Made by a program: the position numbers and the translations under genes
The notes under the pieces: generated by a model
Database searches by the model: none
What the model saw: only the letters and a program-made list of their open reading frames with translations
What the model was told of the DNA's origin: nothing
Part shown: positions 1-64,000 of the stretch, one piece after another
How positions within the stretch are numbered: position 1 is the first letter of the stretch
Layout: each line of letters begins with the position of its first letter
Assembly: GCF_003573545.1 (NCBI RefSeq)
Contig: NZ_QWET01000003.1
Coordinates: 1-64,000 of the forward strand
Reading direction: 5' to 3'
Length of the DNA: 64,000 nucleotides
From: Mariniphaga sediminis
Lineage (GTDB): Bacteria > Bacteroidota > Bacteroidia > Bacteroidales > Prolixibacteraceae

Positions 1-104
1 GGACCCTGATATTGTAATCAAATAATCCTTTCTTCCCATCGTGCCTAAAGGTATTGCAGGCCGCATTTCTTCCAGGGAGAAGAAATCAAAGCGGTTCTAA
101 AAGA
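1..104 (+). other. rRNA operon spacer before 5S
   Basis: No ORF and no recognisable 23S 3' end is visible here. The position immediately upstream of a 5S gene on the same strand suggests the 23S-5S spacer of an rRNA operon. The 23S gene itself would lie before the window. This is inferred from position only. Confidence 0.5.
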
Positions 105-216
<112 letters not shown>

Positions 217-222
217 TTATCC

Positions 223-256
223 AAAGCCCGTGTTCTTTTGAGCACGGGCTTTTTTA
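223..256 (+). terminator. rho-independent terminator of the rRNA operon
   Basis: Arms AAAGCCCGTG and CACGGGCTTT close a short loop and run into a T tract, seven bases after the 5S gene. This is a textbook intrinsic terminator ending the rRNA operon. Confidence 0.9.
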
Positions 257-318
257 TGAAATCCTGTTAATTTTCATGAAAAGTTTTTAAGTTTTATCCA
301 TCATTCCCTTGCTTTTTT

Positions 319-326
319 TAGTTTTG
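319..326 (+). promoter_or_regulatory. possible Bacteroidota -7 box for the porin gene
   Basis: TAGTTTTG matches the Bacteroidota sigma-ABfr -7 consensus TAnnTTTG. It lies 20 bases before the chosen ATG at 347. No convincing -33 TTTG at the usual distance is seen, so the call is tentative. Confidence 0.35.
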
Positions 327-346
327 CTTTGCTTTTGCACAATGAT

Positions 347-2350
347 ATGCGCGTTTTAAAAAGTATAAAATTATTGTTGGTCGTTTTGACCCTTTTGCCC
401 GGTACGGTTTATTCACAAACACAGCGGGAAATGAGGATGGGGCAAAGGCCTCAGGGGATGCAGGACGAAGGAACCCAACACAATCCTGAAAAGCAGGTTG
501 AACCGGGCATTAAACTTTGGGAATTAAAAGGGTTTGGTGCATTTAAAGATTCTGTCCGGTTAGATACTTTGCTTGATTACTCACATATTTACCATCCTGT
601 GTATAAGAATACGCTCACAGCTTCTTACGTAGGGAATTATGGCTCTCCTTATCTGGATAATAATTTTTTTAACAGAGAACTGGATAATGATTTCTTTTTT
701 CTGAGAACGAGAGACGCTTATTTAATGACTCCGGGAGCTATTAGCTATTACAATACCCGCACTCCCTATACTGTCCTTGATTTTACACAGAGTGAACACC
801 GGACACGGAAAAATGAAACCCGGTTCAATGTCCTTCATACCCAGAATGTCAATCCGTATCTTAATTTTACTTTCCGGTACGATCAGGCGCGTTCTGCCGG
901 GCAATACCAGAATCAGAGTACAAAAAATAATTTTGTAACGCTTTATTCAAGTTACAATAAAGATAAATGGAGTATTCATACCGGATTTATCAGTAATAGT
1001 ATTTTGAATAATGAAAATGGAGGGTTACATGAAGATGCCGATCTGTTGGGTGAGCCGGATACCGACTTTCTTGACGTCAATCTTACCTCTGTTCGTTCCG
1101 AGTTTTCGAGTACATATATTTTTGCAACAGGGGAGTACCGGTTTGGACGGTACATTGATGTAATACCTGAAGATACCGATTCTGAAGATTCAGAGGAAGA
1201 GGAATTAGTAAACCAGAAGAAGTTTAAACCGTTTGCAGGGATTCTGTACTCTTTTGAATTTCAAAATCACAGGAAAGAATATATTGACGAGGAAGATACA
1301 ACCAATACTTTTTTTGAACATGCTTATTTCGGGGATGACTATACGAAAGACTCCGTTCGTTTTAGGAGAATAAAAAACATTGTTCAGCTTAAACATTATG
1401 AAAACCCTGATAGAAAAACCAGCTTTGGGAAACGTGCATTTTTGGGGCAGGAGTTTGTAAAAGCCTCTTCTCCCGGCCCTGTTTTGGGATTTTATAATTA
1501 TAGGACCCATAAATATTCAAATGTTTATGCCGGGGGAGGTATCTTTCGGGAAACAGGTAACTTCTGGAGATGGAATTTTGATGGCCGTATTTATCTGCTT
1601 GGAAGGAATGTGGGGCAAACCGAGCTCTCGGGTGTGGTGACAAAACCATTGCCGTTTTTGGGAGATTCCCTGGCTTCATTAAACCTGAAAGGACGAATTG
1701 AAAACTTGAAGCCTGACTATTTTCAGGAGGAATTTTATTCCAATCGAATCCGTTGGGATGAAGACCTGAAAATGGAACAGCGAATGACAGTGAACGGTAG
1801 CCTGAATTTTCCATCCCGGAAATTGGAATTGAGTGCCAATTATGCCATTATAAATAATTTTATTTACAACGATACTTTGGGAATTCCTTCACAGTTTGGA
1901 GGACAATTACTGGTTTTATCTGCTTTTGCCGACAAAGATTTTAAAGCTGGTAATTTTCATTTCAGAACGAGATTGTTATGGCAAAAAGCATCCAATGAGG
2001 AAATACTGCATTTACCCGACTTTTCTGCTTTTGTTTCAACCTATTTCCAGTTTGTGGTATCCAAGGTCTTATTTTCCCAGCTTGGTGTGGATATGCGGTA
2101 CAATACAGCGTATTATGCTGATGCTTACCACCCGGCAACTGGTCTTTTCTATTTGCAGAATCAGGAAAAAATCGGCGATTTTCCGTATATTGATGCGTAT
2201 GTGAATTTACGCCTGAAACGAACAAGGGTATTTTTTAAAATGATGAATGTAGGGACTGAATTTATAAATAAAGAGTACTACACTACACCAGGGTATCCCA
2301 TGAACCGTATGACTTTCAGACTGGGTGTTGCCTGGACTTTTTACGATTGA
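347..2350 (+). CDS. putative porin (Bacteroidetes outer-membrane beta-barrel)
   Basis: This 667-residue protein has a signal peptide (basic MRVLKSIK, then a hydrophobic stretch ending near VYSQ at residue 24). A long domain follows that is rich in aromatic, alternating beta-strand sequence and ends in a C-terminal phenylalanine/tyrosine strand (WTFYD), as expected of a barrel in the outer membrane. Length and phrases such as LLDYSHIYHPVY and NFDGRIYLLGRNVGQTE resemble the Bacteroidetes 'putative porin' family. An upstream TTG at 329 in frame would add six residues before the basic start of the signal peptide, so ATG 347 is preferred. An acidic tract lies around residues 275-290 and is probably a surface loop. 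Its stop overlaps the ATG of the next gene by one base, implying co-translation. The substrate is unknown. Confidence 0.8.
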   Translation: MRVLKSIKLLLVVLTLLPGTVYSQTQREMRMGQRPQGMQDEGTQHNPEKQVEPGIKLWELKGFGAFKDSVRLDTLLDYSHIYHPVYKNTLTASYVGNYGSPYLDNNFFNRELDNDFFFLRTRDAYLMTPGAISYYNTRTPYTVLDFTQSEHRTRKNETRFNVLHTQNVNPYLNFTFRYDQARSAGQYQNQSTKNNFVTLYSSYNKDKWSIHTGFISNSILNNENGGLHEDADLLGEPDTDFLDVNLTSVRSEFSSTYIFATGEYRFGRYIDVIPEDTDSEDSEEEELVNQKKFKPFAGILYSFEFQNHRKEYIDEEDTTNTFFEHAYFGDDYTKDSVRFRRIKNIVQLKHYENPDRKTSFGKRAFLGQEFVKASSPGPVLGFYNYRTHKYSNVYAGGGIFRETGNFWRWNFDGRIYLLGRNVGQTELSGVVTKPLPFLGDSLASLNLKGRIENLKPDYFQEEFYSNRIRWDEDLKMEQRMTVNGSLNFPSRKLELSANYAIINNFIYNDTLGIPSQFGGQLLVLSAFADKDFKAGNFHFRTRLLWQKASNEEILHLPDFSAFVSTYFQFVVSKVLFSQLGVDMRYNTAYYADAYHPATGLFYLQNQEKIGDFPYIDAYVNLRLKRTRVFFKMMNVGTEFINKEYYTTPGYPMNRMTFRLGVAWTFYD

Positions 2351-3768
2351 TGTTTTATTCCGAAATATATAAGTCAACCGTTAAAACCTTGTTTCTTTTT
2401 TTTGTGGTTCTTTTTTTTGTCTCATCTGTCGGCTGTAAAAGAAAACGGGAAAAGGAAGCGGGAAACGATCTTCAACACATTCAGGAAACCGGAATTTTAA
2501 GAGTAGTTATCGACTTTAATTCTACCAACTATTTTGTTTACAGGGGAAGACCGATGGGATATCAGTATGAGCTGATTCAATCCTTGTGCAATGATTTGGA
2601 GGTAAAAGCTGAAATCACTGTCAGCAATGATATGACGGAAACATTTGAAGGGCTTAAAAGCGGGCAGTTTGATTTAATTGCCAAAAATCTGACCGTTACA
2701 CGGGCACGTAGCCTGGAGGTAGATTTTACCGAACCATTAAAACAAACCCGGCAGGTAATTGTCCAACGAAAACCTTCAAAAAATACACCCGATTCATTAT
2801 TTCTGAAATCTACTACAGGGTTGGCGGGTAAAAAAGTTCACGTTCAAAAAAATACTTCTTATTACCGAAGGTTGACTCACCTTTCCAATGAAATTGGTTA
2901 TCCTATTGAAATTGTGAAAGACTCGGTTAATGGCGTAGAACAACTTGTAGCGATGGTATCGCGGGGAGAAATTGATTACACCGTTTGCGATGAAAATGTG
3001 GCAATTCTGAATCAATCTTATTATCCCAATATAGATGTTTCGTTAAAAATCAGTTTTCCTCAAAACATTGCCTGGGCTGTAAGAAAAGGCTCCGGAGAGT
3101 GGCGGGAGTATCTCAACAGATGGATAACAAAGTTTGAAAAGACCGAAAAGTACAGGCAGATTTATTACCGTTATTTTGTAAGCCCACGCACTTCGGGGCG
3201 TTTCAACAGTGAGTACCATAGCATTTCAGGGGGGAAAATCTCAGAGTTCGATCCAGTTGTGAAAAAACTAGCTGTAAAATATGGGTGGGACTGGCGGCTG
3301 ATTTCTTCTGTAATGTATCATGAGTCCCGGTTTAATCCTGAGGCTGAATCCTGGGGCGGGGCATACGGTCTGATGCAACTCATGCCAAATACCGCCGAGG
3401 CGCTTGGCGTGAATGATATTTACGATCCGCAACAAAATATTGAGGGGGGAATCTTACTTCTAAATTGGCTTGATAAGCAACTAATTACTTCCATTTCTGA
3501 TTCGACAGAACGAATAAAGTTTGTACTGGCCGCCTATAACATTGGGTTGGGACATGTGCAGGATGCACAACGGCTGGCAGAAAAATACGGAAAGAACAGC
3601 CATGTTTGGGAGAACAATGTAGACTACTACCTGAGGTACAAATCATCTGAAAAATATTTTGAAGACCCCGTAGTCCGCTGGGGATATTGCCGCGGAGAAG
3701 AGGCCTTCAACTTTGTAGACAGGGTAATCGGAAATTATGAACATTACCGTAACCTGATACCTCAATGA
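2350..3768 (+). CDS. mltF: MltF-like membrane-bound lytic murein transglycosylase
   Basis: This is a 472-residue lipoprotein with a lipobox ending SSVG-C at Cys29. Residues about 45-270 form a type 3 solute-binding domain (RVVIDFNSTNYFVYRGRPMGYQYEL, LKSGQFDLIAKNLTVT, VDFTEPL split over the domain). Residues about 300-440 form a lytic transglycosylase SLT domain with the catalytic Glu in YHESRFNP followed by GAYGLMQLMPNTA and AAYNIGLGHV. This two-domain order defines MltF, which cleaves the glycan strand between MurNAc and GlcNAc with 1,6-anhydro product formation in the periplasm. The start ATG overlaps the porin stop (TGATG), so the two genes form a unit. A TTG one codon upstream is less likely. 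Confidence 0.9.
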   Translation: MFYSEIYKSTVKTLFLFFVVLFFVSSVGCKRKREKEAGNDLQHIQETGILRVVIDFNSTNYFVYRGRPMGYQYELIQSLCNDLEVKAEITVSNDMTETFEGLKSGQFDLIAKNLTVTRARSLEVDFTEPLKQTRQVIVQRKPSKNTPDSLFLKSTTGLAGKKVHVQKNTSYYRRLTHLSNEIGYPIEIVKDSVNGVEQLVAMVSRGEIDYTVCDENVAILNQSYYPNIDVSLKISFPQNIAWAVRKGSGEWREYLNRWITKFEKTEKYRQIYYRYFVSPRTSGRFNSEYHSISGGKISEFDPVVKKLAVKYGWDWRLISSVMYHESRFNPEAESWGGAYGLMQLMPNTAEALGVNDIYDPQQNIEGGILLLNWLDKQLITSISDSTERIKFVLAAYNIGLGHVQDAQRLAEKYGKNSHVWENNVDYYLRYKSSEKYFEDPVVRWGYCRGEEAFNFVDRVIGNYEHYRNLIPQ

Positions 3769-3777
3769 CACCGGGCA

Positions 3778-6700
3778 TTATTGTGCCAATGTAAACCGGA
3801 AACTTACCCCAAAGTTTGTATTTGATGTTGGGAACGAAAGTTGCGTAAACGGGTTGTTCAACACCTTGTCAAAAAAGACACGAAGCTGGAACCGGTCGCT
3901 TAGCATATAATCCGCGTACGTTTTAATAGTAAAAGCGCTTTGTCCGGCAGTAATCTGATTATCCTCTTCCACAATTTTACGTAACACAGTTTTATTTTTC
4001 CGGTATGAAATATCAGCCCTCAAATTAAGGTCGTTGGAGTAAGCTTGTTGTGAATTTTTTGTTTTAATAATCAAATCCATCTGGGTGAAACGGTAGCCGG
4101 CTCCAATGGTGTATTCATTACTCAGCACTTCGGTGAGCTGATTATTGGCAAACGAAAGGGTCAGGTTACGCGACCGTTTTATTTCAGCACGCGTGGTCAG
4201 GTCGCCCTGCCAGGTTATATCTATATTGATAAGCGGGCTGAAAGTTTCCATGATACTTACCGAGTTAAAATCGTAAGCAGCAATAAAGTTGGTGTTGGTA
4301 GCCAGATCGCGTATGTAACTGAATCCGTCTTCCTGCTCAGCATATCTCAGATTGGTAATGAATGAACCCACATTGTAGCTTGAACGGTATGCATGTGTAA
4401 AGTTCAGGGAGCGTATTACGCGGTTCAACCCAGGTATTTTCGAAACCATCCCTTCGTACCGGATACGCCAGTTGGGGCGAATAAATTTTATGGAAGGGAA
4501 GAGGCCCAGCGAAACGGTTTCCGGATCTTTACCCTGGTAAGCAGCCAGGAATGCCGGAACCATAACTTCCACCGAGTTGGGCCCATAGCCATCCGGATAT
4601 CTCGGGTCATCCGGGTGTGGCGCACTCGGGTCGTAACCAAAACCATTGTTGGGATTACGCCGGTTCGCAAGACGGTGGGCAATAATACGTCTGTATTCTT
4701 TAAAGTTCTCAAATGCTTCCGACTGGTGCACTTCTTCTTTCCCCATCGCAAAGAAGGCGGTTCCCCAGGTAAGGGTTGACATACTGAAGTTTCCGCTTTC
4801 GGAAAAGCTGTTGGGAGTGAAGTCACCACTCCCCGGATCATAGTTGTAGAACTCGTTTACATTTTTTGAAAACGACCGGTCGGCAGTAATATCGATGCGC
4901 AGGTCAGGCAAGGGTTCTACGGTAGCCCGGATGTTGAAACGCTCGTTTTTGGTAAAAAGATAAGGCGAATTCAGGGTGGAATCGGTCGTAATCCATCCTT
5001 TGGATGCGGCCTTCCGGGCGAAGTTGTAATCCTGCCAGCCTGCCAGGAATGGTAACCCGGGAGCAAAACTGGCTCCAAAGTCACGTTCAAACATATTCAT
5101 CTCCGGATAGTAAGTTCCGGCGCCAAAAAGTCTTGGCTCGGGCAAATACCCTGGTAAAACGGTACCTCCATTCAGGCTGTAATTAACCGAAATAGTACGC
5201 ACACCGATAAGCATTCGGGTGGTCAGGTCAAGAATGTCTTTGAAAAGGGTTTGGTCGCCCGGCACTCCTTTAACACTAATTCGGGCCTTCCCGCTGTCGG
5301 CACGGGCTGTAAATTCAATATTGTTGACATCAGTAATATTTATACTTCCCCGAACAGGTTCTCCGTTTTCTCTGGTCGCCAATACCCTTACTTTCCGGGT
5401 ATTCAGCTTGTGGCTAATCGTTTGCGGCTGTCCGGATGTAAGCGTAATTTCGGTTGAGTATGTTTGTTCGGCTTTTTTTTGCGGTTGCTGCTGCTCTTGT
5501 GTCTGCTGCCTTCCTGTGCGCCCGCCCGATTGTCGGTTCAGGCTGTAACGACTTCCACCGGTTCTGCGGAACTTTTGGTTCAGTTGCTGGAAATACGGAA
5601 CTTTATTGTAGAGGCTTTGCAAATTGACACTTCCGGTGAACTGCATATTCCGGGAATTCTGTACTCGGTTACCCAACCGGATGGTGTCGGCGGTCATGGG
5701 ACCTGCCTGCCAGTCGTAAGTTCCCTGATAACGTACCGTGGAAGTAATAAAATTGAACATTTTAATCCGGTTGAGAGGAAGGGTATAAGAAATGTTTACA
5801 TTGTGGTTATATAACGTTGGCCTTCCAAGGTTCCACAGGTTGTTAAGGATGGAATCGCGTTTCATCTGATAGTCGTCCATATTTTTATTTATTCGGCCTT
5901 CAGGCTCGTCAATACGCGAGGTAGACCGCGACGAGAAATCAAATTTGATGGAGCGGGTCAGATCATACCTGAGATCAAAAAACCGGTTCCACAGAAAATC
6001 CTTTTCATAAGTAGCAGGAAGGATAAATTCAGGATTGGTAATATTCCGGGTTTGCGTTTCGTGGTAGCGGCGCGTAAGGTCTGTGCGATACGAAATCTGC
6101 GTGGGCAACGGATAAAAGTTAAAATCGCCCAGTAGCTTCAACGGCCCCTTTTGTAACAGGTTAACCTTCCCGAATGGTTCCACAATTTTCGGACGGCTGC
6201 TGTAATTGTATGAAAACATACCCCGGTAAGTTTTGTCGAGGTTAAATTCAGTGTTTACATTGCGTTTAAAAATTTCGTTGTACGCATAAGACACTGCAAA
6301 ATTTTCCGGATCCCAGATATGTGCCTTGGTTTTTTGGCGTTGTGGTTCTACCCTTACATTGGTAAAGTTGATGCTTTTTCGGGTAACCAAATCCTGTGAG
6401 ATGTGTTTGATGGAATCGCGTATTTGATCCGATTCAGCCCTTTCCAGCGACTTGTCCAGTTCGATGTCCGGTTCCAGCGGATTGTATTTGGGAGTACGTA
6501 CACTGCGTGAATAGCCGTAATACAGGGGCAGCCTGACACCTGCTTTTTCAGGGAAGAAGCGGCCCAGATCGATAGAGGTGGCTACATCTATTTCATTTAA
6601 GTCGTCCAGCGAACGGCTGTTGATATTTTGACTGATGCTGCCAAACCCGGCAGAACGGGTACGTCCGGCAACGGTAATGCTCCCCAGGTCGGCCAGCCGT

Positions 6701-9700
6701 GTGGTAACCCTTGCATTGGCAGCCCAACCTCCGCTTTCATCGAAATCGGAAAGCCGCATTTCATTCACCCACACTTCCACCGACTTGGATCCGGTATTAA
6801 GTTGTCCTCTCTTATTGCGGATACCCATCATTATCACCTGCACATTCCCCAGGTTGGGGCTTCCCTTTATTTTTACCCGGTTTTTATCTTTATTCCAGCC
6901 GCGGTGGACATCTTCATAAATATCCTGAATGCCCAAAGTGGAGCCTGCCATTCGCATTGTTGCATTTCGGTCAAGTTTGAGGTTGGTAAAAATTTCGAGC
7001 GGAATATCAAGCCTGTTTTCATCAGGCCATACAATATACCGATCGCTTTCAATGTCGTTTCTATACAAACCTCCATTATGTGGCGGGGTCAATTTTAAGG
7101 GGACTTCGTATTCGTAGTAGTTGTAATTGTAATCGGAACCCAGGCGGATAAAGAAGTGCAATTCATCGTCCTCCAGCGGGTAATTCTCCATTTCTTCAGC
7201 ATGCACTTCTAATTTCAGCCGTTTATATCTTCTGAAGTCCATGTAAAGCGCTTTATATGCAGCACGGGCGTCACCCTGTTCCAGTTCGTTTACCTTTAAT
7301 ACCATCGACTGTTCGTTTAACTGGCGAAGCTGCGGGTTGGCGGGATCGATTACGCGGTCAATCCCGGGAGGCAGAATGTAGTTCACCGGCGAACGACTGC
7401 CGTTTTCTTCGATGTTTACAGCGGATACATCGAAAGTGGCATTGGGCGATACAGCGTCAGATTCGCCAATGGGACGGGTGTAGCGGCGCCAGTCGGCCCG
7501 AACCAAATCAAGGGTGGCAAAACGCAAAATCACCGGATCTTCAAAACCGCGTAAATACATTCTTAAAAACCGGATTGACTTAAAGTCGCGGATGTTTCCA
7601 ACCACCTGGTTGGGATTACGAACCGGTATTTTAAACTGAAACCATTTCACCTCTCCTATCTGGCCGTTTTTTAACTGGACCCGGCTCTCTTTTATATCGG
7701 TAATATAGTTTTGTCCCAGTTGCATATCCTCTTTCCGGATATTGACCCTGTATTGATAATATCGTTCGTTTTCATTCAGCGTATTGTCGCCGTTAATGTC
7801 TTCCATATTGGGAATGGAGGATGCAGCCGTCAGGTAAGGTTCCGGGGATATCTCAGTGGTGGGCGAGTTTCCGTCAGGGCCATTATACTCTTTATATCGC
7901 TCAAGAATTCCTACTTCCTGCTGGTCATAATCGGAGCCACGGTAATAATGGAAATTATCGGAGGAAGGGTCGTTAAAATATTTTTCAAACACATCGTCGT
8001 AAACCAGGTTGCGAAGTTCATTCAGGTACTCTTCGTAAAATGACTGTTCATCTTCATCATTCAGGCCGTCGAGGCCAATATCCTGGTGTTTTCTTGACTG
8101 GTCGTCGTTTACAAAGGCATTTACCAGTGACTGGAGAGTGGAAACCCGTCCCCAGATAGTAGTGTCTACATTTGTAACTTCTTCGGTAGTTGGCAGACCC
8201 TGTTCGAACGATTTTCTGCCATCCCTTAAAATATCTTCAGAAATATCGCCGAGGTTGAAATAGAGTTGTCCGCCATCATGGGTACTCAATGTATCATATA
8301 CAAAAGGATCCATCATCCAGAATTCGATAAATTCGATGTTGGAAGTTTCAAAGTCACTGGTTTCGATTTCCCGCATAATTCCACCCCACCTTGATTCCGG
8401 ATTTGCCAGGGTCCCGTCAGGGTTTACCCCGGCAGAGAAACCGGTAGGAGAGGTGTCATAGTTATACGGGCCGCGTTCCTCCGGATAAAAAGCCAGGTCG
8501 AAAACCGGGATGTTGGTGGGCTCTCCAACCGGCGATTCTTTGGCAGGGAAAATTTCTTTTTCGTACACCTCGCGAACGAAGTGGTTAGACTGCAGATTCG
8601 GGTTATTCCTGATATGATCGGGAGTGAGGCTGTTATTTCTCAAAAAGAGCGGATCAATGATGTACCAGGCTAACTTGGCCCGGTTAAAACCCTGGCTCCT
8701 GTCATTGGTAAGGTTTCCTTCCGGGAAAAGATTGTTTTGGTTCTGCGGGGTACTTGCCATTACCCATGCCTGCCTTGCTTTCAGATCGATGGTTGTTTTG
8801 GTTCCTTCAAAATCGTCGATATAGGCATTTCCACTTTTCTCAATTACCCTGGAGTGTCCCGGAATCAACCGGGCAACTTCCGCTTCCATGTCAATTGTAG
8901 ACGGAGTATTGGTACTGTAAAACGGCAGAGCATCTACTGCCTTGGTCAGCAACATACTTTCGGTCGACCAACGTGCATCCATTCCCATCATCAGGTTTGA
9001 AATAGGATCTTCCCCGTAATCCACTTTCTGTGTCAGGGGGCGTTCCTGCATGTAGAGCGCTGTGGCGCCGAGGTTAAAATTATCGGAAAAAGCATAGTTG
9101 GCATGTGCTCCAAGCAATGTTTTCCGCTGCATGGTAAAGAGGTCTTCGCTTTCGGTCGAAACCTGGATAGGGGTGCCCGCTTCAAGCAATGCCTGGTTTA
9201 TAATTTTTACACGACCCAGAGTGTAGTCCACCGTATAGTCTACATTTTCAGTCAGTTCGCGCCCTCCGGCAGTAACTTTTACCGAACCCTGGGTCAGGTT
9301 TAAGGTTCCCAGGGCAATATCGGAACCGGAAGCTCCTTTGTAACTCCCTGACAATCGGAACTTATTATGTTCCGCATCCTGCTCGGCATACACCTGGATG
9401 GAGTCGTACAATGACTGGAAAGTATATTTTTCAATGAGTACCGGATCCTGAATAGCTTTGGCCAGGTGACTGCCAAATGGCTCCACCACCGGAAAAATAA
9501 TCCGTCCCCGGTTTGAGTGCACCGTAAGCCCTTCAATGTAGTCAAACAAACCGTCTTTGTATGGGTCAAGTTGCTTGTTTAACTTGTCTAAGTTCATTAC
9601 CTCCAGCAGTATATTTCCATTGATTCTTCCTTCCGGAAGGTAGTTAATGTACGTTCCGGTAGAATCGTTTTGGTAAACGATATTCAGAATAAAATCATCG

Positions 9701-11313
9701 TTGGTAAGCTGGTAGGCATCCAGGTTGTAAATGTTTTTCATCATCAGGTCCCAGGTGGGAAGGTTCGGCGACAGGTTTGTCCCTTTCAGCAATTTCAGGA
9801 TCAGCGTTTGGGGCGCAGTAATCCCATCGGTTGAAAATTCACCCACCTGGAAAATTTTGCCGTTCGAAGTATAACTAAAGGCAACTGCCAGCACTTCATC
9901 TGCGTTGAGGGATGTGTTCAGTGAAATATAGCCGAGTCGCTCGTTTACGGTGTACTCTGACGGGGAGAGTTTCCGCGCCTGTTCAATCTTTTCGTAATCC
10001 TGCCCTCCGGTAAACCCGGGGCTAAACTGGGCCATTACCGAAGTGATATTCTCGGTGCTCCGGATATCGCTGTAAGTATTTGCCATTTCGTAATAAAGGC
10101 CGTTGGCATTGTTGAGCGGGAATATGTTTTCAGGATAAGGCATTCCTGGTGTTTCCTGGAATGCGGCAATGTTGTTGTAAATATGTGGATTGTGTTCCCC
10201 AAGATCCTGGAACGCAATGATATTACGCGATTCTTCAAAATTGTTGGATTTGTTGGTTACCCAGATTTCAATTTTGTTGATGTTGATAGGCGATGTGGGA
10301 ACGGCGGTATTTTGGAGCCACCGGTCGTAATTGTCGCGGAAATATTGAGAGAGGAAGAAGTGGCGGTTCGCATCGTAGTCGGCCACTGAAATTTCGAAAT
10401 TGGTAATTTGGGCACCTCCTTCTGTTTCCACTGTTTGCGATTCGCCTTTATGTTGCGAAAATAGTGTGGTGAGCGTCAACCTTCCGAACTGCATTTCGGC
10501 CTTTACCCCAAACAGGTTGGAAGCTCCTGTGATGAGTGTACCGTTTAGTGGAAGAGATACATTACCGGCTTCAATCCGTTTGAGGATTTCATCTTCATCT
10601 CCGGTGTATTCCAGGTTCATTTTATTTTCGTAATCAAAGGTGGCCTCGGTATTGTAATTCACCCGCATGTTCATTTTGGTACCGATCTGGCCCATTACGT
10701 TCATCTGGATCTTTTGATCAAAATCAAAAGTGGGCACCCTTCGTAAACGTTCGGGAATGGCCGTGTTTTCAGTGGTATTTACCTGGTAGCCAAAACTAAC
10801 TTCCACATAACCCTGTGGTTGAATGTTGACCGTGTTGCCACCAAAAACCCGGTTAAACGCTTCTCCTCCGATAGTGAGTTTGGGAATGAGTGAACCGCGT
10901 TCGTCCATGTCCTGCAACCTGCTGCGCTGTTTCCAGTAATCCCTGATCGACTTATCAAAATCATAATCGATGTAATCGTCCAGGGTCATGGCTTGTGGCA
11001 GACGGTAGTTTAACCGGCCTATTTTTTCGTAGAAGACGTATTGTCCGGTTTCGGCATCGTATTCAATTTCAAAATTGATGTTACTCGGTTTATTCAGGTA
11101 AAGTTTGGTTGAGTCCTGCGAAGGGGTACCAAAGGCAGGCTGATCTTTAAACGGGAACGGTAACGATCCGGTGGTGTCAATTACAACCGAATCAGGGAGT
11201 TGCACAATGGGTTGGTACTCCAAATAATCGGATGCTGCAAAACTTCTTCCCCCATAAGTTAGCAGGGAAGCAATAAGGATAGTAAAGAATAATTCTCGTA
11301 AAAAGCGGGCCAT
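3778..11313 (-). CDS. sprA: SprA, outer-membrane translocon of the type IX secretion system
   Basis: This giant 2511-residue protein with an N-terminal signal sequence (ending near RSFAA) has the repeated SprA/Sov architecture and barrel-like C-terminus. Recognisable phrases include YGYQVNTTEN-type barrel strands, AYIDDFEGTKTTIDL, IEFWMMDPF and the C-terminal NFGVSFRFTLAQ. SprA is the 36-strand conducting channel of T9SS, which exports proteins with C-terminal sorting domains and gliding adhesins. A Q/P-rich low-complexity linker lies around residues 1905-1925. Downstream on the same strand-order is ruvA, nine bases away; the sprA-ruvA neighbourhood is common in Bacteroidota. An in-window substrate candidate is the island endonuclease at 62563. 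Confidence 0.97.
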   Translation of the reverse strand: MARFLRELFFTILIASLLTYGGRSFAASDYLEYQPIVQLPDSVVIDTTGSLPFPFKDQPAFGTPSQDSTKLYLNKPSNINFEIEYDAETGQYVFYEKIGRLNYRLPQAMTLDDYIDYDFDKSIRDYWKQRSRLQDMDERGSLIPKLTIGGEAFNRVFGGNTVNIQPQGYVEVSFGYQVNTTENTAIPERLRRVPTFDFDQKIQMNVMGQIGTKMNMRVNYNTEATFDYENKMNLEYTGDEDEILKRIEAGNVSLPLNGTLITGASNLFGVKAEMQFGRLTLTTLFSQHKGESQTVETEGGAQITNFEISVADYDANRHFFLSQYFRDNYDRWLQNTAVPTSPININKIEIWVTNKSNNFEESRNIIAFQDLGEHNPHIYNNIAAFQETPGMPYPENIFPLNNANGLYYEMANTYSDIRSTENITSVMAQFSPGFTGGQDYEKIEQARKLSPSEYTVNERLGYISLNTSLNADEVLAVAFSYTSNGKIFQVGEFSTDGITAPQTLILKLLKGTNLSPNLPTWDLMMKNIYNLDAYQLTNDDFILNIVYQNDSTGTYINYLPEGRINGNILLEVMNLDKLNKQLDPYKDGLFDYIEGLTVHSNRGRIIFPVVEPFGSHLAKAIQDPVLIEKYTFQSLYDSIQVYAEQDAEHNKFRLSGSYKGASGSDIALGTLNLTQGSVKVTAGGRELTENVDYTVDYTLGRVKIINQALLEAGTPIQVSTESEDLFTMQRKTLLGAHANYAFSDNFNLGATALYMQERPLTQKVDYGEDPISNLMMGMDARWSTESMLLTKAVDALPFYSTNTPSTIDMEAEVARLIPGHSRVIEKSGNAYIDDFEGTKTTIDLKARQAWVMASTPQNQNNLFPEGNLTNDRSQGFNRAKLAWYIIDPLFLRNNSLTPDHIRNNPNLQSNHFVREVYEKEIFPAKESPVGEPTNIPVFDLAFYPEERGPYNYDTSPTGFSAGVNPDGTLANPESRWGGIMREIETSDFETSNIEFIEFWMMDPFVYDTLSTHDGGQLYFNLGDISEDILRDGRKSFEQGLPTTEEVTNVDTTIWGRVSTLQSLVNAFVNDDQSRKHQDIGLDGLNDEDEQSFYEEYLNELRNLVYDDVFEKYFNDPSSDNFHYYRGSDYDQQEVGILERYKEYNGPDGNSPTTEISPEPYLTAASSIPNMEDINGDNTLNENERYYQYRVNIRKEDMQLGQNYITDIKESRVQLKNGQIGEVKWFQFKIPVRNPNQVVGNIRDFKSIRFLRMYLRGFEDPVILRFATLDLVRADWRRYTRPIGESDAVSPNATFDVSAVNIEENGSRSPVNYILPPGIDRVIDPANPQLRQLNEQSMVLKVNELEQGDARAAYKALYMDFRRYKRLKLEVHAEEMENYPLEDDELHFFIRLGSDYNYNYYEYEVPLKLTPPHNGGLYRNDIESDRYIVWPDENRLDIPLEIFTNLKLDRNATMRMAGSTLGIQDIYEDVHRGWNKDKNRVKIKGSPNLGNVQVIMMGIRNKRGQLNTGSKSVEVWVNEMRLSDFDESGGWAANARVTTRLADLGSITVAGRTRSAGFGSISQNINSRSLDDLNEIDVATSIDLGRFFPEKAGVRLPLYYGYSRSVRTPKYNPLEPDIELDKSLERAESDQIRDSIKHISQDLVTRKSINFTNVRVEPQRQKTKAHIWDPENFAVSYAYNEIFKRNVNTEFNLDKTYRGMFSYNYSSRPKIVEPFGKVNLLQKGPLKLLGDFNFYPLPTQISYRTDLTRRYHETQTRNITNPEFILPATYEKDFLWNRFFDLRYDLTRSIKFDFSSRSTSRIDEPEGRINKNMDDYQMKRDSILNNLWNLGRPTLYNHNVNISYTLPLNRIKMFNFITSTVRYQGTYDWQAGPMTADTIRLGNRVQNSRNMQFTGSVNLQSLYNKVPYFQQLNQKFRRTGGSRYSLNRQSGGRTGRQQTQEQQQPQKKAEQTYSTEITLTSGQPQTISHKLNTRKVRVLATRENGEPVRGSINITDVNNIEFTARADSGKARISVKGVPGDQTLFKDILDLTTRMLIGVRTISVNYSLNGGTVLPGYLPEPRLFGAGTYYPEMNMFERDFGASFAPGLPFLAGWQDYNFARKAASKGWITTDSTLNSPYLFTKNERFNIRATVEPLPDLRIDITADRSFSKNVNEFYNYDPGSGDFTPNSFSESGNFSMSTLTWGTAFFAMGKEEVHQSEAFENFKEYRRIIAHRLANRRNPNNGFGYDPSAPHPDDPRYPDGYGPNSVEVMVPAFLAAYQGKDPETVSLGLFPSIKFIRPNWRIRYEGMVSKIPGLNRVIRSLNFTHAYRSSYNVGSFITNLRYAEQEDGFSYIRDLATNTNFIAAYDFNSVSIMETFSPLINIDITWQGDLTTRAEIKRSRNLTLSFANNQLTEVLSNEYTIGAGYRFTQMDLIIKTKNSQQAYSNDLNLRADISYRKNKTVLRKIVEEDNQITAGQSAFTIKTYADYMLSDRFQLRVFFDKVLNNPFTQLSFPTSNTNFGVSFRFTLAQ

Positions 11314-11321
11314 TCCTGAAT

Positions 11322-11903
11322 TTATAACCTTTTTAATGCCTGTTTTATCACACTCTGCACTGTTGCGTCCGGTTTATCCCGGATAATTTTCGACACAACT
11401 TTTTCTGCATCTTTCCTTGTAAAACCCAGTGTGACTAATGCAGATAACGATTCATTTTGCAGAGTATTGTCTGGTGAAATTAAAATTTGCCCGCTGTCCG
11501 CCAGTTTCCCGAATTTATCTTTTAAATCGATGATGATACGCTGGGCTGTTTTTGCACCAATCCCTTTCACTGCCTTTAATGTTTCGGCATTCCCGGAAGT
11601 AATGGCAGCCACTATTTCATCGGGCTCCAAAGACGAAAGCATCATAATCGCAGTACTGGCGCCGACACCACTTACCGAGATGAGATTCCGGAACAGATCC
11701 CGTTCGCGTTTCTCTGCAAATCCATATAAAATGTGGGCATCTTCGCGCACAACCTGGTGAATGAGAAGGTTGACTTCCTTTTTGTCGTTAATTTTGGTGT
11801 AAGTATTCAGTGAAATATTTACAAAAAAACCAATTCCACCGGCTTCAACCACTGCGCTTGCCGGGTTCAGTCCGGCAATAGTTCCCCGTATAAATTCGTA
11901 CAT
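11322..11903 (-). CDS. ruvA: Holliday junction branch migration protein RuvA
   Basis: The protein is 193 residues, the family's usual length. An N-terminal OB fold (MYEFIRGTIAGLNPASAVVE) precedes helix-hairpin-helix motifs (LISVSGVGASTAIMML and LKAVKGIGAKTAQRII) and a C-terminal UBA-like domain III (ALVTLGFTRKDAEKVV). RuvA tetramers bind four-way junctions and recruit the RuvB motor during recombination repair. The gene is transcribed before sprA, with eight bases between, and follows pdxA by 11 bases, so pdxA-ruvA-sprA look like one operon. Confidence 0.97.
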   Translation of the reverse strand: MYEFIRGTIAGLNPASAVVEAGGIGFFVNISLNTYTKINDKKEVNLLIHQVVREDAHILYGFAEKRERDLFRNLISVSGVGASTAIMMLSSLEPDEIVAAITSGNAETLKAVKGIGAKTAQRIIIDLKDKFGKLADSGQILISPDNTLQNESLSALVTLGFTRKDAEKVVSKIIRDKPDATVQSVIKQALKRL

Positions 11904-11914
11904 GGAAAATCGGA

Positions 11915-13012
11915 TTAATAATTTTGTTCGTCTTCGGCTTCAATGTCAACGCTCTCATCTTCCTGGTTGGAAGTAATGTCATATTTTTTCAGCGGGTTTC
12001 TGGAAATTTCTTCATGGATTTGTCGGTTTTTGTAAATGTCGAGTGCCAGATAGAGTGCCTGACGGAATGAATCAGGAGAAGCTTTACCTTCCCCGGCCAA
12101 TGCATAGGCTGTTCCGTGGGCAGGCGAGGTGCGGACAACGGGTAACCCGGCCGTGTAATTCACTCCCCGTTCAAACGAAGCCAGCTTAAACGGAATGAGC
12201 CCCTGATCATGATACATGGCCAGGATGGCATCAAATCGCCGGTAGTTTTCTGAACCGAAGAAACCGTCGGCGGGATATGGTCCCAAAGCAATAATACCTT
12301 CCTTTTTGGCCTCCACAATGGCTGGCAGAATGATTTCATTTTCTTCATTTCCAAGCAAACCATTATCGCCGGCATGCGGGTTCAATCCAAACACTGCAAT
12401 ACGTGGCCGGGTAATGGCAAAATCCTGCTGCAGCGACTGTGAAATAATTCGCAGCTTCGATAAAATAACCTCCTTTGTAATGTGATCAGCTACCTGTGAA
12501 AGGGGCAAATGAGTGGTTACCAGCCCGACTTTCATCGTTTCACTTACCATCAGCATTAAAAAGTTGCCTGCATTAAATCGCTGGGCTAAAAATTCGGTGT
12601 GCCCGGGAAAGTTGAATTTTTCACTCTGGATATTGTCTTTATTAATGGGAGCGGTAACCAGCACATCAATCAAACCTTCATGCAGATCGGTAACTGCCTT
12701 GTCAAGCGCCATAAAAGAGGCTTCGCCTGCCATAGGGGTTGATTTTCCCAGTTCTACCCGTACATCGTCGTCAATGCAGTTAAGCACATGGGCGCGATTG
12801 GGACCGGCTTCTTTTGGGTTTCGTATGTGGTTTAGACTGAGATTGTTGATGTTCAGCGCTTTCCGGTGATAAGCCGCTACTTTGGGTGACCCGTAAATAA
12901 TGGGCGTACACATTTCCAGGATGCGCGGGTCGAGTAAGGTTTTCATAATAACCTCGTAACTAATCCCGTTAATATCGCCATGTGATATTCCTACTTTGAT
13001 TGTATTTGTCAT
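11915..13012 (-). CDS. pdxA: 4-hydroxythreonine-4-phosphate dehydrogenase PdxA
   Basis: The protein has 365 residues. It shows the PdxA metal-binding and active-site signatures: GDINGISYEVI near the N-terminus, FPGHTEFLAQ, MYHDQGLIPFK and VRTSPAHGTAYALAGEGKA. The enzyme oxidises 4-phosphohydroxy-L-threonine in the DXP-independent-of-uptake branch of pyridoxal phosphate synthesis, acting in the cytoplasm as a divalent-metal-dependent dimer. The C-terminus carries an unusual acidic extension (EDESVDIEAEDEQNY) with no known role. It is the upstream gene of the pdxA-ruvA-sprA run. Confidence 0.96.
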   Translation of the reverse strand: MTNTIKVGISHGDINGISYEVIMKTLLDPRILEMCTPIIYGSPKVAAYHRKALNINNLSLNHIRNPKEAGPNRAHVLNCIDDDVRVELGKSTPMAGEASFMALDKAVTDLHEGLIDVLVTAPINKDNIQSEKFNFPGHTEFLAQRFNAGNFLMLMVSETMKVGLVTTHLPLSQVADHITKEVILSKLRIISQSLQQDFAITRPRIAVFGLNPHAGDNGLLGNEENEIILPAIVEAKKEGIIALGPYPADGFFGSENYRRFDAILAMYHDQGLIPFKLASFERGVNYTAGLPVVRTSPAHGTAYALAGEGKASPDSFRQALYLALDIYKNRQIHEEISRNPLKKYDITSNQEDESVDIEAEDEQNY

Positions 13013-13072
13013 TTTTTATTTTCTATCAGATTAACAATTAATCTTTTAAATGCGAGAGGCAAAGTTACGTTT

Positions 13073-14494
13073 TTAATTGAATTTTTTCAAAAAGTGATAA
13101 AGCAGACGGATTCCAAAACCAGTGCCTCCGGCTGGTCGGTAAAAATCTTTTTCCTGAAGGAAAGCCACCCCGGCAATATCGAGGTGAAGCCAGGGGTAAT
13201 CCGTAAAATGTTCAAGAAATTTTCCGGCAATGGAAGTTTGCGCTTCCCGCACACCAAGGTTATTTAAATCAGCTACAGTTGATTGGAGTGGTTTGGCAAA
13301 CTCTTCCCAGAGGGGCACCTCCACCATCCGTTCGTAAACATCTTCCCCGGTTTTTTTTAGCCTGAGCAGGTTTTCATTGCTGTTTCCCATTCCGACAAAC
13401 GCCTGCGTACCGGTAATAATTTCTGCGGAGCCGGTAAGCGTTGCAATGTCCAACACCAGTTCGGGATTATACTTTTTTGCATAACTCAGCGCATCGGCCA
13501 GCAGGAGGCGCCCCTCGGCATCCGTATTTTTAATTTCCACGGTGGTACCGTCGAACATGGTAATCACATCGCCGGGCACGTAGGCATTTCCATCAGGGCG
13601 GTTGTCGGTGGCAGGAACCAGGCCAATTATGTGCAGGGGCAGTTTATTTTTGGCGACGGCGTACAAAACCGCTGCCACCACGGCGCCACCAGCCATGTCG
13701 CTTTTCATGTAGTCCATCGATTTTGCCGTGGGTTTCAGGCTTAAACCGCCGGTGTCGTAAACCACTCCTTTGCCCACAAGAACCAGCGGCTTTTTATTCC
13801 GGGCGTTTTCAGGTTTCCATTCCAGGACATTAAAAGTGGGCGGATCGATACTGCCTTTGTTTACCGCCAGAAGGCCGCCCATTCGTAATGACTCAATTTT
13901 TTTCCGGTTGAATATTTCCACGGAGAATCCTGCTTCATGCCCCATTTTTTCCATCTCTTCCGAAAAGCGGCTGGCAGTGAGGTACGAAAGTGGCTCGTTT
14001 ACCAGGTTGCGGGCACAAAAAACAGCGCTGGTCAGTGTTTCCAGTTCAGTTATTTTTTTCTCGTCTACCCGGTCGTCGAGTACAAAAATTTCTGCCGGTG
14101 CATAGTTGTCCTTTTCTTTTTTATACTTTGAAAAAGAGTAGGCCGAAAGCAGCAACCCTTCCAAAAACGGAAGCGTTAGTTCATTTTTACTGCTCCCGAT
14201 TATTTGCAGGGAAGTGATTTTTTCCGTTTTCAGCACATCGTAGAATTTGGAGCCGGCTTGTCGGGCCGATTCGGCTTGTAACCAGGCAGCCTTTCCTTCT
14301 TTGGCTTTGTGAAAAAAGAAAACCAGCGGCTGTTTAAAAACCGTCCACTCGTTTTCGGAAGCCATTTTTTCTTTCAAATAGCCGGCTTCTTTTTCAGCAA
14401 AAGAGGAGAAAGAAGGAGATTCAAAATTGTCGAACAACAATGCTGCTGAGATATTTTCTCTGCGATGGGTAATTTTTTTTATATTCGGTAGCAT
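13073..14494 (-). CDS. pepA: leucyl aminopeptidase (M17 family)
   Basis: This 473-residue M17 metallopeptidase has the catalytic domain in the C-terminal half. The family signature NTDAEGRLLLADAL is present, with upstream metal/substrate-binding segments VGKGVVYDTGGLSLKP and MKSDMAGGAVV. M17 enzymes remove N-terminal residues from peptides in the cytoplasm using two metal ions, usually as hexamers. The N-terminal regulatory half is more divergent, as usual. It is separated from pdxA by 60 bases on the same strand. Confidence 0.95.
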   Translation of the reverse strand: MLPNIKKITHRRENISAALLFDNFESPSFSSFAEKEAGYLKEKMASENEWTVFKQPLVFFFHKAKEGKAAWLQAESARQAGSKFYDVLKTEKITSLQIIGSSKNELTLPFLEGLLLSAYSFSKYKKEKDNYAPAEIFVLDDRVDEKKITELETLTSAVFCARNLVNEPLSYLTASRFSEEMEKMGHEAGFSVEIFNRKKIESLRMGGLLAVNKGSIDPPTFNVLEWKPENARNKKPLVLVGKGVVYDTGGLSLKPTAKSMDYMKSDMAGGAVVAAVLYAVAKNKLPLHIIGLVPATDNRPDGNAYVPGDVITMFDGTTVEIKNTDAEGRLLLADALSYAKKYNPELVLDIATLTGSAEIITGTQAFVGMGNSNENLLRLKKTGEDVYERMVEVPLWEEFAKPLQSTVADLNNLGVREAQTSIAGKFLEHFTDYPWLHLDIAGVAFLQEKDFYRPAGGTGFGIRLLYHFLKKFN

Positions 14495-14612
14495 ATTTTT
14501 TCAATTTGGGTCAAAAATACGATAAATCTTATTGTTTCTAAACCCACTGTTTCCATTGAGATAAATCAACGAAAAAAACGTAGCTATTGTTTTTTGAGAC
14601 AAAGGTTTATTC

Positions 14613-14620
14613 TATTTTTG
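14613..14620 (+). promoter_or_regulatory. possible -7 box for the 14653 gene / TBDR operon
   Basis: TATTTTTG matches TAnnTTTG and sits 33 bases before the ATG at 14653. A TTTG occurs 16 bases further upstream, which is closer than the typical -33 spacing. It is the only such match in the pepA/14653 divergent gap. Confidence 0.35.
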
Positions 14621-14652
14621 TGCATTCTAAAAGATAAGAATACAAAAGCAAC

Positions 14653-14991
14653 ATGTTTACATTCGGAATTTTTTCAACCCATTTGCCCTACCTCGCTTTT
14701 GTATTTTTCTATGCCTTTTTTTTCTTGTTTGGAATGCAAAAAGTTGCTGACGATGATTTACCGGGCGATGAAAAATGTTTCCGTCACCACGTGGTGGTTG
14801 TCACCGACCATCAGCTTGATGCCAGCGCCGGACAGTTCAGTTTTAATGCATTTGATTTTATGCGGTCTCCCGAAAAAGGGAAAACGTTTTATGTGGATCG
14901 AAAAACAACGTTTTTTTACGCTCCGGCAGAAAAATTGAAGCCGGAAATATTTTACTTCTCTTTCTTTTCAAGGCCCCCGCCAATTATCTGA
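14653..14991 (+). CDS. small hydrophobic hypothetical protein
   Basis: This 112-residue ORF starts at an ATG. The N-terminal 28 residues are strongly hydrophobic and aromatic (PYLAFVFFYAFFFLFG), followed by a polar segment with no known domain (DDDLPGDEKCFRHHVVVVTDHQLDASAG). It is probably a small inner-membrane protein with one or two membrane passes. It lies 75 bases upstream of the TonB-dependent receptor, in the same direction, and may lead that operon. A competing frame at 14594-14938 is less protein-like. The product is not recognised. Confidence 0.5.
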   Translation: MFTFGIFSTHLPYLAFVFFYAFFFLFGMQKVADDDLPGDEKCFRHHVVVVTDHQLDASAGQFSFNAFDFMRSPEKGKTFYVDRKTTFFYAPAEKLKPEIFYFSFFSRPPPII

Positions 14992-15066
14992 TTTTTTGTT
15001 CGTTTGATGAAAAATGGGCTTTGGGATGCAAGGCCTGGGTTTTTACATTGCCTTTTCAAAAAAATC

Positions 15067-17163
15067 ATGAAAAAATTAACACTTTTAGCCATTATAGTTG
15101 TATCCTGCTATGCCGTAACCAGGGCACAGGAAGTAAAACAGGACAGTATAAAGAATTACAAATTAGACGAAATTGTTATTCAGTCGCCCAAATATAACCG
15201 GAATATCTTTGAAATTCCGGCAGCAGCAACCATGGTGTCTGAGCGGCTGATTGAAAACAGCCGGGTGGAAGACCTGACAAGTATTTCGTTGGTGGTTCCC
15301 AATTTTTTCATGCCGGACTATGGATCTAAATTAACCTCCCCAGTTTATATCCGGGGGGTAGGTAACCGCATCAATACCCCTTCGGTTGGGTTGTATGTTG
15401 ATGATGTTCCCTACTTTGAAAAGGCCGCTTTCAACTTCGATTTTTACGATGTGGAGCGAATCGAAGTTCTGCGCGGCCCGCAGGGAACCCTTTACGGAAG
15501 GAATGCGATGGGTGGGCTCATTAACGTGTTCACCAAAAAACCCGGGAAGAAGCAATCAACGAGCGTTTCGGTTGATTACGGAAACTATAACCAGATTCGG
15601 TCGAATGTTACACACAACCAGCCCCTGGGGAAGGCGCTGTCTGTTCAGGCGAGTTTAAACCAGCGGCACAACGATGGATTTTATGAAAATACATTTTCGC
15701 AAACCGAAGTGGACAAAATCAATAGCTACTCCGGGCGGGTCAAGGCGCTGCTTTCGCCATCGGACAAGTTTAATGTTCTGACCAGCATACAATATGAAGA
15801 CAGTAAGCAGGGAGGATATCCTTATGCTTTATTTGACGATCAGGAAATGAAAGCCGGTGACATCAGTTACGACAAGGAAAGTATTTACAACCGCCAGCTA
15901 TTATCTGCCGGAGTAAACATGAATTATTCGGGTCCGGGGTTTTCCCTGCGGGTGAATTACAGCTACCAGTCACTGGATGATTTTCAGGAGATTGATCAGG
16001 ATTTTACGCCCCAGTCATTGTTTTTTGTTGTGCAGGATCAGCAATTGAAAATGTTTGCCCAGGAGTGGAATATTGAGTCGGCAAAAGGAGGGGTTTATAA
16101 TTGGCTGTTTGGCACCTTCGGTTTTAAACAGCTTCTTGACAAGGCAGTTACCGTAGAGTACGGCGAAGATGGACTAGCAAAATACAAGCTGCCGTTTTCG
16201 CAGTACCATTACACCAAGTTTTACGACAACACTAATTCCGGCATTGCCTTTTTTCACCAGTCAACGCTAGACCTGGGCGGGTTTTCGTTGTCGGCCGGCA
16301 TTCGCGCAGACTATGAAAAGGCTACCCTCGATTATGTGCATGATCTTTTTATGAATGGCAACCGGAACAATGCCGATGCCTTTGTCAGCGAGATGGATTT
16401 TTTTGAGATCCTACCCAAAGTTGCGTTGAAATACAGCATCGACGAATATCTTGTTCCTTATGCAACTGTGGCAAAAGGGTACAACTCCGGCGGCTTTAAT
16501 TCTACCTTTGAGCGGGATGAAGATCGTTCTTTTAAGCCCGAGCATTCATGGAATTACGAAGCCGGAGTAAAAGCAAAATGGCTTCAGCAACGAATTTATG
16601 CAAACCTAGCCTTTTTTTACATTGACTGGGTTAACCAGCAGATATACCAGGCAGTTCCCAGCGGCACCGGTTCCATGCTTACCAATGCCGGTAAATCGGA
16701 AAGCAAAGGCGTTGAACTGGAGTTAAAAGCGCTTCCGGCACGGAACCTGGAAACCTGGGTGAATTTTGGCTACAACAAAGCAAAGTTTGTTGAATACGTA
16801 AAAAACGAAAACGAAGATTACAGCGGGAATTACCTGCCGTATGTCCCCCAATATTCCTTTAATGTGGGCGGAAATTATCATTTTAACGTCAGGGCAAACT
16901 GGCTCGATCGTGTAAATATTCACCTCACCTACAATGGATTTGGTAAGCATTACTGGCACGAATCAAACGAAGCTTACCAGAGTTATTACGGCCTGCTGAA
17001 CCACCGGGTCAGCTTTGATAAGGACAACATTACTTTTTCCTTCTGGGGAAAAAATATCCTGAATGCAACCTATAATTCATTCTACTTTCAGGCGTTGGGG
17101 AATTCATATGCCCAGATTGGCAAACCGGCCACCATGGGGGTTAACCTAAAAATATCATTTTAA
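15067..17163 (+). CDS. TonB-dependent outer-membrane receptor (candidate porphyrin/siderophore uptake)
   Basis: A 698-residue receptor when started at ATG 15067, which gives a clean signal peptide (MKKLTLLAIIVVSCYAVTRAQ); an in-frame upstream ATG at 15004 would add 21 residues before it. It has an N-terminal TonB-box-like segment (LDEIVIQSP), a plug domain with VERIEVLRGPQGTLYGRNAMGG, and a 22-strand barrel ending in a terminal Phe (MGVNLKISF). No SusC-type carboxypeptidase-like N-terminal domain is present, so it is of the classical metal-chelate type rather than a glycan SusC. Its neighbours are an AmpG/RhtX-like permease seven bases downstream and hemN-hemG-hemH, which suggest a tetrapyrrole or chelate ligand (inference). 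Confidence 0.9.
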   Translation: MKKLTLLAIIVVSCYAVTRAQEVKQDSIKNYKLDEIVIQSPKYNRNIFEIPAAATMVSERLIENSRVEDLTSISLVVPNFFMPDYGSKLTSPVYIRGVGNRINTPSVGLYVDDVPYFEKAAFNFDFYDVERIEVLRGPQGTLYGRNAMGGLINVFTKKPGKKQSTSVSVDYGNYNQIRSNVTHNQPLGKALSVQASLNQRHNDGFYENTFSQTEVDKINSYSGRVKALLSPSDKFNVLTSIQYEDSKQGGYPYALFDDQEMKAGDISYDKESIYNRQLLSAGVNMNYSGPGFSLRVNYSYQSLDDFQEIDQDFTPQSLFFVVQDQQLKMFAQEWNIESAKGGVYNWLFGTFGFKQLLDKAVTVEYGEDGLAKYKLPFSQYHYTKFYDNTNSGIAFFHQSTLDLGGFSLSAGIRADYEKATLDYVHDLFMNGNRNNADAFVSEMDFFEILPKVALKYSIDEYLVPYATVAKGYNSGGFNSTFERDEDRSFKPEHSWNYEAGVKAKWLQQRIYANLAFFYIDWVNQQIYQAVPSGTGSMLTNAGKSESKGVELELKALPARNLETWVNFGYNKAKFVEYVKNENEDYSGNYLPYVPQYSFNVGGNYHFNVRANWLDRVNIHLTYNGFGKHYWHESNEAYQSYYGLLNHRVSFDKDNITFSFWGKNILNATYNSFYFQALGNSYAQIGKPATMGVNLKISF

Positions 17164-17169
17164 AAAAGA

Positions 17170-18387
17170 ATGAAAAAACAGGAAACAACAAAGTATTTTA
17201 CGCTGCTGACCCTCTACCTGGCGCAGTCGATTCCCATGAGCTTTTTCTCTACCGTAGTGCCGGTCATTATGCGAATGGAAAATTATTCGCTAGAATCCAT
17301 TGGCTACCTGCAATTGATTAAACTGCCATGGATTATTAAGTTTTTATGGGCGCCGATGGTTGACAGAAATTGCAACAATACAAGGCAGTACCGTCGGTGG
17401 ATACTAGTTTCGGAAACGTTTTATGCCGTGGTCATTTTTTCCATTGGTTTTTTAAACCTCGAAACCGATTTTACCTCGATCATTGTTTTAATGGTGATTG
17501 CTTTTACCGCTTCGGCAACGCACGATATTGCCACCGATGCGTTTGCCATTCTTATTTTGAAGGAACGTGAACGCAGTTTGGGGAACAGTATGCAGTCGGC
17601 AGGCAATTTTATAGGAACCCTCATGGGCAGCGGTGTATTGTTGGTTATTTACCATTATTGGGGTTGGCAATACCTGCTTTTTTCGCTGGCGGCTTTTGTA
17701 CTTGTAGTCCTGATTCCGGTTTCGCTTTACCGCGACCGGGAACAAAAGCAACCCGAACAATCGCGTAAAAATATTTCTCCCCTTGAGTTTGTCTGGTTTT
17801 TCAGGCAGAAAAAAATCGGGGGGCACCTTTTGCTTCTGTTTCTTTTTTATTCAGGCCTTATCGGTATTTTAACGATGGTGAAACCTTACCTGGTTGATTT
17901 GGGTTACAGTGTAAAGGAGATTGGCTTTATTTCCGGTATTTTTGGTACGGCTTGTGGTGCAGCAATGACAGTTCCTGCCGGTATATTTATCCGGAAAGTG
18001 GGTTTGTCCAAAGCTGTTTGGGTTTTTCCTCTCATAAACCTGATGGTAGCCTTTTACTTTTTTGGCCTCACTTTTACGAGCCATACCACTTATCTTATTT
18101 ATATTGCCGTGGCATTGCTTTGGAGCGCTTACGCCATGTCGTCGGTGTTTGTTTATACGCTGGCCATGAAAATTGTGCGGAAAGGCCGCGAAGGGACCGA
18201 TTTCACCCTTCAGATTGTAATCACTCACCTGAGCAGCCTCATTATTGCGGTGATGAGTGGTAAAATAGCCGATGCTGTGACGTACCGGGGACTTTTTGTC
18301 CTCGAAATCGGCATGGGACTTTTGTTAATTATACTGATTCCGTTTATATTTAAAAACCATTTTTACAAGAGCTATGCAGATTCCTGA
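17170..18387 (+). CDS. MFS permease of the AmpG / RhtX-FptX-like type
   Basis: This 405-residue protein has about 12 hydrophobic helices and the AmpG-related signatures LYLAQSIPMSFF, KLPWIIKFLWAPMVD and ATHDIATDAFAI. Relatives include muropeptide permease AmpG and the siderophore importers RhtX/FptX, which work together with a TonB-dependent receptor. Here the gene starts six bases after a TonB-dependent receptor and its end overlaps hemN by 14 bases, so import of a haem precursor or chelate across the inner membrane is a reasonable inference. The substrate cannot be read from sequence alone. Confidence 0.8.
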   Translation: MKKQETTKYFTLLTLYLAQSIPMSFFSTVVPVIMRMENYSLESIGYLQLIKLPWIIKFLWAPMVDRNCNNTRQYRRWILVSETFYAVVIFSIGFLNLETDFTSIIVLMVIAFTASATHDIATDAFAILILKERERSLGNSMQSAGNFIGTLMGSGVLLVIYHYWGWQYLLFSLAAFVLVVLIPVSLYRDREQKQPEQSRKNISPLEFVWFFRQKKIGGHLLLLFLFYSGLIGILTMVKPYLVDLGYSVKEIGFISGIFGTACGAAMTVPAGIFIRKVGLSKAVWVFPLINLMVAFYFFGLTFTSHTTYLIYIAVALLWSAYAMSSVFVYTLAMKIVRKGREGTDFTLQIVITHLSSLIIAVMSGKIADAVTYRGLFVLEIGMGLLLIILIPFIFKNHFYKSYADS

Positions 18388-19753
18388 AAATTTGATTCAA
18401 AAATATAACATCCCTGTTCCGCGGTACACCAGCTATCCGCCGGCCAATTTTTTTTATGAAAATTTTGGAGCAGACGATTATGTGAAGGCCATAGAAGCGT
18501 CGAACAGCGAGTGGCCCGAAAATATTTCCCTTTACATTCATATTCCGTTTTGTTCCAAGTTATGTCACTTTTGCGGTTGTAATACGCAGTTTACCCGCGA
18601 TAAAGAGAAAATGGGCCGTTATGTGGAAGCGGTGAAAAAAGAAATCCGGATGGTGAAGCGGTTGCTTGATCCGTCGCGAAAAGTCTCCCAGGTGCACTGG
18701 GGAGGAGGTACGCCCAACACATTACCGGTTGAGATGATTCGTGGAATAATGGATGTCATTCACGAAAACTTTTCTTTTATCAAACGGCCCGAGATTGCCA
18801 TCGAATGCCACCCGGCCATGCTCAATGAGAATTATACCGGTCAGCTGGTATTGGCCGGATTTAACAGGTTCAGCCTTGGGATTCAGGATTTCAGACAGGA
18901 GGTGCTCGACAACGTAAACCGTGATGCACCTAAAAGGCCGGTAAAAGAAATTGTAAGTTGGATACGAAGTTTTGAAAATACCAGTGTGAACCTCGATTTT
19001 ATTTACGGGTTACCGTTTCAGGATGAAAGAACGTTTTCAGAAACCATTGAAAAGGCTTTGGAGATTTCACCCGACCGGCTGGTTACTTTCTCGTATGCGC
19101 ACGTGCCCTGGATTAAGAAAGCACAAAAAATTCTTGAAAAACGCGGGCTTCCCGAAGCAGATGAAAAGCTGACAATGTTTGAAGCCGGCTTCAAAATTCT
19201 GACCGAAAACGGGTATACTCCCATTGGGCTCGACCATTTTGCAAAAGATACTGATGAGTTAAGTATTGCTTTGAAGAACCGGAAGCTGCACCGTAACTTC
19301 CAGGGATACTGTACCCGGGAAACCACCGGCCAGGTTTATGCTTTTGGCTCCACCGGAATCAGTCAGCTCGAAAGTGTATATGCCCAGAATGAAAAGAAAC
19401 CCGACAATTATGTGGAATTGATTAACCAGGGAAAGTTTACAGTTGAAAAAGGATATCATCTGAACAGATCCGAAAAAGTTATACGGCACGTAATTACCGA
19501 AATCATGTGCAATGAGTTTGTTTCGTTTGAAGAAACCGCTGCACATTTCAGCATTTCAACAGAGGAAGTAAAAAAAGCACTGAATTTTGATAAATCCCAG
19601 TTCAGTGGCTTTGTGGCCGACGGTTTGCTGGAAATAGAGGGTGATCACAATTTCAAGGTTTCCGGTAGCGGCCGGTTTTTTATCCGCAACATTGCCGCCC
19701 GTTTCGATCCGAACCTGAATAAAACGAACAAACAGTTTTCAAAAGCGTTGTAA
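18374..19753 (+). CDS. hemN: oxygen-independent coproporphyrinogen III dehydrogenase HemN
   Basis: A 459-residue radical SAM enzyme. It has the HemN-specific N-terminus PRYTSYPPANFF, the cluster motif IPFCSKLCHFCGCN (CX3CX2C plus the adjacent Cys), the GGGTPN loop and the HemN C-terminal domain with RFFIRNIAARFD. These features separate true HemN from the haem chaperone HemW. It converts coproporphyrinogen III to protoporphyrinogen IX anaerobically in the cytoplasm. The ATG lies inside the end of the permease gene (14-base overlap), consistent with translational coupling, and hemG follows after 12 bases. Confidence 0.96.
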   Translation: MQIPENLIQKYNIPVPRYTSYPPANFFYENFGADDYVKAIEASNSEWPENISLYIHIPFCSKLCHFCGCNTQFTRDKEKMGRYVEAVKKEIRMVKRLLDPSRKVSQVHWGGGTPNTLPVEMIRGIMDVIHENFSFIKRPEIAIECHPAMLNENYTGQLVLAGFNRFSLGIQDFRQEVLDNVNRDAPKRPVKEIVSWIRSFENTSVNLDFIYGLPFQDERTFSETIEKALEISPDRLVTFSYAHVPWIKKAQKILEKRGLPEADEKLTMFEAGFKILTENGYTPIGLDHFAKDTDELSIALKNRKLHRNFQGYCTRETTGQVYAFGSTGISQLESVYAQNEKKPDNYVELINQGKFTVEKGYHLNRSEKVIRHVITEIMCNEFVSFEETAAHFSISTEEVKKALNFDKSQFSGFVADGLLEIEGDHNFKVSGSGRFFIRNIAARFDPNLNKTNKQFSKAL

Positions 19754-19765
19754 GCAAAATGAATA

Positions 19766-21130
19766 ATGGAAAAGGAAGCAAAAATAAAAGTGGCCATTGT
19801 AGGTGCCGGTCTGACAGGACTCACCACAGCATTTTACCTGCGTAAAGCCGGGATCGATTTCCGGGTTTTTGAAAAAGCCGGACGACCCGGGGGGGTTATT
19901 CAAACACACAGGGAGAACGGTTTTACTTTTGAAGCAGGCCCAAACTCCGGTGTTTTGTCAAGACCGGAAGTAGCAGAGTTGCTCGAAGACCTGAAAGACG
20001 ACTGTACCCTTGAAACAGCTGACGAAGCAGCCAAAGCCCGCTGGATTTGGAAAAAAAACAGGTGGGTGCCGCTTCCATCAGGCCTTGCTTCAGGAATTTC
20101 AACGCCGTTGTTTTCTTTTCCCGATAAACTGCGCCTGCTGGGAGAACCTTTTCGTAAAAAAGGCGACAACCCTGACGAATCGCTGGCTCAGCTCGTTTTG
20201 CGTCGGATGGGGAAAAGCTTTCTCGATTATGCCATCGACCCGTTTATTCTCGGTATTTATTCGGGCGATCCCGCCCGGCTGGTTACCCGGTATGCTTTTC
20301 CGAAGCTTTACAGGCTGGAGCAGGATTATGGCAGCTTTATAGGCGGTTCGGTTAAAAAGGCAAAGGAACCCAAAACCGACCGCGATAAAAAAGCTACCAA
20401 AGCCATTTTTTCTATTGAAGGTGGATTGGGCAATCTGATCCATGCTTTGGTGAAAAATATAGGGGAAGAAAAAATTCAGTTGAATTGCAACACGATTTCC
20501 TTTGGGAAAAAAGACAATGGATTTTTTTCCAATCAGGGAGACGAAGCGTTTACCCACGTGGTTTCCACTACGGGCAGTTATGCACTGGAAAGTTTATTCC
20601 CGTTTCTTGAAAAAGAGAAACTGCATGCGGTTACAAAAATGGAATACTCCAGAGTGGTGCAGGTTTCGCTTGGCTTTAAAAAATGGGAAGGGAATGAACT
20701 CAGGGCATTTGGCGGGTTGGTACCCTTTATTGAGCAGCGGCGTATTTTGGGTGCGTTGTTTCTTTCATCTTTTCTGAAAAACAAAGCCCCGGAAGGAGGC
20801 GCTTTGCTCTCTGTGTTTCTTGGCGGTGTTCGCAGGCCCGAAATAATAGATCTGTCCGATGAAGAAATTGCTCACATCGTGGAAGAAGAACTGACAGAAA
20901 TGTTTCAGCTAAATACATTTAAACCGGAACTCCTTAAAATTTTCCGCTACAGCCATGCCATTCCTCAGTATGGTTTTGAATCCCATGAAAAGATGGAAAC
21001 CATTGCACAGCTGGAAAGTGAGCACCCCGGGTTGGTGCTGGCAGGGAACATCCGCGACGGAATCGGTATTGCAGATCGTATAAACCAGGGGAAAACGGTA
21101 GCTTCCCAACTTATAAATTCCGGAAAATGA
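19766..21130 (+). CDS. hemG: protoporphyrinogen oxidase (FAD-dependent, HemY type)
   Basis: The 454-residue flavoprotein starts with a Rossmann FAD motif (VAIVGAGLTGLTTAFYLRKAG, written in parts: GAGLTGL then FEKAGRPGG). It contains the PPOX features YAIDPFILGIYSGDPARLV and a C-terminal FAD-contacting GNIRDGIGIADRINQG. It oxidises protoporphyrinogen IX to protoporphyrin IX. HemY-type enzymes are usually oxygen-using, which is notable beside an oxygen-independent HemN. Bacteroidota annotations commonly use the symbol hemG. The stop overlaps the hemH start by four bases (ATGA). Confidence 0.93.
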   Translation: MEKEAKIKVAIVGAGLTGLTTAFYLRKAGIDFRVFEKAGRPGGVIQTHRENGFTFEAGPNSGVLSRPEVAELLEDLKDDCTLETADEAAKARWIWKKNRWVPLPSGLASGISTPLFSFPDKLRLLGEPFRKKGDNPDESLAQLVLRRMGKSFLDYAIDPFILGIYSGDPARLVTRYAFPKLYRLEQDYGSFIGGSVKKAKEPKTDRDKKATKAIFSIEGGLGNLIHALVKNIGEEKIQLNCNTISFGKKDNGFFSNQGDEAFTHVVSTTGSYALESLFPFLEKEKLHAVTKMEYSRVVQVSLGFKKWEGNELRAFGGLVPFIEQRRILGALFLSSFLKNKAPEGGALLSVFLGGVRRPEIIDLSDEEIAHIVEEELTEMFQLNTFKPELLKIFRYSHAIPQYGFESHEKMETIAQLESEHPGLVLAGNIRDGIGIADRINQGKTVASQLINSGK

Positions 21131-22146
21131 AAAACGATAAAACGGCAGTCCTGCTGATGAATGTGGGCAGCCCCAACGAGCCCAAAATTGGATCTGTTTG
21201 GAGATATCTTACCGAGTTTCTGAACGATAAACGGGTTATCGACCTTCCTTTTTTGCTTCGTAAATTTCTTGTGAATTGTATCATTATCCCGTTCAGGGTG
21301 CGGAACTCGACAAAGTTGTATCAAATGCTTTGGACAGAAAAAGGCTCGCCCCTTATTTTTTATTCCTTTGAAATGAAGGAAAAGCTGCAGGCCAAGCTGG
21401 GGGATAATTACGAGGTTTTTGTGGCAATGCGTTATCAGAATCCTGACTTCCGGAAAGTTATCGGGAACATTAAACAACGCGGGTTTAAAAAGTTGGTATT
21501 GTTTCCGCTTTACCCGCAACATGCCATGTCAACTACAGAAACAACGGTTTTTGCCATTGAAAAGGAGTTAAAACAGCAAAAGGCAACTATTGATCTGAAG
21601 GTAGTCGGGCAGTTTTACGACAATCCGCAGTTCATTAAAGCTTTTGCCGAACAGGGCCGGAAATACGACCTCTCAAAATTCGACTACGTGGTTTTCTCTT
21701 ATCATGGTCTTCCCAACAGGCACCTGGAAAAAGCCCACCCGAACATCGATCCCGAAACCTGTTCCTGTGAGGTTTCCGTTCCGTCATACGGGAAACAGTG
21801 TTACCGGGCATCCTGCTACGCTACTACAAGACTGCTGGCAAAGGAGCTGGGATTGGAAGCGGGACAGTATTCCGTTGCATTCCAGTCGCGGCTCGACAAA
21901 AACTGGATGGAACCGTTTACGGATAAGGTGCTGATTGAAAAGTTGAAAGAAGGAAAGAAGCGAATTCTGGTTTTTGCCCCTGCTTTTGTGACGGACTGCC
22001 TGGAAACCATCATCGAAATTGGCGATGAGTACCGGGAGATATTCCTGGAACAAGGAGGGATGGATTTGCAACTGGTTGAAAGTTTAAACGCTGAGGATTC
22101 GTGGATTGAGGCTATGGACGGCCTGATAAAACATGTGGCTTTTTAG
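21127..22146 (+). CDS. hemH: ferrochelatase HemH
   Basis: A 339-residue ferrochelatase with the N-terminal LLMNVGSPNEP, the active-site His segment FSYHGLPNRHL and the C-terminal acidic active-site segment FVTDCLETIIEI. It inserts ferrous iron into protoporphyrin IX. A cluster of cysteines (CSCEVSV, CYRASCYAT) occurs at the position where that segment is found in many Bacteroidota homologues. It is translationally coupled to hemG by an ATGA overlap and is the last gene of the permease-hemN-hemG-hemH run. No early haem genes are nearby. Confidence 0.96.
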   Translation: MKNDKTAVLLMNVGSPNEPKIGSVWRYLTEFLNDKRVIDLPFLLRKFLVNCIIIPFRVRNSTKLYQMLWTEKGSPLIFYSFEMKEKLQAKLGDNYEVFVAMRYQNPDFRKVIGNIKQRGFKKLVLFPLYPQHAMSTTETTVFAIEKELKQQKATIDLKVVGQFYDNPQFIKAFAEQGRKYDLSKFDYVVFSYHGLPNRHLEKAHPNIDPETCSCEVSVPSYGKQCYRASCYATTRLLAKELGLEAGQYSVAFQSRLDKNWMEPFTDKVLIEKLKEGKKRILVFAPAFVTDCLETIIEIGDEYREIFLEQGGMDLQLVESLNAEDSWIEAMDGLIKHVAF

Positions 22147-22247
22147 ATGGGACAGGAGTGAAATTCCGTTGCTTGTCTAAATAATCATTATAATAAGCAC
22201 AAAAAGATATTTTTTTGCTATTATATGTTTTCAGGAAGTAGATTTTT

Positions 22248-22264
22248 TTTGCTATGTTAGCAAA
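22248..22264. promoter_or_regulatory. palindromic operator candidate upstream of the Crp/Fnr gene
   Basis: TTTGCTA and TAGCAAA form perfect 7-bp arms around TGT, 50 bases before the ATG at 22315. A direct half copy (TTTTTTGCTATTATATG) lies about 35 bases upstream. The location suggests autoregulation, but the motif is not a canonical FNR or CRP box. Confidence 0.4.
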
Positions 22265-22314
22265 GTGATTTCTGAAGGTGAGTAAATTGTATTTTAAAAT
22301 ACTTTTACAGTGTA

Positions 22315-23082
22315 ATGGCAGATGATATTCATTTAAAAGGCGTTGATTTTAACTGCCTCCATTGTGAGAAGCAGCATAACGACTGTGAGAAAACATTGGA
22401 CTGCTGCTGTAAAAACTGTTTTAATGACGGTAGTACCAATCTTTTGAAATCACTGGACTACAAAGAACTGGATTTCCTGGTGGACGGGAAGCAACAAATA
22501 ATCTACAAACCGGGTGAAACCATCATCAAGCAAAATACTTCTTCTACCTATGTGGTTTGCATTCGTAAAGGTCTTGCCAAAGTATATGTTGAAGGAGTAA
22601 AGGGAAAATCATTGGTTGTGAGGCTCATTGGTCAGCATGATTTTGTTACCGGCGGCGATCTTTTTAACGGGAACGTTCAGAAATTCACTATTTCGGCGGT
22701 TACAGAGGTTCACTGCTGCCTGATCAGCGCATCGAAACTTTCACAACTTTTTTCAGAAAACAACCGCTTTGCCGTGGAGCTGCTGCGGCACCACACGAAA
22801 CAGAATAACGACCTGCTGAACAAGCTGGTAGTCCTTACGCAGAAATATATGCCGGGCCGGGTTGCAGATACACTTCTCTACCTGAAAAACCACGTTTTTT
22901 GCGTCAATCCGTTTTCGGTTCCGCTAACCCGGCAGGATTTGGCTGATATGTCGAATATGACCAAAGAAAGTTTGGTGAGAATACTTCAGCAGTTTAAATC
23001 TTCCGGATTAATCAAAACACAGGGAAGTACCTTCGAAATACTGGATGAGAACGGCCTTCAGGAAATAAGCAGAAACGGCTGA
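22315..23082 (+). CDS. Crp/Fnr-family regulator with Cys-rich N-terminus
   Basis: The 255-residue protein has a cyclic-nucleotide-binding-like beta roll at about residues 55-170 (KPGETIIKQ, VRLIGQHDFVTGG) and a C-terminal winged helix at about 180-245 (PLTRQDLADMSNMTKESLVRILQQF). The first 35 residues hold seven cysteines (positions 14, 17, 24, 30, 31, 32 and 35). FNR proteins use N-terminal cysteines to bind an oxygen-sensitive 4Fe-4S cluster, so a redox or NO sensing role is likely, although the spacing differs from E. coli FNR. The gene lies between the haem operon and the cytochrome cluster, which it may control. FNR-like dyads lie just downstream. Confidence 0.88.
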   Translation: MADDIHLKGVDFNCLHCEKQHNDCEKTLDCCCKNCFNDGSTNLLKSLDYKELDFLVDGKQQIIYKPGETIIKQNTSSTYVVCIRKGLAKVYVEGVKGKSLVVRLIGQHDFVTGGDLFNGNVQKFTISAVTEVHCCLISASKLSQLFSENNRFAVELLRHHTKQNNDLLNKLVVLTQKYMPGRVADTLLYLKNHVFCVNPFSVPLTRQDLADMSNMTKESLVRILQQFKSSGLIKTQGSTFEILDENGLQEISRNG

Positions 23083-23098
23083 TTGATATATGTCAATC
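23081..23098. promoter_or_regulatory. FNR/CRP-like binding site
   Basis: GATTGA and TCAATC form a perfect dyad around TATATG. This gives the TTGA-N6-TCAA half-site arrangement of FNR-type boxes. It overlaps the regulator's stop codon and lies about 160 bases upstream of the first cytochrome gene. Confidence 0.5.
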
Positions 23099-23132
23099 TT
23101 CTGATTGTTCCAGATCACTTTTCATAAAAATT

Positions 23133-23166
23133 TATATCAATTACAACTCATTGATATATCATCAAT
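23133..23166. promoter_or_regulatory. overlapping dyads upstream of the cytochrome cluster
   Basis: TATATCAAT at 23133-23141 is mirrored perfectly by ATTGATATA at 23150-23158. ATTGAT at 23150-23155 is also mirrored by ATCAAT at 23161-23166. The shared TTGAT/ATCAA half-sites resemble FNR boxes with variant spacing. They could bind the Cys-rich Crp/Fnr protein and control the cytochrome genes. Confidence 0.4.
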
Positions 23167-23259
23167 TACACTCCAGTTTCAAACGGTTTCCATTGTATTT
23201 TTACGACATGAAGTTTTTAGTAATTAATTAGAATTATAAACAACTAAACTGGTCATGTT

Positions 23260-24342
23260 ATGAAATATGTATCTTTTTTAAAACTGTTATGTTTTTGCGT
23301 CGTGTGTGCATTTCTTGCCACATCGTGTGTGAAAGAAGGACCAATGGGACCTGCGGGAGCCGACGGTGAAGATGGTCAGGATGGTATGAATGGTGTGGAC
23401 GGGAATGTTTCCTGTCTGGCGTGCCACAATAGTGATAATATAGAGTCCATTCAGGGGCAGTTTGCCATGTCGGGGCATTATGCCGGTGAAGCAGCAGTTG
23501 CTTATGCTGGTGCACAGGCAAGATGCGCTCCCTGTCACTCTCACGAACAATTTGTTCAATATGCTGAGTTGGGTGGAGTGGCTGGTGATATTTCGAGCCC
23601 GAGTGCATGGAAATGCAATACCTGTCATGGGTTGCATGAAACATTTGAAACGACCGACTATGCCCTGAGGCTAAATGAACCGGTAGTTGCACAGTTTGAT
23701 AAATCAACCGTTTTGGACATGAAGGGGAACAGTAACCTTTGTGCCAATTGTCATCAAACCAGAACTCCTTCTCCGGTAGATGAAGAACAAAAAGCCAGAG
23801 ACGGAAGTGTTATTGATGAAGCGGGAAATGGAATGTTTGCCATTACTTCAACCCATTACGGACCACACCACGGGCCACAGTCTAATTTGCTGGCAGGAGT
23901 TGGTTTTGCAGAAATTCAAGGTTCTGTTTCGTATCCTTCTGCCGGAAATTCAGTACACCTGAAAGAAGAGGCTTCCTGTACGGGATGTCACATGGGTGAA
24001 TTTAGCAACGGTGGCGGCGGACACTCCTGGCATCCCAGCCTGGATGCATGCAATACATGCCACGAAACAGCAGATTTTAATTATCGTGGAAGACAAACCG
24101 ATGTGGCAACAAAACTTACTCAACTAAGGGAGAAGCTTATTGAATTTGGAGTTGTGGAAGGAAACGAAGAAGAAGGATTTGAGCCGGTGGTCGGTACTTT
24201 CCCAATGGTTCTGGCACAAGCCTATTTTAACTGGATTGGTTTGGTGGAAGACAGAAGCCTTGGGGTACACAATCCTCATTATACAAATGCCTTGTTGATC
24301 AACACGCTGGAAGCGTTGGATGCATATCAACCAGCTAATTAG
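23260..24342 (+). CDS. hexahaem c-type cytochrome lipoprotein with collagen-like stalk
   Basis: The 360-residue protein has a lipoprotein signal ending LATSC (Cys23). Directly after it come seven to eight Gly-X-Y triplets (GPMGPAGADGEDGQDG, then MNGVDGN). Six CXXCH haem c motifs follow: CLACH, CAPCH, CNTCH, CANCH, CTGCH and CNTCH. The arrangement suggests an outer-membrane-anchored, possibly surface-exposed, electron carrier on a flexible collagen-like stalk. It opens a cytochrome cluster that also holds an outer-membrane barrel and quinol-linked cytochromes. It could be a terminal reductase or an extracellular electron-transfer cytochrome; sequence alone does not decide. Confidence 0.88.
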   Translation: MKYVSFLKLLCFCVVCAFLATSCVKEGPMGPAGADGEDGQDGMNGVDGNVSCLACHNSDNIESIQGQFAMSGHYAGEAAVAYAGAQARCAPCHSHEQFVQYAELGGVAGDISSPSAWKCNTCHGLHETFETTDYALRLNEPVVAQFDKSTVLDMKGNSNLCANCHQTRTPSPVDEEQKARDGSVIDEAGNGMFAITSTHYGPHHGPQSNLLAGVGFAEIQGSVSYPSAGNSVHLKEEASCTGCHMGEFSNGGGGHSWHPSLDACNTCHETADFNYRGRQTDVATKLTQLREKLIEFGVVEGNEEEGFEPVVGTFPMVLAQAYFNWIGLVEDRSLGVHNPHYTNALLINTLEALDAYQPAN

Positions 24343-24409
24343 CAGGTACTGTTATTCAGGCTTTGGTTGCTTTAAAAGTAGCTGGTACAGGAATGAAAAA
24401 TGATACAAG

Positions 24410-24799
24410 ATGAAGATTCAAACTAAAATATTGCTGTTGGTTGTTGTAGCGGTTTTTTTTGCTGTAGGGTGTAAATACGACTGGGTAATTCCCGAAGAAG
24501 TTCCGGATATCGATCCGAATGAAGATGTCATTAAATTCTCGGAACATATCCTGCCTATCTTTACAGACAATAATAACTGTACAGCCTGCCACGACGGGGG
24601 CCAGATTCCCGACTTACGGACTGATAAAGCTTATAATTCGCTGAACAGCGCCAGGTATATTAATAAAACATCGCCCGAAGAAAGCAGAATTTATTCTGTC
24701 CCTCATCCTGATACAGACGGCCATTCGCAAAAAAAATATTCTGCAACGCAGGCTGCATATATTAAGGCATGGATTCAGCAGGGCGCTGAAAATAACTAA
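24410..24799 (+). CDS. monohaem cytochrome c lipoprotein
   Basis: This 129-residue protein has a lipobox ending AVGC (Cys21) and one CXXCH (CTACH) preceded by the phrase KFSEHILPIFTDNN, which is typical of small cytochrome c domains at the cell surface in Bacteroidota and Planctomycetes. A distal Met ligand is not obvious. The C-terminal helix (AAYIKAWIQQGA) matches the end of a class I cytochrome fold. It sits 67 bases after the hexahaem protein and 11 bases before the DUF5777 barrel, and is probably an electron-transfer partner in the envelope. Confidence 0.85.
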   Translation: MKIQTKILLLVVVAVFFAVGCKYDWVIPEEVPDIDPNEDVIKFSEHILPIFTDNNNCTACHDGGQIPDLRTDKAYNSLNSARYINKTSPEESRIYSVPHPDTDGHSQKKYSATQAAYIKAWIQQGAENN

Positions 24800-24810
24800 C
24801 CGCAGATAAA

Positions 24811-25725
24811 ATGGTAAAAATGAAGAATTATATATTGCTCCTTTTACTTTCCATCCTGCCTTTTTCCGGAATTTTTGCACAGGAAGAGCAGGAGAAGGAC
24901 AAGCCGGTGAGGGCGCCTTTTGCAAGTGGATATCTGATTGATAACCAAACGACCATGATTCCAATTAAAGGCACATTGGAATTTGCCATTCAGCATAAAT
25001 TTGGAAGCATTGAAAACGGCATTTCCGATTTTTATGGAATTTATTCTCCCGGCTCAAATATCAGGCTCGGGTTAAATTATGTGCCAATAACCAATTTTCA
25101 GGTGGGTCTCGGTTTGAGCAAAGAAAAAATGTACACCGACCTGAACGCCAAATGGACCATTCTTGAACAAACCCGTGAAAACACCATCCCGGTGGCGGTT
25201 GCGCTATATGGAGTTCTAGCTATTGACGGCAGGAATGAAAGCGCTTTTGGAGAAGGTAAAGTTTGGCACTCGGGAGAAGGAATATCAGAATTTGAAATGG
25301 TTCTTGCCGACCGGTTTTCTTATTTTTCTCAACTGATTGTTGGCCGTAAGTTTAATCACTGGCTTTCGCTTCAAACAGGCGTAAGTTTTACGCATTATAA
25401 CATGGTTGAACGGGAATTTGACCACGATAAAGTCGGATTGCATTTTAACGGACGAATTAATGTTTCACCACAGTCATCCATCATTTTCAATTACGATTTG
25501 CCGCTGAAAATTCAGCAGATTTCTGAGCAACTTGAAGTGCCTAAGCACCACGAACCCAACGTAGCTTTAGGTATTGAGATTGCTACCAGTACGCACGCTT
25601 TCCAAATTTATATGGGAAATTCGGGCGGTATTATTCCGCAAGATGTGATGATGTGGAACTCAAATAGCTTTAGCTGGAAAAATTTAGCATTTGGTTTTAC
25701 GATAACGAGAATTTGGAATTTTTAA
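24811..25725 (+). CDS. DUF5777-family outer-membrane beta-barrel protein
   Basis: A 304-residue protein with a signal peptide (MKNYILLLLLSILPFSGIFA, from the second Met at 24820) and a repeated barrel-strand pattern. Phrases such as RAPFASGYLIDNQTT, FAIQHKFGSIENG and ALGIEIATSTHAFQIYMGNS match the DUF5777 barrel family of Bacteroidota. Members frequently accompany c-type cytochromes and YceI-like proteins. In this cluster it could be the outer-membrane component through or beside which the lipoprotein cytochromes work (inference). Either ATG, 24811 or 24820, is possible. Confidence 0.8.
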   Translation: MVKMKNYILLLLLSILPFSGIFAQEEQEKDKPVRAPFASGYLIDNQTTMIPIKGTLEFAIQHKFGSIENGISDFYGIYSPGSNIRLGLNYVPITNFQVGLGLSKEKMYTDLNAKWTILEQTRENTIPVAVALYGVLAIDGRNESAFGEGKVWHSGEGISEFEMVLADRFSYFSQLIVGRKFNHWLSLQTGVSFTHYNMVEREFDHDKVGLHFNGRINVSPQSSIIFNYDLPLKIQQISEQLEVPKHHEPNVALGIEIATSTHAFQIYMGNSGGIIPQDVMMWNSNSFSWKNLAFGFTITRIWNF

Positions 25726-25746
25726 TTTAACCATAAAAAGAACATC

Positions 25747-26169
25747 ATGAAAAGAAGTAAGATGAATTTTTTAGTATATCCCCTGGTATTCCTGTTCGCA
25801 GGAATACTATTGGCAGCATTTGTATCACCTTCAGTAAATATGTCGAAAGAGTGGGATATTCCGGCAAAATATAAAGAGATGAAAAACCCGCATGCAGGGG
25901 ATAAATCCCTGGAAAGGGTGGGGAAGATGCTTTATGCAAAACACTGTAAATCCTGCCATGGGAACATCGGTCTTGGTGATGGCCCTAAGGCGGCAAGTAT
26001 GGAAACCAAAATGATTCCATTCAACGATGCAGGATTTCAGGGACAAAGCGATGGCGCTATCTATTATCAATCGATTATAGGACGGGATGAAATGCCCAAT
26101 TTCGAGAAAAAAATCCCGGATGAGGAAGACCGCTGGGCGCTTATCAATTTTATAAGGACCTTAAAGTAA
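25747..26169 (+). CDS. monohaem cytochrome c (membrane-anchored or periplasmic)
   Basis: This 140-residue protein has an N-terminal hydrophobic segment (residues about 9-28) and one haem site, CKSCHGNIGLGDGP, followed by a plausible distal Met in RDEMPNFEKKIPDEEDRWALINFIRTLK. This is a complete class I cytochrome c domain like those donating electrons to oxidases or reductases. The gene sits between the barrel gene and the heptahaem cytochrome, and is followed by an intrinsic terminator. Confidence 0.9.
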   Translation: MKRSKMNFLVYPLVFLFAGILLAAFVSPSVNMSKEWDIPAKYKEMKNPHAGDKSLERVGKMLYAKHCKSCHGNIGLGDGPKAASMETKMIPFNDAGFQGQSDGAIYYQSIIGRDEMPNFEKKIPDEEDRWALINFIRTLK

Positions 26170-26181
26170 GTTATAAAATCG

Positions 26182-26215
26182 AAAGCTGCTTCGGAGAATT
26201 TTGGGGCAGCTTTTT
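26182..26215 (+). terminator. rho-independent terminator or attenuator
   Basis: AAAGCTGC at 26182-26189 pairs perfectly with GCAGCTTT at 26206-26213 and runs into TTTTT. It lies only 12 bases before the next ATG, so it may partly terminate and set the ratio between the two halves of the cytochrome cluster. Confidence 0.7.
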
Positions 26216-26226
26216 AATTTCACACT

Positions 26227-27210
26227 ATGAAGTGTAAAATTCATACTCTTCTGTGTCTGATTGTAACCGTTTTTGCCGGTACTGGTATTGTTAACGGGCA
26301 ATCTTCTGTTCCGGAAGAAAATCGAGCCTGTTTGAAATGCCATGCCTCACAAACTTTTTCCATATATAATGAATGGACGGAGAGAGAAGAGAAACGGTTA
26401 ATGAATCCTCTTTATATTCTGGATACCGTGCAACTGGCAGGGGGCGTTCATCATACGTTTAACTGTATCGACTGTCACTCCTATGAATATGAAACATATC
26501 CGCACAACGGGGAGTTGAAACTTGAACCGATGATGACATGCATCGATTGCCATGGAGGAGATCCTACATTTGCAGAGTGGCAGTTCGACAGGGTTGAAGA
26601 GGAATTTAAGAAGAGTGTCCATTTCGAAACCCATGGAGAGCAGTTTTCCTGTTCGAAATGTCATAGCCAGCACTATTACCGGGCTACTGCCAGAACAAGT
26701 AGTGACGTAAAGGAGATTGTAGAATACAGCAACAATATGTGCCTTTCATGCCACGATAACATGACCAAATACCAGTTGGTTTCGGAACACGAAAATCCGC
26801 AACTGATAGAAATTCATAGCTGGTTGCCCAATCAGGCCCTGCATTTCAGGCGGGTGCGGTGCATCGAGTGCCATACAGATGTACAGGATTCTTTAATGGT
26901 TTCACATAATATTTTAAGGAAGGAACATGCAACGAAAAACTGTGTGGAATGTCATTCCGCCAATTCCATGTTACAGGCTTCGCTTTACAAATATCAAAAT
27001 CTTAGAACGCGAACGGAAACCGGGGGAAATAACCAAAAATCATTTTTAAGTCTTTTTAAAGTAAATGCTTCGGATGAAGAATTTACATCTGAATATTATG
27101 TAATCGGAGCTTCGCGTGTTCCTTTCCTTAATGTGTTTTTTGCCGTTGTCTTTTTTGCTGCGGTCGGGGGGATTGTTATTCACACCATCATGAGGATGAT
27201 AAAAAAATAG
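26227..27210 (+). CDS. heptahaem c-type cytochrome, C-terminally anchored
   Basis: The 327-residue protein has a signal peptide (ending VNGQ), seven CXXCH motifs (CLKCH, CIDCH twice, CSKCH, CLSCH, CIECH and CVECH) and a single C-terminal membrane helix (residues about 297-320) followed by basic MRMIKK. The haem domain therefore faces the periplasm. A cytochrome b gene begins four bases after its stop, which suggests a two-subunit quinol-oxidising module (multihaem c plus dihaem b). CbcL of Geobacter joins comparable modules in one chain; a functional link is inference. Confidence 0.9.
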   Translation: MKCKIHTLLCLIVTVFAGTGIVNGQSSVPEENRACLKCHASQTFSIYNEWTEREEKRLMNPLYILDTVQLAGGVHHTFNCIDCHSYEYETYPHNGELKLEPMMTCIDCHGGDPTFAEWQFDRVEEEFKKSVHFETHGEQFSCSKCHSQHYYRATARTSSDVKEIVEYSNNMCLSCHDNMTKYQLVSEHENPQLIEIHSWLPNQALHFRRVRCIECHTDVQDSLMVSHNILRKEHATKNCVECHSANSMLQASLYKYQNLRTRTETGGNNQKSFLSLFKVNASDEEFTSEYYVIGASRVPFLNVFFAVVFFAAVGGIVIHTIMRMIKK

Positions 27211-27214
27211 GTTT

Positions 27215-27832
27215 ATGGGAACAGGAGGAAAACTTTATTTGTATCCGCTGTGGTTAAGAATCTGGCATGCAATAAATGCCCTGGGAATATTGGCATTAAT
27301 TTTTTCCGGGATTAGCCTGCATTATTCCGGCAGGGGATTTCTCCTGCTGAAGTTTGAAACAGCAATTGCCCTTCACAATATGGCAGGAGTACTTGTTTCA
27401 GCAAATTATTTTTTATTTGTTCTTGGAAATATTATGACCAAAAACGGGAAGTATTACCGGGTAAAAGTGCCAGGCCTTTCCAAAAGAATAAAAAAGCAAA
27501 TTCAGTACTATGTTTCCGGAATATTTAAAGGGGAAGAACCTCCTTATCCGGTATCGGAGAAAAGAAAATTTAATCCGCTGCAAAAATATTCCTACATTTT
27601 CATAATGTACTTTTTTTTGCCTCTTTTAATTGTTACCGGGTTTGCTCTCTTTTTTCCCGAGATTATTATGGAGCAGGTTTTCCGGGTGAGCGGAGTTATG
27701 CTTACGGCAGTGTTGCATAGTGTTTCCGGTTTTCTGGTGTTTATCTTTTTGCTGATTCATTTGTACGTTGCTTCGCTTGGGAAATCACCTTCCGATAATT
27801 TCAGGAGTATTTTAAACGGGTGGCATGGCTGA
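27215..27832 (+). CDS. cytochrome b561-like membrane subunit
   Basis: A 205-residue membrane protein with four hydrophobic helices and histidines placed inside them: LRIWHAINALGIL in helix 1, ALHNMAGVL in helix 2, and AVLHSVSGF plus LLIHLYVA in the last helices. This pattern fits the dihaem-b subunits of formate dehydrogenase/Ni-Fe hydrogenase/thiosulfate-reductase type, which exchange electrons with the quinone pool. It is four bases downstream of the heptahaem cytochrome and likely forms a complex with it. Confidence 0.85.
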   Translation: MGTGGKLYLYPLWLRIWHAINALGILALIFSGISLHYSGRGFLLLKFETAIALHNMAGVLVSANYFLFVLGNIMTKNGKYYRVKVPGLSKRIKKQIQYYVSGIFKGEEPPYPVSEKRKFNPLQKYSYIFIMYFFLPLLIVTGFALFFPEIIMEQVFRVSGVMLTAVLHSVSGFLVFIFLLIHLYVASLGKSPSDNFRSILNGWHG

Positions 27833-27919
27833 AAACCAGGAAGCTGTGGGGTGATAAGCGTCATTTTTTGTTAAAGAGAATCAAACTATTTTGAGGATCA
27901 GTTTAAAAATCCATATCCA

Positions 27920-29422
27920 ATGAAACTACCACAATCACTTCGAAACTGGACCTCCATTGTTGGGGCAGCACTTGTCGGATTAAGCTTGTTTTTAATCGCC
28001 CTGCTATTTATAATTACATTGGTTCTTGATATTGGAAGTTCGTATGTCGGACTGTTTATATACATCATTCTCCCCATTTTTTTAATTATTGGGCTGGTTA
28101 TGATTCCTGTAGGAATGCTGGCCGCAAAACGCAGATTAAAAAAACAGGTACAAGTTTCTGAAGGAAAAGACTGGCCGGTCGTCGACTTTAATAATCCTGC
28201 TACCAGAAATGCAACCATAATTTTTTCAGTGGGCACTGTCTTGATTTTAATTCTTTCGGCCATTGGAAGTTATGAAGCTTTTCACTACACAGAATCGGTA
28301 GAATTTTGCGGGAAGGTTTGTCACCGGGTTATGGAGCCGGAATATGCTGCATACCAGGAATCTTCCCACGAGCGTGTATCATGTGTAGAATGTCATGTGG
28401 GTAGTGGTGCCGACTGGTATGTAAAAAGTAAATTGTCGGGTCTGTATCAGGTATATTCTGTGATGTTCGACAAGTATCCGCGTCCCATTCCAACTCCTGT
28501 TCATAGTTTGCGCCCGGCAAGGGAAACCTGTGAAGAATGCCACTGGCCGGAAAAATTTTACGACAGAAAGTTACGAATCAAACGTTCATATATTGCGGAT
28601 GAAGGAAATACGGAATGGGATATCCACATGCTTTTAAAAACCAGTTCGGAGCATAGTGCTAAAGGGATTAGTGAGGGTATTCACTGGCATATTAATCCGG
28701 AAGTAAAGATCGAATATATTGCTTCCGATGAAAAGCGCGGCACCATTCCGTGGGTAAAATATACCAATCTGAAAACCGGCGAAATAACCGTTTACGAGGA
28801 TAAGGAAAATAAACTCCCGCAAAGCCGGATGGACTCACTGGAGGTGAGGGTAATGGATTGCCTTGATTGCCATAACCGGCCATCGCACAACTATAAAGTG
28901 CCCCAGAATTTTGTGGACGAGTATTTGGCTTCCGGGGAAATACCCAAAGATTTACCCGACATTAAATCGGTTGCAATGGGCATTTTTACGCAGGATTACC
29001 CAACTACCGACAGCGCATTTACAGCCATCAAATTACAGGTAAACGAATACTATGAAATTATGTATCCTGAGTTGCTGGAATCTAAAAAACAAGACATTGA
29101 AAAAACCATTGCTAGCATACAGGAAGGTTACTCCAAAAACTTTTTTCCCGTGATGGGGGTGAAATGGACCGAGTATCCCAACCATCTGGGGCACCTCGAA
29201 ACAGAGGGCTGTTATCGTTGTCATAACGACAGGCACACTTCGGCACAAGGAGAAGTCATTTCACGCGACTGTAACCTGTGTCATCACATTACTGCGCAGG
29301 GAACAGTGGATAACCTGGAAGTTTCAAATGTAGCTAACCCGCTGGAGTTTAAACACCCAGTCGAAATTAATGAAGTTTGGCGCGAACAACACTGCTCCGA
29401 ATGTCATTCCCAATTGTATTAA
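27920..29422 (+). CDS. NapC/NirT-type heptahaem cytochrome with extended membrane domain
   Basis: This 500-residue protein has three hydrophobic N-terminal segments (about residues 14-36, 43-67 and 95-112). The first haem site is a CX3CH (CGKVCH) in a NapC-like context (ESVEFCGKVCHRVMEPEYAAYQESSHERVSCVECH in two pieces). Six canonical motifs follow: CVECH, CEECH, CLDCH, CYRCH, CNLCH and CSECH. NapC/NirT proteins oxidise menaquinol and pass electrons to periplasmic partners. Seven haems plus several membrane helices recalls Geobacter ImcH more than the tetrahaem NapC or NrfH. It follows the cytochrome b gene after an 87-base gap. Confidence 0.88.
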   Translation: MKLPQSLRNWTSIVGAALVGLSLFLIALLFIITLVLDIGSSYVGLFIYIILPIFLIIGLVMIPVGMLAAKRRLKKQVQVSEGKDWPVVDFNNPATRNATIIFSVGTVLILILSAIGSYEAFHYTESVEFCGKVCHRVMEPEYAAYQESSHERVSCVECHVGSGADWYVKSKLSGLYQVYSVMFDKYPRPIPTPVHSLRPARETCEECHWPEKFYDRKLRIKRSYIADEGNTEWDIHMLLKTSSEHSAKGISEGIHWHINPEVKIEYIASDEKRGTIPWVKYTNLKTGEITVYEDKENKLPQSRMDSLEVRVMDCLDCHNRPSHNYKVPQNFVDEYLASGEIPKDLPDIKSVAMGIFTQDYPTTDSAFTAIKLQVNEYYEIMYPELLESKKQDIEKTIASIQEGYSKNFFPVMGVKWTEYPNHLGHLETEGCYRCHNDRHTSAQGEVISRDCNLCHHITAQGTVDNLEVSNVANPLEFKHPVEINEVWREQHCSECHSQLY

Positions 29423-29492
29423 TTTTTAGCTGTAAAATTTTTTTCTGATTTTAGTACCCACCTTAACTTTTTAAAAGGGAACTATTTGAGTT

Positions 29493-29618
29493 ATGAAACG
29501 AGCATGTAAAACAGGTACGCCCGGGAGAATGATGAAAATGCATGCGAGTTCCCGTTTGACCACGCAAGCCGGGCTGGAATACTTTACCTTTGAAAAACAA
29601 ACATTTTTAGTAGCATGA
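29493..29618 (+). CDS. possible 41-residue leader ORF coupled to ccsBA
   Basis: An ORF from ATG 29493 encodes a short basic peptide (MKRACKTGTPGRMMKMHAS and onward) and ends in a TGA that overlaps the ccsBA start codon (ATGA). The purine-rich AAAAGGGA lies 16 bases before its ATG. The overlap is the geometry of translational coupling, but the peptide has no recognised homologue or signal peptide and may be chance. Confidence 0.3.
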   Translation: MKRACKTGTPGRMMKMHASSRLTTQAGLEYFTFEKQTFLVA

Positions 29619-32600
29619 AAAAATTTAGTTCGTTTTTGTTCTCCATGTTGTTTACCGGAATTCTGGTAATTGTTTTTGCAATTTCAATCGGCTATGCCAC
29701 TTTCATTGAGAATGATTATGGTACTGCTACCGCGAAGATTCTGGTTTACAACTCCAGGTGGTTTGAAATATTATTGGTAATAATCGCCATAAATCTTATC
29801 GGAAGTATTTTTGAAAATAACCTCTTCAGTAAAAAGAAATGGCCGGGATTTCTGTTCCACATTTCTTTTGTAATTATGATTATTGGCGCCGGAATTACCC
29901 GGTATTACGGCTACGAAGGCACCATGCATATTCGTGAAGGGCAATCGTCTGATTTTATCGTTTCTGAGGAAACATTTATAAAAATAGCCGCTGCCAACGG
30001 AAATGCGGCTGTTGAAGAATTGTATGAAGTTAAATTTTCGCCCTACACGGCAAACCGGTTTTCTGAAGAAGTGTCAATTAACGGGCATGCAGTTCGGGTT
30101 ACGAATTTGCAGTACATGCCGTCAGCAGCCGAAACAGTTGTGGCTGACCCGGGCGGAGAGCCGCTCGTTGCGCTCATGGTCGTTAATGCGGGAATGGAAC
30201 GGACTGACTTCGTTTTGAAAAATGGTGACAAAAAAACGATTGAAGGCAGCACCATCGGGTTTAATGAACAAAACGGAATTTCGGATATAAACCTGGAAAT
30301 GGATCAGGGAAATTTATACTTTACTGCCTCCGATTCTGTTTTTGTTTTGGATATGAGCGGGGCAAACAGGGAGACAATAATTCCCGGGATTCGCCATCAG
30401 CTAAATACCCAAACGATATATTCAACCGGAAATATTCATTTTGCAGTCAGGCAGTTTTTTCAAAAAGGAAAAACACAACTGGTTTATTCAACGCCCCAAC
30501 AGGGACGGTCCATTAGTGATGCCATCCAAACGGAAATTACCGTTGGAAACGAGAGAAAAAACCTGGTGGTTTATGGCATGAAAGGCATGGTTGGCGAACC
30601 CTACACTACAACAATTGGCGATACCGAAGTATCAGTTACTTTCGGTTCCCAAAAAATAGAACTTCCTTTTTCCATCCATTTAACTGATTTTCAGCTGGAG
30701 CGTTATCCCGGATCCAACAGTCCGTCATCTTATGCCAGTGAGGTCGTTTTAAAAGATGGCGCCACTGAAAAACCGTTTCGTATTTTTATGAACAACATTT
30801 TGAAATACCAGGGTTACCGCTTTTTTCAGTCTTCGTACGATACCGATGAAAAAGGCACCATCCTTTCGGTAAACAGTGATGCCTGGGGGACTTCAATCAC
30901 ATATTTGGGTTATTTGCTTATGGCCATTGGATTTGTTTTGACGCTTTTCAACAGAAACAGCCGGTTTATGAAACTTATAAAAGCTTCGGCCAAATTGCGG
31001 GAAGAGCGGAAAAAGCTGTTCGCCATTTTTATTTTCGGACTTTTCTTTTCTGCATTGAATGCCCAGCCAGTGCAAAATATTCAGTCGCTGAATAAAAATC
31101 ATATTTCTGAATTTGATGAATTGTTGCTTCAAAGTACCAAAGGGCGGACCGAACCAACCGCAACTCTTGCCTCTGAAATATTGCGAAAAGTTGCCAAAAA
31201 GAACAAGTGGGAGGGAATGAGCGCCACGGAGGTTTTTCTTTCCATGCAGGCCAGTCCCGAACATTGGAAAAATGTACCGATTATTAAAGTGGCCAATCCC
31301 GAACTTCGGAAAACGCTGGGAATTTCAACGGATTATGCACCCTTTAATGCCATTGTCCTGCCACGCGAAATGGGGGGGTACAAGCTGAATAAAATGGTTT
31401 CGGAAGCTTTTGCCAAAAAAAGCAGCGAGCGTAACAAACTCGATAAGGAAATTATTAATGTGGATGAGCGGGTGAATATTATTTTTAATGTTTTCTCCGG
31501 GAACTTTTTAACTGTTTTTCCGGTTCCCGGCCACGAAAACCAGAAATGGGTTACGGCAAACGATGCAGGCACGCTGGGTGCCGAAGGGGACACTTTTGCC
31601 AGACAGACCATTCAAAGTTATCTGGGTGCTGTGGCTTCGGGCGACTGGGGAACTGCAACCCAGGTGTTGGATCAAATAAAAAAATACCAGCAAAAAGAAG
31701 GCGCGCAGATCATTCCATCCCCTGCAAAGGTCAAACTTGAGATTTGGTATCATAAATGGGATATTTTTGGTAAACTTTCGAAAATATTGCTGACTGCTGG
31801 TTTGATTCTGTTGCTGTTGCAGCTTTACACCATTTTTAATCCGAAAATAAAACTGACAACGCTCAAGCAGGTGGCCTTTGTTTTTATTTTGTTGCTGTTT
31901 GCGGCCCAAACGGTTGGGTTGGCGGTTCGCTGGTATATATCGGGCCATGCTCCCTGGAGCAACGGGTATGAGTCGATGGTATTTGTAAGCTGGGCTACCT
32001 TGCTGGCAGGACTTGTATTTGTGCGCCGTTCAGAAATTACGTTGTCGCTTACCACGCTGCTCGCCGGATTAACACTTCTCGTCGCCGGTTTTAGTTGGAT
32101 GAGCCCTGAAATAACCAATCTCGTTCCTGTACTGAAATCATACTGGCTGATTGTGCATGTGGCCATCATCATGGCGAGCTACGGCTTTTTGGGAATCGGT
32201 GCCATGCTGGGACTTTTAAATCTTGTTCTGATGATTTTCAGAAACGATAAAAATAAAATCAGGCTAAACCACACCATTAAAGAACTGGTGGTAATAATCC
32301 ATATTTCTTTGATTCTGGGTCTTTTGATGCTGGCTTCCGGCTCATTCATTGGCGGGGTTTGGGCCAACGAAAGCTGGGGGCGCTACTGGGGCTGGGATCC
32401 CAAGGAAACTTGGGCAATGGTTACCATTTTAGTGTACACGTTTATTGTGCACATGCACAAAATCCCCGGATTTAAAGGAAACTACGCCGTAAGCGCTGCT
32501 TCATTGGTTGGCTTCGGGTCGGTCTTAATGACCTATTTTGGGGTGAACTACTACTTGTCCGGGTTGCATTCTTATGCACAGGGAGAGCCAGCGCCCATTC

Positions 32601-32701
32601 CTGCAGGCGTTTATATTGGAATTGGTATTGTGTTGCTGCTTGTTTTAGTGGCTTTCTTTTCTGACAGAAAGAAAAAGCAGGATGAGGTCGTGCTGTTGTA
32701 A
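29615..32701 (+). CDS. ccsBA: cytochrome c biogenesis protein CcsBA (ResB-CcsA fusion)
   Basis: A 1028-residue fusion of the system II haem ligation machinery. The N-terminal half is ResB/Ccs1-like: membrane helices near residues 8-28, 47-66, 72-92 and 433-453, with a large periplasmic region. The C-terminal part has the CcsA helices and the haem-handling WWD motif (WGRYWGWDPKETWA). It exports haem and ligates it to CXXCH cysteines outside the cytoplasm. Its place next to at least 22 haem sites in the preceding genes explains why it is here: it matures those cytochromes. The start codon overlaps a possible leader ORF. Confidence 0.95.
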   Translation: MKKFSSFLFSMLFTGILVIVFAISIGYATFIENDYGTATAKILVYNSRWFEILLVIIAINLIGSIFENNLFSKKKWPGFLFHISFVIMIIGAGITRYYGYEGTMHIREGQSSDFIVSEETFIKIAAANGNAAVEELYEVKFSPYTANRFSEEVSINGHAVRVTNLQYMPSAAETVVADPGGEPLVALMVVNAGMERTDFVLKNGDKKTIEGSTIGFNEQNGISDINLEMDQGNLYFTASDSVFVLDMSGANRETIIPGIRHQLNTQTIYSTGNIHFAVRQFFQKGKTQLVYSTPQQGRSISDAIQTEITVGNERKNLVVYGMKGMVGEPYTTTIGDTEVSVTFGSQKIELPFSIHLTDFQLERYPGSNSPSSYASEVVLKDGATEKPFRIFMNNILKYQGYRFFQSSYDTDEKGTILSVNSDAWGTSITYLGYLLMAIGFVLTLFNRNSRFMKLIKASAKLREERKKLFAIFIFGLFFSALNAQPVQNIQSLNKNHISEFDELLLQSTKGRTEPTATLASEILRKVAKKNKWEGMSATEVFLSMQASPEHWKNVPIIKVANPELRKTLGISTDYAPFNAIVLPREMGGYKLNKMVSEAFAKKSSERNKLDKEIINVDERVNIIFNVFSGNFLTVFPVPGHENQKWVTANDAGTLGAEGDTFARQTIQSYLGAVASGDWGTATQVLDQIKKYQQKEGAQIIPSPAKVKLEIWYHKWDIFGKLSKILLTAGLILLLLQLYTIFNPKIKLTTLKQVAFVFILLLFAAQTVGLAVRWYISGHAPWSNGYESMVFVSWATLLAGLVFVRRSEITLSLTTLLAGLTLLVAGFSWMSPEITNLVPVLKSYWLIVHVAIIMASYGFLGIGAMLGLLNLVLMIFRNDKNKIRLNHTIKELVVIIHISLILGLLMLASGSFIGGVWANESWGRYWGWDPKETWAMVTILVYTFIVHMHKIPGFKGNYAVSAASLVGFGSVLMTYFGVNYYLSGLHSYAQGEPAPIPAGVYIGIGIVLLLVLVAFFSDRKKKQDEVVLL

Positions 32702-32707
32702 ATATTT

Positions 32708-33643
32708 TTAGAGTCTGAATGTTTTTGAAATGATAAAGGTAAATCCTGTGCCGGCGCCCAGTTGAGTGCCTTTAAAGTGCTGGTAAACCGGAATGTCGAT
32801 CATGCCCGAGAGGTACCACTCTTCCCGGAGCACAAAATTGAGTTGTGGTGCGATAAAAAACAAAGTGCTTCCCGATGATTCTTTTTTTTGTTCTTTTATT
32901 TTGTCGGGTGCCCTGATTTCATTTCGCAATTGCAGAATGGCAGTCCAGTTATCCTTTAGCCAGGGTTGCTTGAGGTGCTTCGAAATATAAAAAGAGTTGT
33001 ATACAGAGGTTCCTAACCGGTAGCCTTCTTTGTTGGGGGAGTGCATTTCCACCCGGTTGGTGAAAAAATAGCGCATGCCCGTTTCCGAACTTTCTTTTAC
33101 AAAAGATGCTGTAAGCACAGCTCCGAATGCCCCGATGGTGGGCTGTACTTCTACGGGCAGTTTTACATTCTCCGACCATTGCAACCTGCGCGAAAAAGGG
33201 ATCTTTGCACCCACGGCACCGGTAATGTAAATGCGCCTGAACGGATCTGTGAAAATGCTGTGTTTGGCAAGCAGCACCGCATTGGACAATCCTTTTCCTG
33301 TGAGGGAGTAAGCCGGCTGGAGATTATAATTTTGTGTTTTGTTGAAAAAATGGCCCAGCTCCGTTTCCAGGGTTAACTTGTGGGTAAGTCCGTAGCTAAT
33401 GATGGTCGAAAGGTAGTTGTAGTACGCCTTGTTTATCAAATTAAAATCTGAATGTTCAGACCCTTCAAAATAGTGGTATCCCTGTCCGTATTTATAAAAG
33501 GAAATAACCCTCAGGGAGTTTTTCTCCAATACCAGCAGGTTGTTTGTTCCGCCAACAGGGTTCACAGAAGAAAGGCACTGAGCCTGTGAAAACCGGGGGT
33601 AAAATAGTGCGACGACTATCAGAAAAAAACAATATTTATTCAT
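32708..33643 (-). CDS. predicted outer-membrane beta-barrel protein of unknown role
   Basis: 311 residues from the preferred ATG at 33643, giving signal peptide MNKYCFFLIVVALFYPRFSQAQ; a longer in-frame start would add 15 basic residues ahead of it. The rest is beta-strand rich (LTHKLTLETELGHFF, RIYITGAVGAKIPF, GAGTGFTFIISKTFRL) and ends on an aromatic/hydrophobic strand, as barrel proteins do. No family is recognised with confidence. Its start overlaps the end of the upstream Ig-like lipoprotein by eight bases, so the two and the FISUMP gene before them likely form one operon. It converges on ccsBA. Confidence 0.65.
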   Translation of the reverse strand: MNKYCFFLIVVALFYPRFSQAQCLSSVNPVGGTNNLLVLEKNSLRVISFYKYGQGYHYFEGSEHSDFNLINKAYYNYLSTIISYGLTHKLTLETELGHFFNKTQNYNLQPAYSLTGKGLSNAVLLAKHSIFTDPFRRIYITGAVGAKIPFSRRLQWSENVKLPVEVQPTIGAFGAVLTASFVKESSETGMRYFFTNRVEMHSPNKEGYRLGTSVYNSFYISKHLKQPWLKDNWTAILQLRNEIRAPDKIKEQKKESSGSTLFFIAPQLNFVLREEWYLSGMIDIPVYQHFKGTQLGAGTGFTFIISKTFRL

Positions 33644-33983
33644 AAACAACAATATCGATGGTCTTCGTTTGCGACAGTTTGCTTCCATTGGTCACTCTGC
33701 ATGTAACCTGGTTTTTCCCTATCTGGCACGGCGATGCGGCGTAAGTTACCTGGGCGCCTGAGCCCAATATATCGCCTACGGAGGCCGACCAGAAATATCT
33801 CAGTTCGCTGCCGGTGGCCTTGGCAGTTAGTTTTACCGTTTCGCCAGGAGCCATGGTGTCCTTTTCTGCTACCAGTGAGTAAAAATCGAAATCAGAGGGT
33901 ATTTCCCTCTCTTCTTCGCTACAGTATAAAAACAGGAAGGAGCAGGCAAGAAGGGCCAGAGTGAGTATTATTTTTCCGTTCAT
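33636..33983 (-). CDS. small Ig/PKD-like lipoprotein
   Basis: 115 residues with a hydrophobic signal ending LFLYC (Cys20). An Ig- or PKD-like domain follows, with the pattern MAPGETVKLTAKATGSELRYFW, then VTYAASPCQIGKNQVTCRVTNGS, in which the two cysteines could form a disulphide. Probably an outer-membrane-anchored binding protein. It overlaps the barrel gene downstream by eight bases and follows the FISUMP gene by nine bases. Confidence 0.7.
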   Translation of the reverse strand: MNGKIILTLALLACSFLFLYCSEEEREIPSDFDFYSLVAEKDTMAPGETVKLTAKATGSELRYFWSASVGDILGSGAQVTYAASPCQIGKNQVTCRVTNGSKLSQTKTIDIVVYE

Positions 33984-33992
33984 TTTTAAGAA

Positions 33993-34906
33993 CTATTTTG
34001 TTTTTTTATTTTGTATGCACCGTACAGAAAAGCCGTAGCTTTTAGGGAAAGTATTCCAGCGCCCCACAGTCGGGGAATTGACATTGAGACAACGGCGCCA
34101 GGCCAGATCCTTCTCGTATTCGGTAGAGGTCCACATGTATTCCATTTCGCCAATATACCCCAAACGCCCACCGGATGAACGTCTTCCGGCTAATTGAGCA
34201 TCATAGCCGGAATTACCCCCTTCTTTTAGTGAAGTCCCTACCAGCGAGCCTCTCCATGTGTTTGCCATTTCGGCTTCAGCTTGTGTCATGCCGAGGTGTA
34301 TCTCCAGCTTTTTGAACTCATCGTCGTCAGGAATGTGCCAGCCACAGGGGCAGATTCCCTGTGCCTCCTCTTCTGTGGAGCCATTCATGGCAACATCCCA
34401 GGAGTATAGCCGGCCGTACCTTTCTTCTGCTTCGGGATTATCAATATAAACATAGCTGATAATTTCCGAACCATCGGGAGCATGTTTCACCCGAAGGTTT
34501 TCACCCATCCAGGTTTGTTCGCCAATGGTGATGACGGAGTAAATATTGCCGTCCACATCCATCACTCCATCCAGTTCGGGTTGTATTACCTCAAAGGTGT
34601 CAGTTACTGTTTGAGATGATTGATCGGAAATCGTAACCGAATAGATCCCTGCCGGTATTCCGGATAAGTCTTCGAGGGTGTCGGTAGTGACCACAAAAAG
34701 CGGAAAGGCTCCCTGCCTCCCGTTGCGGTCAAATCAATGGAGCCATCGCTTCCACCAAACTCTGTTACATGTTGTATCTCTGCTTCCAGTTGAATGGGCA
34801 AACTGACCTCTTCTGTTTGGCATTTGAGTAACATACACAAAAAGAGGGCGGTTGTAAGGACTTTGGTCGTTTTTGTTATAATCAAAAGTAAATAACTTTT
34901 GTTCAT
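33993..34906 (-). pseudogene. FISUMP-domain lipoprotein with SprB-like repeat, frameshifted
   Basis: Two overlapping frames make one protein. 34604-34906 gives a lipoprotein signal (LLKC) and the first half of a SprB-type repeat (GSDGSIDLTATGGREPFRFLWS). 33993-34694 gives the second half (TTDTLEDLSGIPAGIYSVTISD) and a full FISUMP domain (DGNIYSVITIGEQTWMGENLRV through FSVRCIQN). In intact repeats 'LWS' is followed by a few residues such as NGA before 'TT'; here TGGTCA runs straight into CTACC, so a short non-triplet deletion near 34690-34700 seems to have broken the frame. It may be a real pseudogene or a sequencing error. The domains suggest a surface adhesin or binding protein. Confidence 0.75.
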
Positions 34907-35024
34907 ATATTTTTATGTATTTATTTCAAATACTATATATTATGAACTTCAAAATTACAAAAATTGATTATAAGATATAATGGATTGAGAAAAGAAATAA
35001 AGGGGGTGAAAGAGTGAATCAATA

Positions 35025-35462
35025 TTATTCTGAGACTCTGCTGAGTACACGTTCGGGATTATCTTTTTTGGCGAGGCTTTGTATCGTTTCTTTTGTGAGG
35101 AGTTCATTGATGCCCTCGCGAATGGGGCCGTAAGCGTCGTGAAGGGGGCATGGGTTTTTTTCATCGCAATGTTTCAGCCCAAATCCACAGCCTGTAAATA
35201 TTTTATCGCCTTCGATGGCAACAACCACTTGTTTAAGTGGGATTTCAGGGCTCTGGGGGTTAAAATAATAACCTCCGTTTTTGCCTTTTATCGATTCAAG
35301 AAATCCCAGTCGCACCAGTCGCTGCAGAATTTTTGCAGTGAACGACGGCGGGGTATCTATTTCTGAGGCAATTTCAACAATTCCTGGTCTTCTGTCCAAC
35401 TGGTTTTGAATCTGAATATATACCAGCCCTCTAAGTGCATACTCGGTTTCTTTCTTAAACAC
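35025..35462 (-). CDS. Rrf2-family regulator with Fe-S cysteine triad (NsrR-like)
   Basis: This 145-residue protein has the Rrf2 winged helix at the N-terminus (ETEYALRGLVYI, IASEIDTPPSFTAKILQRLVRLGFL, KGKNGGYYF). The triad Cys92, Cys99 and Cys105 (CX6CX5C) lies where NsrR and IscR bind an iron-sulphur cluster. It diverges from a quinol NO reductase gene, so an NO-sensing repressor of that gene is the best inference. The spacing differs slightly from IscR and NsrR, so an Fe-S but non-NO sensor remains possible. Confidence 0.85.
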   Translation of the reverse strand: MFKKETEYALRGLVYIQIQNQLDRRPGIVEIASEIDTPPSFTAKILQRLVRLGFLESIKGKNGGYYFNPQSPEIPLKQVVVAIEGDKIFTGCGFGLKHCDEKNPCPLHDAYGPIREGINELLTKETIQSLAKKDNPERVLSRVSE

Positions 35463-35518
35463 GGCTTTTTTTCTTTAGATGACAAAAGTATAAAAAAATT
35501 GTAATGATTAAAAGACCT

Positions 35519-35552
35519 TTTTGTCAACAAAAGAAAAAGATTTTTATATTTG
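35519..35552 (+). promoter_or_regulatory. norB promoter with overlapping dyad operator
   Basis: TATATTTG at 35545-35552 fits the -7 consensus, and TTTG at 35520-35523 fits the -33 element 21 bases upstream. The -33 element is embedded in a dyad: TTTTGT at 35519-35524 mirrored by ACAAAA at 35527-35532. A repressor bound there would block the promoter, and the divergent Rrf2 protein is the obvious candidate. Confidence 0.55.
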
Positions 35553-35580
35553 CGCTATAGAAAAGTAAAAATCAGGCTTT

Positions 35581-37827
35581 ATGAAGACAAAAAAATTGTG
35601 GTTAGGTTTTATCGGAGTAATGGTGATTTCGTTTGGGGTATTGTTATATTATGGTAAGGAAATTTATCGCGAAGCTCCGCCTGTTCCTGATAAAGTATTG
35701 ACAGAGGACGGGAGAACTTTGTTTACCGGTCAGGATATCAAGGACGGTCAAAACGTCTGGCAATCGCTTGGGGGCCAGCAGTTGGGAACTATTTGGGGGC
35801 ATGGCGCGTACCAGGCTCCCGACTGGACTGCCGACTGGCTGCATCGCGAAGCGGTTTTTATGCTGGATGAGCTCGGCATGGAAACTTACGGCAGGGGGTA
35901 CGACGATCTGACGGAAGAACAGCAGGCTGCCCTGCGGGTTACCTTGCAGCGCGATATGCGGACGAACACCTATGACCCCGAGCGGGATGTTATTACGGTT
36001 TCTTCGCTCAGAGCTGAGGCTTTTATCCATAATAGTAAACATTATGGCGGACTGTTTACCGATGATCCTGAACTGGCGCATTTACGCGATGCATATAGTG
36101 TTCCTGAAAATTCACTGAAAGATGAGGAACGGGTTCGTAAGTTAAATACGTTTTTCTTTTGGGCTTCCTGGGCCTGTATTACAGAAAGGCCGGATAAGGA
36201 TATCACCTTCACAAATAACTGGCCGCCTGATGACCTGATTGGTAATAAACCAACCGGGTCCCTGATTCTTTGGACAGGATTTAGTGTAATTCTTTTGCTG
36301 GCAGGAATCGGGATAATGATTTGGTACTATGCGTCGAAAAAAGAAGATGATGAATTGAAGCCTCCTGCTTCGCATCCTTTAAAGAATATTGTGCAAACTC
36401 CTTCTCAAAAGGCAACGTTAAAATATTTCTGGATTGTAACCCTTTTAATTCTTGTTCAGGTAATCATGGGTGTTGTGACGGCACATTACGGTGTTGAGGG
36501 ACAAGCATTTTACGGGATTCCGCTTGCTGACTGGCTGCCCTATTCCATCTCGCGTACCTGGCATGTGCAGATAGCCATTTTTTGGATTGCCACATCGTGG
36601 TTGGCTACCGGGCTGTACTATGCGCCTGCTATTTCGGGCGTTGAACCAAAATTCCAACGGTTAGGAGTGAATGTACTTTTCAGCGCACTTCTGGTGATTG
36701 TGGTTGGTTCATTGGCCGGTCAGTGGATGGGAGTAATGCAGAAATTGGGACTGGTGGAGAATTTTTGGTTCGGTCACCAGGGATATGAATATGTCGATTT
36801 AGGCAGATTCTGGCAAATATTCCTTTTTGCCGGTCTTTTCATCTGGCTTTTCTTAATGGGGAGGGCTATCTGGCCGGCATTGAAACAACGTAACGAAAGC
36901 CGCCATTTGCTCATCCTTTTTCTTGTTGCATCGGTTGCCATTGCTGTTTTTTACGGAGCCGGCCTGATGTGGGGCCGTCAGACCAACCTGGCCATTGCCG
37001 AATACTGGCGCTGGTGGGTGGTGCACCTGTGGGTAGAAGGGTTCTTTGAGGTGTTTGCCGTTGTGGTAATGGCCTTTCTGTTTGTGCGAATGCAGCTTGT
37101 AAAGGCAACTACTGCCACGCTCGCTGTGCTGTTTACAACAATCATTTTTCTTTCAGGTGGGATTTTAGGGACGTTTCACCATCTTTATTTTACGGGTACG
37201 CCAACTGCTGTAATGGCGCTCGGGGCAACTTTTAGTGCCCTTGAGGTAGTGCCGCTCGTGCTCATGGGGTATGAGGCCTACGATAACCTGAAAATATACC
37301 GCAGTTCGGAGTGGATAAAACCCTACAAGTGGCCTATCTACAGTTTTATAGCCGTCGCATTCTGGAATTTGGTGGGAGCAGGAATTTTTGGTTTTCTTAT
37401 CAATCCGCCCATTGCACTTTATTATATGCAGGGGCTGAATACCACGCCGGTTCACGGGCACACAGCTCTGTTCGGTGTTTACGGAATGCTGGGTATTGGC
37501 CTCATGCTTTTCGTCCTTCGCGACATGGACTCGGTTTCAGTCTGGAAAGAAAAGTGGTTGAAGTTTGCTTTCTGGTCTATTAATATCGGGTTGCTGGCCA
37601 TGGTGCTCATCAGCGTATTGCCCATCGGGATGGCCCAAACGTTTGCCAGTGTTCAGGAAGGACTTTGGTACGCCCGTTCCGCCGAGTTTATGCAGCAACC
37701 ACTCATTGATACATTTAAGTGGCTCAGGGTAATCGGTGACACAATATTCGCATTGGGAACGGTTGCCTTGGTGTGGTTTGTATTCGGTCTGAAATTTGGC
37801 TGGAGTATTTCCAAAGAACGTAAATAG
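35581..37827 (+). CDS. norB: quinol-dependent nitric oxide reductase (qNorB)
   Basis: A 748-residue haem-copper-family protein. An N-terminal extension replaces NorC (KVLTEDGRTLFTGQDIKDGQNVWQSLGGQQLGTIWGHGAY in parts, then YDPERDVITVSSLRAEAF). Twelve or so membrane helices follow with conserved His ligands (SRTWHVQIAIFW, WRWWVVHLWVEGFFEVF, GGILGTFHHLYFTG, PVHGHTALFGVYG). It reduces two NO to N2O with electrons from menaquinol, for detoxification or denitrification. It is controlled by the promoter/dyad upstream, presumably by the divergent Rrf2 regulator, and followed by a terminator. Confidence 0.96.
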   Translation: MKTKKLWLGFIGVMVISFGVLLYYGKEIYREAPPVPDKVLTEDGRTLFTGQDIKDGQNVWQSLGGQQLGTIWGHGAYQAPDWTADWLHREAVFMLDELGMETYGRGYDDLTEEQQAALRVTLQRDMRTNTYDPERDVITVSSLRAEAFIHNSKHYGGLFTDDPELAHLRDAYSVPENSLKDEERVRKLNTFFFWASWACITERPDKDITFTNNWPPDDLIGNKPTGSLILWTGFSVILLLAGIGIMIWYYASKKEDDELKPPASHPLKNIVQTPSQKATLKYFWIVTLLILVQVIMGVVTAHYGVEGQAFYGIPLADWLPYSISRTWHVQIAIFWIATSWLATGLYYAPAISGVEPKFQRLGVNVLFSALLVIVVGSLAGQWMGVMQKLGLVENFWFGHQGYEYVDLGRFWQIFLFAGLFIWLFLMGRAIWPALKQRNESRHLLILFLVASVAIAVFYGAGLMWGRQTNLAIAEYWRWWVVHLWVEGFFEVFAVVVMAFLFVRMQLVKATTATLAVLFTTIIFLSGGILGTFHHLYFTGTPTAVMALGATFSALEVVPLVLMGYEAYDNLKIYRSSEWIKPYKWPIYSFIAVAFWNLVGAGIFGFLINPPIALYYMQGLNTTPVHGHTALFGVYGMLGIGLMLFVLRDMDSVSVWKEKWLKFAFWSINIGLLAMVLISVLPIGMAQTFASVQEGLWYARSAEFMQQPLIDTFKWLRVIGDTIFALGTVALVWFVFGLKFGWSISKERK

Positions 37828-37845
37828 TTAACATATTGTTTTATC

Positions 37846-37875
37846 ATTCTGGCCGGGTATTCCGCCCGGTCAGAA
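37846..37875 (+). terminator. probable terminator after norB
   Basis: ATTCTGGCCGGG and its near-complement CCCGGTCAGAAT enclose a short loop with one mismatch, 18 bases after the norB stop. There is only a weak T-rich tail. Confidence 0.6.
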
Positions 37876-38380
37876 TTGATTCATTGGTTTCAGGTGTAGT
37901 TTTGTGTTTACCGACTCTGTTTTAGTATCCGTCTCTATCCGGCCTGTATCATTTTTTGAAGAAAAGGTTAACCGGATGATATTCATTTTTTTGCTCTCTT
38001 TCGGTTTTTTAATCTATAATTGAATTTTTCAAGATTGGTAATATTCTTTATTATGTTTATTTAGAATATCTGTTTTTACCAAAGTTTCAGTTCGCAGAAT
38101 CAATGCTCAACAAAATGAGCGGCAGTTCGCCTGCGGTTATTGCACGAAGCAGGTTAAAAAAGGATACTCCGGTCAGTTATTAGGCAGCAGGCAGTAAATC
38201 AGTAGTTTGAAATATAATTTTCACCCGTACACTATTACCTATTTTGGATCAGTATACAATCCGGGTATATCAGAAAACAGGACAGAATTATCTTTTTTAT
38301 TAATTTTACAAGATCGTATGTTAAAACCAGTCGGATATTTACTGGGTTTTCATGTTACGTTTTAAAAATATATTATTTGT
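37876..38380. other. 505-base gap without a supported gene
   Basis: There is no convincing gene here. A 26-codon ORF from ATG 38103 (beginning MLNKMSGSSPAVIARSRLKK) looks faintly protein-like and could be a relic. The rest is AT-rich and presumably carries the promoter of the gene at 38381; no clear TAnnTTTG was found. Confidence 0.4.
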
Positions 38381-39610
38381 ATGAGTGAACATATTGACAA
38401 TTCAAAATTTAGGAAAGCAAAGCTGAAAGAACTTATTTTGAAGTTGCACGAAGGTGAATCGCAGGAAGGAGTCAGAGAGCAACTTTTGGTGAGTTTGAGC
38501 AATATTCCTTACGGTGAAGTGGTAGAAGTGGAGCAGGAGTTGATTTCAGAAGGGCTCCCGGAAGAAGAAGTGTTGAAACTTTGCGATGCTCATTCTGCTG
38601 TTTTGGAAGGAAGGGTTGATCTTTCATCTTCCAAAGCAGTTCCCGAAGGACACCCGGTGGATGTGATGCAGGAAGAGAACAAGGCGCTGAAGCGTGTGGC
38701 CGGGAATGTACTTTCTGTCTTGTCTGCCCTGGAGTATGTGAAAGAAGAAAACCTGGAAGAGACTATTCTTCAGTTAAAAGCTGGGTTTAATCAGTTGATT
38801 GATGTGGATAAACATTACCTGCGAAAAGAATATTTACTCTTTCCTTACCTTGAAAAGATAGGTATTACCGGGCCGCCTAAAGTAATGTGGGGAAAGCATG
38901 ATGAAATAAGGGAGTTGCTCCACGGGAGCATTGAGATTTTGAATATGCCCGGGCTGACAAAAGACGATTTGGCGGGTTCGGCAGAACTGATTTTGCAGCC
39001 AGCTGCCAAAGCGGTCGTGGATATGACAGTGAAGGAAGAAGAAATCCTGTTCCCAATGGCGATGGATGCACTTACCGATGGCGATTGGTACCAGATTCGT
39101 AAGCAGTCAGTAGAAATTGGTTTTTGCCTGTACGATCCGCCAACAGAATGGACTCCGGCAGGGATGGAAGAGGAAAGCATTAACGAAGTGCAGAAAGAGG
39201 GAGGCAACATCCAGCTGCCATCGGGTAGTTTTACTGCCGAAGAGTTAATGGCTATTTTGAATACTGTTCCGGCAGACATGACTTTTGTAGACCGTAACGA
39301 TAAAGTGAAATATTTCACTCAGGGGGCCGAACGGATTTTTCAACGGAACCGGGCAATATTGAACCGCGATGTACGGCACTGTCACCCACCGGCCAGTGCA
39401 CATATTGTTGACAAGATTCTGGAAGATTTTAAATCCGGGAAACAGACCCGTGCGCCCTTCTGGATTAACCTGCACGGAAAATTCATTCATATCGAATATT
39501 TTGCCCTGCATAATGAAAAAGGAGAGTACCTGGGTACCCTTGAGGTTTCAAAAGACCTGACTGAATACCGGAAGCTGGAGGGAGAACAACGCATCTTGTC
39601 CTACAAATAG
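38381..39610 (+). CDS. DUF438 / hemerythrin / PAS protein
   Basis: 409 residues in three parts: DUF438 (about residues 12-75, LKELILKLHEGESQEGV), a hemerythrin HHE-type domain (about 90-230, with HYLRKEYLLFPYLEK, WGKHDEIRELLH and VKEEEILFPMAMD as likely iron ligands) and a C-terminal PAS domain (about 285-400, PADMTFVDRNDKVKYFTQGAERIF). This architecture is widespread in anaerobes and is thought to sense or handle O2/NO and iron. Its position after norB, and just before a DUF1858 protein, fits a nitrosative-stress role. The exact function is unknown. Confidence 0.9.
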   Translation: MSEHIDNSKFRKAKLKELILKLHEGESQEGVREQLLVSLSNIPYGEVVEVEQELISEGLPEEEVLKLCDAHSAVLEGRVDLSSSKAVPEGHPVDVMQEENKALKRVAGNVLSVLSALEYVKEENLEETILQLKAGFNQLIDVDKHYLRKEYLLFPYLEKIGITGPPKVMWGKHDEIRELLHGSIEILNMPGLTKDDLAGSAELILQPAAKAVVDMTVKEEEILFPMAMDALTDGDWYQIRKQSVEIGFCLYDPPTEWTPAGMEEESINEVQKEGGNIQLPSGSFTAEELMAILNTVPADMTFVDRNDKVKYFTQGAERIFQRNRAILNRDVRHCHPPASAHIVDKILEDFKSGKQTRAPFWINLHGKFIHIEYFALHNEKGEYLGTLEVSKDLTEYRKLEGEQRILSYK

Positions 39611-39679
39611 GTAGATTGCTATTTTTAATCGCGTTTTTCCCATGGATAACAGCGCATTTTAATTTTATACATAGACATC

Positions 39680-40204
39680 ATGGAAAACAAGAACGATATC
39701 ATTATTTCTCCCAAAACAAAGGTGATGCAACTCATTGAGACCTGGCCGCAACTGGAAGATGTACTCATAGATTACGTGCCGGCTTTCAGTAAGTTGAAGA
39801 ACCCGGTGCTGCGAAAAACAGTGGCTAAAATTGCCACACTGCAACAGGCTGCCACCATCGGAAATGTAAAGGTGGAGGATCTTATTAATCGGTTACGCAA
39901 AGAGGTTGGGCAGGATTTGCTTAAAGAAACGGAACACGGAGGTTATAACACGGCTCGCCTGTGGTGGGTCAATGAACAAAAAATTTATAAAGAGATGGAT
40001 GCGCGCAAAATGCTGGCAGCAGGCGAACATCCGGTAACCCAGGTGATGGCTGACCTGAAACAGCTTCCTGCGGGCATGGTGTATAAATTATATGCGCCAT
40101 TCTTGCCTGCCCCACTCATCGATAAAGCAACCAGCCTTTCCTTTGAGCATTGGGTAAATGAAATCTCGGAAGCGGAGTTTGAAGTGTATTTTTATAAATC
40201 GTAA
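39680..40204 (+). CDS. DUF1858 / DUF2249-like protein
   Basis: 174 residues. The N-terminal DUF1858 (about residues 8-75: ISPKTKVMQLIETWPQLEDVLIDYVPAFSKL) is the domain found in the N-terminus of the iron-sulphur repair protein ScdA/RIC and beside DUF438 proteins. The C-terminal part (PVTQVMADLKQLPAGMVYKLYAPFLPAPLID) resembles the DUF2249 half. It is 69 bases downstream of the DUF438 gene and probably in the same NO/iron-stress operon. The molecular function is not established. Confidence 0.8.
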   Translation: MENKNDIIISPKTKVMQLIETWPQLEDVLIDYVPAFSKLKNPVLRKTVAKIATLQQAATIGNVKVEDLINRLRKEVGQDLLKETEHGGYNTARLWWVNEQKIYKEMDARKMLAAGEHPVTQVMADLKQLPAGMVYKLYAPFLPAPLIDKATSLSFEHWVNEISEAEFEVYFYKS

Positions 40205-40219
40205 CCTGAATAGTACTTT

Positions 40220-40797
40220 GTGGATGTGAAATATTTTCAGCTTTTTGTGGATACCGGCGGCACATTTACCGATTGTATCGGAATAGACAAATATGGGAAC
40301 GAGTATCGACAAAAAGTATTGAGCAACAGTAGCTGCAGCGAGTCAGGGAACCATGAATAACGTCCTTTTTGGTAATCAACATTTCGGTTACTACGAAACT
40401 GTTTGCGGAGGTTGCGGTGCCGGAGAAAGTTTTAACGGAGCCCATGCGGTACACCACCACATGACGAACACCCGGATTACCGACCCTGAAGTGCTGGAGC
40501 ACCGCTACCCGTAAATTTTGTGTCTGGAAAAATTCAGGCGGGAATGGCAGGTGGAAAGGAGGAGATGGTGTTATCCGTGAGTTCATATTTCTTGAGCCAA
40601 TGAGCCTTTCTGTGCTTACCCAGCGGCGTAAATCCGGGCCATTCAGTCTGAGTGGAGGAGAAGAGGGTGAGCCGGGATGCCAAAAAATTATCCGGGAAAA
40701 CGGGGAAGAAATTCAGCTGGATTCCATTCAGAATATAAATTTGGTGGAAGGAGACAGATTTATTATTGAAACACCCGGAGGGGGTGCTTCGGGAAAG
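40220..40797 (+). pseudogene. 5-oxoprolinase/hydantoinase remnant with huge internal deletion
   Basis: From GTG 40220 the frame reads MDVKYFQLFVDTGGTFTD, the start of HyuA/oxoprolinase, and continues to KVLSNSS. At about 40333 it jumps frame to [31 protein letters not shown] and [22 protein letters not shown], the C-terminal part of HyuB. A further frame change gives DGVIREFIFLEPMSLSVLTQRR and VEGDRFIIETPGGGASGK, the HyuB C-terminus. An intact fused oxoprolinase has about 1,200 residues; here only about 45 plus 150 remain. It is therefore a decayed gene formed by a large internal deletion plus frameshifts, not a functional enzyme. Confidence 0.85.
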
Positions 40798-41089
40798 AGG
40801 AGGAGTAGCCGGTTTTTTACGTTGTGCCATTCACGGCCTTTGTCTGTTTTTTTGCTTTTCAGTTCGCGGCAGAAAGGTTGCAAAGCGGTATGTTTCTTCC
40901 GGGGATCTGGAGTGCATTGTGAATTCTTCATTTTAGATATGGCATGATTCCGGAGTAAAAAGATGTTTCTTTTGGGAGGGGAAGGTAGTTCGGAACAACA
41001 ACGAAATCAGGGATTTTGTATCTTCTGTTCTGATTTTATTTTTTACATTTACCTGGTAAACAGAAAGAATCAAATTTAAACCCATTCCC
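40798..41089. other. gap between the oxoprolinase remnant and comM
   Basis: There is no supported gene here. One frame stays open to 40947 but has no family resemblance after the HyuB-like end. The region presumably carries the comM promoter. Confidence 0.4.
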
Positions 41090-41980
41090 ATGTTGGTAAA
41101 AGCTTACGGAAGTGCAGTTTTCGGAATAAATGCCACTACCATTACCATTGAAGTAGACGTAACACAAGGAATCAAATTTTTACTGGTTGGCCTCCCTGAC
41201 AACGCTGTAAAGGAAAGTCAGCAACGTATTGAATCGGCCCTCCGGCTGAACGGTTTTAAGTGGCCGCGATACAAAATAATTATTAATATGGCGCCTGCCG
41301 ATATCCGTAAGGAAGGATCGGCGTATGATTTGCCGCTTGCCACCGCTGTTTTGGCGGCTTCAGCCCAAATTAATGCGGAGAAACTGGAGAAGTATGTGCT
41401 GATGGGAGAGCTCTCGCTCGACGGCACGCTGCAACCTGTGAAAGGCGTTTTACCCATTGCCATCAATGCAAGGAAAGAGGGGTTCGAGGGATTCATCCTT
41501 CCAAAACAGAATGCCCGTGAAGCGGCGGTGGTAGACAAACTGAAAGTTTTCGGGGCAGAAAACCTGCGGGAAGTAACTGATTTTTTGAACGGCGAAGAGA
41601 ATCTGGAACAAACTGTTGTGGATACCCGCGCTGAGTTTTACGCGCAAATCAGCAATAATCCATTCGACTTTTCCGATGTGAAAGGGCAGGAAAATGTGAA
41701 GCGGGCGCTGGAAATTGCAGCTGCCGGAGGACATAACATTATTCTCATTGGTCCGCCCGGGTCGGGAAAAACAATGCTGGCAAAACGGATTCCTACCATA
41801 TTGCCGCCCTTTACGTTAAAAGAGGCATTGGAAACCACTAAAATACATTCGGTAGCCGGAAAAATAGGGAAAGATACTTCGCTGATGACCCAGCGACCGT
41901 TTCGCAGCCCGCATCATACCATCTCCGATGTTGCCCTTGTGGGAGGCGGGAATTATCCGCAACCGGGCGAAATAACATAA
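41090..41980 (+). pseudogene. comM: comM/yifB 5' fragment, interrupted by an integrated element
   Basis: 296 residues match the first part of the YifB/ComM Mg-chelatase-like ATPase (usually about 500 residues). The N-terminal ChlI-like domain is complete (residues 1-190), and Walker A is present (GPPGSGKT at 221-228). The chain ends at VALVGGGNYPQPGEIT, where intact proteins go on with 'SLAHNGVLFLDELPEF'. Walker B and the C-terminal domain are missing. A serine recombinase gene begins 54 bases later. ComM is a branch-migration helicase in natural transformation, and comM is a known insertion hotspot in other bacteria. The rest of comM should lie at the right end of the island, beyond the window. 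Confidence 0.93.
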
Positions 41981-42033
41981 GATAATATTAAGGGTATCTC
42001 CATATTTTTTTGTATTTTACACCAAAACTTTAC
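41960..42033. other. left attachment junction (attL) of the island
   Basis: The comM coding match stops around CCGGGCGAAATA, and AT-rich sequence begins directly after. The recombinase start codon follows, as is usual for serine integrase att-int layouts. The exact crossover dinucleotide cannot be fixed without the right end or an empty site. Confidence 0.6.
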
Positions 42034-43902
42034 ATGGCACAGAGATGCGCAATTTATATCCGAGTTAGTAGTGATATTCAGGATTACGAAAGACAAGTGT
42101 CAGATTTAAAGAGTTTTGTGAAAGATAACAATTTCATTTTTGAAGACAAAAATCTTTATGAAGATAAATTAAGTGGATTTAAAGATGAAAGGGAAAGAGA
42201 AGGTCTGGCCAAACTTTTAAAAGAGGTAATTGCATCTAATATCAAAATAGTGTTAGTATGGGAGATGTCGCGTCTGGCAAGAAAACCAATAATACTGCTC
42301 GAGCTAACTGATTTCTTTCAAAATAATTCAATTAACGTTTATTTTTACATTCAGAGGTTTTGGTTATTGGATGAAACCGGGAAAGTCAGTCCTCAAGCTG
42401 GATTATCTATCTCCGTTTTTGGATGGCTAACTGAATATGAGGCTCGGCTAACAAAAGAGAGATTTATATCTGCAAAAACAAATAATGTTAAGCATGGTAA
42501 ATACAATGGGGGAAAAATTCCATTTGGGTACACCCTAGACAACGAGAATCGTTTCGTTGTAAATGACAAAATTATAGAATCTTTAGATAAGAGTGAAGCC
42601 GATATTGTACGAGAAGTGTTTGACCTTTATGAAGACGGTCTAACCTGTTCAAAGATTAGCAGAATATGTCGCTCAAAGAAGTACCCCAAAATCGTTTGCA
42701 ATACTCATACTTTGGCAAGGGTTCTTCGGAACACTCAATACATAGGGTATAAAATAGTAAAACTTGGAATTAGACCTACACCACCTTTGATATCAAAAGC
42801 ACAATTCAATCTTGTACAAGAATTGGTTGAATCTAATAAGACAAAAGCGGATAAAGGTAAAAAGCATATCTTCTTACTTCGAGGGAAACTCAAATGTGCT
42901 GTTTGCGGTGAGTATTATGTGGGAAAACAAACAGATGATGCCTATATCTGTCCAAAAAATTCAGGTAGTAATAAAACAAATAAGGGAACATCTTGTCGCG
43001 GCAGTAATATTTCGATATCAACATTAGATGGTATAACTTGGGAACTGGTAAAAGAAAACTTAATTAATATGCCTGATACAGAAGTTGAAGGTTTCTTTAT
43101 TTCAAGTACCGATAAGATTGATAATTTGAAGAATCAGATTAACGAATTTCAAGATCTATTAAAAGGAATTGAAAATAGGCGAAAAAGAACCAATATTATT
43201 TTTCAGAATGAAGGTTATTCTGTGGAAGAATACACGAATGAGATTGGTAAAATAAACAATGAAAAAAATGAATGCCTAAGAAGCATCGAGTTATATGAAC
43301 AAGATTTAAGATATAATGAAAGAATTCTTGAAGAATCTAACAATATTTCTAACCGATTACAGGAACTTGATTCAATTTCTGATCGTGTGCAAATTAAAAA
43401 GGTTATAAAAACTATTGTTCGTGAAATTACCTTTCATAAGATTGGATTTTTTAAAACCATCGTAATTATTGAATATATTAACAACTACAAGGAAATGATA
43501 TTGTATAATGCAGTTGCGAAAAAAAATAGCAACAGATTTAAGAAACTAAATTACACGTTCTACTATTTCAATCCTGATGATAACCAGTTTTATGCTTTGG
43601 AATCTGAAAATGATATTTATTTCGAAGCAAAAACTGAATACTTGAAGAAGAATAATATTGGACTTAATCTACCGGATAAAATCTCAGCACAAATGTTTCA
43701 TGGAATATGTAGAACTTCAAACCTGACAGATTATGATCCATATGAGATTAGAATTCCACATCCTCGTTATGACTATAATAAGGTTTATTCTTTTGATGAA
43801 ATGTTGTTGCATCCTGATGATTCAAAAACCTCAACACACCCTTATAGCAAGATAACCTATTTCAAGGAATTAAAAAGGGAACGTTTCAATCGAAAAAGAT
43901 AA
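42034..43902 (+). CDS. large serine recombinase (integrase)
   Basis: 622 residues from ATG 42034; an in-frame TTG at 42010 would add eight residues and is less likely. The N-terminal resolvase domain starts AIYIRVSSDIQDYERQ with catalytic Ser12, and contains WEMSRLARK. A recombinase domain (YNGGKIPFGYTLD, TLARVLRNTQYIGYK), a zinc-ribbon (LKCAVCGEYY, then ICPKN and SCRGS) and a long coiled coil (about residues 360-450) follow. Such enzymes integrate elements at attB without host factors and need a directionality factor to excise. It lies directly at the comM junction, so it is presumably the enzyme that inserted this island. Confidence 0.94.
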   Translation: MAQRCAIYIRVSSDIQDYERQVSDLKSFVKDNNFIFEDKNLYEDKLSGFKDEREREGLAKLLKEVIASNIKIVLVWEMSRLARKPIILLELTDFFQNNSINVYFYIQRFWLLDETGKVSPQAGLSISVFGWLTEYEARLTKERFISAKTNNVKHGKYNGGKIPFGYTLDNENRFVVNDKIIESLDKSEADIVREVFDLYEDGLTCSKISRICRSKKYPKIVCNTHTLARVLRNTQYIGYKIVKLGIRPTPPLISKAQFNLVQELVESNKTKADKGKKHIFLLRGKLKCAVCGEYYVGKQTDDAYICPKNSGSNKTNKGTSCRGSNISISTLDGITWELVKENLINMPDTEVEGFFISSTDKIDNLKNQINEFQDLLKGIENRRKRTNIIFQNEGYSVEEYTNEIGKINNEKNECLRSIELYEQDLRYNERILEESNNISNRLQELDSISDRVQIKKVIKTIVREITFHKIGFFKTIVIIEYINNYKEMILYNAVAKKNSNRFKKLNYTFYYFNPDDNQFYALESENDIYFEAKTEYLKKNNIGLNLPDKISAQMFHGICRTSNLTDYDPYEIRIPHPRYDYNKVYSFDEMLLHPDDSKTSTHPYSKITYFKELKRERFNRKR

Positions 43903-44287
43903 ATCCTTTTTAAGTGCTTTTATTGCCAATTAAAATTGACAAGCCCATCTTTTATGATATGTGTTCCCGGACAGAAGGGTTCTACCCATCCCCTCTTAGA
44001 GAGTCCCCCCCGGTAGCTTGAAATAGGTCTTGACTACCTTGAAAATTTTGGTCCATAAAAAACGCTAGAATTCAAATTTTTTTCTGCCAATTTTTTCCCT
44101 AAAATCTGACATCCTGTAAAATACAGGAACGACATCTCCTTCATTGCGATTAGCAATACAAATAAAAAAAACATAGCAATTATCCATTGAAATTTGATAC
44201 AATTTTTGGGAAATTTTTAATATAATTTACTATTCGATGATACTTATATGCATCTGATAATAAATAAAAAGATAAAAACTTTATACA
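43903..44287. other. 385-base non-coding gap, possible control or origin region
   Basis: No ORF is supported. It holds a GGTAG/CTACC stem at about 44012-44036, one copy of the island's 21-bp palindrome (44110-44130) and very AT-rich DNA before the RHH-like gene. Its position ahead of the replication genes makes it a candidate control or origin region (inference). Confidence 0.4.
44110..44130. repeat. island palindrome family A, copy 1
   Basis: TCCTGTA and TACAGGA form perfect 7-bp arms around AAA. It matches the family-A consensus (arms CTTCCTGTAA and TTACAKGAAG) with a few differences. It lies 158 bases before the RHH-like/replication operon. Confidence 0.6.
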
Positions 44288-44494
44288 ATGTTAAAAACAA
44301 GTATTCAAACAGAAAACAAGAATGTAAAAGTCAACCTTTCTTTGCCGGTTGAGTTTTATTTGAAAGTTGAAAGAAAAGCACACAAGGAATATCTGCCGGT
44401 TGCCACACTTCTCAAACAGATCCTCATGAAAAATCTTATTTGGGGTGATAATTCAATAGAAAAACATCAACCCTCAAATGGAACACAAAAATGA
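44288..44494 (+). CDS. small RHH-like protein, candidate DNA-binding regulator
   Basis: 68 residues with the layout of a ribbon-helix-helix fold: a beta strand (KNVKVNLSLP), helix A (VEFYLKVERKAHKEY) and helix B (PVATLLKQILMKNL). Such proteins act as dimers that bind short inverted repeats and often control replication or partition operons. The gene overlaps the replication gene by 17 bases, so they are co-expressed. It is the only small DNA-binding candidate in this part of the island and may bind the family A or B palindromes (inference). Confidence 0.6.
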   Translation: MLKTSIQTENKNVKVNLSLPVEFYLKVERKAHKEYLPVATLLKQILMKNLIWGDNSIEKHQPSNGTQK

Positions 44495-46931
44495 AATTAC
44501 TTATCAACTAACAATAAATCCAGCCCCTTTATCATCAAAACCACCAAAAGATGATAAAATAATTGGCAAGATTGTCAACAACCTAAATGTCACCACCGGA
44601 TTAACAATTAACCACTTCTCCAAAATCGTAAGACAACCTTTCGGTTATACTTGGTCTGGTGGTCTATTCCATGGAAACATCAACAATGAAAATTGGTATC
44701 TACAACAAATTTTTGGTCTTGATTTCGATAAAGGGGAAATAACTATTGAGGAAGTTTTTCAACGACTAAACGAATTCGGGATAACACCACAGGTTTGGTA
44801 CACTTCCTTTTCGGACTCTCCTTCATTACGAAAATTTAGGGTGGTATTATTTACTGATATGCCAGCGAATAATCAATTACAACATTCTTATATCGCCAAA
44901 GGTCTTTTGACATTATTCCCTGAAGCAGACCAAAAATGTAAAAATCGTGGTAGGTGGTACTTTGGTGGTAAAGAATCTTTTATTATTCATACTGATCCAA
45001 TCCCTTTACAAAAACTAGTTGATGCACTTGGAATCACAATGACTTCTGAAGATGGTGGAAGAACCAGAAAAATTACACCGGAATTATTTAAAAATTCCAG
45101 CAACCATAAAAATGGTAAAAACTGGTCATTTCTATATGATTATAATACAAATACCCAGATTTCACCAAAAAATAAAAAATACAAATATGAAGGGGGTCAA
45201 TTAGAAAAGATTGATTGGTGTGTAGCTAGGAAAAAGGTTAAAATACTTGATGACTTCCTTAAAGGTAAATGGTTGAATCATGATTTACTTTGGGGACTAG
45301 CAACAAACTTGATTTATATAAATGGTGGTAGGAAACTATTCAAAGAAACAATGCAGAAATACAATGAATTGGGACTAACACAATACACTCAGAACAATTT
45401 CAATATTCATAGCTATTTAAATGTCCCCAAATATCCACCACTCCCGCTTTATGAGTTTTCTCCTTATAAAGAAGACCATGAACACTATGATATAATCTCA
45501 GCTACCAAAGATATTAGGGGTGAAGTTATAATTACACAACCCATTAATATGATAAAACTATCTGATGCAGAAGCTCTACTAAAAGAAAAATTTGAGTTTT
45601 TAATGAAACATGCTGAAAAGGGTAAGATTTACATTTTTATACTACCAACGGCAATTGGAAAAACTCGATCATTATTATTCTTAGAAGGAGTAATCATAAG
45701 TGTACCTACAAATGATTTAAAAAATGAGATAAGTGATACGATGAAAGTAAAACATATAACTTCCCCAGATCCGGTAGAGTTTGAAGATGAATCATTAAAT
45801 CGTACTCTAAGACACTATTATTCAATCGGTCTGCCGAAAAAAGCTACAGCAATACTATATAAGGTGATTGAGCAGGGTATTGGAAGATATTCTCAGAAGG
45901 ACATAGATTCAGCACAAAATTATATTGACCAACTTAGTGCATGTAAATATTCCACAGAAACGATACTTACAACACATTCAAGAGCATTACATACAGAATA
46001 TTCCCATGACACAATTGTTTATGATGAAGATCCCTTGAATCAAATTCTCGATATTAAACAGATTCAGATTTCCGATTTGCATAAATTAAAGATACAATCA
46101 GGAGAAATATTTAAAAGTGATTTAGACCCAGTTATCGAGAAACTCGAAAAATCTATTCCTACCGAGATTAATAACACACCAACATTGATTGATATCGAAA
46201 TAGATGAACTAGTGAAGCAAGTTTCAACATTTCAATTTGAAAGTAATATTTTCGAATTCTTTCATAGCTCCTTTTTCGTGAAAGATAAACTTGACCATAA
46301 CATTATTCATTATGTGGTGAAGAAAGAATTACCAAAGGACAAAAAGGTTATAGTAATGTCGGCGACAGCACCCTCATTTATATATAAAAAGTTGTATGGG
46401 GACAAGGTTGAAATTATTGACCTAACCGATGTCGAGCAACAAGGAAAAATAATCCAATACACAAATAAATCCTGTTCCAGAAATGGATTGAATAGATATG
46501 TTGATTCAATCAGTAAGCAGGTTGGAGACAAACCTGTAATAACGTTTATGTCATATGGTCATCATTTTAAGAATCCTGTAAAAGAAATGTATTTTGGGAA
46601 TTGCTCAGGATATAATGGAATGAGTGGTAAAGATCTGGCTGTTGTTGGCACGCCTCACAGGAACAATGTAGAATATCTGTTAACAGCGAAGGTTCTTGGT
46701 GTTGATTATAAAACAACTGATACTACAATGAGTTATCAAAACATTGAGTACAACGGCTTTAAATTCAAGTTTAATTGTTTCGACCATGAAGAATTACGCA
46801 ATATTCAGTTGGCACTAATACAAAGTGATTTAATTCAAGCCGTTGGTCGTGCGAGAACTTTACGAACAGATGCACAGGTCGATTTGTATTCAAATTTTCC
46901 TTTACGGATTTCCGATGAATTTCGGTACTAG
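44478..46931 (+). CDS. primase-helicase replication protein, probably cut short by an in-frame TAG
   Basis: 817 residues. The N-terminal part looks like an archaeo-eukaryotic primase: the metal-binding DXD at residues 82-84 (FGLDFDKG), then RKFRVVLFTD. The C-terminal part has SF2-helicase motifs: Walker A-like PTAIGKT (390-396), DED (516-518), SAT (628-630) and QAVGRAR (787-793). This fits an autonomous replication initiator of the island. After the TAG stop at 46929 the same frame stays open for 42 more codons (ending TGA at 47060) with protein-like sequence (VFLISNEKQVVSFIKLIELY, DIWETIPTDEFAAIHFNKVF). The present stop therefore looks secondary. All listed helicase motifs lie before it. Confidence 0.75.
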   Translation: MEHKNEITYQLTINPAPLSSKPPKDDKIIGKIVNNLNVTTGLTINHFSKIVRQPFGYTWSGGLFHGNINNENWYLQQIFGLDFDKGEITIEEVFQRLNEFGITPQVWYTSFSDSPSLRKFRVVLFTDMPANNQLQHSYIAKGLLTLFPEADQKCKNRGRWYFGGKESFIIHTDPIPLQKLVDALGITMTSEDGGRTRKITPELFKNSSNHKNGKNWSFLYDYNTNTQISPKNKKYKYEGGQLEKIDWCVARKKVKILDDFLKGKWLNHDLLWGLATNLIYINGGRKLFKETMQKYNELGLTQYTQNNFNIHSYLNVPKYPPLPLYEFSPYKEDHEHYDIISATKDIRGEVIITQPINMIKLSDAEALLKEKFEFLMKHAEKGKIYIFILPTAIGKTRSLLFLEGVIISVPTNDLKNEISDTMKVKHITSPDPVEFEDESLNRTLRHYYSIGLPKKATAILYKVIEQGIGRYSQKDIDSAQNYIDQLSACKYSTETILTTHSRALHTEYSHDTIVYDEDPLNQILDIKQIQISDLHKLKIQSGEIFKSDLDPVIEKLEKSIPTEINNTPTLIDIEIDELVKQVSTFQFESNIFEFFHSSFFVKDKLDHNIIHYVVKKELPKDKKVIVMSATAPSFIYKKLYGDKVEIIDLTDVEQQGKIIQYTNKSCSRNGLNRYVDSISKQVGDKPVITFMSYGHHFKNPVKEMYFGNCSGYNGMSGKDLAVVGTPHRNNVEYLLTAKVLGVDYKTTDTTMSYQNIEYNGFKFKFNCFDHEELRNIQLALIQSDLIQAVGRARTLRTDAQVDLYSNFPLRISDEFRY

Positions 46932-47345
46932 GTATTTTTGATATCAAATGAAAAACAGGTGGTGTCTTTTATAAAGTTAATTGAATTATATAGTTGGGAT
47001 ATTTGGGAGACAATACCAACTGATGAATTTGCTGCAATCCATTTTAACAAAGTTTTCTGATTGGGTAGTGAGAAATCCCTTCAGATTGGCAACCTTTAAA
47101 ATTACACTACCGGATTTGCTCTGGTAAGGTATTTTCATGTACGTTTAAGAATATAATTTATCGTATTTTGTATCTATTGGCTTTCTTTAAATTTCATCAC
47201 TTTTTTTTGGGTTCCCGTGTACAGGAACGAGAATATGAGATAAAATTTACTTTCCAAAATTTACCCCAAGAAACTATCCCATTCGATAATTTCTAGCAAT
47301 TTTTTACATTTTATCAATTTATGCTATAATTAGGACTTATTAGAA

Positions 47346-47366
47346 GTTCCTGTAATACCAATGAAA
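47346..47366. repeat. island palindrome family A, copy 2 (half-degenerate)
   Basis: The left arm TTCCTGTAAT is intact and the right arm is reduced to ATGAA. About 15 of 21 positions agree with the consensus. It lies 45 bases, centre to centre, from copy 3. Confidence 0.45.
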
Positions 47367-47390
47367 TGGGGAATTTTAAAGAATATTCTA

Positions 47391-47411
47391 CATCCTGTAA
47401 TTTACATGAAG
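47391..47411. repeat. island palindrome family A, copy 3
   Basis: Arms CATCCTGTAA and TTACATGAAG around a central T. It is identical at 20 of 21 positions to the reverse complement of copy 6 at 63609, 16 kb away. Confidence 0.75.
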
Positions 47412-47437
47412 CAGAAAAAAATCAATAAATTTTAAAA

Positions 47438-47464
47438 ATGTAATTCACTTGTTTTGAATTACAG
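47438..47464. repeat. island palindrome family B, copy 1
   Basis: ATGTAATTCA and TGAATTACAG flank seven bases. It lies 40 bases before the ATG at 47505, a suitable place for an operator of that gene. The same arms recur at 48153 and 48272. Confidence 0.65.
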
Positions 47465-47504
47465 AATATTTTTCTTTACTTTGTTCTGTAAAAATAATGA
47501 TTTC

Positions 47505-48137
47505 ATGGAATTTATTGAATTTATATTAGCCAGTCTAACTAGTGCAGGGGTAGTTAAATCATTAATGCTACTACTATTAGAAGCTGAAGATTTAATGACA
47601 AATGAATATGTAAAAGAACAGATGGAACATTATATGAAATATCAAAAAGATGTAAGAGATAAAGACAAGGCACGCGAATTTGTGTCATGGGCTTTTAACG
47701 ACAACTTTAGTGCGCAGACATTGAATCGAAATATATCCTTATACCAATTTCAACTTGAGGTAGTAAGGAATAATATTTTAGATTTCTATTTTAAAACAAT
47801 TGATAAGCTTTCAGAGGAAAAGAATGATATCAATATGGCTTGTGATGTGGATAGTACCCTTAGTGATTTTGTCATTCAACTGATGCGGATAAGAATGGTC
47901 GTGCAGCCAGAAATTCGAATCTCAAATGGTGTACATCCTGTCAGCAAGATAAAATATCTATATGTGAAGTCATACTGGTTAAGTGATAATGGTAAGAAGG
48001 TACGAAAGTTTACTAAGCTAATTGGTAAGACAGAAGATTATAAGCTTGGGATTAAAGATCCTCAAGCGTTGGAAGATGGTTTGAATCTTATTCAACCGGT
48101 GATGTATGAACATTATAAGGAATTGTACATAGATTAA
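47505..48137 (+). CDS. hypothetical island protein
   Basis: 210 residues from ATG 47505; a TTG at 47454 would lie inside the family-B palindrome, so the later ATG is preferred. It is a mostly helical, soluble protein with acidic and hydrophobic heptads (EFILASLTSAGVVKSLMLLL, then LMTNEYVKEQMEHYMKYQ). The C-terminal half has a short basic beta segment (KIKYLYVKSYWLSDNGKKVRK). No family is recognised. Its gene is flanked by family-B palindromes on both sides, so it could be their regulator or under their control. It precedes the ParB-methyltransferase gene in the same direction. Confidence 0.6.
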   Translation: MEFIEFILASLTSAGVVKSLMLLLLEAEDLMTNEYVKEQMEHYMKYQKDVRDKDKAREFVSWAFNDNFSAQTLNRNISLYQFQLEVVRNNILDFYFKTIDKLSEEKNDINMACDVDSTLSDFVIQLMRIRMVVQPEIRISNGVHPVSKIKYLYVKSYWLSDNGKKVRKFTKLIGKTEDYKLGIKDPQALEDGLNLIQPVMYEHYKELYID

Positions 48138-48152
48138 ATTTTTTTGCAAAAC

Positions 48153-48179
48153 ATGTAAGTCATTTAATGTGATTTACAT
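48153..48179. repeat. island palindrome family B, copy 2
   Basis: ATGTAAGTCA and TGATTTACAT flank seven bases, 16 bases after the stop of the 47505 gene. Confidence 0.65.
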
Positions 48180-48215
48180 TTCATATAAACAACTAAAACA
48201 TAAAAATTAGTGAAC

Positions 48216-48264
48216 AGCGAGGGTGAGAAATCATCTTCGCTAGAGAGCTGCGTTCTCTTTTTTT
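48216..48264 (+). ncRNA. GAAA-tetraloop hairpin plus terminator (attenuator or small RNA)
   Basis: An 11-bp stem (AGCGAGGGTGA with TCATCTTCGCT, two G-U pairs) is closed by the stable tetraloop GAAA at 48227-48230. A second hairpin (AGAGA/TCTCT, 48242-48258) follows immediately and ends in seven Ts. The pair looks like the 3' end of a structured RNA or a leader attenuator ahead of the ParB-methyltransferase gene, and lies between two family-B palindromes. Confidence 0.6.
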
Positions 48265-48271
48265 GAAAAAT

Positions 48272-48298
48272 ATGTAAGTCATTAAAATAGAATTACAA
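48272..48298. repeat. island palindrome family B, copy 3
   Basis: ATGTAAGTCA and AGAATTACAA flank seven bases, 25 bases before the ATG at 48324. The position suits an operator for the methyltransferase gene. Confidence 0.65.
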
Positions 48299-48323
48299 TT
48301 AATTAATTTTAAAATTTTACACA

Positions 48324-50018
48324 ATGGAAAGTAAAAAAACAAACAAAAAAGAAACTTCAAATGAAGTAGTTAATGAATCAGTAAATGGTTCAAGTGTTGA
48401 ACTATACAATGGGTTGGACAAATCCAATCCAATGGCGAATGTTGAAGATATGAAACCCTTTCAATCTATCTTCAAAGTTTATGAGACTAAGGATCTTTCC
48501 ATTCTCAAGTTGACAATTAAGTTAAAGGGATTACTGGAACCCATTGATGTTGTAATGCGTGGGGGAGAACCTAAAATTATCAATGGCATTAGTAGATACT
48601 TCGCTTGCAGGGAACTAGGGTGGAAAAAATTGCCGGTTAAGATTCACGAATTATCTGATGATGAAATAAACGAGCAGTTCGTATTTAAAAATTACAAGAC
48701 GAGGCGGTCAATAATGGAACTCTTGAAACAAGCTCTTGTCATCCTTGGTGTACTCGGATTGAGTCAAGGTAAGGTACGTGAAAGAATTGGTGATATAGAG
48801 ATGGGTGATGACGAATTTTCACTTGTAGGTAAAGATAGGTTTCAAATTGCTTGTGATATTATTGGTGCTGACATTAAAGCTTCTTCATTGAGAAGGTTGA
48901 TTGCGGTTAAACAATTTGTGGATAATGGTGATGACGAAATTAAAGGTCTGCAATTGCTAGAGAAATTGGATTCTGGCGAAATGAAAATTCATAATGCTTG
49001 GAATACAATGAATAATTATATCTTATTCAAGAAGCAAGAAGGTTCAAATGAATTGACAGAATCATTGGATTATGTACGTGGAAAAAACTTTGAACTACAC
49101 AATAAATCCTGTGAAAACCTTGCAGCTGTTCCCGATAATAGTGTGCCATTGGCAATCCATTCAGGACCATATTTCCAACAACGTAATTATTTGAAAAAGG
49201 GGAATGATGAACCACCGGAGCATGGATTGGAAAGAACCCCTGAAGAATTTATCGAAAAAGAGGTTGAGATATATGATCAGGTTTATAAAAAGTTAACCGA
49301 TTCAGGAAGTTTGTTTGTCAACATTTCAGATAGCTATGATAAAGGTGTTGACTGTCTGATACCGGAACGGTTAATTCTTAAAATGGTAGAACATGGGTGG
49401 TATGTCAATCAGAAATGGTATTGGGTTAAGGAAAATCCAAAACCGCAACACAATATCAAAAGATTAATGCCGAATGTCGAGGTGCTGATACATTTTGTAA
49501 AAGATCCTAAAAAATTCTATTTCAGAGATTTTATTAATTGGAAAGAAGGTAATTATGAAACAAAACGAACTTCAAAAGATTCGGGAATAGGTAAAGAAAG
49601 GAAAGACCATGGTTGGACTTTGGTCAAACCCATTGAAAGGTTTCGTAGTTTCTTAGACGAGCAACACGTTAAAAATGTAATTGAAGCCAATGGTTTCCGT
49701 TGGGATGAACTCAAGGAAATAGATCCCAATTTTCGTCATCTTGCTCCTTTCCCTTATTACATCACACTCCTTCCAATATTAATGTGTAGTAAAATCGGTG
49801 ATACTGTCCTTGATATTTTTTCAGGAACGGGGACAACTGCCGCTGTTGCTTTACAATTGGGACGTAAAGCAATCGGATTTGATATCGACAAAGTCAGTCA
49901 TGAATTTGCAGTCAAACGACTTAATATGGTGGAACAGAACCTACCTGAATTGAATGAGATTCAAAAACTTGAAAAAGAATTTCTCGAAGAATCGAACGGT
50001 GATGTTCAGGCTGCATAA
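48324..50018 (+). CDS. ParB-domain / DNA methyltransferase fusion
   Basis: 564 residues. Residues about 45-110 form a ParB/Srx-like domain (LKGLLEPIDVVMRGGEPKII, NGISRYFACRELGWKKLPV). Residues about 250-525 form a beta-class amino-methyltransferase: motif IV is SGPYF at 280-284, where (D/N/S)PPY is usual, and the AdoMet-binding motif I is DIFSGTGTTAAVA at 497-509. Such fusions are frequent in phages and islands and may protect element DNA or mark it for partition. The Gly in place of the first catalytic Pro could lower or change activity. A possible attenuator and two family-B sites lie upstream. Confidence 0.85.
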   Translation: MESKKTNKKETSNEVVNESVNGSSVELYNGLDKSNPMANVEDMKPFQSIFKVYETKDLSILKLTIKLKGLLEPIDVVMRGGEPKIINGISRYFACRELGWKKLPVKIHELSDDEINEQFVFKNYKTRRSIMELLKQALVILGVLGLSQGKVRERIGDIEMGDDEFSLVGKDRFQIACDIIGADIKASSLRRLIAVKQFVDNGDDEIKGLQLLEKLDSGEMKIHNAWNTMNNYILFKKQEGSNELTESLDYVRGKNFELHNKSCENLAAVPDNSVPLAIHSGPYFQQRNYLKKGNDEPPEHGLERTPEEFIEKEVEIYDQVYKKLTDSGSLFVNISDSYDKGVDCLIPERLILKMVEHGWYVNQKWYWVKENPKPQHNIKRLMPNVEVLIHFVKDPKKFYFRDFINWKEGNYETKRTSKDSGIGKERKDHGWTLVKPIERFRSFLDEQHVKNVIEANGFRWDELKEIDPNFRHLAPFPYYITLLPILMCSKIGDTVLDIFSGTGTTAAVALQLGRKAIGFDIDKVSHEFAVKRLNMVEQNLPELNEIQKLEKEFLEESNGDVQAA

Positions 50019-50116
50019 TAGAATAGGTCGAGGTAGATCTTAATTGACAAAGGGAAGTGGTTACAACCACTCTCCCTTTACACTAAAAACCAATGATTAT
50101 TTAAAAACAAAAGATT

Positions 50117-50509
50117 ATGAAAACTATAAAATTCACAAACAAAAATTTGGAAAGTATATTATCAGAAAATTGTATTTTCCGGACGACAGATGGTAGAAAT
50201 CATGCCGTATTCCATGCTGAAAGTGGTTCAGCTACTGAAAACATTATAACAGCGTTAAATAAAAACGGCATTACCTTTTATTTTGAAAACTATTTGGACG
50301 AATATGAGGAAATTGATGAAGACAATGGAGAAACAAAAACAGTTGAAGGAGAACAGGTTAAGTTCTCGAAGTTTGTTATAAGAATAGACGACTTGAAGGA
50401 TGTATGCATAGACCTGTTTATCGAATTAAAATTAAAGGAGAAGATAAGTAAAAAGGTTTGGCAGGGTCTTGTTGAAAACAACAAAATTAATGACGTGTTC
50501 TTTAGTTGA
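50117..50509 (+). CDS. hypothetical acidic island protein
   Basis: 130 residues, acidic, mixed alpha/beta, with an N-terminal segment FTNKNLESILSENCIFRTTDGRNHAVFHAE and an acidic loop EEIDEDNGETKT. No family is recognised. Small acidic proteins next to methyltransferases on islands are sometimes anti-restriction or DNA-mimic proteins, but nothing here proves that. It follows the ParB-methyltransferase by 98 bases and is closed by two terminators. Confidence 0.6.
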   Translation: MKTIKFTNKNLESILSENCIFRTTDGRNHAVFHAESGSATENIITALNKNGITFYFENYLDEYEEIDEDNGETKTVEGEQVKFSKFVIRIDDLKDVCIDLFIELKLKEKISKKVWQGLVENNKINDVFFS

Positions 50510-50547
50510 ATCCCATTTGTAATAGTCTTAAATTAATTCTGAAAGAG

Positions 50548-50582
50548 ATCCTGATATAAATAGTTATCGGGATTTTCTTTTT
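50548..50582 (+). terminator. intrinsic terminator after 50117 gene
   Basis: ATCCTGATA pairs with TATCGGGAT (one G-U) around an 8-base loop and is followed by TTTTCTTTTT. Confidence 0.7.
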
Positions 50583-50637
50583 ATAAAAACAGACAGACAT
50601 GAAGATTGAACAAAAATCTCATGTCATTTATATTTAA

Positions 50638-50673
50638 AAAGAAGGTGATCCAATATAAAGACACCTTCTTTCA
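50638..50673. terminator. second, bidirectional-looking terminator
   Basis: AAAGAAGGTG pairs perfectly with CACCTTCTTT, with an A-rich left flank and T-rich right arm. It insulates the 48324-50509 genes from those starting at 50789. Confidence 0.65.
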
Positions 50674-50788
50674 AATGAAAATAATAATTACCGGACATCA
50701 CCGAGTATATCAATAAATATCAACCATTTTAATAATGCTCCGACATAATTTAATTAAATTTATTGCAGCTAACTGATAAACTCAAACG

Positions 50789-51706
50789 ATGTATAAAGTA
50801 AACATTACTGACAAGTCGCTAACCAAACTGACCCCTACTAATTTTTCGGTACACAACCTTTTAGAAAGGTATGATATTCAAGAATGGATTGAGAAGACAC
50901 CTGAAATATTAGGGGAAGAACTTTTAATAATTGCAAAAGAATTACCAACGCCGTCCGGCAGCCGGTTGGATCTTCTTGCAATTGATAAACATGCACGACT
51001 TGTTGTCATCGAGTTAAAGCGTGATGATTCAGGGAGAGATGTCGATTGGCAAGCAATCAAATACACTTCATACTGTTCAAATTATCTAGTGGATGAAATT
51101 ATAAATCATTTTGCGGTTTATTTGAAATCAGATGAAGATGATGCTCGTGATAGAATAGACGATTTTATTGATGAAGAACTAGATATACTAAATCATTCCC
51201 AACGAATAATTTTAGTTTCCAAAGAATTTCATTCTGACGTGATATCATCTGTTTTATGGCTTAGGGATTATGGAATTGATATCGAATGTCTTCGTCTTGT
51301 TCCTTTTGTCGATGAAAATAATGATCTATTTGTACATCCTGACAAAATTATTCCGTTACCTGAAGCTAAGGATTATATCGTTAAAAAAGAGAGAAAACAG
51401 AAGGAAATAAAGAAAGCACAGGGTTCATTTGACCGAGGTACAGTTATTGAAAATGTAACGATTTCTCTTAAACGTGGATTATTCCGCCTTGACAGATATG
51501 ACACCACCACAATAATCGTGTTTAATCTTGATGAAGAAAGAGAAGAAACAGCAAAACCAATACTTCGTGAAATCAACAATGAATTAGATCTTGGCGTGCC
51601 CCTATTAAATTCAATGGGGAATAATAAAAATACGAGAACACTTGGGAAAGATATTATTGCGGAAATAAAAGCTCAGCAAAAAGAATATAAGTCAGATTCA
51701 CAGTAA
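50789..51706 (+). CDS. PD-(D/E)XK nuclease-like protein (NucS/DUF91-like)
   Basis: 305 residues. A PD-(D/E)XK core is visible: Asp61 in SGSRLDLLAID, then Glu75-Leu-Lys77 in LVVIELKRDD and a helix DWQAIKYTSY. This resembles the endonuclease NucS / DUF91 family and related restriction-like proteins. The C-terminal part (about 220-300) is a separate small domain with a positively charged linker (KKERKQKEIKKAQG). Probably a DNA-cleaving or DNA-end-processing island protein; the target is unknown. It opens a group of three genes in the same direction. Confidence 0.75.
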   Translation: MYKVNITDKSLTKLTPTNFSVHNLLERYDIQEWIEKTPEILGEELLIIAKELPTPSGSRLDLLAIDKHARLVVIELKRDDSGRDVDWQAIKYTSYCSNYLVDEIINHFAVYLKSDEDDARDRIDDFIDEELDILNHSQRIILVSKEFHSDVISSVLWLRDYGIDIECLRLVPFVDENNDLFVHPDKIIPLPEAKDYIVKKERKQKEIKKAQGSFDRGTVIENVTISLKRGLFRLDRYDTTTIIVFNLDEEREETAKPILREINNELDLGVPLLNSMGNNKNTRTLGKDIIAEIKAQQKEYKSDSQ

Positions 51707-51724
51707 GATTAAGTGGTTAATACA

Positions 51725-51745
51725 CTTCCTGTAAATTAAACGAAG
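51725..51745. repeat. island palindrome family A, copy 4
   Basis: CTTCCTGTAA-A-TTAAACGAAG; 18 of 21 positions agree with the consensus. It ends 10 bases before the ATG at 51756 and starts 18 bases after the preceding stop. Confidence 0.6.
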
Positions 51746-51755
51746 TCATAATTCA

Positions 51756-52361
51756 ATGGATAAGTACAGATTAAAAGAAGTTTTAAATAGTAGTTTTCTT
51801 AGTTCCCTGAATATTACTGCCAATGATAATTTCCACTTGAATGCCTTAAAGTCAGCCAAATTTGTCTCAACGGTAGGTCATTCCTTATTTAATGAATTCT
51901 ATAAAAATACTGATTACACTCTGAATGTGATACCCGTAGATGATCAAGGAAATAAGTTACCCGGTGAATGGTTATTAGACGTAGCAATAACACAAAACGT
52001 ACATGGATTTAGAAAGAAAATTATTCTTGCTGTTGAATCAGAGAGTAGCACTTCCATTAAAGCATTCAATGATGATTTTGCCAAACTTGTTCATATTCGT
52101 GCAGATAATTACATTTATTTAAATGGACTTGATCAGAAAACAGAAAAAGGAAAACAAGATTATACAGATCGTAGATTATTGTATGCAAAAAATCTTCTAT
52201 CAACAGGGAGTTACCCCTCTTTTTATTTGGGATTTTGGGCATCACCTAAAAAAATTAAGGGATATAAATCTATTTGGGCTGCTATTCTCGATGGTGAATT
52301 TTCGCATTTGAAAAAAGTTGAACTGTACAAATATCAAAATGGTGATTTCATAAAAGTGTAA
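51756..52361 (+). CDS. hypothetical protein, possible nuclease-fold
   Basis: 201 residues with no confidently recognised family. The segment GEWLLDVAITQNVHGFRKKIILAVESESS (two strands with Asp and a later ESE) is suggestive of a degenerate PD-(D/E)XK core. The gene is separated by only three bases from the next one, and the two together lie between family-A copies 4 and 5, as if they were a two-gene cargo unit. Confidence 0.55.
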   Translation: MDKYRLKEVLNSSFLSSLNITANDNFHLNALKSAKFVSTVGHSLFNEFYKNTDYTLNVIPVDDQGNKLPGEWLLDVAITQNVHGFRKKIILAVESESSTSIKAFNDDFAKLVHIRADNYIYLNGLDQKTEKGKQDYTDRRLLYAKNLLSTGSYPSFYLGFWASPKKIKGYKSIWAAILDGEFSHLKKVELYKYQNGDFIKV

Positions 52362-52364
52362 ATA

Positions 52365-52967
52365 ATGAATAAAATAGATAGAATAATGGCATTGGGGAAT
52401 TTGCTTCAATATTATTATACAGATTTGATATACATAAATAATTTCCAAAAATACAAAGCTGGCCAATTGAAGACAGAAGATTACTTGCAGAAATCAGATG
52501 GTTCTTTTAAATCTTTTATAAATGAATTTCGTGTTGCAAGGAATATTGAAAAAGGTAAAACGGATGAATTACTTAAAATGGCTATGATATATACCAGCGA
52601 AGGAGAAGGAATATACGTTGATGATTTTGCAGAATTCTTAAATGAGATTGGTATTACCCATGGAAAAACAATGACTTCTCTGGCTTCAAAAGTTTTGTTC
52701 TTAAATAACCCATGGAATATATTGCCAATTGACAACTTAGTAAAAAGAGCTGTAAATCTAAGAGAAAACAAGTATGAGTCTTATAAAGTAAAGTTTAATG
52801 AGTATAAGAGAAATCATATGTTGGAAATTAACGAAAGCTTGGCTTCCGTTGAAAAACATCTAAATATTATTGAAGCACCATTCATGGGAAAACTACCAGA
52901 TATTCAAACAATCCGATTTAATCGTTTTCTCGATAAAATACTTTGGACAATTGGTAAAAAGAAGTAA
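52365..52967 (+). CDS. hypothetical protein, partner of 51756 gene
   Basis: 200 residues, mainly helical, not recognised. The phrase LASKVLFLNNPWNILPIDNLVKRAV is faintly like the helix-hairpin-helix region of DNA glycosylase-type proteins, too weak to name. It starts three bases after the preceding stop, so the two are one transcript and probably act together. The family-A palindrome copy 5 starts five bases after its stop. Confidence 0.55.
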   Translation: MNKIDRIMALGNLLQYYYTDLIYINNFQKYKAGQLKTEDYLQKSDGSFKSFINEFRVARNIEKGKTDELLKMAMIYTSEGEGIYVDDFAEFLNEIGITHGKTMTSLASKVLFLNNPWNILPIDNLVKRAVNLRENKYESYKVKFNEYKRNHMLEINESLASVEKHLNIIEAPFMGKLPDIQTIRFNRFLDKILWTIGKKK

Positions 52968-52971
52968 AAAT

Positions 52972-52993
52972 CTTCATGTAGTATTACAGGAAA
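52972..52993. repeat. island palindrome family A, copy 5 (one extra spacer base)
   Basis: CTTCATGTA and TACAGGAAA around GTAT. It has the arms of copy 6 with one additional central base, five bases after the stop of the 52365 gene. Confidence 0.55.
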
Positions 52994-53032
52994 ATAGCTT
53001 TTGCTCGCAGTTTAGTAAGAAGTTGCAGCAGC

Positions 53033-53368
53033 TTATATCTCATTCTTTCGGATTAGTACGATAATTACTAAAACCAACAAGAATAATGTCAATATATAAT
53101 TTGCGACTATTAGAGGTTGTGTATTATTTACTTGTCCTAAAATGTATGTTTTATTGTGATGATAATATTGTAGCCCAAAACCGATAAACACTAATGCCAT
53201 TCCCAAAGAAGAAAGAATTTTTGTGATTTTTTCGACTAACTTTTCATTCGATGTAGGTGATTTGTAAATAATACCGTATTCTTTTGTGAATTTAAAAGGA
53301 GATCCAAAGACGAACAACATAAAAGAACCTATAATATTTGATATTAAACCAAGTTCATTGTAATCCAT
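53033..53368 (-). CDS. small membrane protein
   Basis: 111 residues with three hydrophobic segments (LISNIIGSFMLFVFG, ILSSLGMALVFIGFGL and LIVANYILTLFLLVLVIIVLI in two parts) separated by polar loops. No family is recognised. It is transcribed after another small membrane protein four bases upstream, so they look like a two-gene unit. It could be a membrane effector or immunity pair in the island, but this is speculation. Confidence 0.5.
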   Translation of the reverse strand: MDYNELGLISNIIGSFMLFVFGSPFKFTKEYGIIYKSPTSNEKLVEKITKILSSLGMALVFIGFGLQYYHHNKTYILGQVNNTQPLIVANYILTLFLLVLVIIVLIRKNEI

Positions 53369-53372
53369 AACG

Positions 53373-53564
53373 TTATAAATTTTTAATTTCTTTTAGAAAT
53401 CTTAGAAATCTTTTTGATGTCAACAAGAAGAAAATCAAAAGTATTAATAATCCTTGTGCAATAACCCGGATTATAAAACTTGAATCATTTTCAATCCAAA
53501 AAAGTGATCCTGAAAAAACTATATATAATATAGTTGATATAATTTGTAGAGAATATTTTTTCAT
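53373..53564 (-). CDS. small two-helix membrane protein
   Basis: 63 residues with two hydrophobic helices (LQIISTILYIVFSGSLFWI and IRVIAQGLLILLIFFLL) and a basic C-terminus (SKRFLRFLKEIKNL). Not recognised. It is the first gene of the pair with the 111-residue membrane protein. Confidence 0.45.
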   Translation of the reverse strand: MKKYSLQIISTILYIVFSGSLFWIENDSSFIIRVIAQGLLILLIFFLLTSKRFLRFLKEIKNL

Positions 53565-54198
53565 GACATTAATTTTAATGCCACTTTCCTAAACAGAAAA
53601 TGGGCGTATTCTTTAACTTCATACTCCCATATTTTTAAAGGTAGCAATTTTGCAAATATTAGTTGCAATTATTTATCTATTTTGCTGAAGCAATTCTCCT
53701 TGAATTTTTATAAAACACTTCAGAATTCTAAAATAACATCATTACTAATATTCGTAATAGCCTAGTTATTTGATATTTATCACATGTTGTCTTAAGGCGA
53801 AAAATAATGAGAGTAATTATATAGTTAAATATTGTTGATATATCCTATTTCAACAACTTTAGCAACCCATATAAAGTTAGGCATTGTGAGTTTAATCAGT
53901 ATCAGTCTGGTTCACAGGGACTTTGCAATATTTAAGCCATCCTATGATTAAATTGAGTAATACCCCACATAGTGATATGCGCACATGCAGTTATTACCTT
54001 ATCTTGATCTCTATACGCGAAAGTGCTTTTATTTTATTCAAGAAGTATAAGCAACAATTTTTTCGATTTTATTGGTCCACAATCACTTACGAAATTTCGT
54101 TAGTTAGTTCTGAAATTTAGCTTATACTTAACCTTGGAAATGCTGCGAAGTATAAGGTTTTGCGGTAGTTTTAAGTATAAATCTATAAACTTTATACT
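53565..54198. other. 634-base gap before the tyrosine recombinase
   Basis: There is no supported gene; ORFs in it have poor codon character. The right 160 bases hold the AAGTATAA repeat array described separately. Confidence 0.45.
54043..54198. repeat. AAGTATAA direct/inverted repeat array
   Basis: AAGTATAAGC at 54043-54052 is mirrored perfectly by GCTTATACTT at 54120-54129. A third copy AAGTATAAG at 54148-54156 forms a perfect dyad with CTTATACTT 54121-54129 across 18 bases. AAGTATAA recurs at 54173-54180 and TTTATACT ends one base before the recombinase ATG region. These are candidate recombinase or regulator binding sites. Confidence 0.6.
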
Positions 54199-54789
54199 AT
54201 GTCATTACCGGGTCAAAAAACAACAACTTCAAGCATCGACTGGGACGATTTTAAGTCCTTAATTTTTAAACTTGAGAGAGATAAAAATTACAAATACTGT
54301 TTGCTTATCGCAACTGGAGTATTTACAGGTCTTCGCATATCGGATCTTCTCCAATTAAGGTGGTGTCAATTTGATGATACTAATTATTTAAATGTTGTCG
54401 AGAAGAAAACGAAAAAACCGAGGAAGATTAAAATTAATCCTGACCTATTGGATTTAATTGAACGGATTCAAGTTAAAATGGAAATTACAGACACCAGTCA
54501 GTATATCTTTCTTAATAGATATGGGACTAAACCAATTGATAGAAGCTGGGTTAATGTCAACTTGAAGAAAATCTTCAAAAAATACAAAATTGAAGTTGAA
54601 GGTAATGTTTCAACTCACATGTTTAGAAAAACTCTTGGTAACCGGATTCTGAAGCTCAATAATTATAGTAACGAAAGTATTGTCCTACTTAATAGTATAT
54701 TTCAACATTCTTCGATCCAACTTACTAAGGTCTATCTCGGCATTAAAGAACGTGAAATTATGGGAGTTTATGATAGCTTACATCTATAA
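54199..54789 (+). CDS. minimal tyrosine recombinase (catalytic domain only)
   Basis: 196 residues holding essentially just the catalytic domain. All catalytic residues are visible: Arg46 (TGLRISDLLQLRW), a beta-hairpin Lys near residues 69-73 (VEKKTKKPRK), His140-x-x-Arg143 (HMFRKT), His170 (FQHSSIQLT) and Tyr179 (KVYLGI). There is no N-terminal SAM-like core-binding domain. The size is that of FimB/FimE-type invertases, so it might invert or shuffle local DNA rather than integrate the island, which already has a serine integrase. It lies just downstream of the AAGTATAA array. Confidence 0.9.
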   Translation: MSLPGQKTTTSSIDWDDFKSLIFKLERDKNYKYCLLIATGVFTGLRISDLLQLRWCQFDDTNYLNVVEKKTKKPRKIKINPDLLDLIERIQVKMEITDTSQYIFLNRYGTKPIDRSWVNVNLKKIFKKYKIEVEGNVSTHMFRKTLGNRILKLNNYSNESIVLLNSIFQHSSIQLTKVYLGIKEREIMGVYDSLHL

Positions 54790-54895
54790 GAATATAAATT
54801 TGGATTTTGATATGTCTTTCGATCAATTAATATTTAATTGGTATTTTTGAACCGTAGCATGAACAAGAGAGGTAATATCCTTTTTAGAATAGCAA

Positions 54896-55750
54896 ATGAC
54901 AGAATTTAAGAAAATTGACGGAGAGGAATTAACTTCAGCAACAAAACTCATCCTTGGGGATTCAAGGAAAGTACTTGCTTCAATTCCTGAAAATACTTTT
55001 CAATGTTGTATTACCAGTCCACCATATTGGGGTTTGCGAGATTATGGAATTGAAGGACAGATTGGTGCTGAATTTATTATTGATGATTACATAAAAGATT
55101 TGGTTGACATTTTCCGTGAAGTCAGAAGAACCTTAAAAGAAGATGGAACCCTATGGTTGAATATTGGCGATTCCTTTACTAGTGGGAATAGAAAATGGAG
55201 AGATTCTGACAAAAAAAATCCAGCAAGAGGTATGTCATATAGACCACCTACTCCAGAAGGACTAAAACCAAAAGATTTGATTGGTGTTCCATGGAGATTA
55301 GCTTTTGCACTTCAAAATGATGGTTGGTATCTTAGGTCTGATATCATATGGAATAAACCAAATTGTCAACCGGAATCAGTTAAGGATAGACCAACACGTT
55401 CTCATGAATTTGTATTTCTTTTGAGTAAATCAAAAAAATACTTTTATGATCCTGAAGCCATTAAAGAACCTGCAAGTGATGGAAAGTTGAAAAATAGAAG
55501 GAGCGTTTGGAATATTAACACAAATGGATTTAAGGGAGCACATTTTGCGGTTTTCCCCCCAGAACTTGTAAAAGTTTGTATGTTGGCCGGGTCTGAAATG
55601 AATTCAATTGTTTTGGATCCATTTTTTGGTTCAGGAACCGTAGGTATTGTCGCAGAGCAGTTGCAAAGAAAGTGTGTTGGTATAGAATTAAATCCTGAAT
55701 ATGTTGATATTACTAAGAACCGGATAAACGAACTTGTACTAAAATTTTAA
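54896..55750 (+). CDS. DNA methyltransferase of a type II restriction-modification pair (probably N4-cytosine)
   Basis: 284 residues. Motif IV TSPPYW (residues 40-45, CITSPPYWGLRDYG) precedes a C-terminal AdoMet-binding motif (DPFFGSGTVGIVAEQ, then GIELNPEYVDI), the beta-class order. SPPY is typical of N4-cytosine enzymes, though some N6-adenine ones share it. The gene overlaps the convergent nuclease gene by four bases at their 3' ends, which is a compact type II R-M arrangement. Confidence 0.88.
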   Translation: MTEFKKIDGEELTSATKLILGDSRKVLASIPENTFQCCITSPPYWGLRDYGIEGQIGAEFIIDDYIKDLVDIFREVRRTLKEDGTLWLNIGDSFTSGNRKWRDSDKKNPARGMSYRPPTPEGLKPKDLIGVPWRLAFALQNDGWYLRSDIIWNKPNCQPESVKDRPTRSHEFVFLLSKSKKYFYDPEAIKEPASDGKLKNRRSVWNINTNGFKGAHFAVFPPELVKVCMLAGSEMNSIVLDPFFGSGTVGIVAEQLQRKCVGIELNPEYVDITKNRINELVLKF

Positions 55751-56511
55751 ATATCTATACTTTCAAAACTCCAAGATGCGTGTACGATGCAATATTTCTT
55801 TAGCAGATTTTTGATTTGAAGCTTCCTCTCTGAACCACCATCAAAATACAGTTGAAATTTTAAATTTTCTAGATCGTCAAAAACATCACAATATCCCGGT
55901 TTAGGAGTTTGCTTACTACCCAACATCATTCGGAGTTGACCATTTTCAGCTTCTTGAAGTAAAGATTTTGGAATCTCAACTAGTTCATATTTCCAACCCT
56001 TTGATTTTTTTGATAGACATCTTAAGGTAAAAATTCTTTGATATCCCTTCATGTGATTAAAGAATAAATCCATAAGATTATTTAAGTCATCAGGATTATC
56101 ACCCCATGAACCTTTACCCAATTCCATGAATTTCGATATATGAACTTTATTCAATTTAATATCTCTATCAGCTTGGGTTTTGAGTGAAACTTTTACATTA
56201 TTAATTTCAATATCATGGCCGGGATTTCCTATTCGAGGCATTATTATATTGTACCCGTTGAGTTTTAGTATTCTTTCAAGTGCATATTCAAATTTATCTT
56301 TCCTAAAAGGTTCATGAGAAAAGCAATGATGGATTCTTAATGTATCACCAAAATCTTTTAAAACAGAATCATTTATTAAATCAGAATCACTATTTCTATG
56401 AATTAATAAATATGGTTTCGAAAATTGTTCGATTATTTGTTCAATAACTTCAATTTGGGTTGAAGAAAGTGCTGCAATCTCTTTGCAAATTTTCTCGATT
56501 CTGGGATTCAT
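55747..56511 (-). CDS. type II restriction endonuclease (putative)
   Basis: 254 residues. A nuclease-like core is visible: GNPGHDIEINNVKVSLKTQAD (Asp100 and Lys111), followed by HISKFMELGKGSW and QIKNLLKKYC. The wording 'G-DI...SLKTQ' is typical of restriction enzymes that discriminate self DNA. The gene lies tail-to-tail with the methyltransferase, so the pair is a type II R-M system. It may belong to the SmaI-like group, but that impression is from memory and not a search. The recognition sequence is unknown. Confidence 0.75.
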   Translation of the reverse strand: MNPRIEKICKEIAALSSTQIEVIEQIIEQFSKPYLLIHRNSDSDLINDSVLKDFGDTLRIHHCFSHEPFRKDKFEYALERILKLNGYNIIMPRIGNPGHDIEINNVKVSLKTQADRDIKLNKVHISKFMELGKGSWGDNPDDLNNLMDLFFNHMKGYQRIFTLRCLSKKSKGWKYELVEIPKSLLQEAENGQLRMMLGSKQTPKPGYCDVFDDLENLKFQLYFDGGSERKLQIKNLLKKYCIVHASWSFESIDI

Positions 56512-56673
56512 ATCTTTGGATTAGTTAAAGAGTGTCCAATGATACAATGATTTTACATAAAATCCCAGCGTAGATGCAAAAAATATTCGATTAAAAGAAA
56601 AACTAAAAAATGATAACTTTATAAACTTATATTAAATACTAAGTTGATTATCTTTAAATGTAATTATACCTGA

Positions 56674-57636
56674 ATGCAAAATCTCAAATTAGGATATAAC
56701 AGTATAACATCTGTTTACGAGTTGCTTGGTGATAAGGAAGATGACATGACCTATGGACTTGGTTATGTCCTTTCAAAAAGTCCTGCTTTTCTTTCATTGG
56801 CACTTTTGCAATATGGCCACCAGTACATAGACCCTGAACTTTGTAAAATTCAACTTCAAAGACATGAAATCAAAGACAGAGGTTACTCTGATATCGAAAT
56901 TTGGTATCGAGAAAAGCGATTGTTAATAATCGAAGCAAAAAAGGGATGGGTTTTACCTAATATCAATCAATTGGAAAAATATAAAGGACGTTTTACTAAA
57001 AATGATTTCCCATCTAGTATCGGAGTTCTAAGCGAGTGCTCAAATGAGTATGCCAAAAGAAATCTTAACAAGCATTATAAGTTTGTATCATGGAAAACAA
57101 TATATAAACTACTAAATAAGGCATACAACGAAACGACCTCAATAATTGAAAAAAATCATTTAAACGAATATTCTACATATTTATCAAAACTTATTACAAT
57201 GGACAGAGAACAATCAAATTGGGTCTATTGCGTATCACTAAGTAGAACTAAAGTTAAAGGTTCGGACGCTACATTTATTGACATTGTCAACAAGTATAGT
57301 CGTTACTTTTTCCCTTATAATCAGGGAAATGGCTGGCCAACTGAAGCTCCAAATTATCTGGCTTTCCGTTATGATGGAAAATTACAATCAATTCATAAGG
57401 TCGAGAAATTTGAGGTCAACGACAACTTAAATCAAAGTATGCCGACAGTTATTAGTGATAACACTCCTGACTTACATTTTTATTTGCATTTAGGTCCAGC
57501 AATAAAACCCCCGAAAGTCGTTAAGAATGGTAAAATTTGGCCTAATGGAAGATTGTGGTGTATGATTGACACTTTACTCACTTGCGACACGATTGAAGAA
57601 GCAAGAAACATTAGCCAAGAAAGAATGAAAAGATAA
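56674..57636 (+). CDS. PD-(D/E)XK nuclease-domain protein
   Basis: 320 residues. The core is clear: Asp73 in RGYSDIEIWY and Glu87-Ala-Lys89 in LLIIEAKKGW, followed by a helix NINQLEKYKGRF. The C-terminal half (about residues 180-315) is a separate domain without a recognised family. It stands alone between the R-M pair and the ImmA/IrrE operon, oriented opposite to both neighbours. A solitary nuclease defence gene or a regulator of a mobile element is possible. Confidence 0.75.
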   Translation: MQNLKLGYNSITSVYELLGDKEDDMTYGLGYVLSKSPAFLSLALLQYGHQYIDPELCKIQLQRHEIKDRGYSDIEIWYREKRLLIIEAKKGWVLPNINQLEKYKGRFTKNDFPSSIGVLSECSNEYAKRNLNKHYKFVSWKTIYKLLNKAYNETTSIIEKNHLNEYSTYLSKLITMDREQSNWVYCVSLSRTKVKGSDATFIDIVNKYSRYFFPYNQGNGWPTEAPNYLAFRYDGKLQSIHKVEKFEVNDNLNQSMPTVISDNTPDLHFYLHLGPAIKPPKVVKNGKIWPNGRLWCMIDTLLTCDTIEEARNISQERMKR

Positions 57637-57658
57637 AATACTTTCATTACAAAGAAGT

Positions 57659-58474
57659 TTAATCTAGCCTAAGAAGTGTTAGTCCCCCGTAATCCCCCAG
57701 CCTGTATGTTTGTTCAATGCAGCTGACATCTCTCTTAGTTTTGGGAATGATAGTAGGAACCCATTTTGATAAGGAAACTTTGTCTTCAATGTAATCGGTA
57801 TTAATATCAATGGAGTCTAACAGTCCAAATTGACTTTTTACTCCGTCAACGTTCACTTTTAATGCTGGTCGTCCTTTTACTCCGGTTGCACTTGCAAAGG
57901 ATTTTGAATAACTGATAAATTTTGGAGTAATATCAGCATTCCATTTAATAATCATACACTTTGAAATATCAAGCTGTGCATAACGTATTACAGTACTTTC
58001 GATTGAAGTATTAAATTGGGTTCTTAAGTTTAATATTGTTTCTAAACCCGGTTCAAATTGGTTAGAAAGATTAACAAAGTGTTTTTCTGGCATTAAAAGA
58101 TTGGATGCAAAAAAATTTGCTTCCTTCTCTATTTCATAATTAATTCCACCTTCAGAATCCGATTTATGTAATGAAATGCCTTCTTTCAGAAGATTCCGAT
58201 GTTCGTCAATAAAATAGTGTCCTAATTCGTGTCCTAATGTAAATCTCGCTCTAGGGGAGTTTTCATCTATCAATTGATCATAGTTTAGATGAATAAAAAA
58301 TTCCTCTGTATCAAAGACCAATTCCCCTATGAAGTAATCTTGATAATTTCCAGATATAACAGATATTGATTGATTTTCTGCAATCTTAAAGGGATCAACT
58401 TTATTTTCAAAAATAAATTCCTCTGCAATAGATTCTGCTAGATAACCTATTTCCAATAGTTTTTCATCAATCAT
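57659..58474 (-). CDS. ImmA/IrrE-family metallopeptidase
   Basis: 271 residues. It has the zinc motif HELGH at residues 82-86 (FTLGHELGHYF) and the downstream Glu in EKEANFFASNLLMPE, the ImmA/IrrE signature. The C-terminal part (about 150-270) has no recognised domain. ImmA-type proteases cleave a partner repressor, as in ICEBs1, to switch on a mobile element or stress response. The start overlaps the end of the 112-residue protein gene by four bases (ATGA), and a sigma factor gene is upstream of that. Confidence 0.88.
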   Translation of the reverse strand: MIDEKLLEIGYLAESIAEEFIFENKVDPFKIAENQSISVISGNYQDYFIGELVFDTEEFFIHLNYDQLIDENSPRARFTLGHELGHYFIDEHRNLLKEGISLHKSDSEGGINYEIEKEANFFASNLLMPEKHFVNLSNQFEPGLETILNLRTQFNTSIESTVIRYAQLDISKCMIIKWNADITPKFISYSKSFASATGVKGRPALKVNVDGVKSQFGLLDSIDINTDYIEDKVSLSKWVPTIIPKTKRDVSCIEQTYRLGDYGGLTLLRLD

Positions 58475-58809
58475 TTTTTGTTTTTCTTACTTCGAGCGAT
58501 ATCTCGTTCCTGTTTCATTTTTTCTTTGATATGTTCAGGAATAAAATTCTTCCCATCTCTGGCAGCCATTGTAACTCTGACTGTATTAGTTGTATCGGGA
58601 AAGATAATATCCTCACTCTTTTTTGTATCTAAAAATACAGGTTCTTGAAGTTCTTCAGGTAAAATAAAATCAGTATTACCATACAAAAGTTCATATTCCT
58701 CTACTTCATCGACATTTTCAGGGAATAAAAATCCACCTGTTCTTAAAGCACGTTGAATGTTCATTTCTTTTTGGGAATCTTGATACTTTGAATTTGATTG
58801 CTTTTTCAT
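58471..58809 (-). CDS. small acidic hypothetical protein, candidate ImmA target or anti-sigma factor
   Basis: 112 residues, with an acidic middle (PENVDEVEEYELLYGNTDFILPEELQEP) and a strongly basic C-terminal helix (EHIKEKMKQERDIARSKKNKK). Not recognised. It sits between a sigma factor gene (three-base gap) and an ImmA/IrrE protease gene (four-base overlap). By analogy with ImmA-ImmR and other sigma/anti-sigma pairs, it could be the protein the protease cleaves or an anti-sigma factor (inference). Confidence 0.6.
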   Translation of the reverse strand: MKKQSNSKYQDSQKEMNIQRALRTGGFLFPENVDEVEEYELLYGNTDFILPEELQEPVFLDTKKSEDIIFPDTTNTVRVTMAARDGKNFIPEHIKEKMKQERDIARSKKNKK

Positions 58810-58812
58810 TTT

Positions 58813-59466
58813 TTACTTTGTTTCTTCGAAACATTTACTTTTAATCTTATCCAATGCTCTTTTTTTCCTTTGCCTGATATTTGCAGATGTTGTTTTATGT
58901 GCGGAACAAAGAAATTCCATTGCATTTTCGCTAATATGACGTGTATTATCAATGCAGTCTTCGGCTGCATAAGTTAGTACTATATGTTTATCTTTTTCTT
59001 TTAAATCATTTAACGCTGATTGTAGTTTTTTCATGAAAATATTTGAAATTGGCTGAACATTTAATTCTTCATCTTCATTTTCAAAGATTTTTAGTTCCTC
59101 TATTTCTATTTTTTTATTGCATCTTTTTTCATTTATATATTCAGCAATCGTATTCAACAATACTTTATTACCAATTTGTCCAAGCAAAGCTTTAATAATT
59201 TTATTTGCTTCTTCATCCTTGATACCACTTTTAAAAGTAAAATTTGGTAAATAATCAAAAGCTTTAATAAATGTGTTTTGAACTACTTCTTTAGCTAAAA
59301 AATTAGGATCGACAAAATTGCTACAGCTCTGAACTGCTAGTTTATAAACATATCCAGCAAAGATTTTGTAAAATCTTGTCTGTGCAATTTTCACTTCCTT
59401 TTCATCGCCATTTTTAATCTTATCAACCAAGTAGATTATTGAATCATTTCGAACAGCAATTTCCAT
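58813..59466 (-). CDS. ECF-like sigma factor
   Basis: 217 residues. Region 2-like sequence spans about 25-80 (FYKIFAGYVYKLAVQ, then FLAKEVVQNTFIKAFDYLPNF), and region 4-like helix-turn-helix spans about 155-210 (LKEKDKHIVLTYAAEDC, ISENAMEFLCSAHKTTSANIRQRKKRALDKIK). The linker between them is unusually long and acidic. Sigma factors of this type redirect RNA polymerase to a small set of promoters. It is the first gene of a three-gene operon and is divergent from the Ubl conjugation operon across 98 bases holding a large dyad. Confidence 0.82.
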   Translation of the reverse strand: MEIAVRNDSIIYLVDKIKNGDEKEVKIAQTRFYKIFAGYVYKLAVQSCSNFVDPNFLAKEVVQNTFIKAFDYLPNFTFKSGIKDEEANKIIKALLGQIGNKVLLNTIAEYINEKRCNKKIEIEELKIFENEDEELNVQPISNIFMKKLQSALNDLKEKDKHIVLTYAAEDCIDNTRHISENAMEFLCSAHKTTSANIRQRKKRALDKIKSKCFEETK

Positions 59467-59486
59467 TACAATAATTTCATGTTTAT

Positions 59487-59543
59487 AACATAAACGCCTA
59501 AGCGTGACATTTCGGTTGATGTCACGCTTCTATGTTTTATGTT
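59487..59543. promoter_or_regulatory. nested dyad in the sigma/Ubl bidirectional control region
   Basis: Inner arms AAGCGTGACAT (59500-59510) and ATGTCACGCTT (59519-59529) are perfect 11-bp complements around TTCGGTTG. Outer arms AACATAAA (59487-59494) and TTTATGTT (59536-59543) extend the symmetry. It lies in the middle of the 98-base gap between the divergent sigma-factor and Ubl genes, so it is likely an operator shared by both operons. TATGTTTT at 59531 is one base from a -7 box reading towards the Ubl gene. Confidence 0.7.
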
Positions 59544-59564
59544 CGAAAACAAATTTAAAAAAAG

Positions 59565-59864
59565 ATGGAAAAAATTATTATTGACCTTGAAGTTTATGCG
59601 AAAGAAGGGAAAAGTGTTCCTAAAGCGCAAAAGTACAAGTTTAAAGTGGACAGGGAACATTATACTGTCGAACAGGAAAGAATGACCGGAAGGGAAATTC
59701 TAATATTGGCCGGGAAAAATCCAGTCGAAAAGTATCAATTGAATCAAAGGAGTAATGGTGGTAAGGTAGTTAAAATTGATTATGATCAAGTAGTCGATTT
59801 TACCGAACCGGGGATTGAAAAATTTATGACGATCCCTTTAGATCAAACTGAAGGGGGGAAGTAA
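59565..59864 (+). CDS. ubiquitin-like modifier (multiubiquitin-domain protein, single domain)
   Basis: 99 residues matching one copy of the prokaryotic multiubiquitin domain: KYKFKVDREHYTVEQERMTG, REILILAGKNPVEKYQLNQ, GGKVVKIDYDQVVDFTEPG, IEKFMTIPL. This is a beta-grasp fold like ubiquitin. The C-terminus is EGGK: a Gly97-Gly98 pair followed by one lysine, so one residue would have to be removed before E1 activation. Many family members carry several tandem domains; this one has a single domain. It is the first gene of a Ubl-E2-JAB/E1-DUF6527 operon, three bases ahead of the E2 gene. Confidence 0.88.
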   Translation: MEKIIIDLEVYAKEGKSVPKAQKYKFKVDREHYTVEQERMTGREILILAGKNPVEKYQLNQRSNGGKVVKIDYDQVVDFTEPGIEKFMTIPLDQTEGGK

Positions 59865-59867
59865 GCG

Positions 59868-60284
59868 GTGAGGCGTCAATTCACACTTCCTGAAGAAGAT
59901 ATACTTTTTCTGGATAATTTAGGATTAGAATGGGAAACTATTATTGACAGAGGAATGCATTGGGTAATCGTACATGATTACCCCGTTCCTTTAAAATATG
60001 ATTGTTCTTCAGTAAGTGTCGCAGTAAAAATTGAGACAGGTTACCCAAGATTAGGACTAGATATGGCTTATTTCTTTCCACATTTAAAAAGGTCAGATGG
60101 GAAAGGGATTCGTGCGGTCTGTAATATGACAATTGACGGGAAACAATATCAACGTTGGTCAAGACACAGGACTGCTGCGAATCCATGGCGAGCTGGTGTT
60201 GATGATCTATCTACACATTTTAGTTTAATAAATTTCTGGTTTGAACAAGAATTCATAAAACAACCATATGGACTTCCAGCTTAA
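59868..60284 (+). CDS. E2-like conjugating enzyme (prokaryotic E2 family E)
   Basis: 138 residues from a GTG start. The family signature is the C-terminal IDGKQYQRWSRHRTAANPWRAGVDDLSTHF pattern (GKQYQRWSRH and WRAGVDDL). YPRLGLDMAYFFP corresponds to the E2 proline-rich strand. There are two cysteines, Cys46 and Cys85; Cys85, just before the signature, is the likelier thioester site. Such proteins take the Ubl from the E1 and pass it to targets. The end of the gene overlaps the JAB-E1 gene by 17 bases. Confidence 0.85.
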   Translation: MRRQFTLPEEDILFLDNLGLEWETIIDRGMHWVIVHDYPVPLKYDCSSVSVAVKIETGYPRLGLDMAYFFPHLKRSDGKGIRAVCNMTIDGKQYQRWSRHRTAANPWRAGVDDLSTHFSLINFWFEQEFIKQPYGLPA

Positions 60285-61662
60285 AATTTCAGGTGAACAC
60301 TATAATTCATTAAAAAATCATTTACTCCCTAATGATAAAAAGGAATCAATCGCTATCGCTTTATGTGGACGTCATATTGATGAAGATTGCCAATGTCTTT
60401 TTGTCCATGAAGTTATTTTAATACCATACGAAGATTGTCAAGTTAGGGAGAATGACTTAATTCAATGGTCAACAAATAAAATAATTCCTTTTTTTAAAAG
60501 GTTAACAAACACAGATTTTGGTATTCTGAAAATACATAGTCATCCATTGGGATTAAGAAGTTTTTCTGAGCAGGATGATTTTTCAGATAAAGAGTTATTT
60601 GATTCTGTTTATGGCTGGTCGAATACTGGAAATCCACATGCAAGTGCCATAATGATGCCCGATGGAGAAATCATTGGAAGGTATATTTTTAGTGATTTAC
60701 ATTTCGAACCGATATCGAAAATTTCGATTGCTGGTGACCGACTTCTCTATTTTGGTGGGAATAGTGACGATTATTCAAAACCGGAATTTGCACTAAGAAC
60801 TATACAGACCTTTGGTGATACAACATATCAAAAACTGAAAGGGTTGAAGATTGCTGTTGTCGGATGCTCAGGGACGGGGAGTCCAGTAATTGAACAATTG
60901 GTAAGATTAGGTGTTGGGGAACTCATTTTGGTTGATCCGGATATAGTCGAGTTTAAAAATCTGAATAGAATAATTAACTCAAAATATACTGACGCAAAAA
61001 AAAGAAAACCTAAAGTTGAAGCTATTGCTAATGCCATCGAAGAAATTGGATTAGGGACAAAAATTAAAGTATTTCAAAAGAATCTGTTTGATGATATAGC
61101 TACTCTAAAAGCAATTTTAAAAAGTGATGGTGTTTTTGGTTGTATGGATAGTGTTGACGGAAGGTTCTTGCTAAATCAGTTATGTTCTTTTTATTTATTA
61201 CCCTATTTTGATCTTGGAGTCAAATTGGAAGCAGATGGAGAAGGTGGAATTAATCAAATAGTTGCATCAGTACATTATGTTCAACCACTTAAATCTTCCC
61301 TTCTAACAAGAAATCTTTTTGATATGAACGATGTTAGAGCTTCAAGTCAATATCGAAAAAATCCAGAAGAATTTTTGGAATTGAAAAAGAACGCCTACAT
61401 TAAAAATGTAAATGTAAATAGTCCAGCAGTTATTAGTATTAATATGACTATCGCAAGTCATGCAATTAATGACTTTCTAAACCGAATACATCCCTACAAG
61501 GTTGAAGAACCTAATGAATATGCATCAAGCACAATTGATATTACAGAGGGATATATTATTAATGGAAAAGAAGAAACATATGAGGTTGATCATTACTTGG
61601 CGAAAAGAGCAGGTAGGGGTGATATGACACCTTTTATTGAAATGCCAGAATTATCCAAATGA
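60268..61662 (+). CDS. JAB deubiquitinase / ThiF-like E1 fusion
   Basis: 464 residues. The N-terminal JAB/JAMM domain has Glu26, then His90-Ser-His92, Ser100 and Asp103 with canonical spacing (H-x-H-x7-S-x2-D), so an active zinc isopeptidase is expected. The C-terminal E1 domain has the nucleotide loop GCSGTGSP (199-206), DPD at 223-225, NLNR at 231-234 and a Lys-rich KRKPKVEA. No Cys-X-X-Cys zinc pairs are seen in the E1. The protein could mature or remove the Ubl and also activate it with ATP. It overlaps the downstream DUF6527 gene by four bases. Confidence 0.92.
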   Translation: MDFQLKISGEHYNSLKNHLLPNDKKESIAIALCGRHIDEDCQCLFVHEVILIPYEDCQVRENDLIQWSTNKIIPFFKRLTNTDFGILKIHSHPLGLRSFSEQDDFSDKELFDSVYGWSNTGNPHASAIMMPDGEIIGRYIFSDLHFEPISKISIAGDRLLYFGGNSDDYSKPEFALRTIQTFGDTTYQKLKGLKIAVVGCSGTGSPVIEQLVRLGVGELILVDPDIVEFKNLNRIINSKYTDAKKRKPKVEAIANAIEEIGLGTKIKVFQKNLFDDIATLKAILKSDGVFGCMDSVDGRFLLNQLCSFYLLPYFDLGVKLEADGEGGINQIVASVHYVQPLKSSLLTRNLFDMNDVRASSQYRKNPEEFLELKKNAYIKNVNVNSPAVISINMTIASHAINDFLNRIHPYKVEEPNEYASSTIDITEGYIINGKEETYEVDHYLAKRAGRGDMTPFIEMPELSK

Positions 61663-61985
61663 AAGTATTAAAGAATTATAGAAATTTCCATTTCTGGTTT
61701 AGAAACAAATATAAAACAAGAGTTGCTTATGATATTATTGAAGAATATAAAGCCAATACCATATATCTTATAAAAGATACGGATAAGAATCCATGGCTGA
61801 TTACCTTTTTATGTCCATGTGGTTGCAAATCAGAGATTCATTTAAATTTATTGAAAGAAGCAAATCCTTGCTGGAATTATGTAGTTGATAAAAAGAACCG
61901 AATAACAATTAGACCATCTGTCAATAGAACTGTTGGATGCAAAAGTCATTTTAATATAATTAAAGGTCGGATCTATTGGGTATAA
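61659..61985 (+). CDS. DUF6527-family protein of the Ubl operon
   Basis: 108 residues. The characteristic features are LCPCGCKSEIHLNLL and the C-terminal NRTVGCKSHFNIIKGRIYWV; Cys/His residues in both could bind metal. DUF6527 proteins are recurrent partners of multiubiquitin-E2-JAB/E1 operons, and a role in processing or conjugation is suspected rather than proven as far as I can state. The start overlaps the JAB-E1 gene by four bases, so it is the fourth cistron. Confidence 0.85.
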   Translation: MKVLKNYRNFHFWFRNKYKTRVAYDIIEEYKANTIYLIKDTDKNPWLITFLCPCGCKSEIHLNLLKEANPCWNYVVDKKNRITIRPSVNRTVGCKSHFNIIKGRIYWV

Positions 61986-62037
61986 GTAAATTTGTCTTGA
62001 CAATATTTCTAATAATCCTTATTTAAAAGGGGGAAAT

Positions 62038-62493
62038 TTAAAGAACTAAAGCAAGGACAACTGACAAAATACCAAGTATGACTGAGATCAATGCCAAAAC
62101 GGTAGATAATCGAAAGGATGGTTCAGGATGATACAACCCTGCAAAAATGGATTTAATCCGCCCCGTTTTAGTTATAGTTAATTTAATTGGTTCATCTATA
62201 TCTTCATCTCGATTATTAAGGTCTAACCAGCCTACCCAGTCCAATAAGATTTCTTTATCATTGTTGTTTGAACTTGTCCCTTTAATGTTTGGAGCAAATC
62301 TAAGTACCCGGTATATCTTTTTATGGTCACTTTTTATAGTAAACCATTTACCATGATATTCTCGCCGGTCATTTTTATCCTTCATTAAGTTGAACCCAAT
62401 AACAAACCATCCAACAGGGACTGGTATCTTTTCTGGTAACTTTCCAAGAGGTTTTCTTACAAAATTTCCTTTTATTTCTATTTTATTGGACAT
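62038..62493 (-). CDS. C-terminally membrane-anchored hypothetical protein
   Basis: 151 residues. Residues 1-120 are soluble, with a beta-rich pattern (GKWFTIKSDHKKIYRVLRF, WVGWLDLNNRDEDIDEPIKLTIT). A single hydrophobic helix at about 130-150 (TVLALISVILGILSVVLALVL) ends the protein, so it is tail-anchored with the soluble part probably cytoplasmic. Not recognised. It converges on the Ubl operon, leaving 52 bases between the stops. Confidence 0.55.
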   Translation of the reverse strand: MSNKIEIKGNFVRKPLGKLPEKIPVPVGWFVIGFNLMKDKNDRREYHGKWFTIKSDHKKIYRVLRFAPNIKGTSSNNNDKEILLDWVGWLDLNNRDEDIDEPIKLTITKTGRIKSIFAGLYHPEPSFRLSTVLALISVILGILSVVLALVL

Positions 62494-62562
62494 AACGAAG
62501 TACTTTTATTCTGGTTTTATAGGATTTTAAACTTACTTAAATCAGTAGGAATTATAGATAAG

Positions 62563-63618
62563 ATGTTTAATAATTTAAAAATAATATTCTTGTTGTTGCT
62601 TATTTCAAGCTACAGCTATTCACAAATCCCCGATGGTTACTACACCACAGTTGACAATTTAATTGGCGAGCAATTAAAATCTGAACTTCACAACATTATC
62701 AAAGACCATGTAGAATTTCCATATACATCTTCATCAACCGACACATGGGATATACTAAAAGAAACCGACCGGGACACCACCAATCCCGAAAATGTAATAC
62801 TTTTTTATACTGGTTGGTCAGTTAATGCAGCCCAAGAGTACAATGATAATACAGGATGGTCAAGGGAACATGTTTGGGCTAAGTCGCATGGTGATTTTGG
62901 AACCACAATGGGTGCAGGAACGGATGTTCATCATCTTAGGCCAGCCGACATCACCGTAAATAGTGCAAGAAACAATAAGGATTTCGATTATGGTGGTTCT
63001 TTGTATGTCGATGGTGATGGTGCAACAGAATGTTATACTGATGCCGATAGTTGGGAACCAAGAGACGCTGTGAAAGGTGATGTCGCTAGGATGCTATTTT
63101 ATATGGCTGTCAGATATGAAGGTGATGGTGATGAACCTGACCTTGAATTGGTGGATACAGTTAATACCTTTGATTTAAATGAATCCGGCAAGGGGTATAT
63201 GGGTAAACTTTCAACCCTTTTAGAATGGAATAAAGAAGATCCGGTTGATAGTTTTGAAATCCATAGAAATGATGTAATATATTCTTACCAAAAGAACAGA
63301 AATCCCTTTATCGACCATCCAGAATTTGTCGATTTGATTTGGGGAGATAATGTAACCGTAGTGGATGTTTTCGATATAAAGGAAATAACTTTATATCCTA
63401 ATCCTGCGTCAGAGTATGTTGTCATAGAAGCACCATTTGAAGGTGATGTTTCCGGGGAAATTTACAATACAAGTGGTGTCTCTGTATTACGTTTCGATTT
63501 GGTAGGGTCATCAAAGAGGATCAATTTAAATGGCTGGTGTAATGGGATTTATTTTCTTAAAATAACAAACGGTGATGTAATTTACCGTAAGAAAATGGTG
63601 GTGTCGAACTTCATGTAA
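62563..63618 (+). CDS. endonuclease I (EndA/NucM-like) with T9SS sorting domain
   Basis: 351 residues. A signal peptide (MFNNLKIIFLLLLISSYSYS) is followed by the endonuclease I domain: TGWSREHVWAKSHG (His103, His109), VHHLRPADITVNSARNNKDF, then WEPRDAVKGDVARM. Residues about 275-350 form a type A T9SS C-terminal domain: ITLYPNPASEYVVIEAPF, GWCNGIYFLKITNGDVIYRKKM. This nuclease should cross the outer membrane through the host's T9SS, of which SprA is encoded in this window. It could degrade external DNA for nutrient use or against incoming DNA. It is unusual cargo on an island and is not clearly part of the neighbouring operons. Confidence 0.9.
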   Translation: MFNNLKIIFLLLLISSYSYSQIPDGYYTTVDNLIGEQLKSELHNIIKDHVEFPYTSSSTDTWDILKETDRDTTNPENVILFYTGWSVNAAQEYNDNTGWSREHVWAKSHGDFGTTMGAGTDVHHLRPADITVNSARNNKDFDYGGSLYVDGDGATECYTDADSWEPRDAVKGDVARMLFYMAVRYEGDGDEPDLELVDTVNTFDLNESGKGYMGKLSTLLEWNKEDPVDSFEIHRNDVIYSYQKNRNPFIDHPEFVDLIWGDNVTVVDVFDIKEITLYPNPASEYVVIEAPFEGDVSGEIYNTSGVSVLRFDLVGSSKRINLNGWCNGIYFLKITNGDVIYRKKMVVSNFM

Positions 63619-63629
63619 ATTACAGGAAG
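63609..63629. repeat. island palindrome family A, copy 6
   Basis: CTTCATGTAA-A-TTACAGGAAG; arms complementary except for one base. It overlaps the stop codon of the endonuclease gene and lies 62 bases before the FRG-domain gene. Its reverse complement matches copy 3 at 20 of 21 positions. Confidence 0.75.
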
Positions 63630-63691
63630 ATGTTACCAATTTCTACTCGTACTATTGCAGACCGTATTTTTATACAACCGAAAATTCGATT

Positions 63692-64000
63692 ATGAAATTA
63701 CAAGAATATTCAACGCTTGACGAAAAAGAGGAATTCTTCATTAATGGAAAAACCAAAATTAGCGTCAATATAACTTCAATATTTAAGAAACTTAAAGAAT
63801 TTGAAACAGAAGGAACCAATTTTATATTTCGGGGTTGTGGTGAAGCAAAATATCGAATGTACAATTCTGCACAAAGAGTATACATTACTCAGGAATTGCA
63901 TAAACAGGTTCCACCTGATTCAATTAGCGAGCATTATAATAAATTCGTATCGGAATCAATACAAAGTTGTAAACAATGGAATGATGGAGTTGTGAAACGA
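63692..64000 (+). CDS. FRG-domain protein, 5' part only
   Basis: 103 codons open to the end of the window. The FRG-like motif is visible: TNFIFRGCGEAKYRMYNSAQR (residues about 42-62), with Phe-Arg-Gly at 46-48. FRG domains are found in proteins of mobile elements and defence islands; their biochemical role is not settled. The start is ATG 63692. The rest of the gene, and of the island, is beyond the window. Confidence 0.75.
   Translation, partial: MKLQEYSTLDEKEEFFINGKTKISVNITSIFKKLKEFETEGTNFIFRGCGEAKYRMYNSAQRVYITQELHKQVPPDSISEHYNKFVSESIQSCKQWNDGVVKR

Follow-up and report, generated by a model that had tools for sequence, protein, structure and literature searches.

The 64,000-nt window analyzed here (the whole stretch of DNA, Mariniphaga sediminis, GCF_003573545.1, contig NZ_QWET01000003.1, positions 1-64,000 of the forward strand) carries a compact operon for a ubiquitin-like protein (Ubl) and its conjugation enzymes. 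The locus raises two questions. To which kind of pathway does the operon belong, and what switches it on?

The Ubl Operon and Its Genomic Island

The operon consists of four genes:

59565..59864, + strand: Ubl (BubA-like) with a single Multi_ubiq domain and the C-terminus TEGGK (Pfam PF14452 Multi_ubiq, 9.1e-12)
59868..60284, + strand: E2 (BubB-like, Prok-E2_E) with a GTG start (Pfam PF14462, 2.1e-35)
60268..61662, + strand: fusion of a JAB isopeptidase and a ThiF-type E1 (BubCD-like; Pfam ThiF 9.2e-31, Prok-JAB 2.7e-4)
61659..61985, + strand: DUF6527 protein with a putative zinc site, CxCGC...CxSH (Pfam PF20137 DUF6527, 1.6e-21)

The Ubl and E2 genes are 3 nt apart, the E2 and fusion genes overlap by 17 nt, and the fusion and DUF6527 genes overlap by 4 nt. 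With this spacing, the four genes form a single operon. The initial annotation had named the same four genes, and they are indeed open reading frames. Its Ubl, E2, E1 and DUF6527 family assignments agree with the Pfam matches. In its JAB-E1 fusion, the Prok-JAB match (21.3 bits) falls below its 25-bit cut-off. The JAB domain carries the JAMM motif (EXnHS/THX7SXXD, as given in PMC300881), and E26, H90, S91, H92, S100 and D103 are invariant in all six aligned proteins. Residues 7-462 of the fusion match Citrobacter BubCD (PDB ID: 9ea4_A, 1.8e-64). These invariant residues and the BubCD match support the JAB assignment.

In the PDB, the E2 is matched by Citrobacter BubB (9eae_C, 6.1e-22). The sequence RWSRH is invariant in all seven aligned E2 proteins, and no cysteine is. 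A serine nucleophile instead of a cysteine is expected of Bub E2 enzymes. The Ubl matches a multi-ubiquitin protein (9d59_A, 1.2e-7), Citrobacter BubA (9ea8_B, 1.8e-5) and BilA (8u38, 6e-5); the 247-residue 9d59_A aligns with it in three stretches, two of which are weak. One C-terminal glycine of the Ubl is invariant (6/6). C52, C54, C56, C94 and H97 of the DUF6527 protein are invariant in eight of eight sequences, and this protein has no PDB match at E <= 0.1.

Because Citrobacter BubB and BubCD are the best matches of the E2 and the fusion, the operon is of a known kind; by homology, it is almost certainly a Bub operon. The proposed kinship with Bub-type pathways is upheld by PDB matches to BubA, BubB and BubCD. 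The earlier claim of a ubiquitin-type pathway complete in all its steps gains plausibility from homology to Bub proteins with solved structures.

The operon was said to lie on an island in comM, and the borders agree with this:

41090..41980, + strand: comM, 5' half of the interrupted gene, which marks the left border (matches to Pfam ChlI and Mg_chelatase; profile 1-103 of 207)
42010..43902, + strand: serine recombinase adjoining the left border (Pfam Resolvase 4.8e-24, Recombinase 1.4e-9)

The sole Mg_chelatase_C match of the genome, the 3' half of comM, begins 3.1 kb beyond the end of the window. The gene is interrupted by an island of approximately 25 kb, which carries the Ubl operon, two DNA methylases and an integrase; the serine recombinase is the probable integrase. 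A search for a sequence repeated at both island borders gave a longest shared stretch of just 10 nt.

A Divergent Sigma Factor, Small Protein and Protease

A three-gene unit (57659-59466), absent from the initial annotation, is transcribed away from the Ubl operon, with 98 nt between the two:

58813..59466, - strand: ECF-like sigma factor (TIGR02937 8.2e-8, 32 bits, cut-off 42.9)
58471..58809, - strand: small protein of 112 residues with a conserved MAARxG, a proposed anti-sigma-like switch
57659..58474, - strand: CapP-like M78 (ImmA/IrrE) zinc protease with HELGH (Pfam Peptidase_M78 1.2e-10, PADLOC capP 3.5e-42)

The TIGR02937 match of the window sigma factor is below the cut-off, yet it spans positions 6-164 of 165. 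Sigma regions 2 and 4 are supported by the family profile and by TIGR02937, with the window protein itself below the cut-off of the latter. When the family profile was compared with the PDB, all 17 matches were sigma factors, as were all nine NCBIfam matches of the window protein. TIGR02937 was also found in each of the nine other unit sigma factors scanned (of 20; E <= 1.3e-5), four of them over the cut-off. The AlphaFold model has a mean pLDDT of 83.6 and a pTM of 0.51, with eight helices and a disordered stretch at 117-140. A DUF1057 match (Pfam 2.4e-4, 20.7 bits, cut-off 21) was rejected in view of the uniform NCBIfam and PDB results.

The small protein belongs to no known family: it has no matches in Pfam (E <= 1), PADLOC or NCBIfam (E <= 0.1). 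V-ATPase subunit C (0.0012) was rejected because no stretch passes alone. Residues A83 and R84 are invariant (19/19). In a low-confidence model (mean pLDDT 70.9, pTM 0.36) with helices at 6-24, 33-43, 52-55 and 92-111, MAARxG sits in coil between helices. The protease matches CapP (PDB ID: 7t5t) at 1.2e-4 alone and at 2.1e-18 with the family profile, and HELGH is present in 19 of 19 unit proteases.

Recurrence of the Unit

Searches with the small protein were positive in 9 of 395, 5 of 100 and 13 of 395 genomes, in overlapping sets. They gave 21 distinct genomes, five of which had seeded the profile. The sigma factor adjoins the small protein in all 21, and the M78 protease comes next in 19. 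In 15 of the 21 genomes the unit faces a Bub-type, Bil-like or CBASS operon. Four units (G494, G591, G713 and G822) have no recognized defense family among ten neighbors scanned, and two are unassigned. G713 and G822, of one genus, have the unit at a common site beside FAD synthetase.

The locus L014, in a genome of the same taxonomic class as the window but of a different order, holds the unit and a Bub operon in synteny with the window. The units of L026 and L057 share 82% (sigma factor), 87% (small protein) and 85% (protease) identity; the former faces CBASS and the latter Multi_ubiq/DUF6791/ThiF/DUF6527 genes. In L047, a unit of this kind stands opposite a Bil-like operon. The Bub loci G113 and G009 have a sigma factor and a longer, fused small protein without the M78 protease. 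In both protease-less loci (L013 and L011) MAARxG is unrecognizable by eye; the other 19 all retain AR. Among nine genomes positive for the E2, five are without the unit. Searches for the small protein in viral contigs and in plasmids led nowhere.

The unit is absent from the Splendidivirga Bub locus (L004). There we found a 186-residue protein whose sigma-like matches are weak (NF041236, type III-E sigma, 0.002, below cut-off), a 94-residue protein ending in IPMAAKRRKKR and a weak C39-like peptidase match (6.5e-4, below cut-off). Profile comparison of the 186-residue protein with the unit sigma factors gave a probability of 0.3%, so these genes are a lead only.

Inverted Elements Between the Operons

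The intergenic region contains one further feature:

59500..59529, no strand: inverted element, AAGCGTGACAT-8 nt-ATGTCACGCTT, between the divergent operons

Such GCGTGA/TCACGC elements stand just upstream of the sigma gene. The exact arms derived from the window have four matches in 373,743 nt of the 20 other loci, and each match lies 25-40 nt upstream of the sigma gene. Eight control stretches (134,382 nt) contain none. With one mismatch in each arm there are nine matches, four of which lie elsewhere. Of the 21 loci, 8 have the pattern and 13 lack it. For each locus, 60 shuffles were compared with the longest inverted repeat found upstream of the sigma gene. The observed repeat was reached by at most one shuffle in the window, L014, L013, L027, L057 and L058, by four in L028 and by 7 to 58 in the other 14 loci. 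In the genome, TGTCACGCTT occurs three times: two are the pair in the window and the remaining one falls within a reading frame. Its backward control occurs four times, so a count of three is unremarkable by itself.

The gap between the 8-nt arms ranges from 1 to 46 nt, which fits two separate outward-facing elements; in L026, L028, L057 and L058 both arms abut as a single palindrome. No -35/-10 pair with the usual ECF spacing was recognized by eye. As a marker in viral contigs, the element gave seven stretches, none with the unit, and its abutting form gave none.

Proposed Mechanism and Alternatives

The unit is very likely the dedicated controller of the Ubl operon, and as a recurring portable unit it is probably the on-switch of adjoining immune operons. 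As a whole, the locus is best explained by a Bub operon governed by a dedicated, divergent sigma-factor relay, a reading that we moderately favor. The order of action, from protease to anti-sigma to sigma factor, we regard as an even call. In a resting cell, we infer, the sigma factor would be kept inactive by the small protein. A damage signal would then switch on the M78 protease; single-stranded DNA is the candidate by analogy, as CapP and PprI are M78 proteases switched on by it (PMC13373217, for the CapP context). The protease would cut the small protein, perhaps in the flexible part around MAARxG. The freed sigma factor would recognize the outward-facing TCACGC elements and fire both its own promoter and that of the Ubl operon. 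The Ubl would be trimmed by the JAB domain to its C-terminal glycine where a tail follows, as in the window Ubl with TEGGK, and adenylated by the ThiF domain. We infer that the E2 may accept it on the invariant serine of RWSRH, since no cysteine is conserved in the E2, before passing it to targets. The DUF6527 protein would join at some step.

The same elements could instead form an operator in a repressor system like CapH+CapP. Both promoters would then be repressed by the sigma-like protein, either by itself or together with the small protein, up to its removal by the protease. Among solved proteases the closest is CapP, whose substrate is a repressor, and the abutting palindromes of four loci resemble a dimer operator. 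The unit has no known helix-turn-helix repressor in Pfam, PADLOC or NCBIfam, however, its sigma profile matches sigma factors only, the window sigma factor matches nearly all of TIGR02937, and arm gaps of 1 to 46 nt are hard to square with one dimer. We consider this repressor model unlikely. Still less probable is a stress or toxin-antitoxin-like unit that works independently and has only the island and intergenic region in common with defense operons. The four units without a defense family, two of them beside FAD synthetase, would suit such a unit, but similar units stand opposite different operons, and in 15 of 21 genomes the operon opposite is of the CBASS, Bub-type or Bil-like kind.

As for the effector, it is scarcely credible that the ThiF, JAB and Ubl genes act in cofactor or sulfur-carrier chemistry and not in protein conjugation: MoeB/ThiF are relatives of the ThiF domain, but an E2 and a JAB domain are present and the BubCD match is near full-length. 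The Bil system reportedly tags phage structural proteins. By analogy, the Ubl operon may be an anti-phage effector of this type, as the initial annotation had suggested. We hold this view only tentatively, somewhat short of even. The island holds two DNA methylases and an integrase, and CBASS and a Bil-like operon also face this kind of unit; on the other side, according to PMC13373217, phage protection by Bub operons has yet to be demonstrated, and these operons may serve in stress responses.

Returning to the sigma-factor relay, if true, it would be a form of positive control that is self-amplifying and portable to any operon with the right promoter. Such portability would explain near-identical units beside unrelated systems. 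The question of when Bub operons switch on would become directly testable, and the MAARxG small protein together with TCACGC elements would give a signature for finding further such operons.

Comparison with Known Systems

The new part is the neighboring control unit, while the operon itself is of a known kind. None of the titles and abstract beginnings covered announces a sigma factor in control of CBASS, Bub or Bil operons; this coverage does not extend to the main Bub papers (Ye 2026, Gong 2025) or to Chambers 2024, which may mention one. The immune-operon controllers named in PMC13373217, CapW, CapH+CapP and CapK+CapS, act by relief of a repressor. There is an even chance that the unit adds to these a fourth class of portable immune controller, one that works as an activator. 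In it, a DNA-damage-responsive CapP-like protease would release the dedicated sigma factor from its small anti-sigma protein, and CBASS, Bub and Bil-like operons across the phylum would be switched on in this way. The class would derive from a chromosomal stress switch that once stood alone and still does in another branch of the phylum.

In CapH+CapP, a CapP-like M78 protease lies beside immune operons, as in the window (PADLOC 3.5e-42, PDB ID: 7t5t); in the window, however, a sigma factor and the 112-residue protein stand in place of a CapH-type helix-turn-helix repressor, of which none was found in the unit. The PprI/DdrO (IrrE) DNA-damage response likewise has an M78 protease, described as activated by single-stranded DNA in PprI, whose partner is a repressor and not a sigma factor. 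The type III-E system Csx29/Csx30/CASP-sigma combines a protease, a regulatory protein and an ECF sigma factor in one immune locus, and Csx29 is described as cleaving Csx30, the inhibitor of CASP-sigma. This likeness is one of gene order only. The window protease is M78, not TPR-CHAT, and no CRISPR genes were noted.

Bil shares the Ubl, E2, E1 and JAB components with the window. The window E2 and E1, however, match Bub proteins best. The Ubl matches BilA (6e-5) about as closely as Citrobacter BubA (1.8e-5). Bub (Citrobacter BubA, BubB and BubCD; PDB ID: 9ea4, 9ea5, 9ea8, 9eae, 9eav) has in common with the window a Ubl, a Prok-E2_E-type E2, a JAB-E1 fusion that aligns over nearly its full length and the RWSRH sequence. 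The window Ubl differs in having one domain, compared with its 247-residue relative 9d59_A, and the neighboring unit is sigma-based rather than of the CapW, CapH+CapP or CapK+CapS kind.

Operon Facing a Sigma Unit

The sigma–protease unit, rather than the operon that it faces, is the new part of this locus, and it gives a testable switch. The operon itself was placed by the initial annotation at 59565-61985 of the window, + strand, as four tightly packed genes (Ubl, E2, JAB-E1 fusion, and DUF6527), and the ORF positions confirm this. The families proposed for it were recovered with Pfam as Multi_ubiq, Prok-E2_E, ThiF, and DUF6527; the Prok-JAB match stayed under the threshold. In a PDB search, the closest solved proteins were Citrobacter BubB for the E2 (6.1e-22) and Citrobacter BubCD for the fusion (residues 7-462, 1.8e-64). 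The Ubl matched five multi-ubiquitin or Ubl chains, including Citrobacter BubA (1.8e-5) and BilA (6e-5). No convincing solved relative of DUF6527 was found there. These closest relatives identify the four genes, as judged by sequence, as a bacterial ubiquitination-like (Bub) operon. By itself, this is an ordinary operon of an already known kind.

The JAMM residues of the JAB domain are kept in all six aligned fusions, and the E1 has a single invariant cysteine (C292) in that alignment. The DUF6527 pattern CxCGC...CxSH is kept in 8/8. One C-terminal glycine of the Ubl is invariant in 6/6 aligned proteins. Its context is TEG in the window and in the relatives' loci L014, L013, and L004, QEG in L011, and EAG in L012. 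Nothing follows this glycine in L014 and L004; GK follows in the window. In L013, a single uninterrupted frame (8471-9190) spans both the Ubl and the E2 of the Bub operon, and release of the E2 would need cleavage after TEG. The RWSRH motif of the E2 is invariant among seven aligned proteins, including the Citrobacter one, and a search of the same alignment for a conserved cysteine gave none. The E2 intermediate in Bub is serine-linked. The invariant motif and the lack of a conserved cysteine would be compatible with such an intermediate here.

The unit, which the initial annotation did not mention, starts 98 nt from the Ubl gene and is transcribed in the opposite direction:

58813-59466, - strand, sigma-like protein, divergent from Ubl (sigma family profile)
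58471-58809, - strand, small protein of 112 aa, divergent from Ubl (ORF, conserved MAARxG)
57659-58474, - strand, M78 protease, divergent from Ubl (PADLOC capP, 3.5e-42)

Against the PDB, the protease family profile found CapP first (2.1e-18), followed by two IrrE entries, and the sigma family profile found 17 sequences, all of them sigma factors. The AlphaFold model of the sigma protein (20 sequences) has eight helices, with residues 117-140 disordered; confidence is good locally and middling for the overall fold. The small protein has no family match in Pfam, PADLOC, or NCBIfam. Its model is of low confidence, passable locally and poor overall, with helices arranged around a disordered stretch. 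Two residues of the MAARxG motif, A83 and R84, are invariant in 19/19.

Recurrence of the Unit

A profile built from five small proteins (A4) matched 9/395 genomes of the class, 5/100 relatives, and 13/395 of the phylum. These sets overlap and hold 21 distinct genomes, five of them profile seeds; all 21 loci were mapped. A sigma gene adjoins the small protein in every one, and 19 have an adjacent M78 protease as well. In L063, two overlapping frames share the protease match, and a 457-aa frame contains the sigma match. The locus maps of genomes G113 and G009 have no M78 protease beside the small protein, which is instead fused to a further conserved domain of ~150 aa without a Pfam match (L011:9967-10758, L013:6722-7567). 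Here the protease seems to have been replaced. MAARxG is not recognizable by eye in these two loci, which would fit a protease that needs it.

A recognized Bub, Ubl-type, Bil-like, or CBASS operon faces the unit in 15/21 genomes, always divergent from sigma.

Operons facing the unit, with genomes and basis of recognition
Bub of the window type: G000, G159, G113, G009; tblastn with window proteins
Ubl, DUF6791, ThiF, and DUF6527: G044, G167, G736; Pfam (Ubl of G044 by tblastn only, 7.8e-4)
Multi_ubiq and ThiF: G314; Pfam
Bil-like set: G257; YukD-like Ubl, Prok-JAB, ThiF under the cut-off, family-less 160-aa protein
CBASS: G086, G051, G632, G369, G668, G645; NTase with Cap15, patatin, or Sa_NUDIX

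In G159, the unit and Bub operon are syntenic with the window (tblastn identity 39.8-71.0%, seven proteins). Loci L026 (CBASS) and L057 (Ubl operon) have near-identical units (sigma 82%, small protein 87%, protease 85%) and unrelated facing operons. Outside the 15 are G239 (SEC-C and DUF6602 proteins) and G416, both left unassigned, and G494, G591, G713, and G822. The last four, two of which (G713 and G822) belong to one genus, have no defence family among ten scanned neighbours, so a stand-alone form of the unit seems to exist. In L061, L062, L063, and L064, from another branch of the phylum, the trio has no recognized defence neighbour; it adjoins FAD synthetase in L063 and L064. Between sigma and the facing operon of L011, L046, L058, and L059, a short basic frame of ~58 aa, ending in FKGVRKEK or similar (by eye), recurs before different operons.

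The E2 family was found in 3/100 genomes of one set and 7/395 of another, nine distinct genomes in all. Sigma and the small protein lie beside the E2 in four of these but not in the other five. Among the five, L016 and L017 each encode a protein that matches M78 and has, by eye, an HTH-like N-terminus. In L018 (5590-7869), a 537-aa M78-match protein lies beside a 212-aa protein, upstream of another Prok-E2_E operon; the 212-aa protein resembles one in L004 by eye. None of the three unit profiles matched in L012 and L015. Beside the Splendidivirga Bub operon, L004:2488-5155 encodes a weakly sigma-like 186-aa protein, 94-aa (ending in IPMAAKRRKKR) and 95-aa proteins, and a peptidase that weakly resembles C39. 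These genes may form a parallel relay that uses a different protease.

Inverted DNA Element

The sigma–Ubl intergenic stretch holds AAGCGTGACAT-8-ATGTCACGCTT. We searched with the window's own 8-nt arms for exact pairs 0-60 nt apart. Four were found in 373,743 nt of 20 other loci (L013, L027, L028, and L058), all 25-40 nt upstream of sigma, and none in eight control stretches (134,382 nt). With one mismatch allowed per arm, the total rose to nine pairs, five lying upstream of sigma, and the controls still had none. A wider pattern occurs eight times in 387,743 nt, always upstream of sigma and in 8/21 loci, a partly circular count because the pattern was built from several of these loci. In the 5.83 Mb genome, TGTCACGCTT occurs three times, twice as the element pair and once inside a reading frame; its backward control occurs four times. 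The gap between the 8-nt arms varies from 1 to 46 nt across loci. This suggests a pair of elements that face outward, each serving one promoter, and not a single operator; however, a usual ECF -35/-10 pair was not recognized by eye.

The comM Island

The proposal that the operon sits on an island in comM holds, since comM halves were found on both sides:

41090-41980, + strand, 5′ half of comM (Pfam)
contig 67105-67395, beyond the window end, the genome's only Mg_chelatase_C match, in the 3′ half of comM (frame start near 66775)

Their positions give an island of ~24.8 kb. A serine recombinase lies at its left border (41090-43902 together with the 5′ half), and the island contains two DNA methylases, a phage-type integrase, and a NucS-like nuclease. 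Two further island genes (254 and 320 aa) lie at 55747-57636; the 320-aa protein has no confident match in Pfam, PADLOC, or NCBIfam. Just 3′ of the Ubl operon, 62563-63618 encodes an Endonuclease I that carries a T9SS sorting domain. Matches to SprA and to a T9SS sorting domain suggest that the host belongs to Bacteroidota.

Proposed Mechanism and Known Systems

The M78 proteases CapP and PprI are described in PMC10904395 and PMC13373217 as activated by ssDNA and cleaving a repressor. In type III-E CRISPR, a protease cleaves Csx30, otherwise an inhibitor of an ECF-type sigma (PMC10028731). Combined, these precedents make protease-controlled sigma release the simplest reading. The M78 protease would control release of the sigma factor from the small protein, and the released factor would drive both its own unit and the Ubl operon. 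We infer this order of protease, small protein, and sigma by analogy. A literature search whose reach excluded the main Bub papers found no description of a sigma-based controller. Phage protection by Bub operons is given as not demonstrated in PMC13373217. That paper counts 544 Bub operons, of which 219 have CapW or CapH+CapP and 59 have CapK+CapS; some of the present sigma–small protein–protease units could be hidden within its CapH+CapP cases.
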